From positions 23,370-87,369 of the forward strand of contig CAMJRX010000003.1 of NCBI GenBank assembly GCA_946408355.1: a DNA stretch of 64,000 nt, read 5' to 3'. A program made the position numbers and the translations under genes. The notes below the pieces were generated by a model. It saw only the letters and a program-made list of their open reading frames with translations, did not search any database and had not been told where the DNA came from. Within the stretch, counting starts at the first letter, position 1. Each line of letters opens with the position of its first letter. This stretch comes from an uncultured Selenomonadales bacterium (lineage in GTDB: Bacteria; Bacillota; Negativicutes; Selenomonadales; Selenomonadaceae). This document shows positions 1 through 64,000 of this stretch, in pieces.

Positions 1-554
1 AATTCGTCGCGGAAGAAACGGAACAAAATTCTGTAGCCGCGACGCTAGAAAAAATTTTGGACTTGCAACAAAAAAATTCGCGGCAATTAGTTCAAAGCCT
101 GCGCGAGAATGTAAACTTTCAAAATCAAGTACGGCGCGGTATGCAACAAGAACTTGACGCCTTGAAAGAACAACAGCGCGGCGAACAGTTCACGCCGATT
201 TTAAAATCAATCGCAACGGTCTGCGTAGAGTATAGAAAAATGTTAACGGACGAATCCATTTCAAGACGAACGCGACGGACGCTTAAATTACTTTTCGACG
301 AACTGGAAGAAATTTTATCGGAGTATGACGCAGAAATTTTTACGTCGGAAATCGGCGAGCCGCGTCGACCATTACTAACTAAAATCGTCAACATCGTCGC
401 GACTAGCAATAAAAATTTGCACAACACCATAGCTAAAAGCCGCCGTCCTGGAGTTATTCGCAACGGGCGGACACTTTATCGCGAATTCGTCGACGTTTAT
501 GTTTACGACAGCAACGATGGTGGTAGAAAATCCGAATTAGTACGCAGTGAGTAA
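1..554 (+). CDS. GrpE-like co-chaperone, 5' end truncated by window edge
   Basis: Frame is open from base 3 (…VAEETEQNSVAATLEKILDLQQKN…). Charged helical N-terminus and a GrpE-like C-terminus (NKNLHNTIAKSRRPGVIRNGRTLYREFVDVYVYD). Immediately upstream of an Hsp70 gene. Confidence 0.6.
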   Translation, partial: FVAEETEQNSVAATLEKILDLQQKNSRQLVQSLRENVNFQNQVRRGMQQELDALKEQQRGEQFTPILKSIATVCVEYRKMLTDESISRRTRRTLKLLFDELEEILSEYDAEIFTSEIGEPRRPLLTKIVNIVATSNKNLHNTIAKSRRPGVIRNGRTLYREFVDVYVYDSNDGGRKSELVRSE

Positions 555-569
555 AGGAGAAAAAAATTT

Positions 570-2198
570 ATGAGCACATACGGAATTGATTTGGGCACAA
601 CTTATTCTTGCATAGCGCGTTTGGACTCGAACGGCAACCCCGAAGTTATTCGCAACAACGAAGACGACAGCAACACCGTCGCCAGCGTAGTTTTTTTTGA
701 GAACGAAAGCAATGTAATTGTCGGGCAGGCGGCTAAGGAAAATATTGAGACTGACGGCGACCGCGTTGTACAATTTGTTAAGCGGGAAATTGGCAAACGT
801 GATACCCGCACTTACGAATTTGACGGCAAAACTTATACGCCTGTGGAGATTAGTGCATTGATTTTGACGCGGCTAAAAAATTTGGTTGAATCGCAAGGCG
901 GCACGATTGAAGACGTTGTTATAACTGTTCCCGCTTACTTTGGACTTGAGGAACGCTCTGCGACAAAACAGGCGGGTGAACTTGCCGGACTTCACGTTTT
1001 GAGCTTGATTAACGAACCGACTGCGGCGGCTTTGAGCTATTGCGCCCGTCAATTTCAAGAGGACAGAACAGTTTTAGTTTACGACTTGGGCGGCGGAACT
1101 TTCGACGTAACTGTTTTAAAAATGTCGATGACGCAAAATAATTCTGGGCGCGACGTTCAAAAAATTACGGTGCTTGCCACTGACGGCGACGATAGGCTCG
1201 GCGGTAAAGACTGGGACGATAAACTTTATAATCACATTTTGCACGCCTGTTGCGACGATAACGGCTTGACGCCCGAAGAAATCGAAGCTGAAACGCGGCA
1301 AGATATTCGCTCCAAAGTCGAGGAGGCTAAACGTAAACTTAGCAAGAAACAATCCGCAAAAGTTCGTATCGACGTTAACGGCTCGCGCACCGAAGTTGTT
1401 ATCAAGCGCACGGATTTTGAGCAGATGACTTCAGACCTCGTTGCAAAGACAATGGGCTATATTGATAAAACGTTGGATAAAGTTCCCGCTGAGGCGATTG
1501 ATACCGTTCTTTTAGTTGGCGGCTCAACTTATATGCCGATGATAATTAATGCAGTTGAGGAAAAATTTCCCGGCAAAGTTCAACAACACGACCCTGACCA
1601 AGCAGTTGCAAAGGGCGCGGCGATTTACGCAAGCATGTTGGTTGAGGAAGTCGGCTCGTTGTCCGCGCAGGGCGATGAAACTTCCGGCGGCGAAGTTGCT
1701 CAAGCTGAACAACTTACCTCGAAATTTACCGTTGAAGATCAAACGCCGCGTTCGTTCGGTCCTGGTGTCGTCGACATGAACGGCGCAAAGCATAAATACG
1801 TTTTGGAGAATTTTATAAAAATCGGCGAGAAAATGCCTGCCGTGTTCACGAAAACTTATTATCCGCTCGAAGACAATCAAGAACTCGTTCGCCTGCGCGC
1901 CTTTGAAAATATGTCAACCGACGACACATTAATTCCCTGCGTCGACGAGGACGGCAACCCGCAAGCCACCGACCCCGCGCACAACGTTAAACTTTTGGGC
2001 GAACTTATCGTTAACTTACCGCCCAATACCAGCCGTGACACGCCGATTAAAGTTACGTTTAAAGTTGATGCGTCGGGCGTACACGTCGAGGCGGTTAACA
2101 CCAAAACTAATGAGACTTTTGAAACTTTCCTGCGCACCGAAAGCGATATTGACGTTGAGGGCAGTGCCGTTCACCAACTTAGAATTTCCGCTGACTAA
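570..2198 (+). CDS. Hsp70-family protein (DnaK-like, short C-terminus)
   Basis: MSTYGIDLGTTYSCIARLD, VYDLGGGTFDVTVL, LLVGGSTYMPMI; 542 aa, shorter than canonical DnaK. Confidence 0.95.
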   Translation: MSTYGIDLGTTYSCIARLDSNGNPEVIRNNEDDSNTVASVVFFENESNVIVGQAAKENIETDGDRVVQFVKREIGKRDTRTYEFDGKTYTPVEISALILTRLKNLVESQGGTIEDVVITVPAYFGLEERSATKQAGELAGLHVLSLINEPTAAALSYCARQFQEDRTVLVYDLGGGTFDVTVLKMSMTQNNSGRDVQKITVLATDGDDRLGGKDWDDKLYNHILHACCDDNGLTPEEIEAETRQDIRSKVEEAKRKLSKKQSAKVRIDVNGSRTEVVIKRTDFEQMTSDLVAKTMGYIDKTLDKVPAEAIDTVLLVGGSTYMPMIINAVEEKFPGKVQQHDPDQAVAKGAAIYASMLVEEVGSLSAQGDETSGGEVAQAEQLTSKFTVEDQTPRSFGPGVVDMNGAKHKYVLENFIKIGEKMPAVFTKTYYPLEDNQELVRLRAFENMSTDDTLIPCVDEDGNPQATDPAHNVKLLGELIVNLPPNTSRDTPIKVTFKVDASGVHVEAVNTKTNETFETFLRTESDIDVEGSAVHQLRISAD

Positions 2199-2213
2199 TT
2201 TGGAGGCGCGGCG

Positions 2214-2492
2214 ATGAAATATTTTTTCTCGGAGATTAACGAAATTACTTTAACTTTCAGCGACATACAAGCCACCCGCGACGGCATGGAGTTTATAAAA
2301 ATTTATTTTGAGTGCCCCAACGAAAACGGCTTTAACTTTTTGGAATCTACTTTGCCGACGCTTAACGTTAAAAATTCTTACGGTTTCAGCAAAGATGAGA
2401 CTGCGCGGCTTTTGGATTATGCGCGGACGAATTCTTTTCTGATTTGGGAAATTGCTCGTGAGGAGGCAGGAAAAATTGCCGCAAGTGTGTAG
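2214..2492 (+). CDS. small hypothetical protein upstream of DUF4160 protein
   Basis: 92-aa ORF with RBS-like GGAGG; its 3' end overlaps the DUF4160 ORF. Confidence 0.65.
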   Translation: MKYFFSEINEITLTFSDIQATRDGMEFIKIYFECPNENGFNFLESTLPTLNVKNSYGFSKDETARLLDYARTNSFLIWEIAREEAGKIAASV

Positions 2493-2724
2493 ATTGCTCG
2501 GTTATCTGATTTTCTTTTGGTCGAACGAAAATAACGAACCGATTCATGTTCACGTTTGCAAGAGCAAGCCTTCCGCTGACGCAACCAAAATTTGGATAGA
2601 GGACGTGCCGCGCTTGGAGCATAACAAAAGCCAAATTCCTGCCAAAGATTTAAACCGAATTATGCAATGGCTCGCGGCAAATAAAAATTTTGTCGTAGAT
2701 AAATGGATTGAACATTTCAAATAA
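2476..2724 (+). CDS. DUF4160 domain protein
   Basis: MPQVCRLLGYLIFFWSNENNEPIHVHVCKSKPSADATKIW; TTG start after GAGGAGG, overlapping the upstream gene. Confidence 0.75.
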   Translation: MPQVCRLLGYLIFFWSNENNEPIHVHVCKSKPSADATKIWIEDVPRLEHNKSQIPAKDLNRIMQWLAANKNFVVDKWIEHFK

Positions 2725-2761
2725 GCGGCAGCATTGTCGACGATAGGAAGGAGTTTTTATC

Positions 2762-3040
2762 ATGAAACGAATTAAAAATACACGGCGCAAACCTTTACCC
2801 GAACCAAAGCTTATCAAAGAGCCGATAACTTTTTCGCCGCTTGAGTGGGATTATTTCGTTGAAGAAGTTAAAATGCGCGGCATTGATAAGTTCGACCATT
2901 GAATTAACAACGCAAAATTTCTCGCTAAACTTGACCATTCTGCCGCCTCTGAATATTGTGTTGTCGCTACAATGGATGAATTAAATGCAATGGCTAACGG
3001 CGCAACGATTGAGGAACTCGGAGGCATTGTCAATGAGTAA
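2762..3040 (+). pseudogene. putative antitoxin partner of YoeB, interrupted by in-frame TGA at 2900-2902
   Basis: MKRIKNTRRKPLPEPKLIKEPITFSPLEWDYFVEEVKMRGIDKFDH[TGA]INNAKFLAKLDHSAASEYCVVATMDELNAMANGATIEELGGIVNE*; stop overlaps the toxin start (ATGAGTAA). Confidence 0.6.
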
Positions 3041-3311
3041 AATTTCTTTCGAGGACGACGGCTGGCTCCATTATTATCTTTATTGACAAATGCAAGACCG
3101 TAAAACTTTGCGCCGAATCAATCAACTTTTGCAAAGCATAGAACGCGACGGCGCGTTAAACGGTATCGGCAAGCCCAAAAAACTTAAACATCAAGATGCC
3201 TATTCTCGACGCATTGACGACGCTAACCGACTTATTTATAAAGTTGACGGCGACGAGACGATTGTTTTATCTTGCAAGAAATCATTACGAGGACAAATAA
3301 TTTATGATTAA
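3033..3311 (+). pseudogene. yoeB: YoeB-family (Txe/YoeB) mRNA-interferase toxin, in-frame TGA at 3084-3086
   Basis: DDGWLHYYLY[TGA]QMQDRKTLRRINQLLQSIERDGALNGIGKPKKLKHQDAYSRRIDDANRLIYKV; YoeB pattern with TGA at the usual W of the YW motif. Confidence 0.8.
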
Positions 3312-3981
3312 GCTTTACGATACGAGCGGCAACGGTTATATCGTGGTCGAAGTTAGCGAATTTTATTGCAATGATTATCACGCGTACTTCGCCAAAACCG
3401 GCAAGGATACTTATCTGCGCGACTTCGCCGAGCTGTTTTATACCGTTCAAGATATGCAAAAAGGAAGTCAACCAACCGACGACGGCAATTTACTTTTGAC
3501 GCCGGAAGAAAAAGACGAACTGATTGCGAAAAATCCCGCCGCTGAAAAATGGATTCGTCCGTTTTTGGGCGCAAAGGAATTTATTCAAAATATCCCGCGC
3601 TATTGTCTGTGGCTTGAGGATTGTCCGCCAAATGAATTGCGCAAAATGCCGCTCGTATATCAGCGCGTGGAAAAAGTTCGCGAATTCCGTTTGGCAAGCA
3701 AAAAAGCCGCAACTCGTCGCGACTCCGCTACGTCCTGGCTTTTTCAAGAACGACGCCAGCCTAAGACCGATTATCTTTTGGTGTCGTGTGTAAGTTCTGA
3801 ACTCCGCTAATATATTCCGATTGGTTGTATTTCAAGTAACGTTATCTGTAGCGACGCAAATCATATAGTTATGGCGGCTTACGACTTCTCAAAAAACATG
3901 ACGGAAGCGCAAATGAAAGTTGCCTTCCTAAACATATATCAACGCTTGAAAAATTTTGACGAACTTTATAAATCGATTTGA
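3304..3981 (+). pseudogene. chimeric remnant of a class I SAM-dependent DNA methyltransferase (Type IIG/MmeI-like C-terminal region)
   Basis: DMQKGSQPTDDGNLLLTPEEKDELIAKNPAAEKWIRPFLGAKEFIQNIPRYCLWLEDCPPNELRKMPLVYQRVEKVREFRLASKKAATRRDSATSWLFQERRQPKTDYLLV is typical of the specificity part. In-frame TAA at 3808, then YIPIGCISSNVICSDANHIV joined directly to MAAYDFSKNMTEAQMKVAFLNIYQRL, with the intervening segment missing. Confidence 0.75.
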
Positions 3982-4001
3982 ATTTCGGAGGAGGGTTAAA
4001 T

Positions 4002-7000
4002 TTGGCTAAACGAAATATTTTTGAAATGCTCGGTTTGGAATTTGATCCTCCCGACAACGTGAAAAAAATTCGCGCCGCCTATGAGGCTTGGAAAAAACGG
4101 TTGACGACTGAGCAAAATACAATGGTTGACCCGACGAGATTAGCGGAAATACGTTCGGAATTGCAAATGGACGATTACATTGCGCTGACGATTGACAACC
4201 CGCGATTTCGACAGCAGGCGGCGGAGTCTTTAAAGCGTCAACGTATAGAGGAATTGCGGCTTTATATCGACTTACAGCGAGGCAATACGCAGGGCACGTT
4301 GCAAGTTAATCAATCGCAAATTCGGCAGATACGCGACAAGTTGCGACTAAGTCCGGCGACGATTGAGGCGACGTATAAAGAACAGGGCTTTGAGATAAAA
4401 CCGGCGAAGACCGCGCAGAAAATTTTGGCGACGCTGAATAATTTTTTCCTGAATGATTCGGTAATGGATGAGTTGCGGAAAAATTTTGCGGCTTTCCAAC
4501 TTGTCCCCGATGAAAAAAATTTCGCGTGGTCTGCAAATGTTCACGACCTCTACGAGCTTGCATTTTATATCGAGAATCAAATTGAGCCGTCGCCAGATTT
4601 TTATCGCCGCCACCCGACTGACGACTTGCGAGAAATTTTCCGTGAAGCCGCCAAAAAAGTTTCCGCGCCAATTCCGCAGTGGCAATCGATTAAAGCTCTT
4701 ATAAATCTTGCGCAGACTCAAGTTTTCAACACCGACGACAGCCGCTTTAAATATGACCACTCGTTGAAGATTGAGACGCTTAACGATTTTTTTGCCAAAA
4801 TAAAAGCAGCGCCCGATTTGTTTAAGCACGACAATTATTTTGCTGACAACTGTATAAATCGAATTCAGCGCACGTTCCCGAACTTTTTAACATACGAGCA
4901 AAGTGCCGCGCTCTACAACAAGGCGGCGGGCTTGCTGAAAAATCCCTACGAATCGACGGGCGACGCGGGCGAAAATTCTTTTTGTGTGACGTGTGCTAAC
5001 TGTGGAGCCTTTGAAATTTTCCGTACTCGTGAGGAAAGTGAGCGGGCGCATTGCAAAATCTGCGGCGAAAATTTTTTTATCGACTGTCCGAAATGCGGCA
5101 AGAAAATTCCTGCTACTGCTGACCGTTGCACCGTTTGCGACTTTTCTATTGTGGAGTTTAAAAAGTTTTCAAATTACATTGGCGAGGCAAATTCAATGCT
5201 TGACCTCGTGGAGCAAGCCCGCAATGCCGATGAGGACGTTCACATTGTAATGGCGGAAATTATAAAAATTTTGGCTAAAGCTAAGCTCCTCAAGCCCGAA
5301 TCCAACGACTTAAAAAAATTGGAATGGCGCATTAATAAAATTGCCGGCGAACTCAAGCGGCGCGAATTATTTGCTTGGGCTGATAAAAAGTTGCCGAGCT
5401 TGTCGATTGCGCCCGCCAAAGCCGTCAGCGATTGCATTGAGATTTTGCGCAAGATTAAGGACTACAAGCCCGCACTTGACCGATTGAAATTAATTCCGCC
5501 CAAAGCCCCCAGCGCGATTGTCGCCACGCTTAGGGAAAATTATTCGCCCGCCTCAAGTATCGGAAAAATTTCTGTTAAGGCTAAGTCGACAGGCGTTGGC
5601 TCCACCGAGTCGAATTTAATCTGCAACATTTCTTGGCAAGTTCCCGCCGATTTGGGCTTGACTTACACGCTGATAAAAAAAGTTGACGGCGTGCCCAAAA
5701 CTTATCGTGACGGCGAAATTTTGATTGAGAATACCGACCGCCTCGAATTTACGGATTACGACGTTAAACCTGGCGTGCTTTACGGCTACGCGATTTTTTC
5801 TGTGCGACTTGGTACAATTTCCGCGCCGACGACTACGACCGCCGCCCATTACAGCGACCTCGACGAGAAAAAATTAATCGCTAAGACGGAGGACGGCGCA
5901 TGTAAATTTATTTGGCGTTTACCGTCGGAAAATTGTTTAGGCGTGCGGATTTTGCGCAGTGACAGCGCGGGTAAAAGCGTCGTGGTTGCTGACTGTGTGC
6001 AATCGCCCTTCGTGGACAACAGCGTTAAAAATCGCAAGCAATATCAATATCGTCTGCAATGCGTCTACTACGCCGCCGAAGATAATATTTCCAACAACGA
6101 AAAATATTTTGCCCGTCAAAGCTCCGATGAAATTTTGCGCGGCGTGTGGAAGATTGAACGAACTTATAAATACAGTCACGGCTTGACAGTTAGCTTGACG
6201 CCCGAAAAGCCGCCTAAACCTGTTGATAATTTGATTTGCACTGTAAGGAGTGGGCGAGCGGCATTTCATTGGAAATCGACGGGCGATTTTACCATTTGGT
6301 TTAAAGAAGTTGTCAAAGAGTCCGCGCAGATTGATAACAAAGTTTTTGCGTTGGATAAAGTCGACGAAATTTTAGGTAGTGGCGTTGTCTACAAAAAGGC
6401 GGAGAGTTCTGACGAGACTTGCGAATTTGCTTTAAGCGGCGATAATGTTAAAATTGCCGTCATCAGTGCAACGCGGGAATTTGGACTTATAAACGAAATT
6501 ATAACTTGCGCGAATGTCGAGCCGTGCGAGATTGACGCTAACAAAACGCAGATTGACGCGGGCGGCTTGAAACTCGTCTTAAAGAGCGTTCCGGAAAATC
6601 TTTACATGATTCATTACAAAATTAACACGAGCGACGCCGATGAACTTTACGCGACGATTGAGACGGCTAAGGCGCGGCAGATGAATAGAATTTACGCGGC
6701 GAAATATGCGCAGGATACTTTTATTTTGCAGACGCATTTGCCGCCCAAAGAAATTTTTATTACGGTTATAGGCGAGTATAAATTTAGTGATGGAACGTCG
6801 GCTTATTGTGCGCCGAGCACTTTGACTTTGAACAATCGCCCGAAGGAAATTATTTCGTATCGGCTGGAGTGGGGAACGAGCGGACTTTTTAAGAAAGAAA
6901 TTCACGCTAAGGATTGCAAGCTGATAATCGAGAGCAACGCCAAATCTACGCCGAAAATGTCGTTGGTATGTCGAAGTGATGGGCGCATGAATATTGAGGA

Positions 7001-7208
7001 GGGCGATTCGACGACGCGCATATTAGGCACGGTTCGCGCATATCCTGAAGGCTACAGCGGCGGGCGGCTTGAAACTAATCTGCCCAATGAAATTTGGAAA
7101 GAAGTTTCGTCGGGAACCGTCGTCAAGCTCCTCACTTCCAAAGAGGATGAAAAGCGTTTTGAGCTTAAAGCGTCGCGCCCTGATAGTCTTATTGTTCCGA
7201 AGAAGTAG
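4002..7208 (+). CDS. large multidomain protein: J-like/helical N-terminus, zinc ribbons, C-terminal beta (Fn3-like) domains
   Basis: TTG start after GGAGGAGGG; CVTCANCG…CKICG…CPKCGKKIPATADRCTVC ribbons; repeated beta-rich segments such as ISWQVPADLGLTYTLIKKVDG. Confidence 0.7.
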   Translation: MAKRNIFEMLGLEFDPPDNVKKIRAAYEAWKKRLTTEQNTMVDPTRLAEIRSELQMDDYIALTIDNPRFRQQAAESLKRQRIEELRLYIDLQRGNTQGTLQVNQSQIRQIRDKLRLSPATIEATYKEQGFEIKPAKTAQKILATLNNFFLNDSVMDELRKNFAAFQLVPDEKNFAWSANVHDLYELAFYIENQIEPSPDFYRRHPTDDLREIFREAAKKVSAPIPQWQSIKALINLAQTQVFNTDDSRFKYDHSLKIETLNDFFAKIKAAPDLFKHDNYFADNCINRIQRTFPNFLTYEQSAALYNKAAGLLKNPYESTGDAGENSFCVTCANCGAFEIFRTREESERAHCKICGENFFIDCPKCGKKIPATADRCTVCDFSIVEFKKFSNYIGEANSMLDLVEQARNADEDVHIVMAEIIKILAKAKLLKPESNDLKKLEWRINKIAGELKRRELFAWADKKLPSLSIAPAKAVSDCIEILRKIKDYKPALDRLKLIPPKAPSAIVATLRENYSPASSIGKISVKAKSTGVGSTESNLICNISWQVPADLGLTYTLIKKVDGVPKTYRDGEILIENTDRLEFTDYDVKPGVLYGYAIFSVRLGTISAPTTTTAAHYSDLDEKKLIAKTEDGACKFIWRLPSENCLGVRILRSDSAGKSVVVADCVQSPFVDNSVKNRKQYQYRLQCVYYAAEDNISNNEKYFARQSSDEILRGVWKIERTYKYSHGLTVSLTPEKPPKPVDNLICTVRSGRAAFHWKSTGDFTIWFKEVVKESAQIDNKVFALDKVDEILGSGVVYKKAESSDETCEFALSGDNVKIAVISATREFGLINEIITCANVEPCEIDANKTQIDAGGLKLVLKSVPENLYMIHYKINTSDADELYATIETAKARQMNRIYAAKYAQDTFILQTHLPPKEIFITVIGEYKFSDGTSAYCAPSTLTLNNRPKEIISYRLEWGTSGLFKKEIHAKDCKLIIESNAKSTPKMSLVCRSDGRMNIEEGDSTTRILGTVRAYPEGYSGGRLETNLPNEIWKEVSSGTVVKLLTSKEDEKRFELKASRPDSLIVPKK

Positions 7209-7270
7209 GTAATTAGGTTAAGAGGTTATTAGAACTAATTCCCTAATTACCTCTTAACCTATTTCCCTAA
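7207..7270. repeat. 8-bp periodic inverted repeat array, copy A
   Basis: TAGGTAAT TAGGTTAA GAGGTTAT TAGAACTA ATTCCCTA ATTACCTC TTAACCTA TTTCCCTA; begins in the stop codon of the upstream gene. Confidence 0.75.
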
Positions 7271-7295
7271 AAATCGACCGAAGGGAGATTTTTCA

Positions 7296-8444
7296 ATGTT
7301 TAGCAAGTCGGCGGCAATTTGTCCGCACTGTCTAAGGGAATTAAAATTGAGCGGCATGAAATTTTACTGTGTCCCCGACGAAGACAATCGCCACGAAGTT
7401 AAGCTGTCGTTCACCGATAAATTTAGAGGGCGGCTCCCCGTCTGCAAAAGAAAATTCTGCAGGAATCACGGCTTGACGATTCGCGAGGCAGCTTGCAAGC
7501 ATTGTGGAGAACCGCTCCCGCCGCAACTTTTATTCCACGATAAATATTTAAGTTTCTGCGCGGTCGGCGTGTCTGGTGCGGGCAAGTCAAGCTACATGAC
7601 GACGCTTTTACACGAGCTAAAATATTCGGGGTTGCCGTGGATTTTGCAAGCAATGGACGTGGATACGACACGGCGGGCACAACTCAACGAACAATACGTT
7701 TACGAGGAACGGCATTGCTTGAGAGGAACGGAGGCGGGCGTTTCACCTAAGCCACAACTTTGGACGATTATGGACAATTCAGTTAAGGGCGAAAAAATTC
7801 CAACATACGCGCTAACAATTTACGACGGCGCGGGCGAAGATTGCGAACGCATTGATTATACGCCGCTGGACGCAAAGATAAGCCGTTACTTGTCAGGCGC
7901 AAGAATGTTGTTGATAATGTTCGACCCGTTGTTATTGTCAAGCGTGCGCGTGGAGCTTTCCAGAGAAACTTTGAACTCCTCAATGGCGACCGAACGTCAA
8001 ACGAGTGCGCCGGGAAATATGGTTAACATGGTGAATTCGTTGGCAAATTATATCCGCCGCAACTGCAACATTCCGCCTGGCAAAAAGATTGACCGCCGCG
8101 CCGCCGTCGTCTTAACCAAACTTGACGCATTAACCGAAATGCTTAACGGTTTTTCTTCCGGCTCAACGATTCTTAAAGAAAGTCCTCACGTACAAAATCG
8201 CGGCTTCGTCGAATCTGATAGCGTAATGGTTGACTTGGAAATACGCGATTGGCTAACACGGCAGGGCGAAACGGCTTTTCTCGGCGCGATTGATGCAAAT
8301 TTTAAAGACGTGCGAGTTTTCGGAGTGTCAAGTTTTGGACGTCCGCCTGATTCTCGTAAACGTCTTGCCAAAATTCGACCGCACAGAGTTTTAGATCCGT
8401 TAATGTGGATGCTTGCCAGCGAAGGCATTATCCCGACGATTTAA
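7296..8444 (+). CDS. zinc-ribbon plus P-loop GTPase-like protein (resembles double-GTPase/TRAFAC conflict-system GTPases)
   Basis: N-terminal CPHC and CKHCG cysteine pairs; Walker A GVSGAGKSSY; TIYDGAGED; late VVLTKLDAL (NKxD-like). Confidence 0.65.
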   Translation: MFSKSAAICPHCLRELKLSGMKFYCVPDEDNRHEVKLSFTDKFRGRLPVCKRKFCRNHGLTIREAACKHCGEPLPPQLLFHDKYLSFCAVGVSGAGKSSYMTTLLHELKYSGLPWILQAMDVDTTRRAQLNEQYVYEERHCLRGTEAGVSPKPQLWTIMDNSVKGEKIPTYALTIYDGAGEDCERIDYTPLDAKISRYLSGARMLLIMFDPLLLSSVRVELSRETLNSSMATERQTSAPGNMVNMVNSLANYIRRNCNIPPGKKIDRRAAVVLTKLDALTEMLNGFSSGSTILKESPHVQNRGFVESDSVMVDLEIRDWLTRQGETAFLGAIDANFKDVRVFGVSSFGRPPDSRKRLAKIRPHRVLDPLMWMLASEGIIPTI

Positions 8445-8456
8445 GGAGTGATTCCT

Positions 8457-9044
8457 TTGAAAAAATTTTTAGCTGTATTCTTTGCAATAATTTTGTTGAC
8501 GACGACCGCTCAAGCCGCTGAACCCGTGCGCATTGCCCGTTTGCCAATAATTTTTCAACGCGCAATCCCCGACAATGATACTTGCGCCGAACTCGAAACT
8601 ATTCTTTCTCGCGCAGTTCACATTCCGCTAAACGGAACTTTACAGCTCGTTGAATATTTGCCGCCAAAAAATTCTGCGAAAGTTTTAGGCGACATGTGGC
8701 AAGATATGCGCACCAAAAATAAAAAGGCGAAACTCCAAGACGCAATGCGCCCGCTCGCCCAAAAACTTAACGCAGATATTATTGTTTGCCCCGTTCTAAA
8801 TCAGTACAGCCAATACGTCGCAATTTCTTCTAGTTGGAGTGGCGAAAATTATATGGTAAGCAATGTTCGCTTTGAATTGATTGTTTACGACCGCCGCACC
8901 GACGAATTGATTGACAAAAAAGCCTCACAGATTTACAACGATTCATACAGCCTGCGCGGCACGGCGTCTTTCCTGTCAAAAATTTGTTTAGATAGAGTTA
9001 TTGAGAGTACTAAATTACGTCAACGCATAATTGCCATAAGGTAG
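8457..9044 (+). CDS. secreted/periplasmic protein of unknown function
   Basis: MKKFLAVFFAIILLTTTAQA signal peptide; TTG start downstream of AAGGAG. Confidence 0.6.
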   Translation: MKKFLAVFFAIILLTTTAQAAEPVRIARLPIIFQRAIPDNDTCAELETILSRAVHIPLNGTLQLVEYLPPKNSAKVLGDMWQDMRTKNKKAKLQDAMRPLAQKLNADIIVCPVLNQYSQYVAISSSWSGENYMVSNVRFELIVYDRRTDELIDKKASQIYNDSYSLRGTASFLSKICLDRVIESTKLRQRIIAIR

Positions 9045-9049
9045 AAATT

Positions 9050-10348
9050 TTAATGCAGATATTTATCCAACAATGCCTCGTAGTCGGGTATTGGCAACGG
9101 GCGCGAGAAAAAATAACCTTGAATTGCCACGTCGCCCAAGCTAGACACGTAATCCATTTGCGCTTTAGTTTCCACGCCTTCAATTACAATGCTCATGCCC
9201 AATTCCTCTGCCAATTCGACGATAAATTTTAAGATTATCGCCACGCGCTTAGATTTTTCCAATTCGCGGATAAATGCCATGTCGACTTTGAGAGTATCAA
9301 GCGGCATGTCTTTTAGCATGTTCAGCGACGAATAGCCCGACCCAAAGTCATCCATTAAAATCGAAAATCCTAATTCTCGGAACGTAGAAATCATATCGAG
9401 GAGTTGGAGCTGATTATCGGTGTACGCGCTTTCTGTTACTTCCAATTTTAACATCCACGGTTCCAAGTCGTATTTTTCCAGCAACGTTGCGAGGAAGTCA
9501 GGCAAGTCTAAGCTGTAGAAATTTAGCCGCGATAAGTTAACGGAAATGGGAACGACCTCTTTACCTTCGTCGAGGCGTTTACGTTGAAGTCTACACGCTT
9601 CCTCCCAAACAAAGCGGTCAAGGCGCACGATAAAGCCATTGCGTTCAAAGACGGGAATAAATTTGCCGGGAGAAACCATGCCGTGTATCGGATGAAACCA
9701 ACGGACAAGAGCTTCTGCACTGGCGACGGTATTTTTATGCGGGTCGTAAATCGGCTGAAGATAAATCGTAAACTGATTCTCCAAAAGGGCGGCTTCCATG
9801 TTGCCGGTTATAAGTTGTTCTTCAATCATTTGCTCGCGCATTTTTGCATCGTAGTAAGCGTAGCGCGTAACATAATTTCCTTTGATTCGCCGAAGTGCCA
9901 TACCTGCGCGGTCGCACATTTGGTCAATCGGCAACTTAATACTTTCAACGGGATAAATACCCGCAAAAAATAAAATGTTGTGGCTAATGTGGAGAGATTG
10001 AATTCGAGTATCGAGGTCTTTAATAATTTGCTCAATTTTAAGTTCATCACTCGGCACGCACAAAATAAAATGGTCAGCTTCAGCGCGACAACTTATGGAA
10101 GTTCGCGGATTTAATGTTGCCTTAAAATAATCTGCCGCCGCCCGCAAAATCAAATTACCTGTGTCGACGTGGAATAAATCATTAATTATTTTAAAGCAAC
10201 TTATATCCATGCAGACGATACTATATTTAACGTCGTAACGGGCACCCAAAAGTAATGTCGCTTCCCGATAAAAAGCCTCGCGATTATAAAGCCCCGTCAA
10301 TGAATCAAACTTGCTGCCGATTATCGGCAAAACTCCTTCTGCTCGCAA
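9050..10348 (-). CDS. GGDEF (degenerate)-EAL domain protein
   Basis: FDSLTGLYNREAFYREA; degenerate SCRAEADHF in place of GGDEF; SAEALVRWFHP and DDFGSGYSSL. Confidence 0.9.
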   Translation of the reverse strand: MRAEGVLPIIGSKFDSLTGLYNREAFYREATLLLGARYDVKYSIVCMDISCFKIINDLFHVDTGNLILRAAADYFKATLNPRTSISCRAEADHFILCVPSDELKIEQIIKDLDTRIQSLHISHNILFFAGIYPVESIKLPIDQMCDRAGMALRRIKGNYVTRYAYYDAKMREQMIEEQLITGNMEAALLENQFTIYLQPIYDPHKNTVASAEALVRWFHPIHGMVSPGKFIPVFERNGFIVRLDRFVWEEACRLQRKRLDEGKEVVPISVNLSRLNFYSLDLPDFLATLLEKYDLEPWMLKLEVTESAYTDNQLQLLDMISTFRELGFSILMDDFGSGYSSLNMLKDMPLDTLKVDMAFIRELEKSKRVAIILKFIVELAEELGMSIVIEGVETKAQMDYVSSLGDVAIQGYFFSRPLPIPDYEALLDKYLH

Positions 10349-10527
10349 TGCAATCGCTCCCCTCGCCTTTTAAAATTTTTTTCAACTATTCAACGTGAAA
10401 AAATAAATCCCTGCTGAAATATGCGGGGATTTTAGCTTTTAAGCTCCGACTAATCAACGGGCTTTCGACTTTAAGCAGGAAAAATTTTTCATTGCCCGAA
10501 TCAAAGCAAACAAAGGAGGCTAAATAA

Positions 10528-12312
10528 ATGGCAACAATTATAACTAAAGACGGAAGTTTAGCGGAAGTCGAAGGCGCGGAAGCTTTGCACGCACTAAGAC
10601 ACACCGCCTCGCATATCATGGCGCAAGCGATAAAACATCTCTACGGCGGCGCAGACGGTAAAGGCGTTCAACTGGCTATTGGTCCGGCGATTGATACCGG
10701 TTTTTACTACGACATTGACACCGAGAAAAAAATTACCGACGAAGACCTCGCCGACATCGAACGCGAAATGAAAAATATCGTCAAGCAAAATCTCAAGCTG
10801 GAACGTTCGACACTTTCACGAGCCGACGCGCTGAAAAAATTTGGCGACGAGGGCGAAATTTATAAAGTTGAACTGATAGAGGCTCTGCCCGAAGACGCGG
10901 AAATTTCTCTGTTCACACAGGGCGATTTTACTGACTTGTGCGCAGGTCCTCACGTTCAATCGACGGGCAAAGTTAAGGCGTTTAAGTTAATGTCGATTGC
11001 GGGCGCGTATTGGCGCGGCGACGAACATAATAAAATGCTCCAGCGCATTTACGGCACGGCGTTTGAAACTAAAGACGAGCTAAAAGATTATCTGCACATG
11101 CTGGAGGAGGCGGCGCGTCGTGACCACCGTAAACTTGGCAAGGAATTAGATTTATTCAGCTTGCATGACGAAGGTCCCGGCTTCCCGTTTTTCCACCCCA
11201 ACGGCATGATTATTCAAAATGAGCTGTTAAATTATTGGCGCGAAGTTCATCGCCGTTACGGTTATCAAGAAATTAAGACGCCGATAATTTTAAATCGCAA
11301 GCTCTGGGAAACTTCTGGGCACTGGGATCATTACAAAGAAAATATGTACTTCACTAAGATTGACGAGGAAGATTATGCCGTTAAGCCCATGAATTGTCCT
11401 GGTAGTATGTTGGTTTACAATACGCACGTGCATAGCTATCGCGACTTGCCGTTGAAGTTGGCGGAATTGGGATTAGTTCACCGACACGAGAAAAGCGGCG
11501 TTTTGCACGGCTTGTTTAGGGTTCGCAACTTTACTCAGGACGACGCACATATTTACATGACGCCCGCGCAGGTTGAGCCGGAAATCCAAAAGACGATTGA
11601 CTTATTCGACGAGGTTTATAAAACTTTTGGATTGACTTACAAAGCTGAACTGTCGACGCGCCCCGAAAATTCAATGGGTGACGACGCAACTTGGGAATTG
11701 GCGACTAATGCCTTGCAAAAAGCTTTGGAACATCGCGGGCTTGATTATGTCGTTAACGAGGGCGACGGCGCGTTTTATGGTCCGAAGATTGACTTTCACT
11801 TGAAAGATTCAATCGGTAGAACGTGGCAATGCGGAACGATTCAGCTTGACATGCTCTTGCCCGAAAAGTTCGACTTAAATTATATCGGCGAGGACGGAGA
11901 AAAACATCGTCCGATTATGGTTCACCGCGTTGTTTACGGCAGTATTGAGCGGTTCATTGGCATTCTTATCGAAAATTATGCGGGCGCGTTCCCTGTGTGG
12001 TTGGCTCCCGTTCAGATAAAACTTTTGCCGATAACCGACAATCATCTTGCCTACGCTAAAGAACTTGCCGATAAATTTTTCGCGCTCAAGTTCCGCGCAG
12101 AAATCGACGACCGCAACGAGAAAATCAATAAAAAAATTCGCGACAGCCAAGTCCGTAAAATTCCATACACGATTGTTATCGGCGACAAGGAAGTTGAGAC
12201 GGGCATTTTGCCGATTAGAAAATACAGCGCAAAAGATAACGTTTCAATGAGCGTCGACGAATTTATTGCTTACGTTCAAAATAAAATTTCCACACGCGAC
12301 CAAAACTTTTAA
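10528..12312 (+). CDS. thrS: threonyl-tRNA synthetase, apparently lacking the TGS domain
   Basis: LRHTASHIMAQAIKHLYGG, DLCAGPHV, MNCPGSMLVYNTHVHSYRDLPLKLAELG; 594 aa, with the catalytic/editing module starting about 25 residues from the N-terminus. Confidence 0.95.
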   Translation: MATIITKDGSLAEVEGAEALHALRHTASHIMAQAIKHLYGGADGKGVQLAIGPAIDTGFYYDIDTEKKITDEDLADIEREMKNIVKQNLKLERSTLSRADALKKFGDEGEIYKVELIEALPEDAEISLFTQGDFTDLCAGPHVQSTGKVKAFKLMSIAGAYWRGDEHNKMLQRIYGTAFETKDELKDYLHMLEEAARRDHRKLGKELDLFSLHDEGPGFPFFHPNGMIIQNELLNYWREVHRRYGYQEIKTPIILNRKLWETSGHWDHYKENMYFTKIDEEDYAVKPMNCPGSMLVYNTHVHSYRDLPLKLAELGLVHRHEKSGVLHGLFRVRNFTQDDAHIYMTPAQVEPEIQKTIDLFDEVYKTFGLTYKAELSTRPENSMGDDATWELATNALQKALEHRGLDYVVNEGDGAFYGPKIDFHLKDSIGRTWQCGTIQLDMLLPEKFDLNYIGEDGEKHRPIMVHRVVYGSIERFIGILIENYAGAFPVWLAPVQIKLLPITDNHLAYAKELADKFFALKFRAEIDDRNEKINKKIRDSQVRKIPYTIVIGDKEVETGILPIRKYSAKDNVSMSVDEFIAYVQNKISTRDQNF

Positions 12313-12328
12313 AATAATTTTAGACAAC

Positions 12329-12366
12329 AAAAAAGCGACGGGATAATTTCTCGCCGCTTAATTTTT
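12329..12366. terminator. intergenic hairpin between convergent genes
   Basis: AAGCGACGGGATAATTTCTCGCCGCTTAATTTTTTT. Confidence 0.6.
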
Positions 12367-13068
12367 TTACTCAACTTCGGTACCCTCAACGGCTCCTTCC
12401 CAATCGATAATGCCGCCCATTTCGTAGACTTGCCTATAACCTTTCTCGACGAGAAGTTTTGCCGTTTGCCGTGCACGATTGCCATCACCGCAGTAACAGA
12501 TAATAGGCGCGTTTTTGTTGGGAATTTTAGAAAAATCTTCCGCCATAACAGCTTCCTTTGGTACAAAAACGGCTCCGACAATGTGTCTAGCTTCGTAATC
12601 TTTTGGGAAACGACAATCTATCAAAACCGCTTCTGAATTAGTTTCTAAAATTTCTTGCGCCTCGTCGTGAGTTATGTGTTTATAAATTTCTGCTCCGACG
12701 ACGGGACCTTTCCAATCAGCAATGCCTCCGAATTCGTAAACATTTTTATAACCTTTATCAGCAAGAAGTTGCGCTGAATCTTGAGCACGACGACCCGTCC
12801 AACAGTAAACTAAAATCGTTTGGTTCTTGTCGGGTATGGACGCAAAATTTCCGTTGCGCAACTCTTCAAGCGGCAGGGAAATCGCGTTGGGAATGTGTTT
12901 CTTTTCGTACTCTTCAGGCGTGCGCACGTCGAGGACAATTACGTTGGGATTATCGGCTATAATTTTTGTTGCCTCGTCATGTGTAATAGATTTGTAAATA
13001 ATTTTTTCACCGCAACCTGTACACAACGCAACGATTAAAACAATCAGCAATGCTAAAAACTTTTTCAT
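12367..13068 (-). CDS. lipoprotein with two tandem rhodanese domains
   Basis: Lipobox LCTGCG; VLDVRTPEEYEKKHIPNA…VYCWTGRRA and LIDCRFPKDYEARHIVGA…CYCGDGNRA. Confidence 0.9.
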   Translation of the reverse strand: MKKFLALLIVLIVALCTGCGEKIIYKSITHDEATKIIADNPNVIVLDVRTPEEYEKKHIPNAISLPLEELRNGNFASIPDKNQTILVYCWTGRRAQDSAQLLADKGYKNVYEFGGIADWKGPVVGAEIYKHITHDEAQEILETNSEAVLIDCRFPKDYEARHIVGAVFVPKEAVMAEDFSKIPNKNAPIICYCGDGNRARQTAKLLVEKGYRQVYEMGGIIDWEGAVEGTEVE

Positions 13069-15965
13069 TTCAACACCTCCGTTAAAGTTTCAATCATTTT
13101 TTCTATATCGAGCGGCTTAGCAATGTGGCTATTCATGCCCGCATCTTTTGCCGTTTGAATGTCCTCAGTGAATGCGTTCGCCGTCATTGCAATAATTGGT
13201 ATCTGCGCAAGTTTTGGATTAGGAAGTTCGCGGATTTTTTTAGTCGCCTCGTAGCCGTTCATAACCGGCATTTGAACATCCATTAAAATTGCGTCGTATT
13301 CGCCGGGCTTGCTTGCCGCAACTTTATCGACAGCAATCTTGCCATTTTCCGCCGTGTCCAAGCCGAATCCAAATTCCGTAAGAATAAGCGACGCAATTTC
13401 GCGGTTAACTTCGTTATCCTCAACCAACAGTAATTTAATCTTGCTGAAGTCAAGCTCGCCTTTCTCGTCGGCAATTTGTTCGACTTCTTCCTCGTCGGGG
13501 TCGTCGATAATCGGGAAGTCAACGCGAACAATAAATTCCGTGCCCTTGCCGAGTTCGGTTTCAACGTCAATCGTGCCGCCCATTAGCTCAACGATACTTT
13601 TAGTAATGCTCATGCCTAAGCCCGTGCCTTGAATGTTGCTAACTGTGCGGTCGCGTTCATAGGCGGCGAAAACTTTTTTGGCGAATTCGGGCGTCATGCC
13701 CATACCCGTATCTTTAACGCGCAATTCATAAGAGCCTTTCTCATCGTTGCCGCCGACTTGACGGAGTGTAACTGTAACGGAGCCGCCTTCAGGCGTAAAT
13801 TTGAACGCATTACTGATAAGATTCAACAAGACACGATTAAGGCGCGGCGTGTCGCACATTACAGTTTTATTCATGACGTGTTCGATATTAACTGCGAACG
13901 TCAAGCCCTTGTTAGCCATTTGCGTCGCGAATAAATCTTTAACTTCGTTCAAAGCTTTAACGATATTCGATTTTTGCGGGGCAAGTTCCATTTTGCCGCT
14001 TTCAATCCGGCTCATGTCAAGAATATCATTAATCAGCGATAAAAGATGATTATTCGACGCCTCGATTTTGTCTAAGTAATCTTTCATGCGCGGCGGAAGT
14101 CCTGGTTCTTTTTTAATTAAGTTCGTGTAGCCGATAATGGCGTTCATGGGCGTGCGTATATCGTGGCTCATATTCGACAGGAAAGTTGACTTCGCCTTAT
14201 TACTGCGCTCCGCTTGAACTTTTTCGCGCTCCATATTTTTTTCGCGTGTCATCATCATATTGTAAATATTGAACATGATAAACAGCGCGATTGTAATTAA
14301 GCCCATTTGCATTAAGTTATGGCGCGTCAAAGAGTCGCTGACAAATTCCATTTGATTTTGCAGATAAAATTCCGAATCAGCTTTCTCGCGATTGCTGGGC
14401 GGTATACCGTGTTCGTTAAGTTCTTCGGTGTAATATTCTCTCAAGTTGCCTAAAACCGTCTGCGCGGCGTCGCTGGTTGCCTCGCGAACCCAAAGCATTG
14501 ATGTAAAGAAAATCAAAAACAGCAACGCTATCCAAGAAATTGTCGACTTGCCAAAACGCCGATCCGTGTCGCGTTGAAAAATATAGCGGAAGAATACAAA
14601 GCCGAGAATGCTCCACAAAATCAAAATCAAATAACTTTCTGTCGTCATTGCGGCAACAGTCCAAACATTCGGCACCATAAAATACAGGAAGAAAATCATT
14701 GACACGACGACGCCGATTAGCCCTGTGATTTGCGGTAGACTTTTGCCAACTTGCCGCGCAGTGATAATCGTTACGAGCGAGGTGTAAGTATAATCGATTG
14801 TCGCGCCGATTGTGTTAACGTCGATAATCCACGCAATCGCGGTGCGTCCGAGAAACGGTATCGGCAAAGACAGGAGCATTATAAATAAAACTGCGTTCAT
14901 AGGCGTGCGATGTTCGTTGAGCTTACCGAACCACGCAGGCAGTAAATCATCACGAGTAAGCGCGAAAATCAATCGACTAGCCGCAATGTAGTTGCCAACC
15001 AAACCGGTAATGACGCCGCCCATAACAGCCATAATCAAAATTATTAAGCCCGTATCGCCCATGAGTTCGTGGATTGCGTGTATAGTTGGCATACCGGCAT
15101 ATCCTTCGAGATTGTCCAAGTCGGCAAGATATTCAGACCAGTTAGAATAGCCTGCCGGTATATCAGAAATCGCCAATATCGCGAGGAAAGTGTAAGCAAG
15201 AGCCGCCGCCACGACCGCGCAGATTAAAATCGCAAAAGTTTTCTTAACTGAGAACTTAAAACCTTCCGCCGATTGTGAAACCGATTCAAAACCAGCAAAT
15301 GCCCACGGAGCCAAAACAACAATTCCAAAAATCGCCGCGAATGAACTTGTATTATCGGGCTGGAAGGCGGGCGCAATGTCAAAAGGATTTATTCCGCTTG
15401 AAACGACCGCGCCCATAGAAATTAATACGCCGCCGAGCAAAATTATCGCCGCAATCGTCTGAACCCACGCCGCTAACTTGCCGCCGTGCATACAGAGCGC
15501 ACCACAAATCCACAGCGCACCCAAACTTAGCAAAGCCTCGCCGAACCAAACATCAAAGCCCGCGATTGTATAATGGAAACCAAATTGAAAAGTATCGCCC
15601 AAAAATTTTCTAAAAATAATGGGGAGCGCAGTTGCATTCGCCCAAGTAATAGCTATGTAAACTAGAATTAAAAACCACGAGCTTAAAAAGCCGTGATCAT
15701 AACCCAGAACTTTTTTAGCGTAAGAATAAGTACCGCCGGCGTCGGGATATTTATTCATCATGAAATGGTAATTGTAGCCGATAATCAGCATGATGACGCC
15801 GCCAATAATCATACCTAGCGCAGTTCCGAGAGGACCGGCAATCGGCAAAAAAGTCGTGCCAGGCATTACGAATGCGCCCCAACCAACCGCGCAACCAAAG
15901 GACAATGCCCAAACGTTCAGCGGCGATAAATAAGGTTTAAGTTTTGTATTTTCTGCAGTATCCAT
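13065..15965 (-). CDS. APC-superfamily amino-acid permease fused to hybrid histidine kinase (HisKA-HATPase-REC)
   Basis: GCAVGWGAFVMPGTTFLPIAGPLG…(multi-TM)…FLSNMSHDIRTPMNAIIGY…GTGLGMSITKSIVELMGG…LLLVEDNEVNREIA…LMDVQMPVMNGYEATKKIR. Confidence 0.92.
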   Translation of the reverse strand: MDTAENTKLKPYLSPLNVWALSFGCAVGWGAFVMPGTTFLPIAGPLGTALGMIIGGVIMLIIGYNYHFMMNKYPDAGGTYSYAKKVLGYDHGFLSSWFLILVYIAITWANATALPIIFRKFLGDTFQFGFHYTIAGFDVWFGEALLSLGALWICGALCMHGGKLAAWVQTIAAIILLGGVLISMGAVVSSGINPFDIAPAFQPDNTSSFAAIFGIVVLAPWAFAGFESVSQSAEGFKFSVKKTFAILICAVVAAALAYTFLAILAISDIPAGYSNWSEYLADLDNLEGYAGMPTIHAIHELMGDTGLIILIMAVMGGVITGLVGNYIAASRLIFALTRDDLLPAWFGKLNEHRTPMNAVLFIMLLSLPIPFLGRTAIAWIIDVNTIGATIDYTYTSLVTIITARQVGKSLPQITGLIGVVVSMIFFLYFMVPNVWTVAAMTTESYLILILWSILGFVFFRYIFQRDTDRRFGKSTISWIALLFLIFFTSMLWVREATSDAAQTVLGNLREYYTEELNEHGIPPSNREKADSEFYLQNQMEFVSDSLTRHNLMQMGLITIALFIMFNIYNMMMTREKNMEREKVQAERSNKAKSTFLSNMSHDIRTPMNAIIGYTNLIKKEPGLPPRMKDYLDKIEASNNHLLSLINDILDMSRIESGKMELAPQKSNIVKALNEVKDLFATQMANKGLTFAVNIEHVMNKTVMCDTPRLNRVLLNLISNAFKFTPEGGSVTVTLRQVGGNDEKGSYELRVKDTGMGMTPEFAKKVFAAYERDRTVSNIQGTGLGMSITKSIVELMGGTIDVETELGKGTEFIVRVDFPIIDDPDEEEVEQIADEKGELDFSKIKLLLVEDNEVNREIASLILTEFGFGLDTAENGKIAVDKVAASKPGEYDAILMDVQMPVMNGYEATKKIRELPNPKLAQIPIIAMTANAFTEDIQTAKDAGMNSHIAKPLDIEKMIETLTEVLK

Positions 15966-16121
15966 ATAAAGGGCACCGCTCTCCTTTAAATAATGTTGTT
16001 GCAATTATACACTAAAGAAAGTTAAAGTAAAGCCAGCTAAAATTGCAGTTAACGGAAAAATTTTCGGCTTGAATATTTTGGCGCAAATGTGTTATTATTC
16101 GCAACAAGGAGGTCGATTTAA

Positions 16122-16484
16122 ATGGTAAAATACGAAGTAAAGATGACAAGTATTGGCAAGGACGCTCCTGCGTACCTTTCGAGCAACAGCAGTTTCATTC
16201 TGCTTAACGAAAAAATTCGTCCGGCGTTGGCGGATATGGTCGTTGAGCACACGGTCGGCGAGGTTGCAGCAGATATAGTCGCGGGCGACAAGCTCAAAGT
16301 CGGCAAAAGCGAATTCGATGTCGTAAAAGTCGGTGACGCGGTCAATAAAAATCTGCGCGAAGAGGGGCATTGCACGATTGTCGTCAACGGCGAGGCAACT
16401 ATGCCCGGTCAAATCGCTGTACAAGGTGTTCGTCCGCCGCGTCTGCGTTTCAGCAACATTATTCAATTCTATACTGAGGAATAA
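16122..16484 (+). CDS. PTS glucitol/sorbitol-specific IIA-like protein
   Basis: KSEFDVVKVGDAVNKNLREEGHCTIVVNGEATMPGQIAVQG resembles SrlB/GutA. Confidence 0.7.
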   Translation: MVKYEVKMTSIGKDAPAYLSSNSSFILLNEKIRPALADMVVEHTVGEVAADIVAGDKLKVGKSEFDVVKVGDAVNKNLREEGHCTIVVNGEATMPGQIAVQGVRPPRLRFSNIIQFYTEE

Positions 16485-16502
16485 TTTTTTACTTTTGCAA
16501 GA

Positions 16503-16540
16503 AAAAAGCTCCTTCCGTATTTCGGTGGGAGCTTTAGTTT
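16503..16540 (+). terminator. rho-independent terminator-like hairpin
   Basis: AAAGCTCCTTCCGTATTTCGGTGGGAGCTTTAGTTTT. Confidence 0.65.
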
Positions 16541-16614
16541 TATTCGTCCAAAGCCTATAGTCCTTTATCGCTAAATCTGATATAATAATTGAAAATTTTT
16601 TCGAGGTGAATTTA

Positions 16615-18330
16615 ATGAGAGCAACTCAACTTTACGCACCAACATTACGCGAATCGCCCGCCGAAGCGGAACTTATCAGCCATAAACTTATGTATCGCGC
16701 AGGATTGATTCGCAAGGCGGCAGGCGGATTGTATTCTTATCTGCCGTTAGGCTGGCGCACGATGAAAAAAATTATGCAAATCATTCGCGAGGAAATGGAC
16801 GCAAAGGGGGGACAAGAAATCATGATGCCAATCGTCCAGCCGGCGGAAATGTGGAAGGAATCAGGGCGTTGGGCGGTTTACGGCGATGAAATGATGCGTC
16901 TAAAGGACAGACATGGCAGAGAATTCGCGCTTGGTCCCACGCACGAGGAAATGATAACAACTTTGATTCGTGACGAGGTTCGCTCTTATAAGCAACTGCC
17001 CGTCATGCTTTATCAAATTCAAAATAAATATCGTGATGAAATTCGACCGCGCTTTGGGCTAATGCGGAGCCGCGAATTTGTCATGAAGGATTTATATTCG
17101 TTCGACAGAGACGTTGACGGCATGAATATTTCCTACGACAAAATGTACGACGCTTACAGCCGGATTTTTACTCGTTGTGGTTTGAAATTTCGTGCAGTTG
17201 AGGCGGATAACGGTGCAATCGGTGGAGGACATTCTCACGAGTTTACAGTTTTAGCTCCAAGCGGCGAATCAAGCATTTCCTACTGCGAAAATTGTGATTA
17301 CGCTGCCAGCGACGAGAAAACCGAATTAAAAATTATTCAAGCTACTCCAGAGGAACCTAAGCCACTGGAGAAAGTCAAAACTCCCAACTGTCACACTATT
17401 GAACTTGTCAAAAACTTTTTGAACGTACCGATTGAAAAGACGATTAAAGCGGTTGCGTTTATGGACGATGACGAACGATTGATTTTGGCGTTTGTGCGCG
17501 GTGACCACGAAGTCAACGAGATAAAAGTTATAAATGCGGTTGAGGGCGCGAATCATCTTTACATGGCGGGCGACAAATTGATTGAGGCGGCTGGTGGTTG
17601 CGCGGGATTTATGAGCCCGATAGGCTTAAACGACAAGGCGATAATTGTTGTTGACCAAAGTGTAATGCTGATGTCGAATGCCGTTGCCGGTGCTAACGAA
17701 GTTGATACGCATTTTATCAACGTGACGCCGCGCAGAGACTTTGACGCGGAAAAAATTATCGTGGCAGATATTCGCATGGTGCAAGAGGGCGACCCGTGTC
17801 CTCATTGCGGCGCACCCTTAAGCATGACACGCGGAATTGAAGTTGGACAAGTCTTTACGCTCGGAAAAAAATATTCAGAGGCTTTGCACGCGACTTTCCT
17901 CGACGAAAACGGATCTACGAAACCTTTTGAAATGGGTTGCTACGGAATAGGCGTTGGTCGGACGATGGCGGCGGCGATTGAGCAGAATAACGACGCTGAC
18001 GGAATTATTTGGACGCGGGCGATTGCGCCATTTGAAGTTGTCGTCGTACCAGTCAACGCAAAAGACGATAAACAACTTGCCCTTGCTGAAGAAATTTATA
18101 ATGAACTTAAAGCGGCGGGCGTAGATGTTTTGCTTGACGACAGAAAAGAACGCGCTGGCGTCAAGTTTAAAGATTGCGATTTGATAGGTTATCCGTTGCG
18201 TGTGACGATTAGCCCGAAAACTTTAGACAGTGGCAATGTCGAAGTAAAAGTTCGTCGGAGCGGGGAATTTATTAACTTTACTCGCGGCGAATGCGTCGGA
18301 AAAATTTTGGAGCTCTTGGAGACGTTATAA
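16615..18330 (+). CDS. proS: prolyl-tRNA synthetase
   Basis: [74 protein letters not shown]. Confidence 0.97.
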
Positions 18331-18340
18331 ATAGAAATTA

Positions 18341-18396
18341 GGAACCGGGTACTTGCGACTTTAAATTGGTGCACGGTTCCTAAAAGTTTTTTTCGA
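18341..18396 (+). terminator. hairpin between proS and the Zorya-like locus
   Basis: TTAGGAACCG…CGGTTCCTAA followed by AAAGTTTTTTT. Confidence 0.5.
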
Positions 18397-18414
18397 GCGG
18401 AAGGATTCAAAACA

Positions 18415-19752
18415 GTGGAAGATTTAATTTCAAAATGGGGACTGACAGGGATTTGTATAATCTTCATGGTTGCATGGTCTTTTGGGCGGGACTTTCCAGA
18501 ATTTAAACGTTCAGTTAAAGAAAATCCCTTCGGCGACTACCAACAGCCAAACACGGCATCGATTCTTGGTGTATTGGGTACTTTTATAGGAATTGCGGTG
18601 GGTCTTTACAATTTTAATCCTGCACCAGAGGCAATGCACGATAGCGTTATAAAACTTTTGGGCGGAATGACTACAGCCTTTGTCACTTCGATTTTGGGTA
18701 TGGGAATTTCTCTTTACTTTAAAAATTATCAAGCAAACGCGCAGAAAAAATTTTCTAGAAATAATTTTGTCAAGCCTGAATCAACTATCGCCGACTTAAT
18801 TTAATATCTGCAACAAGCCGACACAGAAAAGTCCGAACTGTTAAAAAAGTTGACGATTTCTCTTGTCGGCGACGGCGATTCAACTGTTATAGGGCAAATG
18901 AAGATAATTAAATCCGATATTCGCGACGAGTTTAGGCAAGTAGAAAAAATTTTGCAAGATAATAACGAAAATGTCATCCGCGAGCTTAGAGATTTTGGAA
19001 AAACTCTTGCTGAAAGTAATTCAAAGGCTTTTATCGAGGCATTAAACGAAACGATGAAAGATTTCAATCAAAAACTTACGGAATAGTTCGGCGAGAACTT
19101 TAAACAGCTGAATATTGCCGTCGGGCGTCTTTTAGTTTGGCAAGAAAATTATAAGGTGACGATTGAACGCATTACGAAAAATTTGCAAGTGACTATTGAA
19201 GGAATTGACGCTGTAAAAAATTCTGTTGTAAAAATTGAAGAATCTGCCGCATCGATTACGAAAAGTAGCGAACAAATTTTAAATCTTATCGTTACTGCCA
19301 ACATGTACGAGCAAAAACTCCGCCAAGTTTTAAGCGACATTCAATCTATCAGCGAAAATACCGCAGACTCAGTAGAAAATTTAACAACGAATATGTATAA
19401 CGCTATAGATAATGCAAATTACATGACACAAAAGATTTCTGCGACTACAAACACGGCTTTGAATAAAATTTCAGATACAACCAATCAAACAATAACCTCA
19501 ATGCAAAAAATGTCTCAAGAAATTCGCAACGAATCGTTTAAGGTAACGTCCGAAACCGTCTTAAAAATGGAAAAGATGATGGAGGCGAACGATAAGAACT
19601 TCAGAGAGTCACTCGAAACGCTCGGAAAGGCAATGTTGCAGATTTCAAAAAAATTCGCAGAAGATTACACACCTTTGGCGAACAGATTAAGAGAAATTGT
19701 TCAGATAGCGGAACAAGTCAGACCTTCGGGAAGAGGAGGTCGTTTGTTTTGA
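18415..19752 (+). pseudogene. zorA: ZorA-like MotA/TolQ/ExbB-family protein with long coiled-coil tail; in-frame TAA (18802) and TAG (19084)
   Basis: One continuous 446-codon frame: MEDLISKWGLTGICIIFMVAWSFGRDFPEFKRSVKENPFGDYQQPNTASILGVLGTFIGIAVGLYNF… DLI[TAA]YLQQADTEKSELLKKLTISLVGDGDSTVIGQ… FNQKLTE[TAG]FGENFKQLNIAVGRLLVWQENYK…. Confidence 0.8.
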
Positions 19753-20447
19753 AAAACCGCGCTGATCATTGGATGTCAATTTCGGATATTATGTCCGGGC
19801 TCATGATTGTTTTTATGTTTATCGCCGTCGCATTCATGATGCAGGTATAAAATGAACAGCGGCAGAAAAACGAAATGATTTATAACTACGCCGTCATCAA
19901 ACACAAAATTTATTCGTCATTGCTTGAAGAATTTAAGAACGATTTGCCGAAATGGAATGCGGAACTTGACGAAAAAACTTTGACGGTAAGATTTAAAGAG
20001 CCGGACGTGTTATTCGGCGTTGGTTCAGATTTTTTGACTCAAAAATTTCAAGAAATATTGAATGATTTTCTTCCGCGATATATTGCAGTAATTTCTCAAG
20101 ACGAATACAAAGATTATATCGAAGAAATACAAATCGAAGGGCATACAGATCCGTTTTGGGCAGGAGCTGTGACACGTCAACAAGAATATCTTAACAATAT
20201 GGAACTTTCGCAATCGAGAACGCGAGCCGTTTTGGTTTACGCGATAAATATGCCCGCCTTACAAGAAAATCTGGAATGGATTATCCGCCGAATTACTGCC
20301 AACGGCTTATCCTCAAGTCAACCCGTGATTTTCGACGGAAAAATTGATGCAAAACTTTCAAGACGAGTGGATTTCAGAATCCGCACGAAAGCCGATGAAA
20401 AAATGAATGAACTTGCAGAAGGAATTACTCACAATGGAGAAAATTGA
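19749..20447 (+). pseudogene. zorB: ZorB-like MotB/OmpA-family protein; in-frame TAA at 19848
   Basis: MKNRADHWMSISDIMSGLMIVFMFIAVAFMMQV[TAA]NEQRQKNEMIYNY…; OmpA-like EIQIEGHTDPFWAG…LSQSRTRAVLVYA; TTG start overlaps the zorA stop. Confidence 0.8.
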
Positions 20448-21168
20448 CTTTTTAAACTGCGACGAATTCAAACTGATTAAAAAGCTCATGGGAATTTCTG
20501 ATAAAGACAAAACGAATTTCACCATAGATATACGTGCAGATGATCCGAATCTTGAAATATCGTCAGAGGGAATTACTTACAAAGGGAACAGAGTAATTTT
20601 GTATATTCGCGACCAAGTCCAATACGGCGATAAAATTAACGAGTATAAATTTCATGTAATTGATTGTGCAACGTTAAAAAATATGCGAAAACATAATCGT
20701 TACGGTAAATATGTTGTTTCGACTTCGACAACCGGAATATTCAAGGTGAATCGCATTATAAATAATCGTTCAGCAGAAAGTGAAGAAAAATTGCACGTTT
20801 GCAAGCATTGTTTGCGAAAATTGAATCAGCAAGGATATAATTTTATCTACGAGAATTTTTCTATCGAAGAATTTTTCAAGGTTATGAATGAAGATAACAG
20901 CATAAATTTTTTGTATTTGCCTGATGAAAATGATTTAACAGCTCCGACAAATATTTATCCAGATAATTGGAAAGAAATATCCCGCCGTTTGAAGGAAAAA
21001 TACAATTACACTTGCCAAGAATGTCACAGAAATTTTTCTAATTGTAAATCGCAGTTACAAGTTCACCATAAAAACGAACTTAAATGGGACTGTAGCGAAT
21101 CGAATTTGGAAGTTGTATGTATTGATTGCCATCAAGCAAAGCACAATCACAAAATAACGAGGAAGTGA
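20434..21168 (+). CDS. HNH-endonuclease domain protein, third gene of the Zorya-like locus
   Basis: C-terminal CQECHRNFSNCKSQLQVHHKNELKWDCSESNLEVVCIDCHQAKHNH; RBS AAGGAATT before ATG at 20434. Confidence 0.8.
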   Translation: MEKIDFLNCDEFKLIKKLMGISDKDKTNFTIDIRADDPNLEISSEGITYKGNRVILYIRDQVQYGDKINEYKFHVIDCATLKNMRKHNRYGKYVVSTSTTGIFKVNRIINNRSAESEEKLHVCKHCLRKLNQQGYNFIYENFSIEEFFKVMNEDNSINFLYLPDENDLTAPTNIYPDNWKEISRRLKEKYNYTCQECHRNFSNCKSQLQVHHKNELKWDCSESNLEVVCIDCHQAKHNHKITRK

Positions 21169-21172
21169 AACT

Positions 21173-21970
21173 ATGAAAATTGCATTGACGATTGCGGGTT
21201 CTGATTCTTCGGGCGGCGCGGGCATTCAAGCGGATTTGAAAACTTTTTTAGCTAATGGTGTTTACGGCATGAGCGCGATAACGGCTTTGACGGCGCAAAA
21301 TACTTGTGGCGTGCGTTCTGTGCTGAATTCTACACCGGAATTTTTATGCGACCAACTTGACGCGATTTTTGAGGACATTTTTCCCGACGCAGTTAAAATC
21401 GGAATGGTGTCTTCAGCAAAGTTGATTGAAATTATCGCGGCTAAGTTAAAATTCCGCAAAGCTAAAAATATCGTCGTTGACCCCGTAATGATTGCGACTT
21501 CTGGCGCGAAATTGATTGACGAAGACGCTGTTAAAACTCTCAAGAAAAAACTTTTTCCGCTCGCAAAAATTTTGACGCCGAACTTGCCCGAACTCGAAAA
21601 AATTTCCGACGAAAAAATTTCTTCGCCGCGTGATATGGAATTTGCCGCGCAGAAAATTTTTGAGCAATACGGCTGTGCAGTTTTGGCTAAAGGCGGACAT
21701 GGTAAAAACGACGCTAACGATTATCTCTTCGACGGCGCGGGCAAATGGTTTTACGGGCGGCGAATTGATACGCAAAACACACACGGCACGGGTTGTACGT
21801 TAAGTTCCGCGATTGCCGCCAATTTAGCCAAAGATTACGACTTGAAAAATTCTGTTGGGCGTGCGAAAAGTTATTTGACGGGCGCATTGTCGACGGGCTT
21901 AAATTTGGGCGCGGGCAGTGGACCTTTGAATCACGGCTTTAACCTGCGCGGCTCGGATTTTAATGATTAA
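21173..21970 (+). CDS. thiD: bifunctional hydroxymethylpyrimidine kinase/phosphomethylpyrimidine kinase
   Basis: MKIALTIAGSDSSGGAGIQADLKTFLANGVYGMSAITALTAQNT; THGTGCTLSSAIAANLA. Confidence 0.96.
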   Translation: MKIALTIAGSDSSGGAGIQADLKTFLANGVYGMSAITALTAQNTCGVRSVLNSTPEFLCDQLDAIFEDIFPDAVKIGMVSSAKLIEIIAAKLKFRKAKNIVVDPVMIATSGAKLIDEDAVKTLKKKLFPLAKILTPNLPELEKISDEKISSPRDMEFAAQKIFEQYGCAVLAKGGHGKNDANDYLFDGAGKWFYGRRIDTQNTHGTGCTLSSAIAANLAKDYDLKNSVGRAKSYLTGALSTGLNLGAGSGPLNHGFNLRGSDFND

Positions 21971-21983
21971 GGAGACGATTAAC

Positions 21984-23690
21984 TTGCCAAAGATAGCTTA
22001 TGTTCAAATGAAAGTTTCAGCGGGACACCCTGACGTTAACACGAAAAAAATTTTGCGATTTATTGACGAGGCACGAACTCAAGGTGCAGACGTTGTAATT
22101 TTCCCTGAATTAGCTGTATCTGGACAAATGCTAGGTGACACGGGTTTGGCAATACCTTTCGTGCGCGACTGTGAAAATTGCAGTGCAGAGATTATGGCGG
22201 CAAGTAAAAATATCACCGTTATTTTCGGCAGTATCATGGAGAGCCGTTCAGAACGATTCAAAGTGATTGAAACCGCCGCCAATAAAAGGTGGATTGATGA
22301 CCCTGTGGTTATAGATTTTTCCAAATTCCATGAGCAGTCACGTATCGTGTCGACTAGAGGTATATCAACGCCTTTTAAAATTACTTTCCAACGCAAAAAA
22401 TATCGCGGAGCATACATCTTTGACGCACGAGAAAATTTTGTCGACAGCAGAGGATTAGATTTCTGTATACGCTTTTCGTCCGAGCCGTTCAATATCAATA
22501 AAAAAATTTCTGGAGACAAAATTAACTGTCCGATGATTAAAGTCGGCGGTATTGGCATTCAAAACACGGGCAAGACGGTCTTTACTTTCGACGGGTCAAG
22601 CGCGGTTTTCAATTCACGCGGCGAAATTGTTCAACTTGCCGAGCCGTTTGAGGAAAGTTTGAATTTTATTGAGCTTGACGAGATTGACAAAATGACCGTG
22701 CTTGAATTGCCCGAAGTCAGCGAGGCGGAAAAAATTTATCGTGCAATAAGTTACGGCGTGAAAAGTTTCCTTGAGCAAATTGGCATGAAAAAAGTTGTTA
22801 TCGGCGTTTCGGGCGGGATTGATTCTGCTGTTGCCGCCGCGCTTTATACCAAAGTTCTTGGCGCGGAAAATATTGTTTTAGTCAATATGCCCAGCGTTTT
22901 TAATTCGGAGACGACAAAGGGACTTAGCGAGCAACTTGCCAAAAATTTGGGATGTAAATATTACGTCGTGCCGATTCAAGAATCGGTTGATTGGACGGTT
23001 AAGCAGTTGACGGAGCGCGGAATAGAAGTTTCGAGTTTTGTTAAGGAAAATATTCAGGCTCGCGACCGCAGTTCGAGGATATTGGCGGCGATAGCGGCGA
23101 GTTTGGGCGGCGGCTTTACTTGCAATGCTAATAAGGCAGAATCAACTGTTGGTTATGCGACTTTGTACGGTGACGAGGCTGGATTTTTATCTGCGTTGGC
23201 GGATTTATGGAAATATCAAGTCTATGATTTAGCTCGTTACATGAATGAGAAAATTTTTAAGCGTGAAGTTATTCCACAGGGCATAATCGACATTGTTCCT
23301 AGTGCAGAACTTTCGACCGCGCAAAATGTCGAAGAGGGTAAAGGCGACCCGCTTAAGTATCCGTATCATGATTATTTGTTCCGTGCCTTCGTTGAATATA
23401 ATCTGTCGCCTGAATCAATTCTTAGGTACTACAAAGACGGCGAACTTGAGAAAGAAATCGGTTGCGAGGCTAAGCTTGTCGAAAAATATTTCCCAACCGC
23501 GCAGGACTTCATCGCCGATTTGGAGCGTTGGTGGAAACAATTTACGGGTATGGGTGTCGCCAAAAGAATTCAATCGCCTCCAATTTTAGCCGTTACAGAT
23601 ATGCCTTTCGGAGCACGTGTAGAATCTCAAAATGGCGTACATTTTACGAAGAATTATTTAGAGCTTAGAGACAAATTGCTTGCTCGTTAA
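21984..23690 (+). CDS. nadE: NAD+ synthetase with N-terminal nitrilase-like domain
   Basis: VVIGVSGGIDSAVAAALY, SSRILAAIAASLGGGFTCNANKAE, FPELAVSG. Confidence 0.93.
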   Translation: MPKIAYVQMKVSAGHPDVNTKKILRFIDEARTQGADVVIFPELAVSGQMLGDTGLAIPFVRDCENCSAEIMAASKNITVIFGSIMESRSERFKVIETAANKRWIDDPVVIDFSKFHEQSRIVSTRGISTPFKITFQRKKYRGAYIFDARENFVDSRGLDFCIRFSSEPFNINKKISGDKINCPMIKVGGIGIQNTGKTVFTFDGSSAVFNSRGEIVQLAEPFEESLNFIELDEIDKMTVLELPEVSEAEKIYRAISYGVKSFLEQIGMKKVVIGVSGGIDSAVAAALYTKVLGAENIVLVNMPSVFNSETTKGLSEQLAKNLGCKYYVVPIQESVDWTVKQLTERGIEVSSFVKENIQARDRSSRILAAIAASLGGGFTCNANKAESTVGYATLYGDEAGFLSALADLWKYQVYDLARYMNEKIFKREVIPQGIIDIVPSAELSTAQNVEEGKGDPLKYPYHDYLFRAFVEYNLSPESILRYYKDGELEKEIGCEAKLVEKYFPTAQDFIADLERWWKQFTGMGVAKRIQSPPILAVTDMPFGARVESQNGVHFTKNYLELRDKLLAR

Positions 23691-23708
23691 TAAAAAATGG
23701 CAACGAAA

Positions 23709-23742
23709 AATCCCCCGCGTTTTGCAGGGGATTTTTTAATTT
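23709..23742. terminator. terminator hairpin between convergent nadE and leuD
   Basis: AAAAATCCCCCGCGTTTTGCAGGGGATTTTTTA. Confidence 0.75.
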
Positions 23743-23748
23743 ATGACT

Positions 23749-24243
23749 TTAATTTTTTGCTTTAATATAATTGATTAGTCCACCCGCGTTAGCAATTTCT
23801 TGTACGAAACCGGGCAGAGGGTGTGCGTGGAAAATATCTCCTGTCGTAAGATTTTCAATCGTGCCAGTGTCAGTGTCGATTTTTAAAACATCGTTAGCAG
23901 AAATTTTTTCCACAGCATCGCCAATCTCAAGGAGCGGCAAGCCGATATTTATTCCGTTGCGATAAAAAATTCTTGCGAAACTAGCCGCAATGATGCCTGG
24001 AACGCCCGATGCTTTGATTGCAATGGGAGCATGTTCGCGACTTGAGCCACAACCGAAATTTTTACCGCCAACCATAATGTCGCCAGCCTTAACGTTCGCG
24101 GCAAAAGTTTGGTCAATGTCAACCATGCAATGTTTAGCTAATTCGGCAGGGTCGAACGTGTTAAGATAGCGCGCAGGAATTATAACGTCGGTGTCAACAT
24201 TGTCGCCATAACGCCAGACTTTACCTTCAATTTTCATAGCCAA
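23749..24243 (-). CDS. leuD: 3-isopropylmalate dehydratase small subunit
   Basis: [42 protein letters not shown]. Confidence 0.96.
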
Positions 24244-25498
24244 TCACCTCTTCGGGAGTAGCAATCTTGCCTAAGACAGCAGACGCTGCCGCAATAAAGG
24301 GGCTAGCTAGATAAACTTCGCTGTCAACGTGTCCCATGCGTCCTCTGAAGTTGCGATTAGTTGTTGAAACGCACCTTTCGCCCGCGCTCAAAATACCCAT
24401 ATAACCGCCAAGACACGGTCCACAAGTCGGACAACTTACGACACAACCCGCGTCGATAAAAATATCAATCCAATGGCAACGAATCGCCTCTTTATAAATC
24501 TCTTGACTACCAGGAATAATTATGCAACGAACGTCATCATGAACTTTACGCCCGCGCAGAATCCCCGCCGCAATGCCGAGATCTTCAAGGCGACCATTGG
24601 TGCAGGAGCCGATAACAACTTGATTAATTTTAATATCGCCAAGTTGGTCGACAGGCTTGACGTTATCGGGCAAATGCGGCAAGGCAACAACAGGTTTTAA
24701 TTCGCTTAAGTTAATTTCAACGGTCGAGCAATAATTAGCATCTTTGTCGGGGTTGAAGTGCTCAAAAGGTTTTTTCACGCGGCGCGCAACGTAGAGTTGA
24801 GCAACTTTATCAAAGGGGAAAAGAGCGGCTTTTGCGCCGGCTTCAATGGCCATATTGGAAATGGTCAAGCGGTCGGTCATAGAAAGTTGAGCGACAGCCT
24901 CGCCCGTGAATTCGAGAGCTTTATAAAGAGCACCGTCCACACCGATATTGCCAATCAACGTGAGGATAATGTCTTTACCGCAGATATTTTTAGGTTTCTT
25001 GCCTGTTAAGTGGACATTGATAGATTCGGGGACTTTAAACCACGCCTTACCAGTAGCAAGGCCGACAGCTAAATCGGTAGTGCCAACGCCGGTAGCAAAA
25101 GCATTGAGGGCACCATAAGTGCAAGTATGCGAATCAGCACCGATAATCAACATGCCAGGGGCAACAATGCCGAATTCTGGTAGGATAACGTGTTCAATGC
25201 CAACGCGGCCTTGTTCGTAGTAGTGAGTGATATTATTTTTACGGGCGAAGGAGCGCATAATTTGGGCGAGGTCAGCCGATTTAATATCCTTAGCAGGTTG
25301 AAAGTGGTCGGGAATCAAGGCAATTTTTTCTGCATTAAAAACAGGACGGCCGATTTTTTCAAACTCTTTAATAGCGGGCGGACCAGTAACATCATTAGCC
25401 ATAACTAAATCTAAGTCGCAAATGACGAGTTGGCCCGCCTCTACCGCCTCAAGTCCTGCATGGTGAGCGAGAATTTTTTCAGCAATAGTGAGTGGCAT
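24227..25498 (-). CDS. leuC: 3-isopropylmalate dehydratase large subunit
   Basis: [61 protein letters not shown]. Confidence 0.97.
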
Positions 25499-25511
25499 GA
25501 GAAAAACCTCG

Positions 25512-27048
<1,537 letters not shown>

Positions 27049-27126
27049 GCTAGAAACCTCGAATATAATTATTGAGAAGGAATTCTATGTTAAGGGAAAA
27101 AATCCTGCAAAGGCAAAAAAAAAAAA

Positions 27127-27723
27127 TTAGGGCAAAAGACGCGAGGCGGCAAGGGAAATTTGTTGATAGATAACGTGCTTGGGACCGAAATTGCGAATGG
27201 CGACGTGGGATTTTCTAATAAGGCGTTTAGTGGATAATTGGGACTGAATACGGCGCAAGGCTTGAGGGTAAGAGAGGCGGTCGCGAGCCATAAGGCGTTG
27301 AATTTGTACGAAATAAGGAATGTAGACGCACCAAATTTGGTCGAAAAGAGATTGCCAACCGGCGTCGAAGAGGAGTGGAACTTCGAGTACGACGAAAGGA
27401 ACGGAATTATTTTGACAGTCGAGGAGGAAATTACGGGCTTTGTCAAGTAAAATGGGATGAGCGACGCTGTTAATCCAGAGTCGTTCATTTTTATTAGCGA
27501 AAATAATATCGGCGACTTTGCGGCGGTCGAGTTGAGCGTCTTGGGAGAGAATTTTTTCGCCGAAATGGTGCAGATAAAGATTGTAAAGGATATTGCCGGG
27601 TTCTAAAAGTTTATGAGTAACGGAGTCGATGTCTAAAGTTTTGGCGTTAAAAAATTTGCGAAGGAAAAAGGCGACGGAGGATTTACCAGAGGCAATAGAG
27701 CCGGTCAAAGCGAGAATAATCAT
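27127..27723 (-). CDS. coaE: dephospho-CoA kinase
   Basis: MIILALTGSIASGKSSVAFFLRKFF, VPLLFDAGWQSLFDQIWCVY. Confidence 0.95.
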   Translation of the reverse strand: MIILALTGSIASGKSSVAFFLRKFFNAKTLDIDSVTHKLLEPGNILYNLYLHHFGEKILSQDAQLDRRKVADIIFANKNERLWINSVAHPILLDKARNFLLDCQNNSVPFVVLEVPLLFDAGWQSLFDQIWCVYIPYFVQIQRLMARDRLSYPQALRRIQSQLSTKRLIRKSHVAIRNFGPKHVIYQQISLAASRLLP

Positions 27724-28172
27724 AGTCCGAATCTCCGCAAGATGTCTAATTGAGTTTGTTCCATGATAATGCGTTCGTCGTCGTAGAAGTGGTCGTAGCC
27801 TAGTAAATGCAAAAGCCCGTGAGTTTCTAAAAATAAAAGTTCGCGTTGCAAGGAATGATTATACGAGGTGGCCTGAACGGCGGCGTGGTCGTAAGAGATA
27901 ACAATTTGGCCTAAGATGACAGGCAGACCGTCAGGAGCGATAATATCGGATTCGGCGAAGGCGAAGGATAAAACGTCGGTAGGGGCGTCGATGTGGCGAT
28001 ATTGGCGGTTAAGGTCGTGAATAGTATTATCGTCGCAAATGGTAATGGAAACTTCGCAATCGTCCATGTCATAAAGTTCAGCGACGATATTGGCTAGGCG
28101 CACCATGTCATTTAGGATAGACACTGGCACGGGCAGCGTGGGCGGGTCGAGGTTAATTTGAGTGTCGAACAT
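27720..28172 (-). CDS. ybeY: endoribonuclease YbeY
   Basis: LNRQYRHIDAPTDVLSFAF; ETHGLLHLLGYDHFYDDE. Confidence 0.96.
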   Translation of the reverse strand: MFDTQINLDPPTLPVPVSILNDMVRLANIVAELYDMDDCEVSITICDDNTIHDLNRQYRHIDAPTDVLSFAFAESDIIAPDGLPVILGQIVISYDHAAVQATSYNHSLQRELLFLETHGLLHLLGYDHFYDDERIIMEQTQLDILRRFGL

Positions 28173-28197
28173 GAGAAAATCTCCTTTCAGTCGATTT

Positions 28198-28286
28198 TAG
28201 GTTAATAGGTTGTTAGGTTAAGAGGGAAATAGGTTAATAGGTTATTAGCACTAATTCCCTAATCCCCTAATTCCCTAATAACCTAA
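28198..28286. repeat. 8-bp periodic inverted repeat array, copy B
   Basis: Blocks AGGTTAAT AGGTTGTT AGGTTAAG AGGGAAAT … CTAATTCCCTAATCCCCTAATTCCCTAATAACCTAAGAATCG; overlaps the phoH stop codon. Confidence 0.8.
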
Positions 28287-28930
28287 GAATCGTAAGCAGA
28301 AATAATTTTGGCAACTAAATCGTGGCGGACAACATCGTTGGCGCTGAGGAAAGAAAAACCAATGCCGGAAATATCTTTAAGAACGTCTAAAGCGTGAGCA
28401 AGACCGCTCGTTCCTGGCAAGTCAATTTGAGTTAAATCGCCAGTAATAACCATGCGGGAATTGAAACCTAAACGAGTTAAAAACATTTTCATCTGCGCGG
28501 GCGTGGAATTTTGAGCCTCGTCGAGAATGATGAAGGCATCGTTTAAAGTACGGCCGCGCATGAAGGCAAGCGGGGCGATTTCAATTAAATTCTTAGCGCA
28601 AAGTTTATGGTAGCCGTCTTGGGACCAAATATCTTTCAAAGCGTCGACAAGAGGGCGAATATAGGGGTCCACTTTGTCGGAAATGTCGCCAGGCAAAAAT
28701 CCTAAACGTTCGCCAGCTTCGACGGCAGGGCGCGTTAAGATAATTTTACGAACTTTTTTGCCGCGAAGGAAAGCACAAGCCAAAGCAATGGCGAGAAAAG
28801 TTTTACCAGTACCAGCGGCTCCGACGCCGAAAGTAATAATATTTTTCTGCATAGTTTGAACGTAGGAGGCTTGGCCAGCGGTTTTTGGCGCAATATGCAC
28901 GCCACTTGAAGTTACGATTAAAGTATCCAT
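28283..28930 (-). CDS. phoH: PhoH-family ATPase
   Basis: TFGVGAAGTGKTFLAIALACAFLRGKKVRKIILTRPAVEAGERLGFLPGD; FIILDEAQNSTPAQMKMFLTRLG. Confidence 0.93.
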   Translation of the reverse strand: MDTLIVTSSGVHIAPKTAGQASYVQTMQKNIITFGVGAAGTGKTFLAIALACAFLRGKKVRKIILTRPAVEAGERLGFLPGDISDKVDPYIRPLVDALKDIWSQDGYHKLCAKNLIEIAPLAFMRGRTLNDAFIILDEAQNSTPAQMKMFLTRLGFNSRMVITGDLTQIDLPGTSGLAHALDVLKDISGIGFSFLSANDVVRHDLVAKIISAYDS

Positions 28931-28931
28931 A

Positions 28932-29231
28932 TCATTTTAAGACGGCAATAATAAGCCCGCCGACGGTAACCATAATAGCACCGACTCCGATTAAAGTTTG
29001 AACAAAATTATTGTGTAGCTGTTGCATAAATTCTTTCTGATTGTCATTAATTTTTTTGTCTAAGGCGTCAATTTTATCGTCAACTTTTTTATTGAGTTCG
29101 CGAATATCCTGCCGCTGTTGATTGGCTTCGTTTATCAGCGCATCAACCTTTGCCATAACGGTATCAATTCGGGCGTTCTGCGCGGCGATTTGCATTTGCA
29201 CTGCGTTGTTAATGTTTTCCTGCTCAGTCAT
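28932..29231 (-). CDS. small coiled-coil protein with C-terminal TM helix
   Basis: MTEQENINNAVQMQIAAQNARIDTVMAKVDALI…QTLIGVGAIMVTVGGLIIAVLK. Confidence 0.6.
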   Translation of the reverse strand: MTEQENINNAVQMQIAAQNARIDTVMAKVDALINEANQQRQDIRELNKKVDDKIDALDKKINDNQKEFMQQLHNNFVQTLIGVGAIMVTVGGLIIAVLK

Positions 29232-29343
29232 GACAATCACCCCTAACATTTATTCTACGCAAAAAAAAAGATTCCCCTACGCGGGGAAAAATTTTCTAAG
29301 CAAAAAAAAAGTTCCGCGCAATGGCGGATAAGGAAAGGATTTT

Positions 29344-29547
29344 TCAACTCCTTTCAAGTTGATTATAAGAAAGTCTTGGTTTATGAAGTAAAATTTTGTC
29401 CTCAAGGCGTTCGATACGCTTTTCTAATTTGTCAACGGTGTTAGCAATGCGCTCCAAACTCGGATTAATGCGGGTCAAGACGTAAAAGGCAACAGCCGTC
29501 GGGAACGCCACGTCAGAACACATTCGCACAAAAAATTCTTCCGACAT
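29344..29547 (-). CDS. YvrJ-like small membrane protein
   Basis: MSEEFFVRMCSDVAFPTAVAFYVLTRINPSLERIANTVDKLEKRIERLE. Confidence 0.6.
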   Translation of the reverse strand: MSEEFFVRMCSDVAFPTAVAFYVLTRINPSLERIANTVDKLEKRIERLEDKILLHKPRLSYNQLERS

Positions 29548-29610
29548 GTAAATCACTTCCCCATAATAAGTTACAAGCAAAAATCGTCTTCTTGAGAGAT
29601 TGCACTGGAT

Positions 29611-29710
29611 TTTTAGGTTATTAGGTTGTTAGGTTGTTAGGTTATTAGGGAATTAGGTTAATAGGTTAATATTACTAATTCCCTAATCCCCTAATCCCCT
29701 ATTAACCTAT
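29611..29710. repeat. 8-bp periodic inverted repeat array, copy C
   Basis: TTAGGTTA TTAGGTTG TTAGGTTG TTAGGTTA TTAGGGAA TTAGGTTA ATAGGTTA … TAATTCCC TAATCCCC TAATCCCC TATTAACC TATATC. Confidence 0.85.
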
Positions 29711-29947
29711 ATCGAGCTTGGTAGTAGTCTGATTAACCAGACGCGCATTCTTGAGGCCTTTGGAATTAGCACCGGTTTTGTCGCCGAGCAAAATATTATG
29801 CTCCTTGACGTAAGAGCCGATTTGAGCCGCCGTCGCACCTAAATTAATGCTGGTTTTTGGCTCATCGATAGAAACGGTGCGCGTGTCCCCGTCGCTGAAA
29901 GAAAATTCCAGTTGCAGCGCGCTGGTGCTTTTTACAGTGTCAGCCAT
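29702..29947 (-). CDS. DUF2922-like small protein
   Basis: LQLEFSFSDGDTRTVSIDEPKTSINLGATAAQIGSYVKEHNILL. Confidence 0.6.
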   Translation of the reverse strand: MADTVKSTSALQLEFSFSDGDTRTVSIDEPKTSINLGATAAQIGSYVKEHNILLGDKTGANSKGLKNARLVNQTTTKLDIG

Positions 29948-29950
29948 TTT

Positions 29951-30439
29951 TTATCCCTCCTCAAAGGTGCTAATTTCGTGCACAGCGGCGGCAAAATTAT
30001 CCGTTTGAGCCGCGTAAACGACGATGAGCATGTCCTCTTCGGGCGCAGTTTGCATTTGGAACGTATAAACAGTTTCGCCGTCCACGACTGCGCTTGTCGG
30101 GTTTGTTAGTATTTCAGCCGGCGAACCATTGGGCGGAGCAGATACACCCTTAAGTTCACCGTCGCCGTTGTAGGCAACTTTAAGGGTGTTGTCGCCCATA
30201 ATAGCTTGTTTGGTGGCAATAGTTGGAACGGCCTTTTTTACAACGCCTTGTTCGAGGTCGCAGTTAGTTTTGTCAATGCGAATAGTTTCTTGGTAAGAGT
30301 GCTTCTGCGCGGCAGTAATCATTTGTCCGAGCGCGGCAAGTTCTTCGTTTGTGCTCTTGGGGTTTACGCACGTCATCGCTTTTTGCACACTTTTTCCAAA
30401 CCCATCAGTAGAGTTAATAATAATGGAAGTGCTAGCCAT
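29951..30439 (-). CDS. small protein of the DUF2922/DUF1659 cassette, 162 aa
   Basis: Tightly packed between neighbours; DGFGKSVQKAMTCVNPKSTNEELAALGQMI is DUF1659-like. Confidence 0.55.
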   Translation of the reverse strand: MASTSIIINSTDGFGKSVQKAMTCVNPKSTNEELAALGQMITAAQKHSYQETIRIDKTNCDLEQGVVKKAVPTIATKQAIMGDNTLKVAYNGDGELKGVSAPPNGSPAEILTNPTSAVVDGETVYTFQMQTAPEEDMLIVVYAAQTDNFAAAVHEISTFEEG

Positions 30440-30442
30440 TGA

Positions 30443-30736
30443 TTAACCCTCCTCTCCGATGTCGAGTTCGATAATTTCCTTTTCGACAATGGTAACAGAA
30501 TTAATATGATTGAACGCGCCAATGGATTCAGCGGCGTCGTAATCATCTGCGCGGAACATGGCAGAAAGTCCCTCGTCGGTGCCGGCAGCCAGAGACGCAT
30601 TAATCGCCTTGACGCCAGAGCGGATTGCCTCTTTACCTGAGGCAATGGAATCGGCTACGTTGTTAATGGTGTATTGGCGAGTGAAATCTGTATTAGCATA
30701 GCCCAAATCGAGCTTAATATTATTGGCCATCGTCAA
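30443..30736 (-). CDS. hypothetical protein of the same cassette
   Basis: NIKLDLGYANTDFTRQYTINNVADSIASGKEAIRSGVKAINASL; overlaps the upstream gene start region. Confidence 0.5.
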   Translation of the reverse strand: MTMANNIKLDLGYANTDFTRQYTINNVADSIASGKEAIRSGVKAINASLAAGTDEGLSAMFRADDYDAAESIGAFNHINSVTIVEKEIIELDIGEEG

Positions 30737-30938
30737 TCACTCCTTTTTTCAGCTCAACGCTCATATCCAGATCAGCTACGATAGCTTTGCCGCCCAGAGA
30801 GAGAATTTTGTTGACTTGCGCGGGGTAGACTGCCGGATTTGTTTCGTCCGGCGTGACGCCCGGCACGCTAAGGAAGTTGCCCTCCACGCTTTTGGCGCGA
30901 AGGGTTGCTACGCTTTTGTTTTGGAATACCAAAGCCAT
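30720..30938 (-). CDS. small protein of the same cassette (72 aa)
   Basis: MALVFQNKSVATLRAKSVEGNFLSVPGVTPDETNPAVYPAQVNKILSLGGK; AGGAGG RBS upstream. Confidence 0.55.
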   Translation of the reverse strand: MALVFQNKSVATLRAKSVEGNFLSVPGVTPDETNPAVYPAQVNKILSLGGKAIVADLDMSVELKKGVIDDGQ

Positions 30939-31015
30939 ATAAATTCCTCCTTAAAATGTATTTCCCAGTGCAATCTCTTAAGAAGACGTTAAATGCCATA
31001 AAATCATCTCTTTGC

Positions 31016-31046
31016 ATTAAAAAAACCCGTCGCAACGGGCTTTGTT
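31016..31046. terminator. hairpin in divergent intergenic region
   Basis: AAAAAACCCGTCGCAACGGGCTTTGTT. Confidence 0.5.
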
Positions 31047-31060
31047 GTCAATTTATACGC

Positions 31061-31089
31061 TTGACAGGCGTTTATCTTTATGATATATT
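31061..31089 (+). promoter_or_regulatory. sigma-70-type promoter for the ORF6N/Bro-N gene
   Basis: TTGACA (31061) - 17 bp - TATATT (31084), followed by a leader of about 100 nt. Confidence 0.6.
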
Positions 31090-31192
31090 TTTATTAATAA
31101 ATTTCAAAATTCGGGTGAAAAGCCTACAGGCCCTTCAGTGGCCATAATACCACGTAAAAAGTTTTCTGTCAAATTTTAAGGAGGGAATAGTG

Positions 31193-32662
31193 ATGAAAAA
31201 TTTAACGCCGTTGGAATACGCCGGTCAAAGAGTGCTGTTAAGCCGGCAAGTGGCCGAAGTATTCGGAGTAATGTACGCGAAAGTTAAAAAGACGTTCCAA
31301 AGTCACCGCGCCAAATTCGTGGCAGGCGTGCATTTCTACTTGCTCGAAGGCCAAGAGCTTAAGGAATTCCGCACCGAGCATTTGAATCAATTTAAACGCA
31401 TGAGAATGGCGCAAATGATTTACTTGTGGACGGCCTCTGGCGTGGCCCTTTTGAGCAAACGTTTCGAGGGCGGCGAAAAAATTTATGCCGAATTGGCACG
31501 CGAATATTTCAAAGTCGAGGACGCCGAAGTGCCGCAAATCGTGACGATTCAAGGCGTGCGCGGTTATATCGACGCTAAAGGCGTTGTGTGGCTTAACGCC
31601 GAAGACGTCGCACGCGGTTTGGGTTTTACTCAAATTAAAAATGGCGTGGAGTATGTCATGTGGTGGCGTGTCGAAAATTATCTCAAGGAATTTGGGTTTT
31701 CCGCAGATGTGCGGAATGGATTTATCCCCGAAAATCTTTTTTACCTTTTGGCGATGAAAGCCAACAACGAGACCGCAAAAAAATTCCAGAGTGAAATCGT
31801 AACCAAATTTGTCGAGGCTAACAAAAAAAGTCGCCCGCGCGTCGAGCCGCTGACGATTGAAAATGTGCATTGCTATATCGACGCTAAAGGCGTTGCATGG
31901 CTCAATGTTGAAGACGTAGCACGCGGGCTTGGTTTTGTTAAAGTAGAAGAAAAAGTTTCGCCCACAGGTGGTCGAAAAACTTACGAGACTATTCGTTGGG
32001 AGCGGGTCAAGGGTTATTTGAAAGAATTCGGCTACAAACCCGTCGCAGGAAGTTGCGATGAAATTAACGGCAGGGATTACATTCCTGAAAACATGTTTTA
32101 TCGGTTGGCGATGAAAGCGTCCAATGCGGCGGCGCAAAAGTTTCAAGCTAAAGTTGCCGATGAAATTCTGCCGGAACTGCGCAAGAAAGGTTATTACTCT
32201 GTCAACAACGAGCCGACTGAGGAGCCTAAAAAGAAACGCAAGCCGCGTTCGGAATATGCCAGCGTTTACGGCATGAAGATGAGCAATAACTTAGTTAAGA
32301 TTGGCCACTCCGACGACGTGGAAGGTAGAATACCGGAAGTGGAACGCGAAAGCGGCTGGCAAGTTAAAGATGAATATCATACGCCGCGCATGGAACGCCC
32401 CCGCGCCATAAAAGAAGAATTTCGTCTGCACAAAAAGTATTCGCATGTCAAAGTTCAAGGGGAATATTTTAATGCGCCCTTCGACGACGTAAAAGGCGAC
32501 ATTGACGAAATAACTTTGACGCTCGAAGAAGAAATTGTAATTGGCGTCAGCGATAACGATAAAAAACTTTTAGTGGAAATGTGCCATATCAATTCGCCCC
32601 TCCAAGAAAAATTAATCAAGGAGACGGCGAATCTTTTATTTGGCGAAAAAATTTTCGTGTAG
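31193..32662 (+). CDS. ORF6N - BroN - BroN - T5orf172/GIY-YIG-like phage regulatory protein
   Basis: LEYAGQRVLLSRQVAEVFGVMYAKVKKTFQSHRAKFVAGVHFYLLEGQELKEF (ORF6N); duplicated YIDAKGVxWLNxEDVARGLGF…YLKEFG…FIPENLFYxLAMKA modules; C-terminal VYGMKMSNNLVKIGHSDDVEGRIPEVERESGW. Confidence 0.8.
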   Translation: MKNLTPLEYAGQRVLLSRQVAEVFGVMYAKVKKTFQSHRAKFVAGVHFYLLEGQELKEFRTEHLNQFKRMRMAQMIYLWTASGVALLSKRFEGGEKIYAELAREYFKVEDAEVPQIVTIQGVRGYIDAKGVVWLNAEDVARGLGFTQIKNGVEYVMWWRVENYLKEFGFSADVRNGFIPENLFYLLAMKANNETAKKFQSEIVTKFVEANKKSRPRVEPLTIENVHCYIDAKGVAWLNVEDVARGLGFVKVEEKVSPTGGRKTYETIRWERVKGYLKEFGYKPVAGSCDEINGRDYIPENMFYRLAMKASNAAAQKFQAKVADEILPELRKKGYYSVNNEPTEEPKKKRKPRSEYASVYGMKMSNNLVKIGHSDDVEGRIPEVERESGWQVKDEYHTPRMERPRAIKEEFRLHKKYSHVKVQGEYFNAPFDDVKGDIDEITLTLEEEIVIGVSDNDKKLLVEMCHINSPLQEKLIKETANLLFGEKIFV

Positions 32663-32673
32663 GAATATTTTTA

Positions 32674-32940
32674 CTAGGGTTTATCCGCCTCCCATTTTGC
32701 CAGCACTGCTTGAATTATGCGAATCATGCTGTCGTTTACCATTTGCAAAGCGGGATTTGAACTTTGCGCGCCCTCTTGCATGTCGCGCAACGACCGCCGC
32801 AATTCCATTTCTTCCGCATACGTCAACAAAAGCGGCTTGCCCTGTTCTATTGCCTCTTTGTATTTAACCATTGGATACGTCGGGACTTTCACGTCCGCCG
32901 CTGGTTTGCGTTTCCTGGCCATATTTCGCTTTATCGACAA
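32674..32940 (-). CDS. small phage-type hypothetical protein
   Basis: 88-aa ORF, minus-strand cluster with the replication genes. Confidence 0.5.
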   Translation of the reverse strand: MSIKRNMARKRKPAADVKVPTYPMVKYKEAIEQGKPLLLTYAEEMELRRSLRDMQEGAQSSNPALQMVNDSMIRIIQAVLAKWEADKP

Positions 32941-32994
32941 CTTCTGACAACTCCTTCACAGCGTCAATTAGGTCACAAACGAAAATTTTTCCAA

Positions 32995-33468
32995 TCATGC
33001 TTGTTCAGGTTGAATATTATCATATTTGACAGTCCCAAGCAAGCTCGGACGCCACTTTTTTAAATATTTTTTTTCGGCGGCGGCGCGGGTTCGGAAATAA
33101 TGCGTGCTGCTCAAGTTGTGCTCTGCCATTATCTTGACGTTAGGCCAGCACAGCACGTAGTAGCTTATCAAGATTATTTCCTCTAGCTCGGTTAGCCCTG
33201 CGCGGCAGATTTTCCCTTCCAAAATTGAGGCGGACTCGTCGCGCACTTTGATTAGCTTTGCCAGTTGGTTTTTCGTCTCGACCAGTTTTAACGCTAGAGC
33301 TTCAACTACAGAATGTTGAGATTTATGCGGCGCCGTGCCAAGTTGCGGGCGAAAGGTGCGAACTGACGATCTAATTTCGATTAATTTTGTGTGCACAGCT
33401 TCGATTTCTTGCGTTAACATTCGCACGCGGCTTAATGCCCTTTTTGCTTTTAAAGTTAAGTTTTCCAT
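32995..33468 (-). CDS. phage-type regulator, sigma-70 region 4/DUF1492-like
   Basis: N-terminal coiled coil, then LTELEEIILISYYVLCWPNVKIMAEHNLSSTHYFRTRAAAEKKYLKKW. Confidence 0.5.
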   Translation of the reverse strand: MENLTLKAKRALSRVRMLTQEIEAVHTKLIEIRSSVRTFRPQLGTAPHKSQHSVVEALALKLVETKNQLAKLIKVRDESASILEGKICRAGLTELEEIILISYYVLCWPNVKIMAEHNLSSTHYFRTRAAAEKKYLKKWRPSLLGTVKYDNIQPEQA

Positions 33469-33488
33469 TTGAATTTGTTGCCGGACCT

Positions 33489-34577
33489 CTAAACCGTCTT
33501 TTTGAGCTTAAAGCGCACGTCTGTTTCGCCAGTATAACCGAATTCGCTAATTGATTTTATGCGGCTCATTATCTGGCCGGCCTTGATGCGGTTGACTTTT
33601 TTCAGTTCCTCGTGCAGTTCTTCCGGGCTAAAGTTGCTCGTTATCACCAACTGCTTATGATTGGCGTAGCGTTCGTTTATCAGCTCAAAGAGTTGCTCCA
33701 TTTTCCATTCCGTCGCACGTTCCGCCCCGACGTCATCTAGGATTAACACGTCGCATTTTCTAAGCCGCTTTAAGACGTCTTCGGGGTTGCGATTCGGGTT
33801 GTCGAACGTTTCTTTCAACTCCCCTAACAGTTTTGCTACCGTCCCGAATTCTACGCTTTTGCCTTTGACCATACACTCTTTGGCAATCAGCGACGCTAAA
33901 AGCGTTTTGCCAGAACCGAACGTACCGTACAGGTACAAATTCGTAACGCCGTCTTGGACCGCTTGTTTGGCCAATTCCCATGCTCCGGCGGCGTATTGGG
34001 CGTCTGATTGTGTGTCGTGCAAGGCGCCGCTTACGTCGAAGTCAGAAAAAACCTTGCCGCGAAATTCTACCGGCAATTTTGACTCTGCGCGCCGCCGCCT
34101 TTCCACTTTGCACACGCACCAACTAATGTTTACTTCGCCTTCAATCATTTGCGCAACCGGTTCCCAATACTTATTGCTTTTTTTGGCGCACGTTTCCCCG
34201 GAGCATTTTTGGCAATAGCTCAAGTTTTCTTCCACTTCTATTAAGGCGCGGATGGAGCTTTTGTCACTTTCTACGTCGAGATTTAAATCTGGGTAACGCG
34301 CGACAATTTCGGCAAATTTTTTTTGCTCTTTGGCTTCCAGCGTTTTATAATACGCCACGAGTTGTTCGTTTGAATACTTTTGGCGCAAAGGCTTCAGTGC
34401 CGGAGTGCTGTATTTGCGCTCTAGTCTTGCCTCTTCGCGCTCTTTTGGCCTAACCACTATTTGATTGCCTTGCGCGTCTACTATCGGCTTGCCTTGCTCG
34501 TCTACCAATTTTTCGGCCTCTTCTAGTTCTTCTGCCTCAACCGCTTTTCCGTAAATGTCAACTACTTCCATTTTCAA
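33489..34577 (-). CDS. DnaC/IstB-like helicase loader ATPase
   Basis: LYLYGTFGSGKTLLASLIAKECMVKGKSV; CDVLILDDVGAERATEWKMEQLFELINERYANHKQLVITSN; CQKC…C cysteine cluster. Confidence 0.85.
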   Translation of the reverse strand: MKMEVVDIYGKAVEAEELEEAEKLVDEQGKPIVDAQGNQIVVRPKEREEARLERKYSTPALKPLRQKYSNEQLVAYYKTLEAKEQKKFAEIVARYPDLNLDVESDKSSIRALIEVEENLSYCQKCSGETCAKKSNKYWEPVAQMIEGEVNISWCVCKVERRRRAESKLPVEFRGKVFSDFDVSGALHDTQSDAQYAAGAWELAKQAVQDGVTNLYLYGTFGSGKTLLASLIAKECMVKGKSVEFGTVAKLLGELKETFDNPNRNPEDVLKRLRKCDVLILDDVGAERATEWKMEQLFELINERYANHKQLVITSNFSPEELHEELKKVNRIKAGQIMSRIKSISEFGYTGETDVRFKLKKTV

Positions 34578-35469
34578 TCGCTCCTTTTATCTTCGCTTCA
34601 ATTTCTGCCGACATACTTTCCCAAGAGTTTACTACGGGTATTTTCAGCCTCACTTTTGCTTTGGGCACTTCGAGGGGCACTTCAACTGCTTTGGGCACTT
34701 CTCGGGGCACTTCAAGGGGCACTTCGACCGCTTTAGGCTTTACCTTTTGGGGCGCTTTCTTTACTGCACCCACGCGATACACTTTGCGTTTCGTGTCTTT
34801 GCGCTTGAGTTGGCTCAGCACGAAGTTGAAATTTATCCCTCTATGCCCGTAGGCGTCGGGACTGTTGCGCTCTTTGGCGTTTGTTATCGCTCGCGACAGC
34901 TCCTCGACTGTACACGCACCTTTTTTCACCATTTCGCGCAACTTGCTTTCCTGCTCGTAGTACAGATTCGGCATTTGCGGATCCTCTCGCCAAGCCTCTA
35001 GCAGCTCTTCCATTTTATCTTCTAGCGGATTTTCCCTCGTCAAAATAGTCAAATTGTCAACTCGCGGCGGCGGCGGCGGCGGTGGTTCTTTAGTCTTATG
35101 CGCGCGCGTTAATAGGATTTCTTCTCTTTGCACCGACGTTTGGACCGATTTTTGCCCCGACTTTTCGCCCGATACTTGCCCGCGCGTGTAGAATAATATT
35201 TCGTACCGCGTCCCGGCCCTAGGATTGCTGCTTTGCGTTTCGTATGCTATTAACCCTGCCTTCTCCAATTCCACTTTCGTTCGCGTTATCGTCTCTCTAC
35301 TCTTGATATTCGTCCGCTCCATTAAGTCCCTATCACTTACCATTAAAAAGCCACTGTTGCCTATTTGATTATTCATGTGGTACAAATGCAGGAGCACCAA
35401 CTGCGCACTCGCATTTACTCGCCACAGTTGCCCATACACATATTTCAAGCCATCGTAATAACTTGACAT
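34558..35469 (-). CDS. phage replication initiator-like HTH protein with VPLEVPK repeat segment
   Basis: MSSYYDGLKYVYGQLWRVNASAQLVLLHLYHMNNQIGNSGFLMVSDRDLMERTNIKSRETITRTKVELEKAGLI. Confidence 0.65.
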   Translation of the reverse strand: MSSYYDGLKYVYGQLWRVNASAQLVLLHLYHMNNQIGNSGFLMVSDRDLMERTNIKSRETITRTKVELEKAGLIAYETQSSNPRAGTRYEILFYTRGQVSGEKSGQKSVQTSVQREEILLTRAHKTKEPPPPPPPRVDNLTILTRENPLEDKMEELLEAWREDPQMPNLYYEQESKLREMVKKGACTVEELSRAITNAKERNSPDAYGHRGINFNFVLSQLKRKDTKRKVYRVGAVKKAPQKVKPKAVEVPLEVPREVPKAVEVPLEVPKAKVRLKIPVVNSWESMSAEIEAKIKGAIENGSS

Positions 35470-35522
35470 TTCTTTTCCCTCCATTTATTTATTCTTTGCT
35501 TTACGAAGGAGCGTTTTTGTTG

Positions 35523-35873
35523 ATGAATGAAAAATTTTTTGGTGAGGAGTTTCGCATTAAACTAACTGATTTAATAAATACAGGCAAGCCACCGCTTGAA
35601 ATTGTTTTGGAGCTCGCTAAAGCAATCGGCCAAGTGTCTGGCGAGGATTCATATTATCAGACTACACGCGAGCAAATTTTTGCTGTTTATGGACTTGCTC
35701 TCCATGATAAATTTATTTTAGAGCATGAACTTTTTAACGTTAAAGCTCGACTTGATAAACTTTATTTGGCTTATGAAAATCCTGAATTTACCGATGAAGA
35801 ACATACACGAATTGGCTACGCGATTCAACGTCACAAAAAAGAACTTGACCGCCTGCAACGCCTGCTCACCTAA
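35523..35873 (+). CDS. hypothetical protein
   Basis: 117 aa, GAAGGAG RBS upstream of ATG at 35523. Confidence 0.6.
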   Translation: MNEKFFGEEFRIKLTDLINTGKPPLEIVLELAKAIGQVSGEDSYYQTTREQIFAVYGLALHDKFILEHELFNVKARLDKLYLAYENPEFTDEEHTRIGYAIQRHKKELDRLQRLLT

Positions 35874-35943
35874 TCTAAATTTACAACGCGCAGAATATCT
35901 GATATAATTTTTATCTAAACTAAAATTGCAAAGGAGAGCAACT

Positions 35944-36999
35944 ATGGATAAAAAAGAAGCGTTAGCGGCGGCATTGAAGAAAATCGAAAAGGATTTCGGA
36001 AAAGGCTCAATCATGCGACTCGGCGACGATACAACTCGCAAAGACGTTAAATTCGTGTCAACGGGAATTATGCCGCTGGATATTGCGCTCGGAATAGGAG
36101 GACTTCCTCGCGGTAGGATAACGGAAATTTACGGTCCTGAATCCGGCGGCAAGACAACCGTAGCTTTGCACATGGTAGCTGAAATTCAACGTCAAGGCGG
36201 CACGGCTGCTTTTATCGATGCAGAACACGCCCTTGATCCGGTTTATGCAAAGCGGCTCGGTGTCGACGTAGATAATCTTTTGCTTGCCCAACCCGACACC
36301 GGCGAACAGGGGCTTGATATTGCTGAAGCACTAATTCGTTCTTCTGCAATCGACATTGTAGTTATTGATTCGGTTGCCGCGCTAGTTCCAAAATCCGAAA
36401 TTGAAGGCGAAATGGGCGACGCTACTATTGGACTTCATGCGCGAATGATGAGCAAGGCAATGCGTAAAATGGCGGGCGTTATCAGCAAGACAGATACAAT
36501 CGCGGTTTTCATTAATCAAATTCGTGAAAAGGTCGGCATACCATTCGGCAATCCTGAAGTAACGACGGGTGGTCGCGCTCTGAAATTTTATTCGTCTGTT
36601 CGTTTGGAAATTCGCAGAGGCGAGCCGATTAAACAAGGTTCGGAAATTATTGGCAATCGCGTTAAGATAAAAGTTGCTAAAAATAAAGTTGCTCCGCCGT
36701 TCCGCACAGCCGAATTTGATTTGGTTTACGGTGAGGGATATTATCATCTCGGCAGTATTATTGATATGGGTGTCGCCTTAGAAATTCTCAAAAAGGCTGG
36801 TGCATATATCTCTTATAATACTTTGCGGCTCGGTCAAGGTAAAGAAAATGTAAAAAACTTCTTGATCGAACATCCCGACGTTACGGCAGAAATTGAAACT
36901 AAAATTCGTGAGACAATGGCGCAGTCGCTTAAATCTGTTGAAACGACAGATGACGAGGATTTTAACGATGAGGCGGACAACTTCAGAGATGAGGACTAA
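35944..36999 (+). CDS. recA: recombinase A
   Basis: [55 protein letters not shown]. Confidence 0.98.
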
Positions 37000-37444
37000 G
37001 CAAAAAAAATCCGCGCTTGAGAAGGCGACGGATTTATTATCTCGTCAAGAACAAAGCTCGGCTATCTTGCGTAGAAAATTATTGGCTCGGAAATATGACG
37101 CGGCGGAAATCGACGAGGCACTTGCCAAACTCAAAAAATATAATTATTTGGACGACGAGGAAACTTGTCAGCGGCAATTTGAAAGTTTTTATTCGGAGGG
37201 CAGGTTAAGTGTTCGGCAAATTATTATCAAGCTAATTCAGCGCGGTTTTGATAAAGATTTTATCGAGCAGCTTATTCCCGACGATTCGGACGAACATGAA
37301 CGGCTTGTAGCAGGAAAATGGTTAGAAAAAAAATTTACTCGCGGCGAAAATTTTGACAGGGCTAAGGCGTGGCAATTTCTAGCGACACGAGGCTTTAACG
37401 GAGAAATTATTTCGTCGGCTATCGAAGATTTTCAGCAGGAATAA
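36989..37444 (+). CDS. recX: regulatory protein RecX
   Basis: ATG overlaps the recA 3' end; [46 protein letters not shown]. Confidence 0.9.
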
Positions 37445-37449
37445 AAATC

Positions 37450-37482
37450 TTAAGCTCGTCAAAAGCGGCGAGCTTTTTTTTC
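37450..37482 (+). terminator. recX terminator
   Basis: TTAAGCTCGTCAAAAGCGGCGAGCTTTTTTTT. Confidence 0.75.
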
Positions 37483-37519
37483 ATGCCAAATTCAAATTTG
37501 AAAACCATTATCAAAAATC

Positions 37520-37609
37520 TTGACAAGTAGATAATTAAAGTTTATGATTACGGCGACTTAAGAGAATTTGAGAAATAAAATCATTTGAGGAAACACGGCC
37601 ACTCAAGTT
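37520..37609 (+). promoter_or_regulatory. porin 1 promoter and conserved 5'UTR motif
   Basis: TTGACA-17-TATGAT, CGGCGACTTAAG, then ATTTGAGGAAACACGGCCACTCAAGTT; matched at 39219-39312. Confidence 0.75.
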
Positions 37610-37679
37610 GATAAGCTTCCCAAAAAAATCAAAAGTCACAGGAAAATTTTTAACAGCAGATGTATTGGAGGTCTTCAAC

Positions 37680-39023
37680 ATGAAGAAAACGGTAGCAACA
37701 GCATTAGCGGCGGCGTTTGTAATGGGCGCAAGTGCAACGACATTCGCGGCGGCAAATCCTTTTAGCGACGTTCCGGCGGGGCATTGGGCTTATCAGTCCG
37801 TTGCCAAACTCGCGGCTGAAGGCGTTATCGAAGGTTACGGCGACGGCACCTATCGCGGTGACAGAAATATCACCCGTTACGAAATGGCGCAGATGGTTGC
37901 TAAGGCTATGGCGAAAAATCCTTCCGGCGCGACTAAAGCTGAACTCGACAGACTCGCGGCTGAATTCCGTGATGAACTCGACGCTTTGGGCGTTCGCGTT
38001 GCTGAACTCGAAAAATACGCCGACAAAGTTACTTGGCACGGCAAGATTGAGTACACCTACGAACAAACTAAAACCGACCCCGAAAATACTGGCAAGAAAG
38101 AAAAAGATACTGCCAACGGCTTTATCTTCCGTCTCGAACCAAAAGCTGAAGTCAACGACCACTGGACAGTTAACGCCCGCATTGACGCATATGCTGACAT
38201 GAAAAAAGACGAGACAACCAATTTTGAACTCAAGCGCGCATGGGCTGAGGGCGACTACGACAAGTTAAATCTTAAAGTTGGTAAGTTTGAATTCTATCCC
38301 GAAGGCGAAGCCGGTCTTATGTGGGATACGGAAATTTCCGGCGGCTCCTTGACTTTCGGCAGTAAATGGAAATTCAACGTTACGGGCGGTCGCGTGGAAA
38401 GTGACGTTATTGGCGGCGGCATTTATGGCGAAAACGAAACCGAAGACGATCCCGCAACGGTTGTAGGCTTGAGAGTCGATTACAATCAGGGCGATAAAGG
38501 TTTATTCGGCGGCGCAGGCTACTATTACGTTAAAGACGACGACCTCGCCTGGAGCAGAAATAATTATTTGAGAAGAGGCGTTGCTGACAGCATTGATTTT
38601 GATAACGAACACAGCCGCAAAGCTTATGCTAAGGCTAGTATTTGGACAGTCAATCTCGGCTATCAGTTCACTGACCTTTTGTCGGTTCAGGGTGTATACG
38701 CTCAAAATACCAAAGCTGATTTCGAGGATAAAGCTTGGCAAGCTGAACTTTGCTATGGTAACTACGACGACGCCTCCGAAAAAGGACAGTGGAACGTTTA
38801 CGCCGGCTACCGCAAACACGGCACCAACGTTTCATTCGCGCCCACTGAAGAAGATGCCCTGCGCGGCACTCGCGGTTTTGTTATCGGCGCGTCTTGGGCA
38901 CCGTTTAAAAATATCGGCGTCATCGCAAAATATTTCGACGGCAAATATATTTCCGACGGTATCTATCGTAGCGGACACGGCAAAGCTCGTCATATCTTCG
39001 GTCGTGTCGAGTTCTTCTTCTAA
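37680..39023 (+). CDS. SLH-domain outer-membrane porin (OmpM-type), copy 1
   Basis: Signal peptide; NPFSDVPAGHWAYQSVAKLAAEGVIEGYGDGTYRGDRNITRYEMAQMVAKAM SLH domain; beta-barrel ending in aromatic F (GRVEFFF). Confidence 0.93.
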   Translation: MKKTVATALAAAFVMGASATTFAAANPFSDVPAGHWAYQSVAKLAAEGVIEGYGDGTYRGDRNITRYEMAQMVAKAMAKNPSGATKAELDRLAAEFRDELDALGVRVAELEKYADKVTWHGKIEYTYEQTKTDPENTGKKEKDTANGFIFRLEPKAEVNDHWTVNARIDAYADMKKDETTNFELKRAWAEGDYDKLNLKVGKFEFYPEGEAGLMWDTEISGGSLTFGSKWKFNVTGGRVESDVIGGGIYGENETEDDPATVVGLRVDYNQGDKGLFGGAGYYYVKDDDLAWSRNNYLRRGVADSIDFDNEHSRKAYAKASIWTVNLGYQFTDLLSVQGVYAQNTKADFEDKAWQAELCYGNYDDASEKGQWNVYAGYRKHGTNVSFAPTEEDALRGTRGFVIGASWAPFKNIGVIAKYFDGKYISDGIYRSGHGKARHIFGRVEFFF

Positions 39024-39046
39024 AATTCAAATCCGAGCAATCATAA

Positions 39047-39075
39047 GCTCCCGAATAATCGGGGGCTTTTTTCGT
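39047..39075 (+). terminator. porin 1 terminator
   Basis: AGCTCCCGAATAATCGGGGGCTTTTTT. Confidence 0.7.
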
Positions 39076-39218
39076 TTTCAGATTCATATCAAGAAAAAAT
39101 CCCGCGTCTGTGCTATCTTTAAAATGTGTTTACTCAAGCTGAATAAAACATGAACAAAAATTTTAAATTATAACATGAAAAGAATATGAAATCAAAGACA
39201 AAATTTTTTTAGAACGTA

Positions 39219-39312
39219 TTGACAAGCGGAATAATCTGTATTATCATTGCGGCGACTTAAGGGACAAGTCAAAGAAGTAAAGAAGATTTGAGGAAACACG
39301 GCCACTCAAGTT
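39219..39312 (+). promoter_or_regulatory. porin 2 promoter and conserved 5'UTR motif
   Basis: TTGACA-17-TATCAT, CGGCGACTTAAG, then ATTTGAGGAAACACGGCCACTCAAGTT. Confidence 0.75.
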
Positions 39313-39389
39313 AGAACAACTTCTGAGACAAGTCGCAAAAGTCAGCCGAATTATTTTCTAGAGCGACATCTTTAAGGAGGATGTTCAAA

Positions 39390-40838
39390 ATGAAGAAGAC
39401 AGTAGCAACAGCGGTAGCGGCGGCAGTAGTAGTCGGCGCAAGCGCAACCACATTCGCAGCAGCGAATCCGTTCAGCGATGTTCCTGCGGGTCACTGGGCT
39501 TATCAGTCCGTTGCAAAACTCGCGGCACAGGGCGTTATCGAAGGTTATGGCGACGGCACATATCGCGGCGACCGTAACATCACCCGTTACGAAATGGCGC
39601 AGATGATTGCTAAAGCTATGGCGAAGAATCCTTCCGGCGCGGCTAAAGCTGACCTCGACAGACTCGCGGCTGAATTCCGTGATGAGTTGGACGCTCTCGG
39701 CGTTCGCGTTGCTGAACTCGAAAAGTATGCTGACAAAGTTGTCTGGCAGGGCAAAATCGAGTACACCTACAAGAACCACAAAACCGACGACGTTTGGTCT
39801 GATCAACGTAGAGGTCATCATAGCACCAGCGAGCACACTCGCGTTAAGCAGGACGACTGGATTTTCCGTTTTGAGCCTATCGCTTACGTCAATGACCACT
39901 GGACACTCCGCGCTCGTATTGACGCACACGTCGACTTGAGCCGTGATACCAACACCGACTTCGAACTGGTTCGTGGTTGGGCACAAGGTGATTACGACAA
40001 CTTCCAAATCAAAGTCGGTCGTCAACCCCTCTACACCAATGAAGACGGTATCCTCTGGGATACTGAGTACACCGGCGGTGAGATTACCTTCGGCAAACTC
40101 GCAAACGGCTTGAGAGCTACCATCTACGGTGGTCGTCTTAAAGCAGGTAAAGTCGGCGGCTCCATTCGCAACTCCGGTTCTTGGAACGGACGTCAAGACG
40201 GCGTCAGTGCCCATGACAGATGGGCAGCGGCATCAGGTGTACTTGGCAACGATAGCGAGAGCCAGATAGGCGTACGCAATGATCCTAGCAGTTTCGTTGC
40301 TATCAACGTTCAATACGATCCGGGTGCAAAAGGTATCTTCGGCGGCTTAGGTTACTATTACCTCAAAGATGACGATTTCAAATACTTCAATAGTGTTATC
40401 GATGGCGAAAGATACCCCAACTACTTCTACAGCAAAGACGGCAAAACCGACAAAGCTCAAATCGCGTCAGCCAATATCGGTTGGCGTCTCGGCAAAGCGC
40501 AAGTCTGGGGCGCATACGCTAAGAACTCCAAAGCCGACTACGAGAACAAATCTTGGCAAGCACTCGTTCGCTACGGCGACCTCTACGGCGGCGGCAATCA
40601 GAATACCAAGAAGGGTCAATGGGCTGTCTGGGCAGGTTACAAATATCTCGGCTCCAATGCCTCTTTCAACGCTATTCAATGGGATGATGCTTATGCCGGC
40701 ACCAAAGGTTTCGTAGCAGGCGCATCTTGGGCTCCGATGGATAGAATCGTCCTTATCGGTAAGTACTTCAAGGGCAAATACATTGAAGGTCCTGGCGATG
40801 CAGAACGTCTCTTCGGTCGTGTCGAGTTCTTCTTCTAA
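39390..40838 (+). CDS. SLH-domain outer-membrane porin (OmpM-type), copy 2
   Basis: MKKTVATAVAAAVVVGASATTFAAANPFSDVPAGHWAYQSVAKLAAQGVIEGYGDGTYRGDRNITRYEMAQMIAKAM; C-terminal LFGRVEFFF. Confidence 0.93.
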   Translation: MKKTVATAVAAAVVVGASATTFAAANPFSDVPAGHWAYQSVAKLAAQGVIEGYGDGTYRGDRNITRYEMAQMIAKAMAKNPSGAAKADLDRLAAEFRDELDALGVRVAELEKYADKVVWQGKIEYTYKNHKTDDVWSDQRRGHHSTSEHTRVKQDDWIFRFEPIAYVNDHWTLRARIDAHVDLSRDTNTDFELVRGWAQGDYDNFQIKVGRQPLYTNEDGILWDTEYTGGEITFGKLANGLRATIYGGRLKAGKVGGSIRNSGSWNGRQDGVSAHDRWAAASGVLGNDSESQIGVRNDPSSFVAINVQYDPGAKGIFGGLGYYYLKDDDFKYFNSVIDGERYPNYFYSKDGKTDKAQIASANIGWRLGKAQVWGAYAKNSKADYENKSWQALVRYGDLYGGGNQNTKKGQWAVWAGYKYLGSNASFNAIQWDDAYAGTKGFVAGASWAPMDRIVLIGKYFKGKYIEGPGDAERLFGRVEFFF

Positions 40839-40912
40839 GCCGACATGTCGCACCCCATAGGGGGTACGTGTATTGAAACAAACAACCGGGACAATTTCAT
40901 AACGTAAATTAC

Positions 40913-40948
40913 AGGAGCCTCCGAATTAATCGGGGGTTCCTTTGATTT
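40913..40948 (+). terminator. porin 2 terminator-like hairpin
   Basis: AGGAGCCTCCGAATTAATCGGGGGTTCCTTT. Confidence 0.6.
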
Positions 40949-41261
40949 CCCGCTTGCAAAATTTTTATCGACGTGATAAACATTCTAAATGTGTTTAAAG
41001 AAATTTAACACGTGCCAACATATTCGCCAAAAGAAAACCCACGAAGGCGATCGGGGATTTTCGCTCTTTTTGTAGATTAACGATAACCACGTGTTCTTGG
41101 TCACTTACGGCGGTCGAGCCACTTGCAGATGAGTTTTGAATTAAGGCAAAAGATAACGGGGCTCCGCGAAATCGGAGGCTCCTTTGTTTTTGCAGGAAAA
41201 TCGCCGGCTATTGTAGAAATTTGTTAAACACGTAACAAAGTCAACAAAAGAGGTGAGGCAC

Positions 41262-43181
41262 TTGAACAAACAAAAAGAAATGACTGCTACAGAAGTTTTA
41301 AAAAAATACGACAAAGAATCAAACACAATGGAATATACCGGCGTAATGGCAAAAATAATTTCCGCGCTGGCGATAAGTTTTTCCGTATTTCAAATTTACA
41401 CGGCAAGTTTCGGACTCCTCGACGCGCAAATACAACGAGCAATTCATTTGGGATTTGGACTGTGTTTATCATTTCTGCTTTACCCAACGAAAAAATCTTG
41501 GCGGCGCGATAAACTTCACCCGCTTGACGCAATACTTGCAATTTTGGGCGCGGCGGCTCCTGCCTATATCGTCATAAATTATAAAGAACTTATTTTGCGG
41601 GCGGCGTTGCCCACTTCGACGGACGTTTTAATCGGCGCGTTGGGAATAATTTTAGTAATCGAGGCGGCGCGACGGGTTGTCGGCATTCCAATGGTTTGTG
41701 TCGTTTTATTTTTTATAACTTATGCGTTCGCCGGTCCGTACATGCCGGGACTTTTGGCGCACAGAGGATTGACGATTGATTATTTTGTCAGCCACGTTTA
41801 CTTTACGACGGAGGGAATTTTCGGAATCCCGTTAGGCGTGTCGTCGACGTTTATATTTTTATTTATCTTATTCGGCGCGTATCTTGAGGGCACGGGATTA
41901 GGAAAATTTTTTATCGACGTTGCAAACTCAATCGCAGGTTGGGCGAGCGGCGGTCCTGCTAAGGTTGCAGTTTTATCAAGTGGGTTAATGGGCACTGTCA
42001 GCGGCTCATCAGTTGCAAATGTCGTAGGTACCGGCTCATTAACAATTCCGATGATGAAAAAATTAGGCTATCACAAAGATTTTGCTGGAGCAGTCGAGGC
42101 GGCGGCGTCAACAGGCGGGCAATTAATGCCTCCTGTCATGGGCGCGGCGGCGTTTTTAATGGCGGAATTTGTCGGCGTCCCTTATGTCGAAATCGTCAAG
42201 GCTGCAGTAATTCCTGCGGCGTTGTATTTTATCGGCGTGTGGCTCGGCGTACACTTCGAGGCTAAAAGAAATAATTTGCAAGGACTTCCTCGCTCTGAAC
42301 TACCTAAGCTCGGCGAACTTTTAAAAACTCGTGGACATTTGGCAATCCCGCTGATTGTAATCGTCTATTTATTGGTTAGCGGATATACGCCAATGCGGGC
42401 GGCACTCGTCGCGATAATTTTATCAATCGTCGTGTCCTCAATAAAAAAAGGAACGCGCATGTCACCTGCCGCAATCGTAAAAGGTTTGGAGACGGGCGCA
42501 AGAAATGTTTTGGGCGTATTGGTTGCCTGCGCGGCGGCGGGAATTATAATCGGCGTCGTGACGAAAACAGGCGTAGGCTTAAAATTAGCGTCGGCATTGC
42601 TTGATTTATCAGGCGGATTAGTTTTGCCCAGCATGTTTTTGACAATGATAACGGCAATACTTTTGGGCATGGGCGTCCCGACAACGGCGAATTACGTTAT
42701 AACCTCGACGATAGCCGCGCCCGCACTAATTCAAATGGGCGTACCAATGTTAGCGGCGCACATGTTTGTATTTTACTTTGGAATAATCGCTGACGTGACA
42801 CCACCGGTAGCACTCGCGGCTTATGCGGGTTCGGGCATATCAGGCGGCAACGCTCTAAGGACGGGAATCAATGCGTCAAAGCTGGCAATCGCGGCGTTCA
42901 TAATTCCCTATATGTTTGTCCTAAGTCCAGAACTTTTATTGCTCGACGGTGTGACTTTGCATTTAGGTTTATCGTTGTTGACGGCACTAATCGGAATGGT
43001 CGCGTTGAGTTCGTCGCTAATTGGTTATCTTGCCGCGCCGCTGAAAACTTTGGAACGTGTGATTTTGGGCGCGGGCGGTCTTATGATGATTAAACCCGGA
43101 CTTGTCACTGACATTGCGGGCATTGCAATTTTTGCGGCAATTTTATTTTGGCAATTAAAACAAAGCAGGAAGTTATTGTAA
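41262..43181 (+). CDS. fused TRAP transporter permease (4TM/12TM, DctQM type)
   Basis: GTVSGSSVANVVGTGSLTIPMMKKLGYHKDFAGAVEAAASTGGQLMPPVMGAAAFLMAEFVGVPYVEI; start codon uncertain. Confidence 0.88.
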   Translation: MNKQKEMTATEVLKKYDKESNTMEYTGVMAKIISALAISFSVFQIYTASFGLLDAQIQRAIHLGFGLCLSFLLYPTKKSWRRDKLHPLDAILAILGAAAPAYIVINYKELILRAALPTSTDVLIGALGIILVIEAARRVVGIPMVCVVLFFITYAFAGPYMPGLLAHRGLTIDYFVSHVYFTTEGIFGIPLGVSSTFIFLFILFGAYLEGTGLGKFFIDVANSIAGWASGGPAKVAVLSSGLMGTVSGSSVANVVGTGSLTIPMMKKLGYHKDFAGAVEAAASTGGQLMPPVMGAAAFLMAEFVGVPYVEIVKAAVIPAALYFIGVWLGVHFEAKRNNLQGLPRSELPKLGELLKTRGHLAIPLIVIVYLLVSGYTPMRAALVAIILSIVVSSIKKGTRMSPAAIVKGLETGARNVLGVLVACAAAGIIIGVVTKTGVGLKLASALLDLSGGLVLPSMFLTMITAILLGMGVPTTANYVITSTIAAPALIQMGVPMLAAHMFVFYFGIIADVTPPVALAAYAGSGISGGNALRTGINASKLAIAAFIIPYMFVLSPELLLLDGVTLHLGLSLLTALIGMVALSSSLIGYLAAPLKTLERVILGAGGLMMIKPGLVTDIAGIAIFAAILFWQLKQSRKLL

Positions 43182-43263
43182 ACCGCTTTATATGCCGCCG
43201 TTTTTACAACTTTGTTCTTGCGTCAACTTTACACGCCGCAATCGTGATGATTAGCAGTTAAAC

Positions 43264-43300
43264 AAAAAAATCCCGCCATATTGACGGGATTAAATTTTTA
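43264..43300. terminator. hairpin between convergent TRAP and zapA genes
   Basis: AAAAAATCCCGCCATATTGACGGGATTAAATTTTT. Confidence 0.65.
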
Positions 43301-43307
43301 TTGCAAA

Positions 43308-43580
43308 TTATTTATTTTCGTCGAGAAGCTGTAATAGTTCATCGTAGTCTTTTTTGAGTTGAACATAGTCCTCAGCGATTTTTAGTGCCGCCAAAACTGC
43401 AATGCGACTGCCCGCAAAAGTTCGCGTGCTTTGTGAAATTGACTTCATCGTCGAATCGACCATGCGCACAAGTTTTGCCAAGCCGTCGGGGTCTTCGGTG
43501 CGCAAGCGATAAACTTCGCCGAAAATCTCAACTTCAACGCGCCGCATTTCGCCGGCAGGTTTATCGTCCTTCAACGCCAT
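43308..43580 (-). CDS. zapA: cell division protein ZapA
   Basis: RRVEVEIFGEVYRLRTEDPDGLAKLVRMVDSTMKSIS…RIAVLAALKIAEDYVQLKKDYDELL. Confidence 0.85.
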   Translation of the reverse strand: MALKDDKPAGEMRRVEVEIFGEVYRLRTEDPDGLAKLVRMVDSTMKSISQSTRTFAGSRIAVLAALKIAEDYVQLKKDYDELLQLLDENK

Positions 43581-43584
43581 AATC

Positions 43585-46260
43585 TCAACTCCTCAATGTT
43601 GCGCCGAAGTCTTTTTCCACAGCCGCCAAAATATTTTTGAATGCCTCGTCAGCCTCTTCATCGGTGAGCGTGCGTTCATTGGAGCGGAACTCTAGCGCGA
43701 ACGCCAAAGATTTTTTATCGGCAGGAATGCGCTCGCCCGTGTAAACGTCAAACAACGTCACGCCCTTGAAAAATTTTCCGCCACTCTTTACGATAATTTT
43801 TTCAACGTCGCCCGCCGCCGTGTCGTGTTCAACCAGAATTGCCAAATCGCGGCTGATTGACGGATATTTAGGTAAACTTTCCAAGCTGAACTTTTTAGCG
43901 GCAAATTTTTGTAAGGTCTCAACGTCTGCCTCGAACACGTAAATTTTTTTCTTAATGCCTAAAGCCTCTGCAACCGCGGGGTGCACTTCGCCGACCATAA
44001 CTAAAATGTCGCGTCCTTTCTTGAAAACAGCTGTTTTGCCGGGGTGTAAGGCGTAATGTTCGCCCGCTTCGACGAAATAATTATTAATCGACAAGCCCGC
44101 TAAAAATTCCTCGACAATTCCCTTTGCGTCGTAGAAATCAATCTGCGCGGGATTTTGCGACCAACCTTTTGGTTCGCGACGTCCCATTAAAAGCCCAACA
44201 ACTTGTTGCTTTTCAAGCGGCAATTCCGTTACGGGTAAATTTTTCGGGATAAATACCGGTGCGACATCAAATAAGCGAACGTCCTCATTTTTGCGGCTGA
44301 AATTTCTTGCGGCGTTCTCAAATATCGACGCCAATAAAGTTGTCCTCAAAAGCGGTGCCTCGTCCGTCAGCGGATTCATAATCGGAACGGCGCGGCGCAA
44401 TTCACTATCAGCAGGAATGCGCATTTTATCAAACATTGCCTCGCTTGTAAACGCAAAAGAAAGTTCCTCGCACATGCCCAATCCTGACAAAATATTTTTA
44501 ATCTTGTCAATGAAATTCTGCGTCGCCGATTGCCGCCCTTGCTGATTGCCTTTTGGGAGCGTCGACGGAATGTTATCAAAGCCGTAAATCCTCGCGACTT
44601 CCTCCGACAAATCATCGGGCAGTTTAACATCATTGCGCCAATCGGGAACTGTCGCCTCGTAAGCGGAAGAAATTTTTATCTCGACACTCTTAGCAATGCC
44701 GCCAAAAGTTTCGCTAATATTTTTCATGAAACCTTCGACACCCGAATTTTTTATTACTTCATCTTGAGCTTTTGCGTCGGTATTTTTAAACAACTCGCCT
44801 ATACTCGCTCCGAAATTTTTCATAAAGCTTTCGACGTTAGATTTTTTACCAATTTCACGCGCTGCCTTACCAATATTTTTTGTAGCCGTAGCAAATTTAT
44901 CAACAACATCATCAGTCAATTCGTCGACGACGCCGAGCGGTTCAATTTTAAATCCCAACGCCTCAAGCACGTCAATAATTTCCTTGTCGCTATAGTTCGT
45001 GCCGAGCCGTTGATTAATCTGCGCGGGCGTGAATTTAATTTTAATTTCGGGCTTTGGATTCGGGTAAACGTCGACGACGCCCTTGCAAACACTGCACGCG
45101 CCCATTTCCTGTAAAAGTTGCGCAACCCTGTCCAAAGCGACGACAGTGCCGTTAATGTTCGTGCCGCGCTCAAATCTGCCGCTCGCCTCAGAGTGAATAC
45201 CTACAGCGCGACTTGTACGACGAATCGACGCCGAATTAAAACTTGCTGCCTCAAGGATAACAGTTTTAGTTGCCTCAGTAATCTCGCTTTCAAAGCCGCC
45301 CATAATGCCTGCAAGACCCGCTGCTTTTTCCGCGTCGGCAATTACGAGTTCGCCGCCCTTAGCAAGCCTGTTGGTGTCGTCAAGCGTATGAAGTGGTTCG
45401 CCTTCAACAGCACGCCGCGCAGTCAGTTGGTGCCACGTAACTTTATCGTAGTCGTAAGCGTGGAGCGGTTGCCCCATTTCCAACATTACAAAATTTGTCA
45501 CGTCAACAACATTGTTAATCGCACGCATACCCGCGCCCTCAAGACGTTTAACCATCCAATCTGGCGACGGCGCAAGCTTAACATTAGTCAGCACACGCGA
45601 AGAAAATCTGCCGCAAAGGTCAGGCGCGTCAATCCCGATTTTAACTAAATCTTCTGCGTTGCGTTCGTCGTCCTCGTCAAATTTAATTTCGGGGAAGCGC
45701 GGAGTTTTTTTGGTAAGAACAGCCAGCTCGCGAACCAAACCAATCACGCTAAAGCAATCGCCGCGATTAGCCGTCAGCTCAAATTCCAAAATATCGTCGT
45801 CAAGCCCTAAAACTTCAGCGGCGGGCACTCCAACGGGCGTATCTTCCGGCAAAATATAAATGCCGCTTGAATCGCCCTCGATATTCAATTCGTCAGCAGA
45901 ACACAACATGCCATTTGACGCGACGCCGCGCATTTTGCCTTTAGAAATTTTCTTGCCGCAAGGTAAATTCGCTCCAACTAACGCGACGGGAACAATTTGC
46001 CCCTCTGCGACATTGCTCGCGCCCGTGATAATTTGCACGAGATTTTCCTCGCCGATATTCATTTGGCAAATTAACAAGTGGTCGCTGTCAGGGTGAGCTT
46101 TAAGTTCTTCAATCCGTCCAGTTACGACTTTTTCCAGACCTTCGCTCGCATGAATCACATTTTCGACGGGAATACCCGCAAGCGTAAATTTTTCCGCCAG
46201 CTCGTCAGCCGTCAAGTCTATATCAATATAATCTTTCAGCCATTTGGTAGAAACTTGCAC
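43585..46260 (-). CDS. pheT: phenylalanyl-tRNA synthetase beta subunit, with inserted segment of about 92 aa
   Basis: MQVSTKWLKDYIDIDLTADELAEKFTLAGIPVE; GGFESEIT; ATVPDWRNDVKLPDDLSEEVARIYGFDNIPSTLP; 891 aa. Confidence 0.96.
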   Translation of the reverse strand: MQVSTKWLKDYIDIDLTADELAEKFTLAGIPVENVIHASEGLEKVVTGRIEELKAHPDSDHLLICQMNIGEENLVQIITGASNVAEGQIVPVALVGANLPCGKKISKGKMRGVASNGMLCSADELNIEGDSSGIYILPEDTPVGVPAAEVLGLDDDILEFELTANRGDCFSVIGLVRELAVLTKKTPRFPEIKFDEDDERNAEDLVKIGIDAPDLCGRFSSRVLTNVKLAPSPDWMVKRLEGAGMRAINNVVDVTNFVMLEMGQPLHAYDYDKVTWHQLTARRAVEGEPLHTLDDTNRLAKGGELVIADAEKAAGLAGIMGGFESEITEATKTVILEAASFNSASIRRTSRAVGIHSEASGRFERGTNINGTVVALDRVAQLLQEMGACSVCKGVVDVYPNPKPEIKIKFTPAQINQRLGTNYSDKEIIDVLEALGFKIEPLGVVDELTDDVVDKFATATKNIGKAAREIGKKSNVESFMKNFGASIGELFKNTDAKAQDEVIKNSGVEGFMKNISETFGGIAKSVEIKISSAYEATVPDWRNDVKLPDDLSEEVARIYGFDNIPSTLPKGNQQGRQSATQNFIDKIKNILSGLGMCEELSFAFTSEAMFDKMRIPADSELRRAVPIMNPLTDEAPLLRTTLLASIFENAARNFSRKNEDVRLFDVAPVFIPKNLPVTELPLEKQQVVGLLMGRREPKGWSQNPAQIDFYDAKGIVEEFLAGLSINNYFVEAGEHYALHPGKTAVFKKGRDILVMVGEVHPAVAEALGIKKKIYVFEADVETLQKFAAKKFSLESLPKYPSISRDLAILVEHDTAAGDVEKIIVKSGGKFFKGVTLFDVYTGERIPADKKSLAFALEFRSNERTLTDEEADEAFKNILAAVEKDFGATLRS

Positions 46261-46272
46261 AAAATCACCGCC

Positions 46273-47298
46273 TCAAAATTGCTTAAGAAATCTAACGTCG
46301 TTATCGTAAAGCAAGCGCATATCGTCAAGCCCGTAAGTCAACATTGCAATGCGTTCAATGCCCATGCCGAACGCAAAGCCGCTAACTTTATCGGGGTCGT
46401 AGCCGCTCATCTTCAAAACGTCGGGATGAACCATGCCCGCGCCTAAAATTTCAAGCCAGCCCGTACCTTGACAAACACGACAACCCGCGCCGTGACACAT
46501 GACGCACGAAACATCAACTTCCGCGCTCGGCTCCGTGAACGGGAAGAAACTCGGACGCAAACGGATTTTAGTTTTCTCGCCAAAAATTTTCTTAGAGAAA
46601 TCCTCAAGCGTGCCTTTCAAGTCGGCAAAAGAAATCCCCTTGTCGATAACCAAACCTTCAACCTGCGTGAACATCGGCGAATGCGACGCATCATAATCAT
46701 CGCGGCGATAAACTCTACCAGGCGCAATCATTCTTATCGGCTCGTTGTCTTTATGACGCTCCATAGTCCGCGCTTGCACCGGTGAAGTTTGCGTTCTAAG
46801 CAAAATATCTTCGGTAATGTAAAACGAATCTTGCATATCGCGGGCGGGGTGGTCTTTGGGCAAATTCAACGCCTCAAAGTTATAATAATCCGTCTCGACT
46901 TCGGGACCTTCCTCGACGCTGTAGCCCATGCTCACGAAAATTTCTTTTACGCGGTTAAGCGTCAACGTCAGCGGGTGAAAATGCCCTTCGTGGACGCGGC
47001 GACCGGGTAAAGTCACGTCAATTTTCTCCGACGCCAATTTTGCTTGAAGTTCAGACGCTTTAAGCTCGGAATTTTTTTCCGCGATTAAAGTTTCAAGCTC
47101 CGAACGCGCCTCGTTGACGATTTTGCCGACAATAGGACGTTCCTCAGCAGAAAGTTTACTCATGCCGCGCAACAGGCCGGTAAGCTCGCCTTTCTTGCCC
47201 AAAAACTTTACGCGCACTTCGTCGAGTTCTTTAAGCGTCGCAGAATTTTTTATCGCGTCGCCCGCTCGTTCGCGCAAATCTTTTATCTGTTGTTCCAT
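46273..47298 (-). CDS. pheS: phenylalanyl-tRNA synthetase alpha subunit
   Basis: [63 protein letters not shown]. Confidence 0.97.
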
Positions 47299-47407
47299 TA
47301 ATAAGCCTCCTTTATAATGCTTAAGCTAACATACGCAGAAAAATATTGCAAGCCTCGCTAAAGAAAAAAGCCCCGAACATAGTCGAGGCGGTTTGTGTCA
47401 AGTTATT

Positions 47408-47590
47408 TCAAGCGTCATCTTTGATGTAAGGACACGGAACTATTGTTATTAGCGGGACTTTCAGTTCGCGTGCCGTATTTGTTTTCGGACGCGGCGGGAT
47501 TTCATTGGCAGGCGGCTCTTTTATCATTGGAATTTGATTTGCACCGCAAACCGTGTCGAGTTGTACGTTGGTAAGGAATTCGTTCGTCAT
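47408..47590 (-). CDS. small ORF with bacteriocin-leader-like N-terminus
   Basis: MTNEFLTNVQLDTVCGANQIPMIKEPPANEIPPRPKTNTARELKVPLITIVPCPYIKDDA. Confidence 0.45.
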   Translation of the reverse strand: MTNEFLTNVQLDTVCGANQIPMIKEPPANEIPPRPKTNTARELKVPLITIVPCPYIKDDA

Positions 47591-47657
47591 TTCAATCGCC
47601 TCCAAAAGTTTTTCTAAAGCTTATATGTTGCCGAAACGAATTCATTACACGGCGAAG

Positions 47658-48599
47658 TTACCAATTTTCAAAACGGCGATTTTTATTTAAGCCGCGCATA
47701 AGTTCCATATCTTCAGGCGTCAATCGGAAGTCAAAAATATTAAAATTCTCCGCGATGTGATTTTTATTCGACGAACCTGGAATTACGACATAGCCAGCTT
47801 GAAATTGCCAACGCAAAATAATCTGCGCGGGCGTCTTAGAATATTTTTTAGCGAGACTTTGAATCGTCGCGTCGTTGAAAATTTTCTGCGTGTTGCCTCT
47901 GCCGCCAAATGGATACCAGCTTTCTATAACCGTGCCAAATTTTTTTACGTAAGTTTGAAGCTCTTCATTCTGATAGTAAGGGTGATTTTCGTTTTGAATC
48001 ACGGCTGGGACAATCGTCGCGATATTTTTTATCCTGTCGAAGTCTCGCGGCGTGTAGTAATTGGAAATGCCGATTGAACGGATTTTTCCCGCCTTAACCC
48101 CGCGCTCCAACGCCCGATAAACTTCCTCGTCGTTGTAGCCTGGCTGGTGAATCAACATCAAGTCGATATAATCCAAATTCAAACTTTTTAGGGAATTATC
48201 AATCGCGGTGTCGGGGGAATTGTAATCGCCGGGCATAATCTTTGATGTGATAAAAATTTCCTCGCGGCTTGCAATGCCGTCGTCAATCGCCCGCCGAATT
48301 CCTCTACCAACGCCGACTTCGTTACCGTAATATCTTGCCGTGTCAATCAATCGATAGCCAACCTTTAGCGCGTAGTAAACGCAATCTTCCGCCGTGTCGT
48401 CGTCAAGCGTCCACGTGCCTAAACCCAAACGCGGCATATTAAATCCGCTGTTCAATGCAACGCTTTCGCTGAAAAAACTTGTGCTCATTTCTTGAGTAGC
48501 CTCCTTTGTAATTTTTTCTTCGGCTGAATTTTGCGCACCGCACGCGCTGAAAATATTCACAAACGCTACGCAAATTATCAGCATAAAAATTTTTCTCAT
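47658..48599 (-). CDS. aldo/keto reductase with predicted lipoprotein signal
   Basis: MRKIFMLIICVAFVNIFSACGAQNSAEEK lipobox; MPRLGLGTWTLDDDTAEDCVYYALKVGYRLIDTARYYGNE. Confidence 0.88.
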   Translation of the reverse strand: MRKIFMLIICVAFVNIFSACGAQNSAEEKITKEATQEMSTSFFSESVALNSGFNMPRLGLGTWTLDDDTAEDCVYYALKVGYRLIDTARYYGNEVGVGRGIRRAIDDGIASREEIFITSKIMPGDYNSPDTAIDNSLKSLNLDYIDLMLIHQPGYNDEEVYRALERGVKAGKIRSIGISNYYTPRDFDRIKNIATIVPAVIQNENHPYYQNEELQTYVKKFGTVIESWYPFGGRGNTQKIFNDATIQSLAKKYSKTPAQIILRWQFQAGYVVIPGSSNKNHIAENFNIFDFRLTPEDMELMRGLNKNRRFENW

Positions 48600-48726
48600 A
48601 ACGCACCTCCCGCAACAAAATAAACCATAAACTAGCCTTTAAGTCAAACAAAAATTTTTTGCAAAAGTCTTTGTCAAACATGAAATAAACATGATATAAT
48701 CGGTAGCAAAAAGGAGGCGAAAAAAT

Positions 48727-48921
48727 TTGCTGGAACTTTTAAAAAAAGCATTTGACAAATTCGACACATTGATTATATTAGCGGCGATATTCTTGTTTAT
48801 TCATTTCGATTACAGCAACCTCTCGTTGCTCGACAAAATTTATATCGCGTCGTTCGCATTTTGGACGGTGACGAAACTCATTCGGCTTTACATTCTCTAC
48901 AATAAAGACAAGAAAGGATGA
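48727..48921 (+). CDS. small membrane protein
   Basis: 64 aa, AAGGAGG RBS, two hydrophobic segments. Confidence 0.5.
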   Translation: MLELLKKAFDKFDTLIILAAIFLFIHFDYSNLSLLDKIYIASFAFWTVTKLIRLYILYNKDKKG

Positions 48922-48925
48922 TTCA

Positions 48926-49975
48926 ATGAAAAAAATTTTAATGGCGACACTTTTGCTTATGGCGTTTATACTCGGCGGCTGTGGTGGACAAGCTAAAGAG
49001 GAGCCTAAGCAAGAAACTCAAGCTGAAGTAAAAGACGACGCTCAAGCCGCACCCGCGCAGGACGTCAAAGGCAACTTGAAAATTTCTATGCTAAACGTCG
49101 GGCAGGGCGACGCGATTTTAATTCAAACCGGCAAGCAAACTGTTTTAATCGATACGAGCGACACCGACGAACGAGACCTCTTAATTAAAGAACTCGAAAG
49201 ATTGTCCGTTACGAAGATTGATAAGTTGATTTTGACGCACCCGCATGCCGACCATATCGGTAGCGCAAAAGCTTTAATCAATCCGAGCAAAAAGGAACTC
49301 AACGCGAATCCTTACCTCGAAAAAATTTCCGTCGCTGAAGTTTACGACAACGGCATTGCCTCGACTTCGCCGTTGTATAAAAGTTACATGAAGGCTATCG
49401 ACACGAAGGGTATTACTCACACTGCGCTAAAAGCTGGCGACACTCTCGACTTTGGAAACTCCGTTAAGTTTAATGTCCTCTACCCGACGCCAGAACTTGT
49501 CGCGGCAGTTAACGACGAAAAACAAAAATCCGACCCGAACAATGAATCCATCGTCGGCAAACTCACTTACAAAAAATTTTCTATGATGTTCACTGGCGAC
49601 GCCGAAAAGGAAGCTGAATCGGCTATCTTAGCAAAAAATAAGGCTAAGGCTTTAAAATGTGACGTACTCAAGTCGGGACATCACGGAAGTTATACCGCGT
49701 CGACTAAAGATTTTGTCGCGGCAGTCAATCCCAGTTACGTTTTAATTTCGTGTGGACCGGAGGAAGAACGCCGCAATACTTATGGGCATCCGCACCTTGA
49801 GCCGCTCAAAAATTATCTTGAGCAAGGCATTGACAAGAAAAATATTCTTTGCACGCGCTGGAACGGAACAATTACAGTTACAAGCGACGGCAAAAGTTTT
49901 TCCGTTCAATCCGAAGACAACGAGGATTGGGTTAACAAGTGGATAACCAAAAAACAGAAGGATAAAAAGAAGTAA
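48926..49975 (+). CDS. lipoprotein metallo-beta-lactamase-fold hydrolase (ComEC C-domain-like), paralog 1
   Basis: LGGCGG lipobox; SMLNVGQGDAILIQTGKQTVLIDTSD; LILTHPHADHIG; LKSGHHGSYTASTKDF. Confidence 0.9.
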   Translation: MKKILMATLLLMAFILGGCGGQAKEEPKQETQAEVKDDAQAAPAQDVKGNLKISMLNVGQGDAILIQTGKQTVLIDTSDTDERDLLIKELERLSVTKIDKLILTHPHADHIGSAKALINPSKKELNANPYLEKISVAEVYDNGIASTSPLYKSYMKAIDTKGITHTALKAGDTLDFGNSVKFNVLYPTPELVAAVNDEKQKSDPNNESIVGKLTYKKFSMMFTGDAEKEAESAILAKNKAKALKCDVLKSGHHGSYTASTKDFVAAVNPSYVLISCGPEEERRNTYGHPHLEPLKNYLEQGIDKKNILCTRWNGTITVTSDGKSFSVQSEDNEDWVNKWITKKQKDKKK

Positions 49976-49989
49976 CGAAAGGATATGTT

Positions 49990-51051
49990 ATGAAAAAAAT
50001 TTTTTTAGCTGTACTCTTGCTGGCGACGTTTGTTTTCAGCGGTTGCGATACTAAAGCCGCTGTTAAAGACTATTCAGCAAATCACTTGTCTGACGTTAAA
50101 GGCAATCTGCAAATCTCTATGCTAAACGTCGGGCACGGCGACGCGATTTTAATTCGTACAAGTGAACAGACTATTTTAATCGATACGGGACATGACAAAG
50201 AACGCCCGCGCTTTATTAGCGAACTTGAAAAATTATCCGTCACGAAAATTGACAAGCTGATTTTAACTCACCCGCACGGCGACCATATCGGCAACGCGAA
50301 AATTTTAATCAATCCGAGTGATAAAGAACTCGCCGAAAATCCCTACCTTGAAAAAATTTCTGTTGGTACGGTTTACGATAACGGCGTAGTGTCAAGTTCG
50401 CCTTACTATTTAAATTACATGAGGGCAATCGCGGCTAAAGATAGTGTAACTCGTCAAAAATTAAAAGCCGGCGACGTTTTGGATTTCGGCGACAATGTTA
50501 AATTCAAGGTTCTCTTTCCAACTGATGAATTTGTTAAGACAGTTAATGGCGGGAACGTAGACAAAAAAGATAAAGAGTACAACGTAAACAACGGCAGTAT
50601 AGTCGGCAAGCTCACTTACGTAAGATTTTCTATGATGCTTACCGGCGATTGCGAAAAAAAATCCGAAGCGAAAATTTTAGCGAACAATGCCGCAGAGGAT
50701 TTAAAATGCAACGTTCTCAAATCGGGACATCATGGTATTGCCTCCGCGTCAGGTAAAAAATTTATCGCGGCAGTTGATCCTAGTTATGTTTTAATCAGCG
50801 CGGGCAATAAAGAAAAAAATAATATGGCTTATGGTCAGCCGAATCGTCCACCGCTCGAAAATTATTTGGCGCAAGGCATTGACAAGAAAAATATTCTCTG
50901 CACACGTTGGAACGGTACAATCACCATAACTAGCGACGGCAAAAATTTTTCCGTTAAGCCTGAAAATAATGAGGATTGGATCGATACGTGGCTCGCCAGA
51001 AAAAAAGAGATGGAAGCGAAATTGGAAGCGGAGAAAAATAAAAAGGGGTGA
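49990..51051 (+). CDS. lipoprotein metallo-beta-lactamase-fold hydrolase, paralog 2
   Basis: FSGCDT lipobox; SMLNVGHGDAILIRTSEQTILIDTG; LILTHPHGDHIG; LKSGHHGIASASGKKF. Confidence 0.9.
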   Translation: MKKIFLAVLLLATFVFSGCDTKAAVKDYSANHLSDVKGNLQISMLNVGHGDAILIRTSEQTILIDTGHDKERPRFISELEKLSVTKIDKLILTHPHGDHIGNAKILINPSDKELAENPYLEKISVGTVYDNGVVSSSPYYLNYMRAIAAKDSVTRQKLKAGDVLDFGDNVKFKVLFPTDEFVKTVNGGNVDKKDKEYNVNNGSIVGKLTYVRFSMMLTGDCEKKSEAKILANNAAEDLKCNVLKSGHHGIASASGKKFIAAVDPSYVLISAGNKEKNNMAYGQPNRPPLENYLAQGIDKKNILCTRWNGTITITSDGKNFSVKPENNEDWIDTWLARKKEMEAKLEAEKNKKG

Positions 51052-51057
51052 TTAATC

Positions 51058-51300
51058 ATGAATGACGCAAAGGAAATTAGCGCGTACCTTGACCGAATCG
51101 AAGAGCTTGAGGACGGTTCAGCGACGGCCGTTTTCTTGCTTGAAGAGGACGAGGACGAGTTTCGCGAATTCGTTTTGCCTGCAGATTTTTTGCCGGAAGG
51201 CGCGGGCGAAGGCGAATATCTCACAATTAAAATTTCTCGCAACGCTGACAAGACAGCTGAGGCACTCAACGAGGCACGCGAACTTTTGAAAAACACTTGA
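51058..51300 (+). CDS. DUF3006-like small acidic protein
   Basis: ISAYLDRIEELEDGSATAVFLLEEDEDEFREFVLPADFLPEGAGEGEYLTIKI; DUF3006 proteins commonly follow such hydrolases. Confidence 0.7.
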   Translation: MNDAKEISAYLDRIEELEDGSATAVFLLEEDEDEFREFVLPADFLPEGAGEGEYLTIKISRNADKTAEALNEARELLKNT

Positions 51301-51329
51301 GTATGAGAAATGAGGAATGAGGAGTTAAT

Positions 51330-52376
51330 TTGCTGAAAAAATTTCTAACGTGTTTCAATCTGCTGATTGTCCTGATTTTATCGGCGACGGCTTACGCTAA
51401 ACCCGCCGAACTCACGGGGATAAATGCCTACGAACTGGACAAAGAAACTGTGCGGATTGAAATTTCTTATCGCGGCGGACGGCTCGACAACAGCGATATT
51501 TCTTCCAATTTTTCGTTGGATAGCATGCGTATCGAAATTGATAACGCCTTGCCCGGCAGAGTTAGCCGCGTTTCGGGCATGAAAATTCAGCCCGCCGCAA
51601 AAAATCTTATTGAAAAAATTCTCGTCAACGAAACTAAAAAAGAATTTACAAGTATCCAAATTAATTTCAAGCCGATAATGGAAAGCGGCGACGCAACGAT
51701 TAATCTTGAGCCTGCCAATCGCGCTGAAAAAAAAGATGCCCAAATTATTATCGACGTAAAAAAATTTGCCGCGCAGAACGATTTGTATCAATATAATGGC
51801 GGCGAAAAAATTATCGTGATTGATCCTGGTCATGGAGGCTCTGACGCGGGCGCAATCGGTCCTACTGGCGTTACGGAAAAATCTGTTTCGTTGGCAGTCT
51901 CACTCAAGGCGCAGAAACTTTTAGCGGATTCGGGCTATCAAGTTGTTATGACGCGCACGACTGATATTGACGTTGCCGCACCAGGCGTATCAGACGCTAC
52001 AGAACTTCAAGCGCGTGTCAATAAGGCTCCGCCCAATGCCGCACTTTTTATCAGCGTCCACTGCAACGCCTTTTCAAACGGTAAAGCAAACGGCATGGAA
52101 ACTTATCACGCGCCGACCGCCGTTAAAGGTGCTCGCCTCGCCCGACTGTTAAACGAGGAACTTGAGCGGCTCGGCGGTTTGAACAATCGCGGCGTCAAGG
52201 CGGCAAGATTTTATGTCATGACGCATTCGCAATGTCCCGCCTCGCTGATTGAGCTGGGCTTTATCACAAATCCACGCGAAGAAAAATTATTGGCAAGCGA
52301 CGATTATCAACAGAAGCTTGCGCAGGCAATTACAAATGCCGTCAATCGCTATTTCAATCAAGGAGGATTTGATTAA
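51330..52376 (+). CDS. N-acetylmuramoyl-L-alanine amidase with AMIN domain
   Basis: IIVIDPGHGGSDAGAIGPTGVTEKSVSLAVSLKAQKLL; SVHCNAF; SLIELGFITNPREEKLL. Confidence 0.93.
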   Translation: MLKKFLTCFNLLIVLILSATAYAKPAELTGINAYELDKETVRIEISYRGGRLDNSDISSNFSLDSMRIEIDNALPGRVSRVSGMKIQPAAKNLIEKILVNETKKEFTSIQINFKPIMESGDATINLEPANRAEKKDAQIIIDVKKFAAQNDLYQYNGGEKIIVIDPGHGGSDAGAIGPTGVTEKSVSLAVSLKAQKLLADSGYQVVMTRTTDIDVAAPGVSDATELQARVNKAPPNAALFISVHCNAFSNGKANGMETYHAPTAVKGARLARLLNEELERLGGLNNRGVKAARFYVMTHSQCPASLIELGFITNPREEKLLASDDYQQKLAQAITNAVNRYFNQGGFD

Positions 52377-52378
52377 TC

Positions 52379-53011
52379 GTGAAGAAAATTTTAGTGCCGG
52401 CAATGCTCGCGCTCCTTCTGTTTACAGCGGGTTGCGATAAACCTCCGACTGAAGAACCGCCAGCTAAACCAACTGAAACGCCCGCGCAGACAAAACCCGA
52501 CGTTAAACCCGAAACTAAACCAGAACAAAAAACCGCACCTGACAAGCCAGTTAGAACTACGGAAAATCAGCCCGCTAAAAATGAGCAGACGGAACAATCA
52601 ATGAACATAAAAGTTTATTATCCCGACGATTCGGGCATGAAACTCGTCGAAGTCGAACGCAAAATAATTGTTGATGATTCGGTTGATAAATACACCGCCG
52701 CCGTTGAAACTTTAATGGAGGAACCTGCCGAAGAAAACTTGACGCGAATTTTCCCAAAGAATGCGGCGATTAGAAGTGTCACAGTTAGAGACGGGCTTGC
52801 GACGGTTGACTTTGACGGAAGTATTTTAAAGGGCTTTGTTGGCGGCTCGACGGGCGAGGAATTTCTAATCGGCTCGATTGTCGACACGCTGACTAATTTT
52901 CCTGAAGTCAAGCGCGTGAAATTTTTAGTAGACGGCAAAGAAATTGAAACTCTTTCTGGGCATATGGATTTGAGCACGCCGCTAGAACGCATGAACACTT
53001 TAACTAAATAA
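52379..53011 (+). CDS. GerMN-domain lipoprotein
   Basis: TAGCDK lipobox; Pro/Lys/Glu-rich linker; YYPDDSGMKLVEVERKI…TLMEEPAEENLTRIFPKNAAIRSVTVRDGLATVDF. Confidence 0.8.
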   Translation: MKKILVPAMLALLLFTAGCDKPPTEEPPAKPTETPAQTKPDVKPETKPEQKTAPDKPVRTTENQPAKNEQTEQSMNIKVYYPDDSGMKLVEVERKIIVDDSVDKYTAAVETLMEEPAEENLTRIFPKNAAIRSVTVRDGLATVDFDGSILKGFVGGSTGEEFLIGSIVDTLTNFPEVKRVKFLVDGKEIETLSGHMDLSTPLERMNTLTK

Positions 53012-53124
53012 AATTTTTAAAAAGGGCTCGTTAAAGCGGGTCTTTTTTGTTGCAAATGTTGCGTAAATCGCCATAAAGTTGTACAATTCAGCTGTAAAAG
53101 TTTTAAAAAGTGGAGGATTTACAT

Positions 53125-54294
53125 ATGCACAGCTTTGAATATTTTTGCCCGACGGAAATAATTTTCGGGGTTGGCGCGGAAAATCACGTCGCAGAAAAAA
53201 TTCGCAAATATGGCGGCTCCAAAGTTATGATTCTTTACGGCGGCGGCAGTGCGATTAAGAGCGGGCTTATTGATAAAGTTAAAAATTTGCTTATCGATTT
53301 TGAGTTAAAAATTTTGGGCGGCGTCAAACCGAATCCGCGCTTGAGTTTTGCTCGTCAAGCTATTCAAGAGGCAATTGACGCTAAAATAAATTTCGTGTTG
53401 GCTGTCGGCGGCGGCAGTGTTATCGACACGGCTAAGGCAGTCGCACTTGGCGCGGCTAATCCCGACGTTGACATTTGGGAGCATTGGACTAAGAAAGTTA
53501 ATCTCGAAAAATCTTTACCAGTCGGAGCAATCTTGACGATAGCGGCGGCAGGCTCTGAAACTTCTGACTCTGCTGTTTTGACGAATGAAGATACTGGCAA
53601 GAAAATGGGAACAATTACGCCGCGTCCGGTATTTGCGATTATGAATCCCGAATTCGCGTTGACGGTTCCGCATTACCCGTTGATTTGCGGAATTGCCGAT
53701 ATTATCATGCACACCCTTGAAAGATATTTTAGCAAGATTGATGGCAATGAATTTACGGATATGGTTGCTGAGTCGCTGATTAAAAATGTTATGGCGCAAT
53801 CGAAAGCACTTCTTAAAAATCCTCAAGACTTGCACGCCATGAGCGAAATAATGTGGTGCGGTTCGGTGTCGCATACGGGTTTTACGGGGCTTGGACGCGA
53901 CAGAGATTTTTCCGCGCATAAATTAGGGCACGAACTTAGCGGGCGTTATGACGTGGCGCACGGCGCGAGCTTGACTGCAGTTTGGGCGGCATGGGCGAGG
54001 ACCGTTTACACTGTTAAGCCTGAACGCTTTGCAAACTTTGCAGAAAAAATTTTCGGAATAACGGACGGAACGATTGACGAATGCGCCCGCGCAGGTATCG
54101 ACGCTATGGAAAATTATTTCCGTGAACTGGGCATGCCAACGAATTTTTCCGAACTGGGAATAGGTATTCAAAGCGACGACGAATTAAAATTTTTAGCAGA
54201 TATGGTTACTTCAAATGGCACGCAAAAAGTTGCGACATTTCAACCTCTCGACCGCGATTTAGTTTTGAAAATTTATCATAGGGCGAATCACTGA
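53125..54294 (+). CDS. iron-containing alcohol dehydrogenase
   Basis: CPTEIIFGVGAENHVAEKIRKYGGSKVMILYGGGS; GGGSVIDTAKAVALG; HKLGHELSGRYDVAHGASL. Confidence 0.94.
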   Translation: MHSFEYFCPTEIIFGVGAENHVAEKIRKYGGSKVMILYGGGSAIKSGLIDKVKNLLIDFELKILGGVKPNPRLSFARQAIQEAIDAKINFVLAVGGGSVIDTAKAVALGAANPDVDIWEHWTKKVNLEKSLPVGAILTIAAAGSETSDSAVLTNEDTGKKMGTITPRPVFAIMNPEFALTVPHYPLICGIADIIMHTLERYFSKIDGNEFTDMVAESLIKNVMAQSKALLKNPQDLHAMSEIMWCGSVSHTGFTGLGRDRDFSAHKLGHELSGRYDVAHGASLTAVWAAWARTVYTVKPERFANFAEKIFGITDGTIDECARAGIDAMENYFRELGMPTNFSELGIGIQSDDELKFLADMVTSNGTQKVATFQPLDRDLVLKIYHRANH

Positions 54295-54387
54295 TAGCTA
54301 TAAAAAATTTTAAAAAAAACTTGCGCCAAAAATAAAATTTTGTGCTATAATCCCTTGCATATGCGCGAAAGGGGGGAAAATTTTTAA

Positions 54388-55338
54388 ATGAAACTGACCT
54401 CAATGCTAGTTAGGTGGAATCCGCTAAAATATCTGGGGATTATGGCAGGTTGCTTGATTGCCGCCGCGTCAATTAATACGTTCGTAGTGCCGAGTAGCCT
54501 GTTAACGGGCGGCGTAACGGGCATTGCGATTATTTTTTATTTTTTGGCGGGCTTGCCAATCGGCGCACAGACGCTGGCTTATAATGTGCCGCTATTAATC
54601 GCGTCGTATAAACTTCTCGGCAGAAAATATACAATCGACGTGGTTATCGGGACGTTAATGTTTTCATTCGCGCTGGACGCTACGAAATTTTTAGCGGCGT
54701 ATACTCCCACACAAGATTTAATGCTTGCCTCGATTTACGGCGGAATTTTTAACGGCATAGGTTACGGGATTGTTTTCCGCATGAACGGCTCGACGGGCGG
54801 TTTCGACATACTCGGCGCGATTTTTAAAAAATATTACTCAATGGACATTGGCTCGGTTATTTTCGGCTTTAACTGCTTAATCGTAATGGTGGCTGGCGGG
54901 CTGTTTAATGTAAGTTCCGCGCTGTTTACGCTAATTTGTATGTATGTTACCTCGCAGATGACTAACAAAGTTATTGACGGTATAAATCAGCGCAAAGCGA
55001 TTCTGATTATTTCCGACCACGCAAAGGACATTGCCGACGGAATTATTGCCGACATTGGGCGCGGCGTAACTTTTCTCAACGGCGAGGGCGCATATACCGG
55101 AGCACCAAAAAAGCTTGTTATGGTCGTCGTTAGCATGACGCAAATCGCTAAGATAAAAATTGTCGTCAATACTGTTGATAAAAATGCATTTATGTTAATA
55201 TTATCTGCAAGCGAAGTTATGGGGCGCGGATTCACTCGTCCCAATCGCCAAAACGTTAAGTACCGCACCGACCAAAAAATTAATCCGGAAATTGAACAAA
55301 AAATCCAAGACGCTTTAGCTAATCGCGGCGATGATTGA
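54388..55338 (+). CDS. YitT-family membrane protein
   Basis: AAASINTFVVPSSLLTGGVTGIAIIFYFL; RMNGSTGGFDILGAIFKKY; C-terminal DUF2179-like domain. Confidence 0.92.
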   Translation: MKLTSMLVRWNPLKYLGIMAGCLIAAASINTFVVPSSLLTGGVTGIAIIFYFLAGLPIGAQTLAYNVPLLIASYKLLGRKYTIDVVIGTLMFSFALDATKFLAAYTPTQDLMLASIYGGIFNGIGYGIVFRMNGSTGGFDILGAIFKKYYSMDIGSVIFGFNCLIVMVAGGLFNVSSALFTLICMYVTSQMTNKVIDGINQRKAILIISDHAKDIADGIIADIGRGVTFLNGEGAYTGAPKKLVMVVVSMTQIAKIKIVVNTVDKNAFMLILSASEVMGRGFTRPNRQNVKYRTDQKINPEIEQKIQDALANRGDD

Positions 55339-55482
55339 ATTAAAGGTCGTCAACATTGACGAAAAAATAAAAGTACACGTTACGGGAGGCGATTAAAAAA
55401 TTTTCTTTTAACACACTTATAGATTAGGGGCGACCGGCTTACAAAAAAATCTACTGTCGGTCGAGGGAGGAAAAAGAGTTCT

Positions 55483-56214
55483 ATGGACATTAATTACTTG
55501 TTGAACAGCGGTTTCATGATTCGCGACGGAAAAACTCTGCTGGTATTTGACGATTACGAGGATCCGGAGGGAATCGTCGACGCCGCCTATGATAAAGGGG
55601 ACTTTGACAGGCTGTATATTTTTGTTACACACGCGCACTTTGACCACTTCAGCACGCACATTCGGGCTTATGCGCAGAATACCACGCGCTACATTTTCGG
55701 CAACGACATAAAGCATACCAAGCGCGTTAAAATCTTCCCGAAAGAAAAAATTATTTACATGAAACGCTACACGGAATGGACAGACGGCGCGATTAAAGTT
55801 CGTGCGTATGATTCAACTGATGTCGGGATTTCTTTCTGGGTTGAGACGCCTTCCGGCAAGAAAATTTTCCATGCGGGCGATTTTAACTGGTGGCATTGGG
55901 AAGACGATACACCAGAAAATATAGAATTGGCTGAGAAAGTTTTTAAGCGGCAAATGAAACGGCTTGACGGCATGGAGGCTGACATTGCGTTTTTCCCCAT
56001 TGACGGGAGGTTAGGCTCTTCGCAAGAAATGGGCGCAACTGAATTTGCCTTACGGACTAGATTAAAAAGTTTCGTAGCAATGCACCGCGTTGATTATCCG
56101 CGCTGGAAACCGTCGCAAAAATTTTTGTTGATGGCGAGAACACCCGCGATTTGGTCGCCAACGACGCCTGGCGAACACCGCGCCTTTGACGGAGAAAAAT
56201 TCCTGGAGGACTAA
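55483..56214 (+). CDS. metallo-beta-lactamase-fold hydrolase (UlaG/YcfU-like)
   Basis: FVTHAHFDHFS; IFHAGDFNWWHWEDDT; PIDGRLG. Confidence 0.85.
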   Translation: MDINYLLNSGFMIRDGKTLLVFDDYEDPEGIVDAAYDKGDFDRLYIFVTHAHFDHFSTHIRAYAQNTTRYIFGNDIKHTKRVKIFPKEKIIYMKRYTEWTDGAIKVRAYDSTDVGISFWVETPSGKKIFHAGDFNWWHWEDDTPENIELAEKVFKRQMKRLDGMEADIAFFPIDGRLGSSQEMGATEFALRTRLKSFVAMHRVDYPRWKPSQKFLLMARTPAIWSPTTPGEHRAFDGEKFLED

Positions 56215-56220
56215 TTAAAT

Positions 56221-56691
56221 ATGGCTGATAAAAAAATCATGCTGACTCAAGACGGCTATAACAAGCTGGTTGAGAAGTTGGACTATTTAAAGAGTGTGGG
56301 ACGCATTGAAGTTTCCGAGCGTCTCAAGGCGGCAATAGCTTTGGGTGACCTTAGCGAGAATTCCGAATATGACGACGCCAAAAACGAGCAAGGTCGCCTT
56401 GAAAGCGAAATCAGCGAACTGGAAGCTAAACTTCGCAATAGCGAAATTATTCATTCGGCAGCTCCTACGGGCAAAGTCACGATTGGCAGTACAGTAACTG
56501 TGCGCGACGTAGAACTTGACGCGATGGAAACTTATATGATAGTCGGCTCAACGGAGGCTGATCCCGATAATAATAAAATTTCGGACGAATCACCGCTTGG
56601 AGCTGCCCTTCTCGAAAAAGGCGCGGGCGTAAAGGTTCAAGTTCATGCTCCGGCGGGCATCCTTGAGTTTGAGATTTTGGACGTTAAGTGA
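56221..56691 (+). CDS. greA: transcription elongation factor GreA
   Basis: MLTQDGYNKLVEKLDYLKSVGRIEVSERLKAAIALGDLSENSEYDDAKNEQ. Confidence 0.97.
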   Translation: MADKKIMLTQDGYNKLVEKLDYLKSVGRIEVSERLKAAIALGDLSENSEYDDAKNEQGRLESEISELEAKLRNSEIIHSAAPTGKVTIGSTVTVRDVELDAMETYMIVGSTEADPDNNKISDESPLGAALLEKGAGVKVQVHAPAGILEFEILDVK

Positions 56692-56700
56692 GGTTTTCTC

Positions 56701-57963
56701 ATGAATGTTTTACTAATCGGCGGCGGCGGTCGCGAACACGCGCTTGCATGGAAAATTTCGCAAAGTCCGTTGCTTGAAAAGTTTTTCGCTATACCCGGCA
56801 GCCCCGGCGTTGCTAACTTTGCCGAATGTGTCGAAAATATTTCAATCGAAGACAATGCCGCGCTCGTAAATTTTGCAAAAGCCAATGCGATTGATTTGGT
56901 TGTTATCGGTCCTGAAGCTCCGCTGGTAAATGGTTTAGCTGACAAACTCGACGCGGCGGGCATTAAAGCTTTTGGTCCGAAAAAAATTGCCGCACAGATT
57001 GAAGGCTCGAAAATTTTTGCTAAGCAACTCATGAAGAAATACGGCATACCGACTGCTGATTTTGAAGTTTTCGACAATCCCGACGCCGCGAAGATTTTTA
57101 TTCAAGAAAAAAATATTTTCCCAATAGTTATCAAAGCTGACGGATTGGCGGCGGGTAAGGGCGTTATCGTTGCGCAAAATTTGGACGAGGCATTGAGCGC
57201 AGTCGACGAGATGAAAACTTTTGGCGCGGCTGGCAATAAAATCGTCGTGGAAGAATTTATGGACGGCGAGGAAGCCTCTGTTCTTGCGTTGACGGACGGG
57301 GAAAAAATTTTACCGTTGATTGCCGCGCAGGATCACAAAAGAGTTTTTGACGGCGACAAAGGCTTAAATACCGGCGGCATGGGAGCTTATGCGCCCGCAC
57401 CTGTCGTTGACGAAAATATTGCCGCGCAGGTTGAAGAAAAAATTCTTAAGCCGACAATCGCCGCTCTCAAGGCAGAGGGAATTATTTATCGCGGTTGCCT
57501 CTACGCGGGATTGATGATTGTCAACGGCGAGCCTAAAGTTGTAGAGTTTAATTGCCGATTCGGCGACCCTGAAACGCAAGTTGTTTTGCCGCTTATGGAA
57601 AGCGATTTGTTGGAGCTTATGGACGCCTGCGCGGCGGGCAATTTGGCTGATAAAAAAATTTCGTGGAGCAATCAAAGTGCAGTCTGCGTAATTATGGCGA
57701 GCGGCGGTTATCCGAAGGCTTACAAAAAAAATTTGCCGATTGACGGCATTGTAAAGGCTAAAGCTTTAGGCGCAATGATTTTCCACGCGGGCACGAAAAT
57801 TTTAAACGATGAACTTGTCACAAATGGCGGGCGCGTTCTGGGCGTTACGATTACGGCACCAACTTTGCGCGAGGCTGTCGACAAAGTTTATCGTTGCGTC
57901 GAAGTTATTCATTTTGATGACGTTCACTATCGCCGAGACATTGCGTCGCGTGCATTAAAATAA
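56701..57963 (+). CDS. purD: phosphoribosylamine-glycine ligase
   Basis: MNVLLIGGGGREHALAWKISQSP; GGMGAYAPAPV; EFNCRFGDPETQ. Confidence 0.97.
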   Translation: MNVLLIGGGGREHALAWKISQSPLLEKFFAIPGSPGVANFAECVENISIEDNAALVNFAKANAIDLVVIGPEAPLVNGLADKLDAAGIKAFGPKKIAAQIEGSKIFAKQLMKKYGIPTADFEVFDNPDAAKIFIQEKNIFPIVIKADGLAAGKGVIVAQNLDEALSAVDEMKTFGAAGNKIVVEEFMDGEEASVLALTDGEKILPLIAAQDHKRVFDGDKGLNTGGMGAYAPAPVVDENIAAQVEEKILKPTIAALKAEGIIYRGCLYAGLMIVNGEPKVVEFNCRFGDPETQVVLPLMESDLLELMDACAAGNLADKKISWSNQSAVCVIMASGGYPKAYKKNLPIDGIVKAKALGAMIFHAGTKILNDELVTNGGRVLGVTITAPTLREAVDKVYRCVEVIHFDDVHYRRDIASRALK

Positions 57964-58013
57964 TTTCATAACGAAAACAAAACGAGCCGTTCGATTTGAG
58001 CGGCTCTAAATTT

Positions 58014-58883
58014 TTATGCAAGCAAGCGCATATCTCTAGCTTGTTCGCGCAGATGAGCAATTCTGTCGTCGGTGTCGGGGTGCGTCGAAAATAAATTCTT
58101 CAATGCCTTTTTGGAATTCTCCAACGGATTGATTATAAACATGTGAGCAGTTGCCGTTCCCGCTTTATCCATTGGTGCATAGTGTTGTGCGTGATATTCA
58201 ATTTTCTCTAAAGCATTGGCAAGATAAATCGGATTGCCGCAAATTTCGCCGCCAGTTTTATCTGCGTCATATTCCCTCGAACGCGACACGGCAAGTTGAA
58301 TCAGCGTGGCGGCAATCGGCGCAAGAATTATCGTCGCGAGTAATCCGACAATCCCGCCGTTATCATCGTCATCAGAGCGTGTGCCGAAAATCGCGCCCCA
58401 TTGAACAATATCTGCAACCATAGAAATGACGCCCGCCATAGACGCTGCGATTGTCCCGATTAAAATATCTCTGTGCTTGACGTGCGCCAATTCATGACCG
58501 AGCACGCCGGAAATTTCGTTGTAGTCAAGAGCTTTCATCAAACCTGTCGTAACTGCAACCGCCGCATTGTCGGGATTTCTGCCTGTCGCGAAGGCATTCG
58601 GAGCGTCGCTATCAATTATGTAGACGCGAGGCATTGGCAACTTTGCATTTTGCGCAAGTTTTTCAACAATGCCGTAGAGTTGCGGCGCGTCTTTATCGGA
58701 AACTTCGCGGGCATCGTAACTTTTTAAAACAATCGAATCGCTGAACCAATAGCTGAAAAAATTCATGCCGATTGCTATAACTAACATAATCATCGCGCCC
58801 ATCGAATCACCAATCGCGCCGCCTATCGCCACCATTAAACCAGTTAGCAAAGCCATTAACACAAATGTTTTGAAAATGTTCAA
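58014..58883 (-). CDS. htpX: HtpX-type zinc metalloprotease
   Basis: GVLGHELAHVKHRDILIGTIAASMAG; SRSREYDADKTGGEICGNPIYLANALEKI; TTG start after AAAAGGAGG. Confidence 0.95.
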   Translation of the reverse strand: MNIFKTFVLMALLTGLMVAIGGAIGDSMGAMIMLVIAIGMNFFSYWFSDSIVLKSYDAREVSDKDAPQLYGIVEKLAQNAKLPMPRVYIIDSDAPNAFATGRNPDNAAVAVTTGLMKALDYNEISGVLGHELAHVKHRDILIGTIAASMAGVISMVADIVQWGAIFGTRSDDDDNGGIVGLLATIILAPIAATLIQLAVSRSREYDADKTGGEICGNPIYLANALEKIEYHAQHYAPMDKAGTATAHMFIINPLENSKKALKNLFSTHPDTDDRIAHLREQARDMRLLA

Positions 58884-58962
58884 GCTAAAACCTCCTTTTG
58901 CGCAAATTATAAAGGCCTTCACGCTTTTCGGCAAGACTTTTGCTAATATTCGGCGCGACAAA

Positions 58963-59778
58963 TTAATTTAATCCCACTCGCGCCTTAATAAAATCCTTTG
59001 CCGCCGCATGAATGACCACTTGCTCAATAAAATCGCTCAAATATTCGTCGAAAATGCCTTCGCGCTCGCAAAGCTCCGTTAATCGTTGAAAATTTTCCTC
59101 CACGTCAATTTTATACTCGATTCTGTGCAAAATTCTTGATAAATCTGCGCGGACTTCGGGCGTAAACAATTCTTTCAACGCGGCAACTTCAGCAGTACAC
59201 TTGCAAGCCTTCACCAACCAAATTTTTGTCGTCAAGTCGTCGTTATAATTGTCAAAACCGAAATTTTCCCACTCCGTAGCAGAAATATCTTCACGCTTGC
59301 CGGGCAAAAAATGTATTTCTTTATAAATCGCCTCGTCTAAAAGTTTTACCACGTCAGCCTTAGCCCAAAGTCGTTGCTCGTTATTAAAAAATCTTCCGCG
59401 TCGTAAATTTTCTAGCACTTTAACAAACCGCACATTATAAAATTCCGTCAACAATGCGCCTGAATCTTTTAACAGATGATTGAACGCCATTAACATAGCA
59501 TAAAAATTTTCTCCGACAGTCAAAATATCTTTCGCAATTATTAATTCAAACATTTTCGGCGCGGTCGGTAATTCTCCGATTAAATCGGCTCTGTATTCGT
59601 CGCAGAGTTTTTTTATTTCCGTCGACGATTCTTTTTTTAATAATGCTATCTGCGCGGCGGGCAAAATTTCTCTCAAGTTCGATAAAAATTCTTCGCCTTC
59701 AATTAATAAGACTGTCACTGGCAAAAAATTAGGCGACACGAACTGCAACAGCCCGCGCCGCTCAAAATTATTAATCAT
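58963..59778 (-). CDS. hypothetical protein, methyltransferase-like fold suspected, coupled to a GT41-like gene
   Basis: Overlaps the upstream GT gene by ATGA; FELIIAKDILTVGENFYAMLMAFNHLLKDSGALLTEFYNVR. Confidence 0.5.
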   Translation of the reverse strand: MINNFERRGLLQFVSPNFLPVTVLLIEGEEFLSNLREILPAAQIALLKKESSTEIKKLCDEYRADLIGELPTAPKMFELIIAKDILTVGENFYAMLMAFNHLLKDSGALLTEFYNVRFVKVLENLRRGRFFNNEQRLWAKADVVKLLDEAIYKEIHFLPGKREDISATEWENFGFDNYNDDLTTKIWLVKACKCTAEVAALKELFTPEVRADLSRILHRIEYKIDVEENFQRLTELCEREGIFDEYLSDFIEQVVIHAAAKDFIKARVGLN

Positions 59779-61151
59779 ATTAACAGCTCCAAACGTTTAT
59801 AAAAATCTTCGACAAAAGTTTTCGTGTCAGTTAGTTTATCAGCGGAAATTTTTTCTGTCAACGCCGCCAATTTCGCCCGATTCGTCGCAAGTTCAACGGC
59901 TTTTTTTATGTAAGTATCAAAATTATAAACAATCAGCCCGTCGACGCCCGAAATTTTTAAAATATCTGCGCCCGTTCGTGTATGCGGCAATTCTCCACAC
60001 AAATTTAAAACCGGAACGCCCATATACAACGCCAAAGCCGTCATCATGCCGCCCGGATAAGGGAACGTGTCCAAAATTAAATCAATCTCGCTGTAATCCG
60101 TAAAGAAATTATTTTCGCCACGTCGAACTTCCGCACGTTCAATCCCAAAACTTTTCAGCCGCTCAATAAGCTCAACTTGTCGACTTTTAAGCGGCGTCGT
60201 GTCTCTGAAAATAATTTTCGCGTCGGGTAAGGCGTCCAAAATATTTTTTACGGCGTTAAGATAATCGTCGCTAAGTTTCATAAAGTTATTCAAACTACCG
60301 AACGTAAAATTTTTGTGCGGAAATGCTCGGCGGGAATTTTTTTCGCGAATCATTCGGGCATTCGGGCGAAAGGCAAACGCATTTTTTAGTTGCAAAATCT
60401 TTTCGGTAAAAATTTCGTCGTGAACAGTTAAAAATTCGTCGCCGATAAAGTAATCAATAAAATCTGCGCCCGTCGAATCAAAATAGCCTATGCCCGTCAT
60501 TTGAAACCGCGCAGGTTTGTACGCCGCAATTTGTAAAGTTGAGCCGCCCTCCGTGTGTCCGCCCAAGTCTATCAAAATATCTGTTCCCGCGTCACGAATT
60601 TTTTCAGCCGCCTCCGCAAAACTTATTTCCGCTATCTCAAAATATCCGTCAACATTGCGCCTAATTTTTTTAGTAAAATAATCTTCTTCCTTAGACAAAC
60701 TCCACGCCGTCACAGAAAATTTTTCGCGGTCATAATCCGTTAATAACGCCTCGTAAAATCTCGCCGCTGATGAGTCGCAAAAATTCGGCGATATGAACGC
60801 TACGGATATTTTCTCGGACGTTTTTTCTACCGGCGGTAAAATTTCTGCCTCGCGATAAAGTGAATTGTAAATTTCAAGCTCGTGAATCAAAGTTGGCGCG
60901 TTGAGTTGTGGCAAATAATGCAATGCGAACAAATAATTCGAGAAATGCGCCCGTTGACTGCGTAAAAATTTATCTGTCATCGCCGCGTTGAAATATGCCT
61001 GCGCGGCTCCCTCTGCGTTGCACAAATCGTGGAAACATGCCCCGATTAATTCATGTACGCGCCATTCCTCCGCCGTCTGTAAAAGTTTTTTCAATCGCTC
61101 CAATGCCTCGCGGGGTTTGCCTGCCTCCAAAAGTTTTTTCGCATTTTCCAT
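59775..61151 (-). CDS. SPINDLY/OGT-like glycosyltransferase (GT41-like)
   Basis: ISPNFCDSSAARFYEALLTDYDREKFSVTAWSLSKEEDYFTKKIRRNVDGYFEI; DILIDLGGHTEGG; LDTFPYPGGMMTALALYMGVPVLNLCGELPHTRTGADIL. Confidence 0.85.
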   Translation of the reverse strand: MENAKKLLEAGKPREALERLKKLLQTAEEWRVHELIGACFHDLCNAEGAAQAYFNAAMTDKFLRSQRAHFSNYLFALHYLPQLNAPTLIHELEIYNSLYREAEILPPVEKTSEKISVAFISPNFCDSSAARFYEALLTDYDREKFSVTAWSLSKEEDYFTKKIRRNVDGYFEIAEISFAEAAEKIRDAGTDILIDLGGHTEGGSTLQIAAYKPARFQMTGIGYFDSTGADFIDYFIGDEFLTVHDEIFTEKILQLKNAFAFRPNARMIREKNSRRAFPHKNFTFGSLNNFMKLSDDYLNAVKNILDALPDAKIIFRDTTPLKSRQVELIERLKSFGIERAEVRRGENNFFTDYSEIDLILDTFPYPGGMMTALALYMGVPVLNLCGELPHTRTGADILKISGVDGLIVYNFDTYIKKAVELATNRAKLAALTEKISADKLTDTKTFVEDFYKRLELLI

Positions 61152-61252
61152 ATTATCAGCCTCCGACGTCAATTTTACCATTACGACCGCCAAAATACAA
61201 AAAACCCTCCGACACTCGCCGAAGGGCTTTTTTTACTGCCGTGACGATTTTT

Positions 61253-61615
61253 TTACCAATTCCAATCAGATTCTTTCAGTTGCCTGCCGACATAGTTCAT
61301 TGCGTACTGCCGAGCCTGTTCCTGCGTGAGTGATTGATCGGTACCCATAATCTTATATTTATTGCCTATAAAACCGGAATTCAAGTGTGCTTCAATACCG
61401 ACATGCGACCACGCGTTTTCTATTTCCCCAATATAACATCCGTTTGACCAATACATTTTCCATGAACCGTAACGGTCGCATTGACCGGGTTTGCCTGCCA
61501 AAAGTACATTCAGAAAGCGGCTGTCATCCGCCATTTGCCATGCTTTTCCGCCAGCTACGTTGTCGAGTTCGTCGTCAGTGAGCATTTCGTCCGCGATTTT
61601 TTCCTTTGTATCCAT
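61253..61615 (-). CDS. putative ribosomally synthesized peptide/bacteriocin-like precursor with double-glycine leader
   Basis: MDTKEKIADEMLTDDELDNVAGG|KAWQMADDSRFLNVLLAGKPGQCDRYGSWKMYWSNGCYIGEIENAW…. Confidence 0.55.
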   Translation of the reverse strand: MDTKEKIADEMLTDDELDNVAGGKAWQMADDSRFLNVLLAGKPGQCDRYGSWKMYWSNGCYIGEIENAWSHVGIEAHLNSGFIGNKYKIMGTDQSLTQEQARQYAMNYVGRQLKESDWNW

Positions 61616-61717
61616 GTTATCAACCTCCAAATTGTTTTCTGTAGCTTATACGTTTGATTTCCCATTTCGTTACATAGTTTAGCTAAAAATTTTTCCGCTG
61701 TCAAAAATTTCTCAACG

Positions 61718-61860
61718 TGAAAAATCCGCTATTACGGATTTTTGTCCCGTATTTGGGATTTTTACACCACTTTTAAGCCCCTAAATCAGAGGCTTTTTAT
61801 TAAATCGCGCCATAACGCCATTTAGCTAACTTGAAAAATCCGCTATTACGGATTTTCCAC
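61718..61860. repeat. duplicated hairpin GAAAAATCCGCTATTACGGATTTT (61719-61743 and 61833-61857)
   Basis: Identical inverted repeat found twice about 113 bp apart. Confidence 0.7.
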
Positions 61861-61946
61861 TTTGAACAAAAAAATCGCCCTCAAAACCGTTTTTAGACGT
61901 TCAAAACGATTTCAGAGCCTCAAAATCATTTTCAAAGCCCAAAATT

Positions 61947-62099
61947 AAACTTCAAAGCAAGTTTCAAACTTCCAAATCAACTTCAAACCGCAAAATCAAA
62001 CTTCAAAGTAAGTTTCAAACTTCCAAATCAACTTCAAACCGCAAAATCAAACTTCAAAACCGTTTTCAAACTTCCAAATCCATTTCAAAGCCCCAAAAT
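61947..62099. repeat. 51-bp tandem repeat, about 3 copies
   Basis: Unit AAACTTCAAAGCAAGTTTCAAACTTCCAAATCAACTTCAAACCGCAAAATC starting at 61947, 61998 and (degenerate) 62049; internal CTTCAAA/CTTCCAAA sub-repeats. Confidence 0.85.
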
Positions 62100-62256
62100 T
62101 ATTTTCAAGCCATGAAATCGTCTTCAAAATGCCTTCGGAACGTAAAATTTCGTTTCAAAAAATTTTTTCGAGGCTCGCGTCTATATTTTCGCGTTCAAGA
62201 CAAAAAAATTTCTCTCAAGCACTCGCATGAGAGATTTTTACTTACTAATTTAATTT

Positions 62257-62496
62257 TTAATGCTTGCGACGCTCAACTTCCTCTAAAATTCCAGCTAACA
62301 TGTCCTCGCGCCACTCCAACCAGTCCTCTAAATAGAACGGAACGCCCATTTCTTCTGCTAAAGGCGCAAGAATATTCTCCGCGTAGCTGTAACGGTCGTA
62401 TTTCGAGTACGGATTGCCTTTCGCTTTCAACTTCGCCAAAAATTTCTCTTCTTGCCCGATTCTGTCGATGAATTTTTCTACATTTTCTACTGACAT
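62257..62496 (-). CDS. small protein, possibly Nif11-like
   Basis: MSVENVEKFIDRIGQEEKFLAKLKAKGNPYSKYDRYSYAENILAPLAEEMGVPFYLEDWLEW; start overlaps the rnr stop (TAATG). Confidence 0.5.
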   Translation of the reverse strand: MSVENVEKFIDRIGQEEKFLAKLKAKGNPYSKYDRYSYAENILAPLAEEMGVPFYLEDWLEWREDMLAGILEEVERRKH

Positions 62497-64000
62497 TAGA
62501 ATCCCTCCACTATTAAATCTCGGTTCGCAACGTCGCTAATCAGTTCAAACGTCAACTGCCGCAATTTTTTGTTCGCCGAAGTCAATTTTACTCGCACGTT
62601 GTCCCCGATATGATAACTTTTGCCCGTCCGCGTGCCTATCAAAGCAAATTCCTGCTCAACGAACGCATAATAATCGCCTTTCAAGTCCGCCGCCCGAACT
62701 AATCCGTCGACGCCGTTGTCCAACTCCACGAAAAATCCAAAATTCGTCACAGATTCTATCACGCCGTCGAAATTTTGCCCAACGAACCGTTCCATGTACT
62801 CAACTGCTTTTAAATCCAATGCCTCGCGCTCAATTTCTATTGCTCGCCGCTCCCGTTCCGAACTTTGACGCGATATTTCGTCCATATTTTTTATTAAAGT
62901 TCCTCTTAATGCCCTGTGAACGATTAAATCTGGGTAACGTCTTATCGGCGAAGTAAAATGCGTATAAAATTTCGCCGCCAATCCGAAGTGTCCTAAATTT
63001 TCCGGCGAATATCGCGCTTGTTGCATTGTCCGCAGGGCATAACTCGTTATAACTTTTTCTGCGGGCAAATTTTTTACCTTAGATAAAACTTTTTGGAATT
63101 CTGATGGCTCTTTACCCTTATTTATATGTAAACTGAAGTGTGCAAGCAGTTGATTTAGCGTCAAAACTTTATCAGACGACGGCAATTCGTGCACGCGATA
63201 TAAACTCGGAATTTTATTGCGGATTGTATGTTCGGCGACCGTTTCATTTGCCAAAAGCATGCACTCTTCGATAATTGATTCGCCGATTGTTTGAATTCTT
63301 TTAGTTATTTCGAGTGGTTTACCTGCCGCGTTCAAAATAATTTTCATTTCGGGCAAGTCGAAGTCAATCGCGCCGCGTTCAGAGCGAATTTTTTTCCTCA
63401 AGCCGTGAATTTTTTTCAATGCATTAAGATTTTCTGCGCAATCGGAAAGATTTTTATCGCCGTCGAGAAATTTATTGACTTGCGTGTAACTTAATCGCTT
63501 AAAAACGTGAATCACCGTCGGAAAAATTTTATAATCGACGACGCGCCCCGCAGAATTAATTTTCATCTCGCAAGCCATAGCTAAACGGTCAACGCCGTCA
63601 TTTAAACTGCAAATTCCGTTAGAAAGTTCGGTTGGGAGCATTGGAACAACCCTATCAACGGGATAAATACTCGTGCCGCGCTCAAAAGCCTCGCGGTCAA
63701 GGGCAGTTTTCGGTTTTACGTAGTGACTGACGTCCGCAATATAAACGCCTAAAAAAAATTCGCCGTCGCGTTCTTCGGCGTAAACTCCGTCGTCCAAATC
63801 TTTAGCGTCTTCGCCGTCGATAGTGACGATTTTTAAATTTCGGCGGTCTATTCGCTTAGAAATTTCAAATTCACTCGGCTCCAGTTCGATTCGCGACGCT
63901 TCGGCTTGCACATCTGGCGGAAAATCTTCGTCGATGCCGTGACTACGTAAAATTCCGCGAATTTCGACGCCTGGCGCATTTTCTTTACCTAAAACTTCTA
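62496..64000 (-). CDS. rnr: ribonuclease R, N-terminus beyond window edge
   Basis: IVTIDGEDAKDLDDGVYAEERDGEFFLGVYIADVSHYVKP; FTSPIRRYPDLIVHRAL; S1 domain GFFVELDNGVDGLVRAADL; frame open to base 64000. Confidence 0.95.
   Translation of the reverse strand, partial: EVLGKENAPGVEIRGILRSHGIDEDFPPDVQAEASRIELEPSEFEISKRIDRRNLKIVTIDGEDAKDLDDGVYAEERDGEFFLGVYIADVSHYVKPKTALDREAFERGTSIYPVDRVVPMLPTELSNGICSLNDGVDRLAMACEMKINSAGRVVDYKIFPTVIHVFKRLSYTQVNKFLDGDKNLSDCAENLNALKKIHGLRKKIRSERGAIDFDLPEMKIILNAAGKPLEITKRIQTIGESIIEECMLLANETVAEHTIRNKIPSLYRVHELPSSDKVLTLNQLLAHFSLHINKGKEPSEFQKVLSKVKNLPAEKVITSYALRTMQQARYSPENLGHFGLAAKFYTHFTSPIRRYPDLIVHRALRGTLIKNMDEISRQSSERERRAIEIEREALDLKAVEYMERFVGQNFDGVIESVTNFGFFVELDNGVDGLVRAADLKGDYYAFVEQEFALIGTRTGKSYHIGDNVRVKLTSANKKLRQLTFELISDVANRDLIVEGF

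Follow-up and report, generated by a model that had tools for sequence, protein, structure and literature searches.

A GAP1-free Quinella chaperone module related to the HSP70 theme of DO-GTPase/GAP1-N2 systems

The 64,000-nucleotide stretch of DNA analysed here (the window) lies at 23370-87369 of contig C3 in the genome of a rumen Quinella (Selenomonadaceae) and opens with a GrpE-like nucleotide exchange factor, a second and lidless Hsp70, a large adaptor protein and a zinc-ribbon DO-GTPase. The members of this genus are large rumen bacteria that have not been cultured. We suggest, at a probability of roughly 60%, that these genes derive from the HSP70 theme of DO-GTPase/GAP1-N2 systems and have been domesticated, now serving client remodelling rather than active defence. 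What is new here is the Quinella form of the system, in which GAP1 and the second GTPase are missing and the Hsp70, adaptor and remaining GTPase persist.

A first-pass annotation had reported five co-directional genes at the left end of the window, and all five are real and lie where it placed them, on the + strand. The GrpE-like factor (1..554) matches PF01025 with an E-value of 2e-5, just below the curated cut-off; the gene really starts at a TTG that lies 16 nt to the left of window base 1, giving a full product of 189 aa (complete ORF, L008:15355-15924). It is followed by the Hsp70 (570..2198, 542 aa; PF00012, E 5e-88), the adaptor (4002..7208), the GTPase (GTPase B; 7296..8444, 382 aa) and a signal-peptide protein (8448..9044, 198 aa). 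GrpE is flanked on the left by an SDR gene and by shikimate genes on the opposite strand, and to the right of the module are a GGDEF-EAL gene and thrS. The five genes do not form one contiguous run, as an insertion at 2214..3810 (+ strand) separates the Hsp70 from the adaptor. It holds a 92-aa ORF, a DUF4160 gene (PF13711, E 7e-18), a YoeB-like toxin (PF06769, E 2e-19) and a truncated MmeI target-recognition fragment (PF20466, E 3e-37). This insertion is not part of the system; a near-identical locus (L026, 97% identity) does not have it, and the gap between Hsp70 and adaptor there is about 0.4 kb. The annotation had also found the usual hrcA-grpE-dnaK-dnaJ organisation to be missing, which is correct inside the window but not for the genome as a whole, in which an intact canonical grpE-dnaK-dnaJ run is present on contig C8 (L009:4054-7796). 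No CIRCE/HrcA heat-shock operator with three or fewer mismatches was seen upstream of either the module GrpE or the canonical grpE, and an Rfam scan of positions 1-12500 returned no match.

The module sits at a different genomic place from the canonical DnaK-DnaJ-GrpE set, with which it has GrpE and the Hsp70 nucleotide-binding domain in common. When aligned with the genome's own DnaK, the module Hsp70 keeps the nucleotide-binding motifs (GIDLGTTYS, DLGGGTFDV and LVGGST) and the beta substrate-binding domain, but the protein stops where the DnaK lid would start and has no C-terminal helical lid, and its interdomain linker is altered and not of the VLLLD type. Homologues of the GrpE gene are found immediately 5' of Hsp70 in seven other loci (L026, L034, L037, L040, L044, L050 and L054). 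A further difference from the canonical set is that the partner protein carries no HPD motif.

That partner, the adaptor, starts at a TTG behind a GGAGGAGG site and is 1068 aa long, rather than the 1069 aa given earlier for a multidomain protein whose zinc ribbons and beta-rich part are otherwise both present. Its layout, drawn from an alignment of 18 homologues, an AlphaFold model and a structural match, comprises a J-like N-terminus (residues 1-70), a helical region, tandem zinc ribbons (331-379) and a helical or TPR-like region; at least three fibronectin type III (FN3) domains come next (about 499-840), and the C-terminus is beta-rich. The several zinc ribbons described previously amount to one tandem pair, built from four CxxC motifs that are invariant in the 18-homologue alignment (C331/334, 351/354, 362/365 and 376/379; eight cysteines). 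The beta-rich repeats likewise exist and can now be named as FN3 domains: in a VIA match residues ~499-840 superpose on the tandem fibronectin III structure 4gh7 (Z 14.2, 4.2 A over 255 residues), and Foldseek matches fibronectin modules at E 6e-11. The model has a pLDDT of 81 and a pTM of only 0.37, and the placement of the domains relative to one another is therefore unreliable. A sequence search of solved structures with the module proteins gave weak FN3 and P-loop matches only. The proposal that the large protein is a J-type adaptor fares less well. Residues 1-70 do show a J-domain-like helix pattern and an NxFExLG motif, but none of 20 adaptor homologues has an HPD, and because of this the J-type assignment stays unproven; hhalign of the N-terminus against DnaJ gave a non-significant probability of 1%, and a structural search with the full-length protein, which barely probed the N-terminus, brought up no DnaJ-like fold.

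The GTPase carries a P-loop (GVSGAGKSS), a DGAGED switch/Walker-B segment, a TKLD G4 motif (within VLTKLD) and invariant Cys pairs in the alignment. By sequence its nearest Pfam family is DO-GTPase1 (PF19975, E 4.4e-5; 23.3 bits, below the cut-off of 27); it also matches PF19993 at E 0.017, and homologues in L055 and L057 match PF19993. The predicted structure has a pTM of 0.84, and the best solved fold is that of YcjX, an E. coli stress protein (PDB 6nz4-6nz6), with a Z-score of 13.9, about 1.3 above the next structure, and 3.9 A over 236 residues at 16% identity. Foldseek alone placed atlastins and Ras-like GTPases on top, with low TM-scores. YcjX shares the fold, but by sequence the P-loop segment alone matches (E 0.004), and the window GTPase differs in being shorter, in having zinc ribbons in front and in lying beside an Hsp70. 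With a DO-GTPase family as best Pfam match, the protein is not assigned to an unrelated housekeeping family, although its closest solved fold is that of YcjX.

The earlier suggestion of a link to double-GTPase conflict systems can be made precise. Kaur et al. (2020, eLife 9:e52696; PMC7159879) described GTPase-centric systems that pair zinc-ribbon DO-GTPases with GAP1, treating GAP1 and GTPase as the constant core and putting forward FN3 repeats as variable sensors. Their second GAP1-N2 theme, known from actinobacteria and firmicutes, comprises HSP70, GrpE and a protein in which FNIII is joined to DnaJ or TPR (PMC7159879). The immune role of these systems is a prediction in that defining paper (PMC7159879), and we found no experimental study of DO-GTPase/GAP1 systems in the open-access papers searched. 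The Quinella module, also from Firmicutes, shares with the HSP70 theme a DO-GTPase with N-terminal zinc ribbons, the HSP70, the GrpE and the FNIII protein. However, it differs in having no GAP1, no second, transmembrane GTPase and no linked effector, in the lack of HPD from its J-like part, and in genes that are partly scattered and yet near-universal in one genus. Complete clusters with a transmembrane GTPase A, GrpE, Hsp70, adaptor, GTPase B and GAP1 are present in Clostridia (L050 and L054, and in part L052), and L054 additionally has an Hsp70-vWA gene between Hsp70 and adaptor. The genes that L050 and L054 share with the Quinella module are arranged in the same order. The Quinella proteins are 31-63% identical to their clostridial counterparts. 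Much-diverged complete versions, with GAP1 and a membrane GTPase, occur in two other Selenomonadaceae (G043 and G066). The first-pass annotation was thus right to join GrpE, Hsp70, adaptor and GTPase in one system, as Quinella and Clostridia both conserve these four genes together and only the signal-peptide gene stands apart; its suggestion that the system was undescribed does not hold, because the type is known (PMC7159879) and complete versions were found.

We surveyed 66 Quinella genomes, one per species; all are metagenome-assembled and mostly incomplete. Hsp70 was found in 60, the adaptor in 62 and the GTPase in 50, counts that are lower bounds because many genomes are incomplete, and for the same reason single gene absences carry little weight. 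GAP1 was found in 0 of 66 genomes with Pfam PF20013 and in 0 of 66 with a clostridial GAP1 query. The second search is important, as in Pfam the GAP1s of Clostridia are recognised by GAP1-M alone and not by GAP1-N2. As controls, PF20013 detects the GAP1 of G043 and G066, and the clostridial query detects its L052 relative (E about 1e-115), the two being 34% identical; the clostridial adaptor detects the Quinella adaptors at that level of identity too. Weak GAP1-N2 matches in nine Quinella genomes were all HemL and were discarded as chance. A GTPase A query of the 66 genomes returned GTPase B alone, and neither the window nor the Quinella loci examined showed a linked effector or hypervariable module. 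A divergent replacement for GAP1 may nevertheless be encoded elsewhere.

Hsp70 and adaptor lie within 6 kb of each other in 20 of the 58 genomes that have both. Contig breaks account for some of the separations in the other 38; in 11 genomes, though, the two genes are unlinked, and each lies no closer than 5 kb to the left end of its contig (the only ends measured). In five loci (L038, L041, L049, L051 and L081) the adaptor is preceded on its 5' side by over 6 kb of other sequence, and in G098 the Hsp70, adaptor and GTPase are on three separate contigs. The genes have been retained together: identity to the window co-varies between Hsp70 and adaptor (Spearman rho 0.75, and 0.81 in the unlinked subset) and between adaptor and GTPase (rho 0.88). 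Near-all species keep the module despite the loss of GAP1 and the scattering of its genes, and this suggests that it is an ordinary useful component of the cell.

Hsp70, adaptor and GTPase are under strong purifying selection, with dN/dS of 0.03-0.12 (0.03-0.09 for Hsp70 alone), and GrpE gives 0.09-0.17; these are simple Nei-Gojobori counts on relatives at 80-97% identity, with dS near saturation in some pairs. In the adaptor tree, eight genomes that have no GTPase form a single clade with support of 1.0 (G142, G147, G079, G012, G151, G146, G143 and G132). G113 may represent a second loss of the GTPase, and its absence from G152 may be a gap. The clade has nonetheless kept GrpE-Hsp70 and the adaptor, with dN/dS of 0.05-0.14, so that Hsp70 and adaptor have been retained after loss of the GTPase. 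The adaptor is broken in two of its members, by a frameshift in G012 and a stop in G132, and these could be cases of decay.

The most likely history is a single acquisition followed by GAP1 loss and vertical retention, because none of 101 other genera sampled across the class yielded the adaptor (E <= 1e-15). Transfer from Clostridia is suggested by rarity in the class rather than by rooting a tree of the family as a whole. We envisage that a Quinella ancestor received a clostridial cluster of the order GTPase A - GrpE - Hsp70 - adaptor - GTPase B - GAP1, and that GAP1 and the membrane GTPase would then have been lost and the cytosolic chaperone half kept. The large adaptor would bring the lidless Hsp70 to one class of client, and the module's own GrpE would recycle the Hsp70. 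The adaptor's zinc ribbons and FN3 repeats may bind the client or a scaffold, and the zinc-ribbon GTPase could be a switch controlling assembly of the adaptor complex or its release. Gene content, domain make-up, the lack of GAP1 and GTPase A, the joint retention of unlinked genes, purifying selection and the persistence of Hsp70 and adaptor after GTPase loss are computational results; we infer the order of events in this scheme, as well as the physical interaction, the client binding, the switch role and a function in remodelling or assembly rather than immunity.

The opposing view would be that the module still acts against invaders as a Kaur-type conflict system, with an unlinked protein substituting for GAP1 and effector. 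The complete loci from which it probably descends are of the predicted conflict type, HerA-like and DNA/RNA endonuclease genes lie 3' of the L054 cluster, and toxin and restriction fragments adjoin the module in the window itself. However, those toxin genes belong to the insertion that close relatives are missing, and the Quinella loci examined have neither an effector nor a hypervariable module. A search of PADLOC defence families gave no match beyond a weak Hsp70 overlap. Retention is near-universal across the genus, and dN/dS is low in all domains, including the FN3 region, which is hardly more variable in Quinella than the other adaptor domains. We therefore regard active defence as unlikely, and the defence role raised in the first-pass annotation finds nothing in Quinella to support it.

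It also seems improbable that the module is dedicated to assembling envelope or surface structures such as prepilin-like proteins. Published GAP1-N2 systems often carry transmembrane parts and cell-wall domains (PMC7159879), and in six Quinella loci (L072, L073, L075, L078, L082 and L085) GrpE-Hsp70 lies directly 3' of a co-directional run of prepilin-like genes, a call that consists of an N-terminal pattern plus a weak TadE match. This link is the only hint of a client. It is, however, limited to one clade plus G098, the window GrpE adjoins housekeeping shikimate genes on the other strand, and the remaining parts of the module all look cytosolic. That the genes are a decaying remnant with no function at all is very improbable: the loss of GAP1 and GTPase A, of GTPase B in one clade and of an intact adaptor in G012 and G132 would be expected of a remnant, but dN/dS is 0.03-0.14 and reading frames are intact in nearly all species, even where the genes are unlinked.

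We return, then, to a probable domesticated derivative that would remodel clients. A stronger form, which we hold only tentatively, is that a predicted conflict system has become a core cell module, free of GAP1 and in one clade of the DO-GTPase, with a genus-specific client that is possibly a surface or envelope complex. If that is true, the chaperone half of the system separates from its GTPase-GAP1 half and its function becomes testable. Strong selection has kept the Hsp70-adaptor half although GAP1 has gone and, in one clade, the GTPase as well, which suggests that this half is useful alone. Quinella is thus a natural experiment in taking the system apart, and it casts doubt on reading the HSP70 theme as immunity alone.

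Two neighbouring genes recur around the module. The downstream gene p209 is found in 26 of the 66 Quinella genomes; we rejected it as a core partner because it is missing from the window genome and present in one genome without the system. The signal-peptide protein, for which no family was found, had been proposed as a member of the system. Its gene occurs in 46 of 66 genomes at a dN/dS of about 0.2, lies beside the GTPase in 26 of the 39 genomes having both and is present in seven genomes that have no GTPase; in Quinella it is often found next to the GTPase but is probably not part of the conserved core.

The gene for p209, a protein of 209-234 amino acids with no Pfam family (locus L040, 11171-11797; also L046, L047 and L077), lies after the GTPase gene in about 12 loci, or after the adaptor gene in those of them that lack the GTPase. 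It was present in 26 of the 66 Quinella genomes, and we suggest that p209 is a possible accessory partner of the system. In a clostridial locus with the complete system (L054, 14484-18538), the region 3' of GAP1 encodes two candidate effectors, a HerA/FtsK-like ATPase and an endonuclease of the DNA/RNA non-specific type. Three co-directional genes follow the adaptor in genome G142 (L073, 8881-16001), encoding a 468-amino-acid product without a family, a 758-amino-acid PAPS-reductase/4Fe-4S protein and a third product that is at least 1147 amino acids long.

Directly 5' of GrpE-Hsp70, a co-directional run of prepilin-like genes (L072, 1144-3154; also L073, L075, L078, L082 and L085) was seen in the Quinella clade that lacks the GTPase and in genome G098. 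Toxin genes and MmeI target-recognition fragments recur in several species, either in the Hsp70-adaptor gap (window 2214-3810) or immediately 5' of the adaptor, with YoeB in L025, L030 and L034 and the MmeI target-recognition fragment in L025, L028 and L037; the pattern resembles that of a hot spot for insertions.

The genome that carries the window also encodes, on contig C2 (L010, 7020-11024), a 973-amino-acid Hsp70-family protein whose long C-terminal part has no assignment, preceded by a 356-amino-acid ORF of no known family. Within the window, octamer tandem repeats (TTAGGTTA / TAGGTTAA) form two arrays (28197-28286 and 29613-29668) spaced about 1.3 kb apart, and a 51-bp unit is repeated 3.9 times with 85% matches at 61900-62099.

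Follow-up and report, generated by a model that had tools for sequence, protein, structure and literature searches.

Deletion of any component of a Zorya type II system abolishes protection, and defence also requires the cytoplasmic extension of ZorA, the peptidoglycan-binding domain of ZorB and the motor aspartate of ZorB (PMC11890865). ZorE, the effector, is a nickase that needs ZorAB for activity in the cell under native expression (PMC11890865). The locus described here lies in a window of 64,000 nucleotides, a term used below for the whole stretch of DNA that was analysed. It shares its gene order and its matches to the ZorA2, ZorB2 and ZorE2 profiles with the Zorya II systems of Sulfuricurvum kujiense (ZorAB, PDB 8VVI) and Escherichia coli ATCC 8739. 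As in known Zorya II systems, the window ZorB carries a motor-aspartate motif and an OmpA-like domain, and the window ZorE carries an HNH-type motif and paired cysteines. Unlike the S. kujiense and E. coli genes, however, zorA and zorB of the window contain premature stops. We consider it very probable that the locus is a Zorya type II operon (zorA-zorB-zorE) that lies between proS and thiD on the chromosome of a rumen-type member of the Selenomonadaceae, and that three nonsense substitutions have inactivated it.

For the purpose of profile searches only, the stops were read through. The read-through frame of zorA matches the PADLOC profile ZorA2 (5.1e-68, residues 44-435) and its product matches the ZorA of PDB 8VVI (9e-37), while the read-through frame of zorB matches ZorB2 (3e-88) and its product matches both OmpA (PF00691) and the ZorB of PDB 8VVI (3.6e-48). 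In the case of zorE, matches were found to the PADLOC profile ZorE2 (6.6e-55, over most of the protein length) and to the NCBIfam ZorE model (7e-40). The NCBIfam type II models match all three proteins, at scores below the strict cut-offs of those models. The hallmarks of Zorya II can thus be recognized: a MotA/ExbB-like membrane part followed by a long cytoplasmic tail in zorA, although split by two stops; a MotB-like transmembrane helix with the motor aspartate and an OmpA peptidoglycan-binding domain in zorB, although split by one stop; and an HNH endonuclease/nickase encoded by an open frame, zorE, in the same operon. The initial annotation had proposed Zorya type II and had suggested a PADLOC-type search; that search returned ZorA2, ZorB2 and ZorE2, and these matches support the proposal. 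The suggestion that a short ZorE might define a variant subtype was not supported. A length of 244 aa is normal for the lineage, as it is also found in intact sister species and, more broadly, in the sister-species loci L007, L008, L011 and L019, and the ZorE2 profiles match over most of it. What the window ZorE lacks, relative to the longer NCBIfam ZorE model, is just the C-terminal part, which its sister-species homologues lack as well. Judged by these comparisons, the locus is a Zorya type II, and a new subtype is not indicated on present evidence.

Layout of the operon and position of the stops

All features considered here lie on the + strand. The cassette is flanked on the left by proS (16606..18330), whose stop is TAA, and on the right by thiD (21173..21970). 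The zorA2 pseudogene (18415..19752, 445 codons), which encodes a MotA-like motor subunit plus a cytoplasmic tail, runs from a GTG at 18415 to a TGA at 19750-19752, and direct reading of the window letters reveals two in-frame stops: premature stop 1, a TAA at 18802-18804 (codon 130), and premature stop 2, a TAG at 19084-19086 (codon 224). The zorB2 pseudogene (19749..20447, 232 codons), which encodes a MotB/OmpA-like stator, starts with a TTG at 19749 that overlaps the zorA stop and ends with a TGA at 20445-20447. Its single in-frame stop, premature stop 3, is a TAA at 19848-19850 (codon 34), right behind the transmembrane helix. The zorE2 gene (20434..21168, from ATG 20434 to TGA 21166-21168) encodes the HNH nickase effector, and its 244 codons are uninterrupted. 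Re-reading thus leaves unchanged the frames and coordinates of the initial annotation, including the intact zorE and the TGA that terminates each of the three genes.

Homology to ZorA2 and ZorB2 spans all three stops without any frameshift, as had also been noticed from the sequence on either side of each stop. Hence, zorA and zorB are not open reading frames juxtaposed by chance. When the window was scanned for open stretches that share a frame and are separated by a stop, the zor locus was the sole gene-sized chain of repeated interruptions; those other long split pairs that were examined with Pfam either represented distinct genes or gave no informative match. Elsewhere in the window (13065-16004), a 979-aa protein seems, judging by its translation, to combine an amino-acid-permease-like membrane part with a histidine kinase/response-regulator part.

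A hairpin followed by a T run (18340..18398) is found between proS and zorA, around 20 nt upstream of the zorA start. The element is present in those proS-thiD copies whose leader is covered and absent at empty sites. The hairpin is stable, and both sides have changed in four pairs. It is tentatively interpreted as a terminator or attenuator that zor transcription must pass.

Stop 1 cuts off nearly all of the ZorA tail, which in the S. kujiense ZorA model begins at residue 110, and stop 3 cuts off the whole periplasmic domain of ZorB. As the parts lost are required in Zorya II, loss of function is expected. With translation ending after 129 codons, ZorA would retain its membrane part but not its cytoplasmic tail, while translation of zorB would end after 33 codons, so that the transmembrane helix alone would remain. 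A ZorA5ZorB2 motor could not then form, and ZorE, if made at all, would not be recruited to infected membranes. The expected outcome is the loss of ZorA and ZorB protein and, with it, of protection against phages.

Residues replaced by the stops

A search of public genomes yielded 16 related loci, of which 14 belong to Selenomonadaceae/Selenomonadales MAGs; every locus with a named source came from a ruminant. When these loci were aligned, the positions of stops 2 and 3 were found to be CAA or CAG (Gln) in every relative that covers them. The position of stop 1 is CAA (Gln) in the closest relatives and Asn, Lys, Arg or Leu in more distant ones. At none of the three positions does an aligned relative have a stop codon. 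Each stop is a single C-to-T transition away from the Gln codon of the closest relatives, and C-to-T and G-to-A are the fastest substitution classes in these genes. On the evidence of the alignment, all three stops are nonsense changes of Gln codons; the initial annotation had considered that Gln fits at least two of the sites, and the closest intact relatives have it at all three.

Under the measured substitution spectrum, around 32% of nonsense changes are expected at Gln codons, and the chance that three of three fall there is p ~0.03. This coincidence is mildly unusual but not decisive. We also counted the private changes of the window lineage in zorA and zorB, an approximate procedure in which the state on which the other sequences agree is simply taken as ancestral. 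The 66 changes comprise 32 missense, 31 synonymous and 3 nonsense, whereas random mutation in these genes would yield about 70% missense, 26% synonymous and 4% nonsense. As the nonsense fraction (3/66) fits the neutral expectation, no unusual process is needed, and a special mutational process was rejected. The missense and synonymous counts, on the other hand, give no sign of general relaxation, which implies that the loss must be recent. With the caveat of approximate counting, the window branch would thus have been mostly under purifying selection until a recent inactivation.

The proS-thiD site in related genomes

In 16 congeners, proS and thiD adjoin directly. The Zorya cassette thus represents accessory DNA inserted between them. 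On a tree of thiD (a single gene, with some weak nodes), genomes with and without the cassette at this site intermingle, a pattern that fits repeated loss or exchange. Seven Zorya copies were seen at the site, and four of them are broken (the window, L007, L019 and L020). Both zorA and zorB are open in L008, L009 and L011, although zorE of L009 is cut by a contig end. Two of these copies, L008 (genome G074) and L011 (G111), are intact operons of sister Selenomonadaceae species; they share the position and the flanks of the window locus, and their ZorB is 92-94% identical to that of the window. Unlike the window, however, they have no premature stops. Open zorA and zorB genes are also found in L012, L014 and others, and the related Selenomonadaceae loci are mostly intact.

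The broken copies carry different lesions. In L007, most of the zorA membrane region is missing and zorA has a second deletion. In L019, zorA has deletions and an in-frame TAG, and zorB has a frameshift. In L020, large deletions extend into zorE. Because the lesions differ, the four losses look independent. The broken sister copies, together with the Gln codons of the closest relatives, support inactivation by point substitutions, one of the possibilities raised in the initial annotation. A second Zorya copy, which could complement the broken one, was not found in the same genome.

Other Zorya II zorB homologues of the genus, in L113 (G083), L110 (G056:C52) and L112 (G072), also seem to be frameshifted or to carry an in-frame stop, and they suggest that Zorya II is commonly lost in the genus. 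A separate observation concerns zorA of L113: in the encoded tail, a segment of several dozen residues recurs in nearly identical form; the length of the ZorA tail thus seems to vary with the number of repeats.

Alternative readings of the interrupted operon

The initial annotation had also contemplated readthrough, recoding or an origin in a TAR-recoded replicon. If TAA and TAG were read as Gln, either in a recoded genome or through a suppressor tRNA or programmed readthrough, the zor genes would be functional, and the presence of Gln at all three positions in the closest relatives (p ~0.03, as above) mildly favours such an explanation. The use of stop codons in the window is, however, normal. 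We counted 48 non-overlapping ORFs of 150 aa or longer: TAA terminates 28 of them, TAG 5 and TGA 15, so that TAA and TAG together account for 33 of 48; the TGA class includes the 3' fragments of zorA and zorB as well as zorE. The housekeeping genes thrS and proS both end in TAA. The genome also harbors an intact prfA gene (RF1, 545 bits) and normal tRNA-Gln genes with UUG and CUG anticodons. A suppressor-tRNA search, likewise suggested at the outset, detected no UUA or CUA anticodon among the 43 tRNAs assigned by ARAGORN, all with ordinary anticodons, in this 84%-complete MAG, from whose assembly a suppressor gene could be absent. A tRNA-like sequence of 93 nt (G000:C37:9302-9394; L095, L162; 42.9 bits to RF00005) could be considered a candidate, but its anticodon region is enlarged by about 28 bases, no anticodon could be given, and matches to it in the genus are partial and confined to a few congeners. 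Furthermore, the absence of stops at the three positions in aligned relatives speaks against decoding as Gln, and the frameshifts and deletions of the sister copies are beyond rescue by recoding. The TAG of L019 does sit at a Gln position, but in a gene that is broken anyway. Stop usage and an intact RF1 lead us to reject genome-wide recoding, and we regard functional zor genes with Gln at the stops as extremely improbable. The zor stops are not evidence of a changed genetic code and, to the extent that the data permit, recoding can be excluded. As the genome is a MAG, one may also ask if the real genes are intact and the stops are artefacts of sequencing, assembly or strain mixing. This explanation seems very unlikely: it would place three separate substitutions within a single locus of 2 kb, although no comparable chain of interruptions occurs elsewhere in the window, and independent MAGs of sister species have broken copies too.

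A further possibility is compatible with nonsense inactivation of zorAB: zorE might be kept as a stand-alone or shared effector. A 2026 preprint reports ZorE use independent of ZorAB, in a combination of Druantia III and Zorya II (PMC13192584), and three of the four broken copies (the window, L007 and L019) retain an open zorE. The exception is L020, which has lost part of zorE. By crude counting, none of about 10 lesions falls in zorE, compared with about 26% expected from its length, a deficit that reaches only p ~0.05. The substitution ratios of zorE do not differ clearly between broken and intact lineages. A DruE-type partner of ZorE would presumably be a helicase with an MZB domain, and none was found in the 84%-complete assembly, so a Druantia-type partner was rejected. 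We therefore find it unlikely that zorE is recruited without ZorAB as in the Druantia III and Zorya II case; it is likewise unlikely that, after ZorAB loss, several lineages have kept zorE under selection as a nickase effector that acts independently of the motor and is linked to another defence or repair pathway.

Inactivation of zorA and zorB by nonsense substitutions makes this one more Zorya II locus, in a decayed state, and its small value is comparative. Automatic annotation that reads ZorE only could mistake the locus for an orphan HNH gene or for a working system. The proS-thiD site, on the other hand, shows three states of Zorya II (intact, broken and absent) within one genus, and is thus suited to the study of the rate at which a costly defence is lost.
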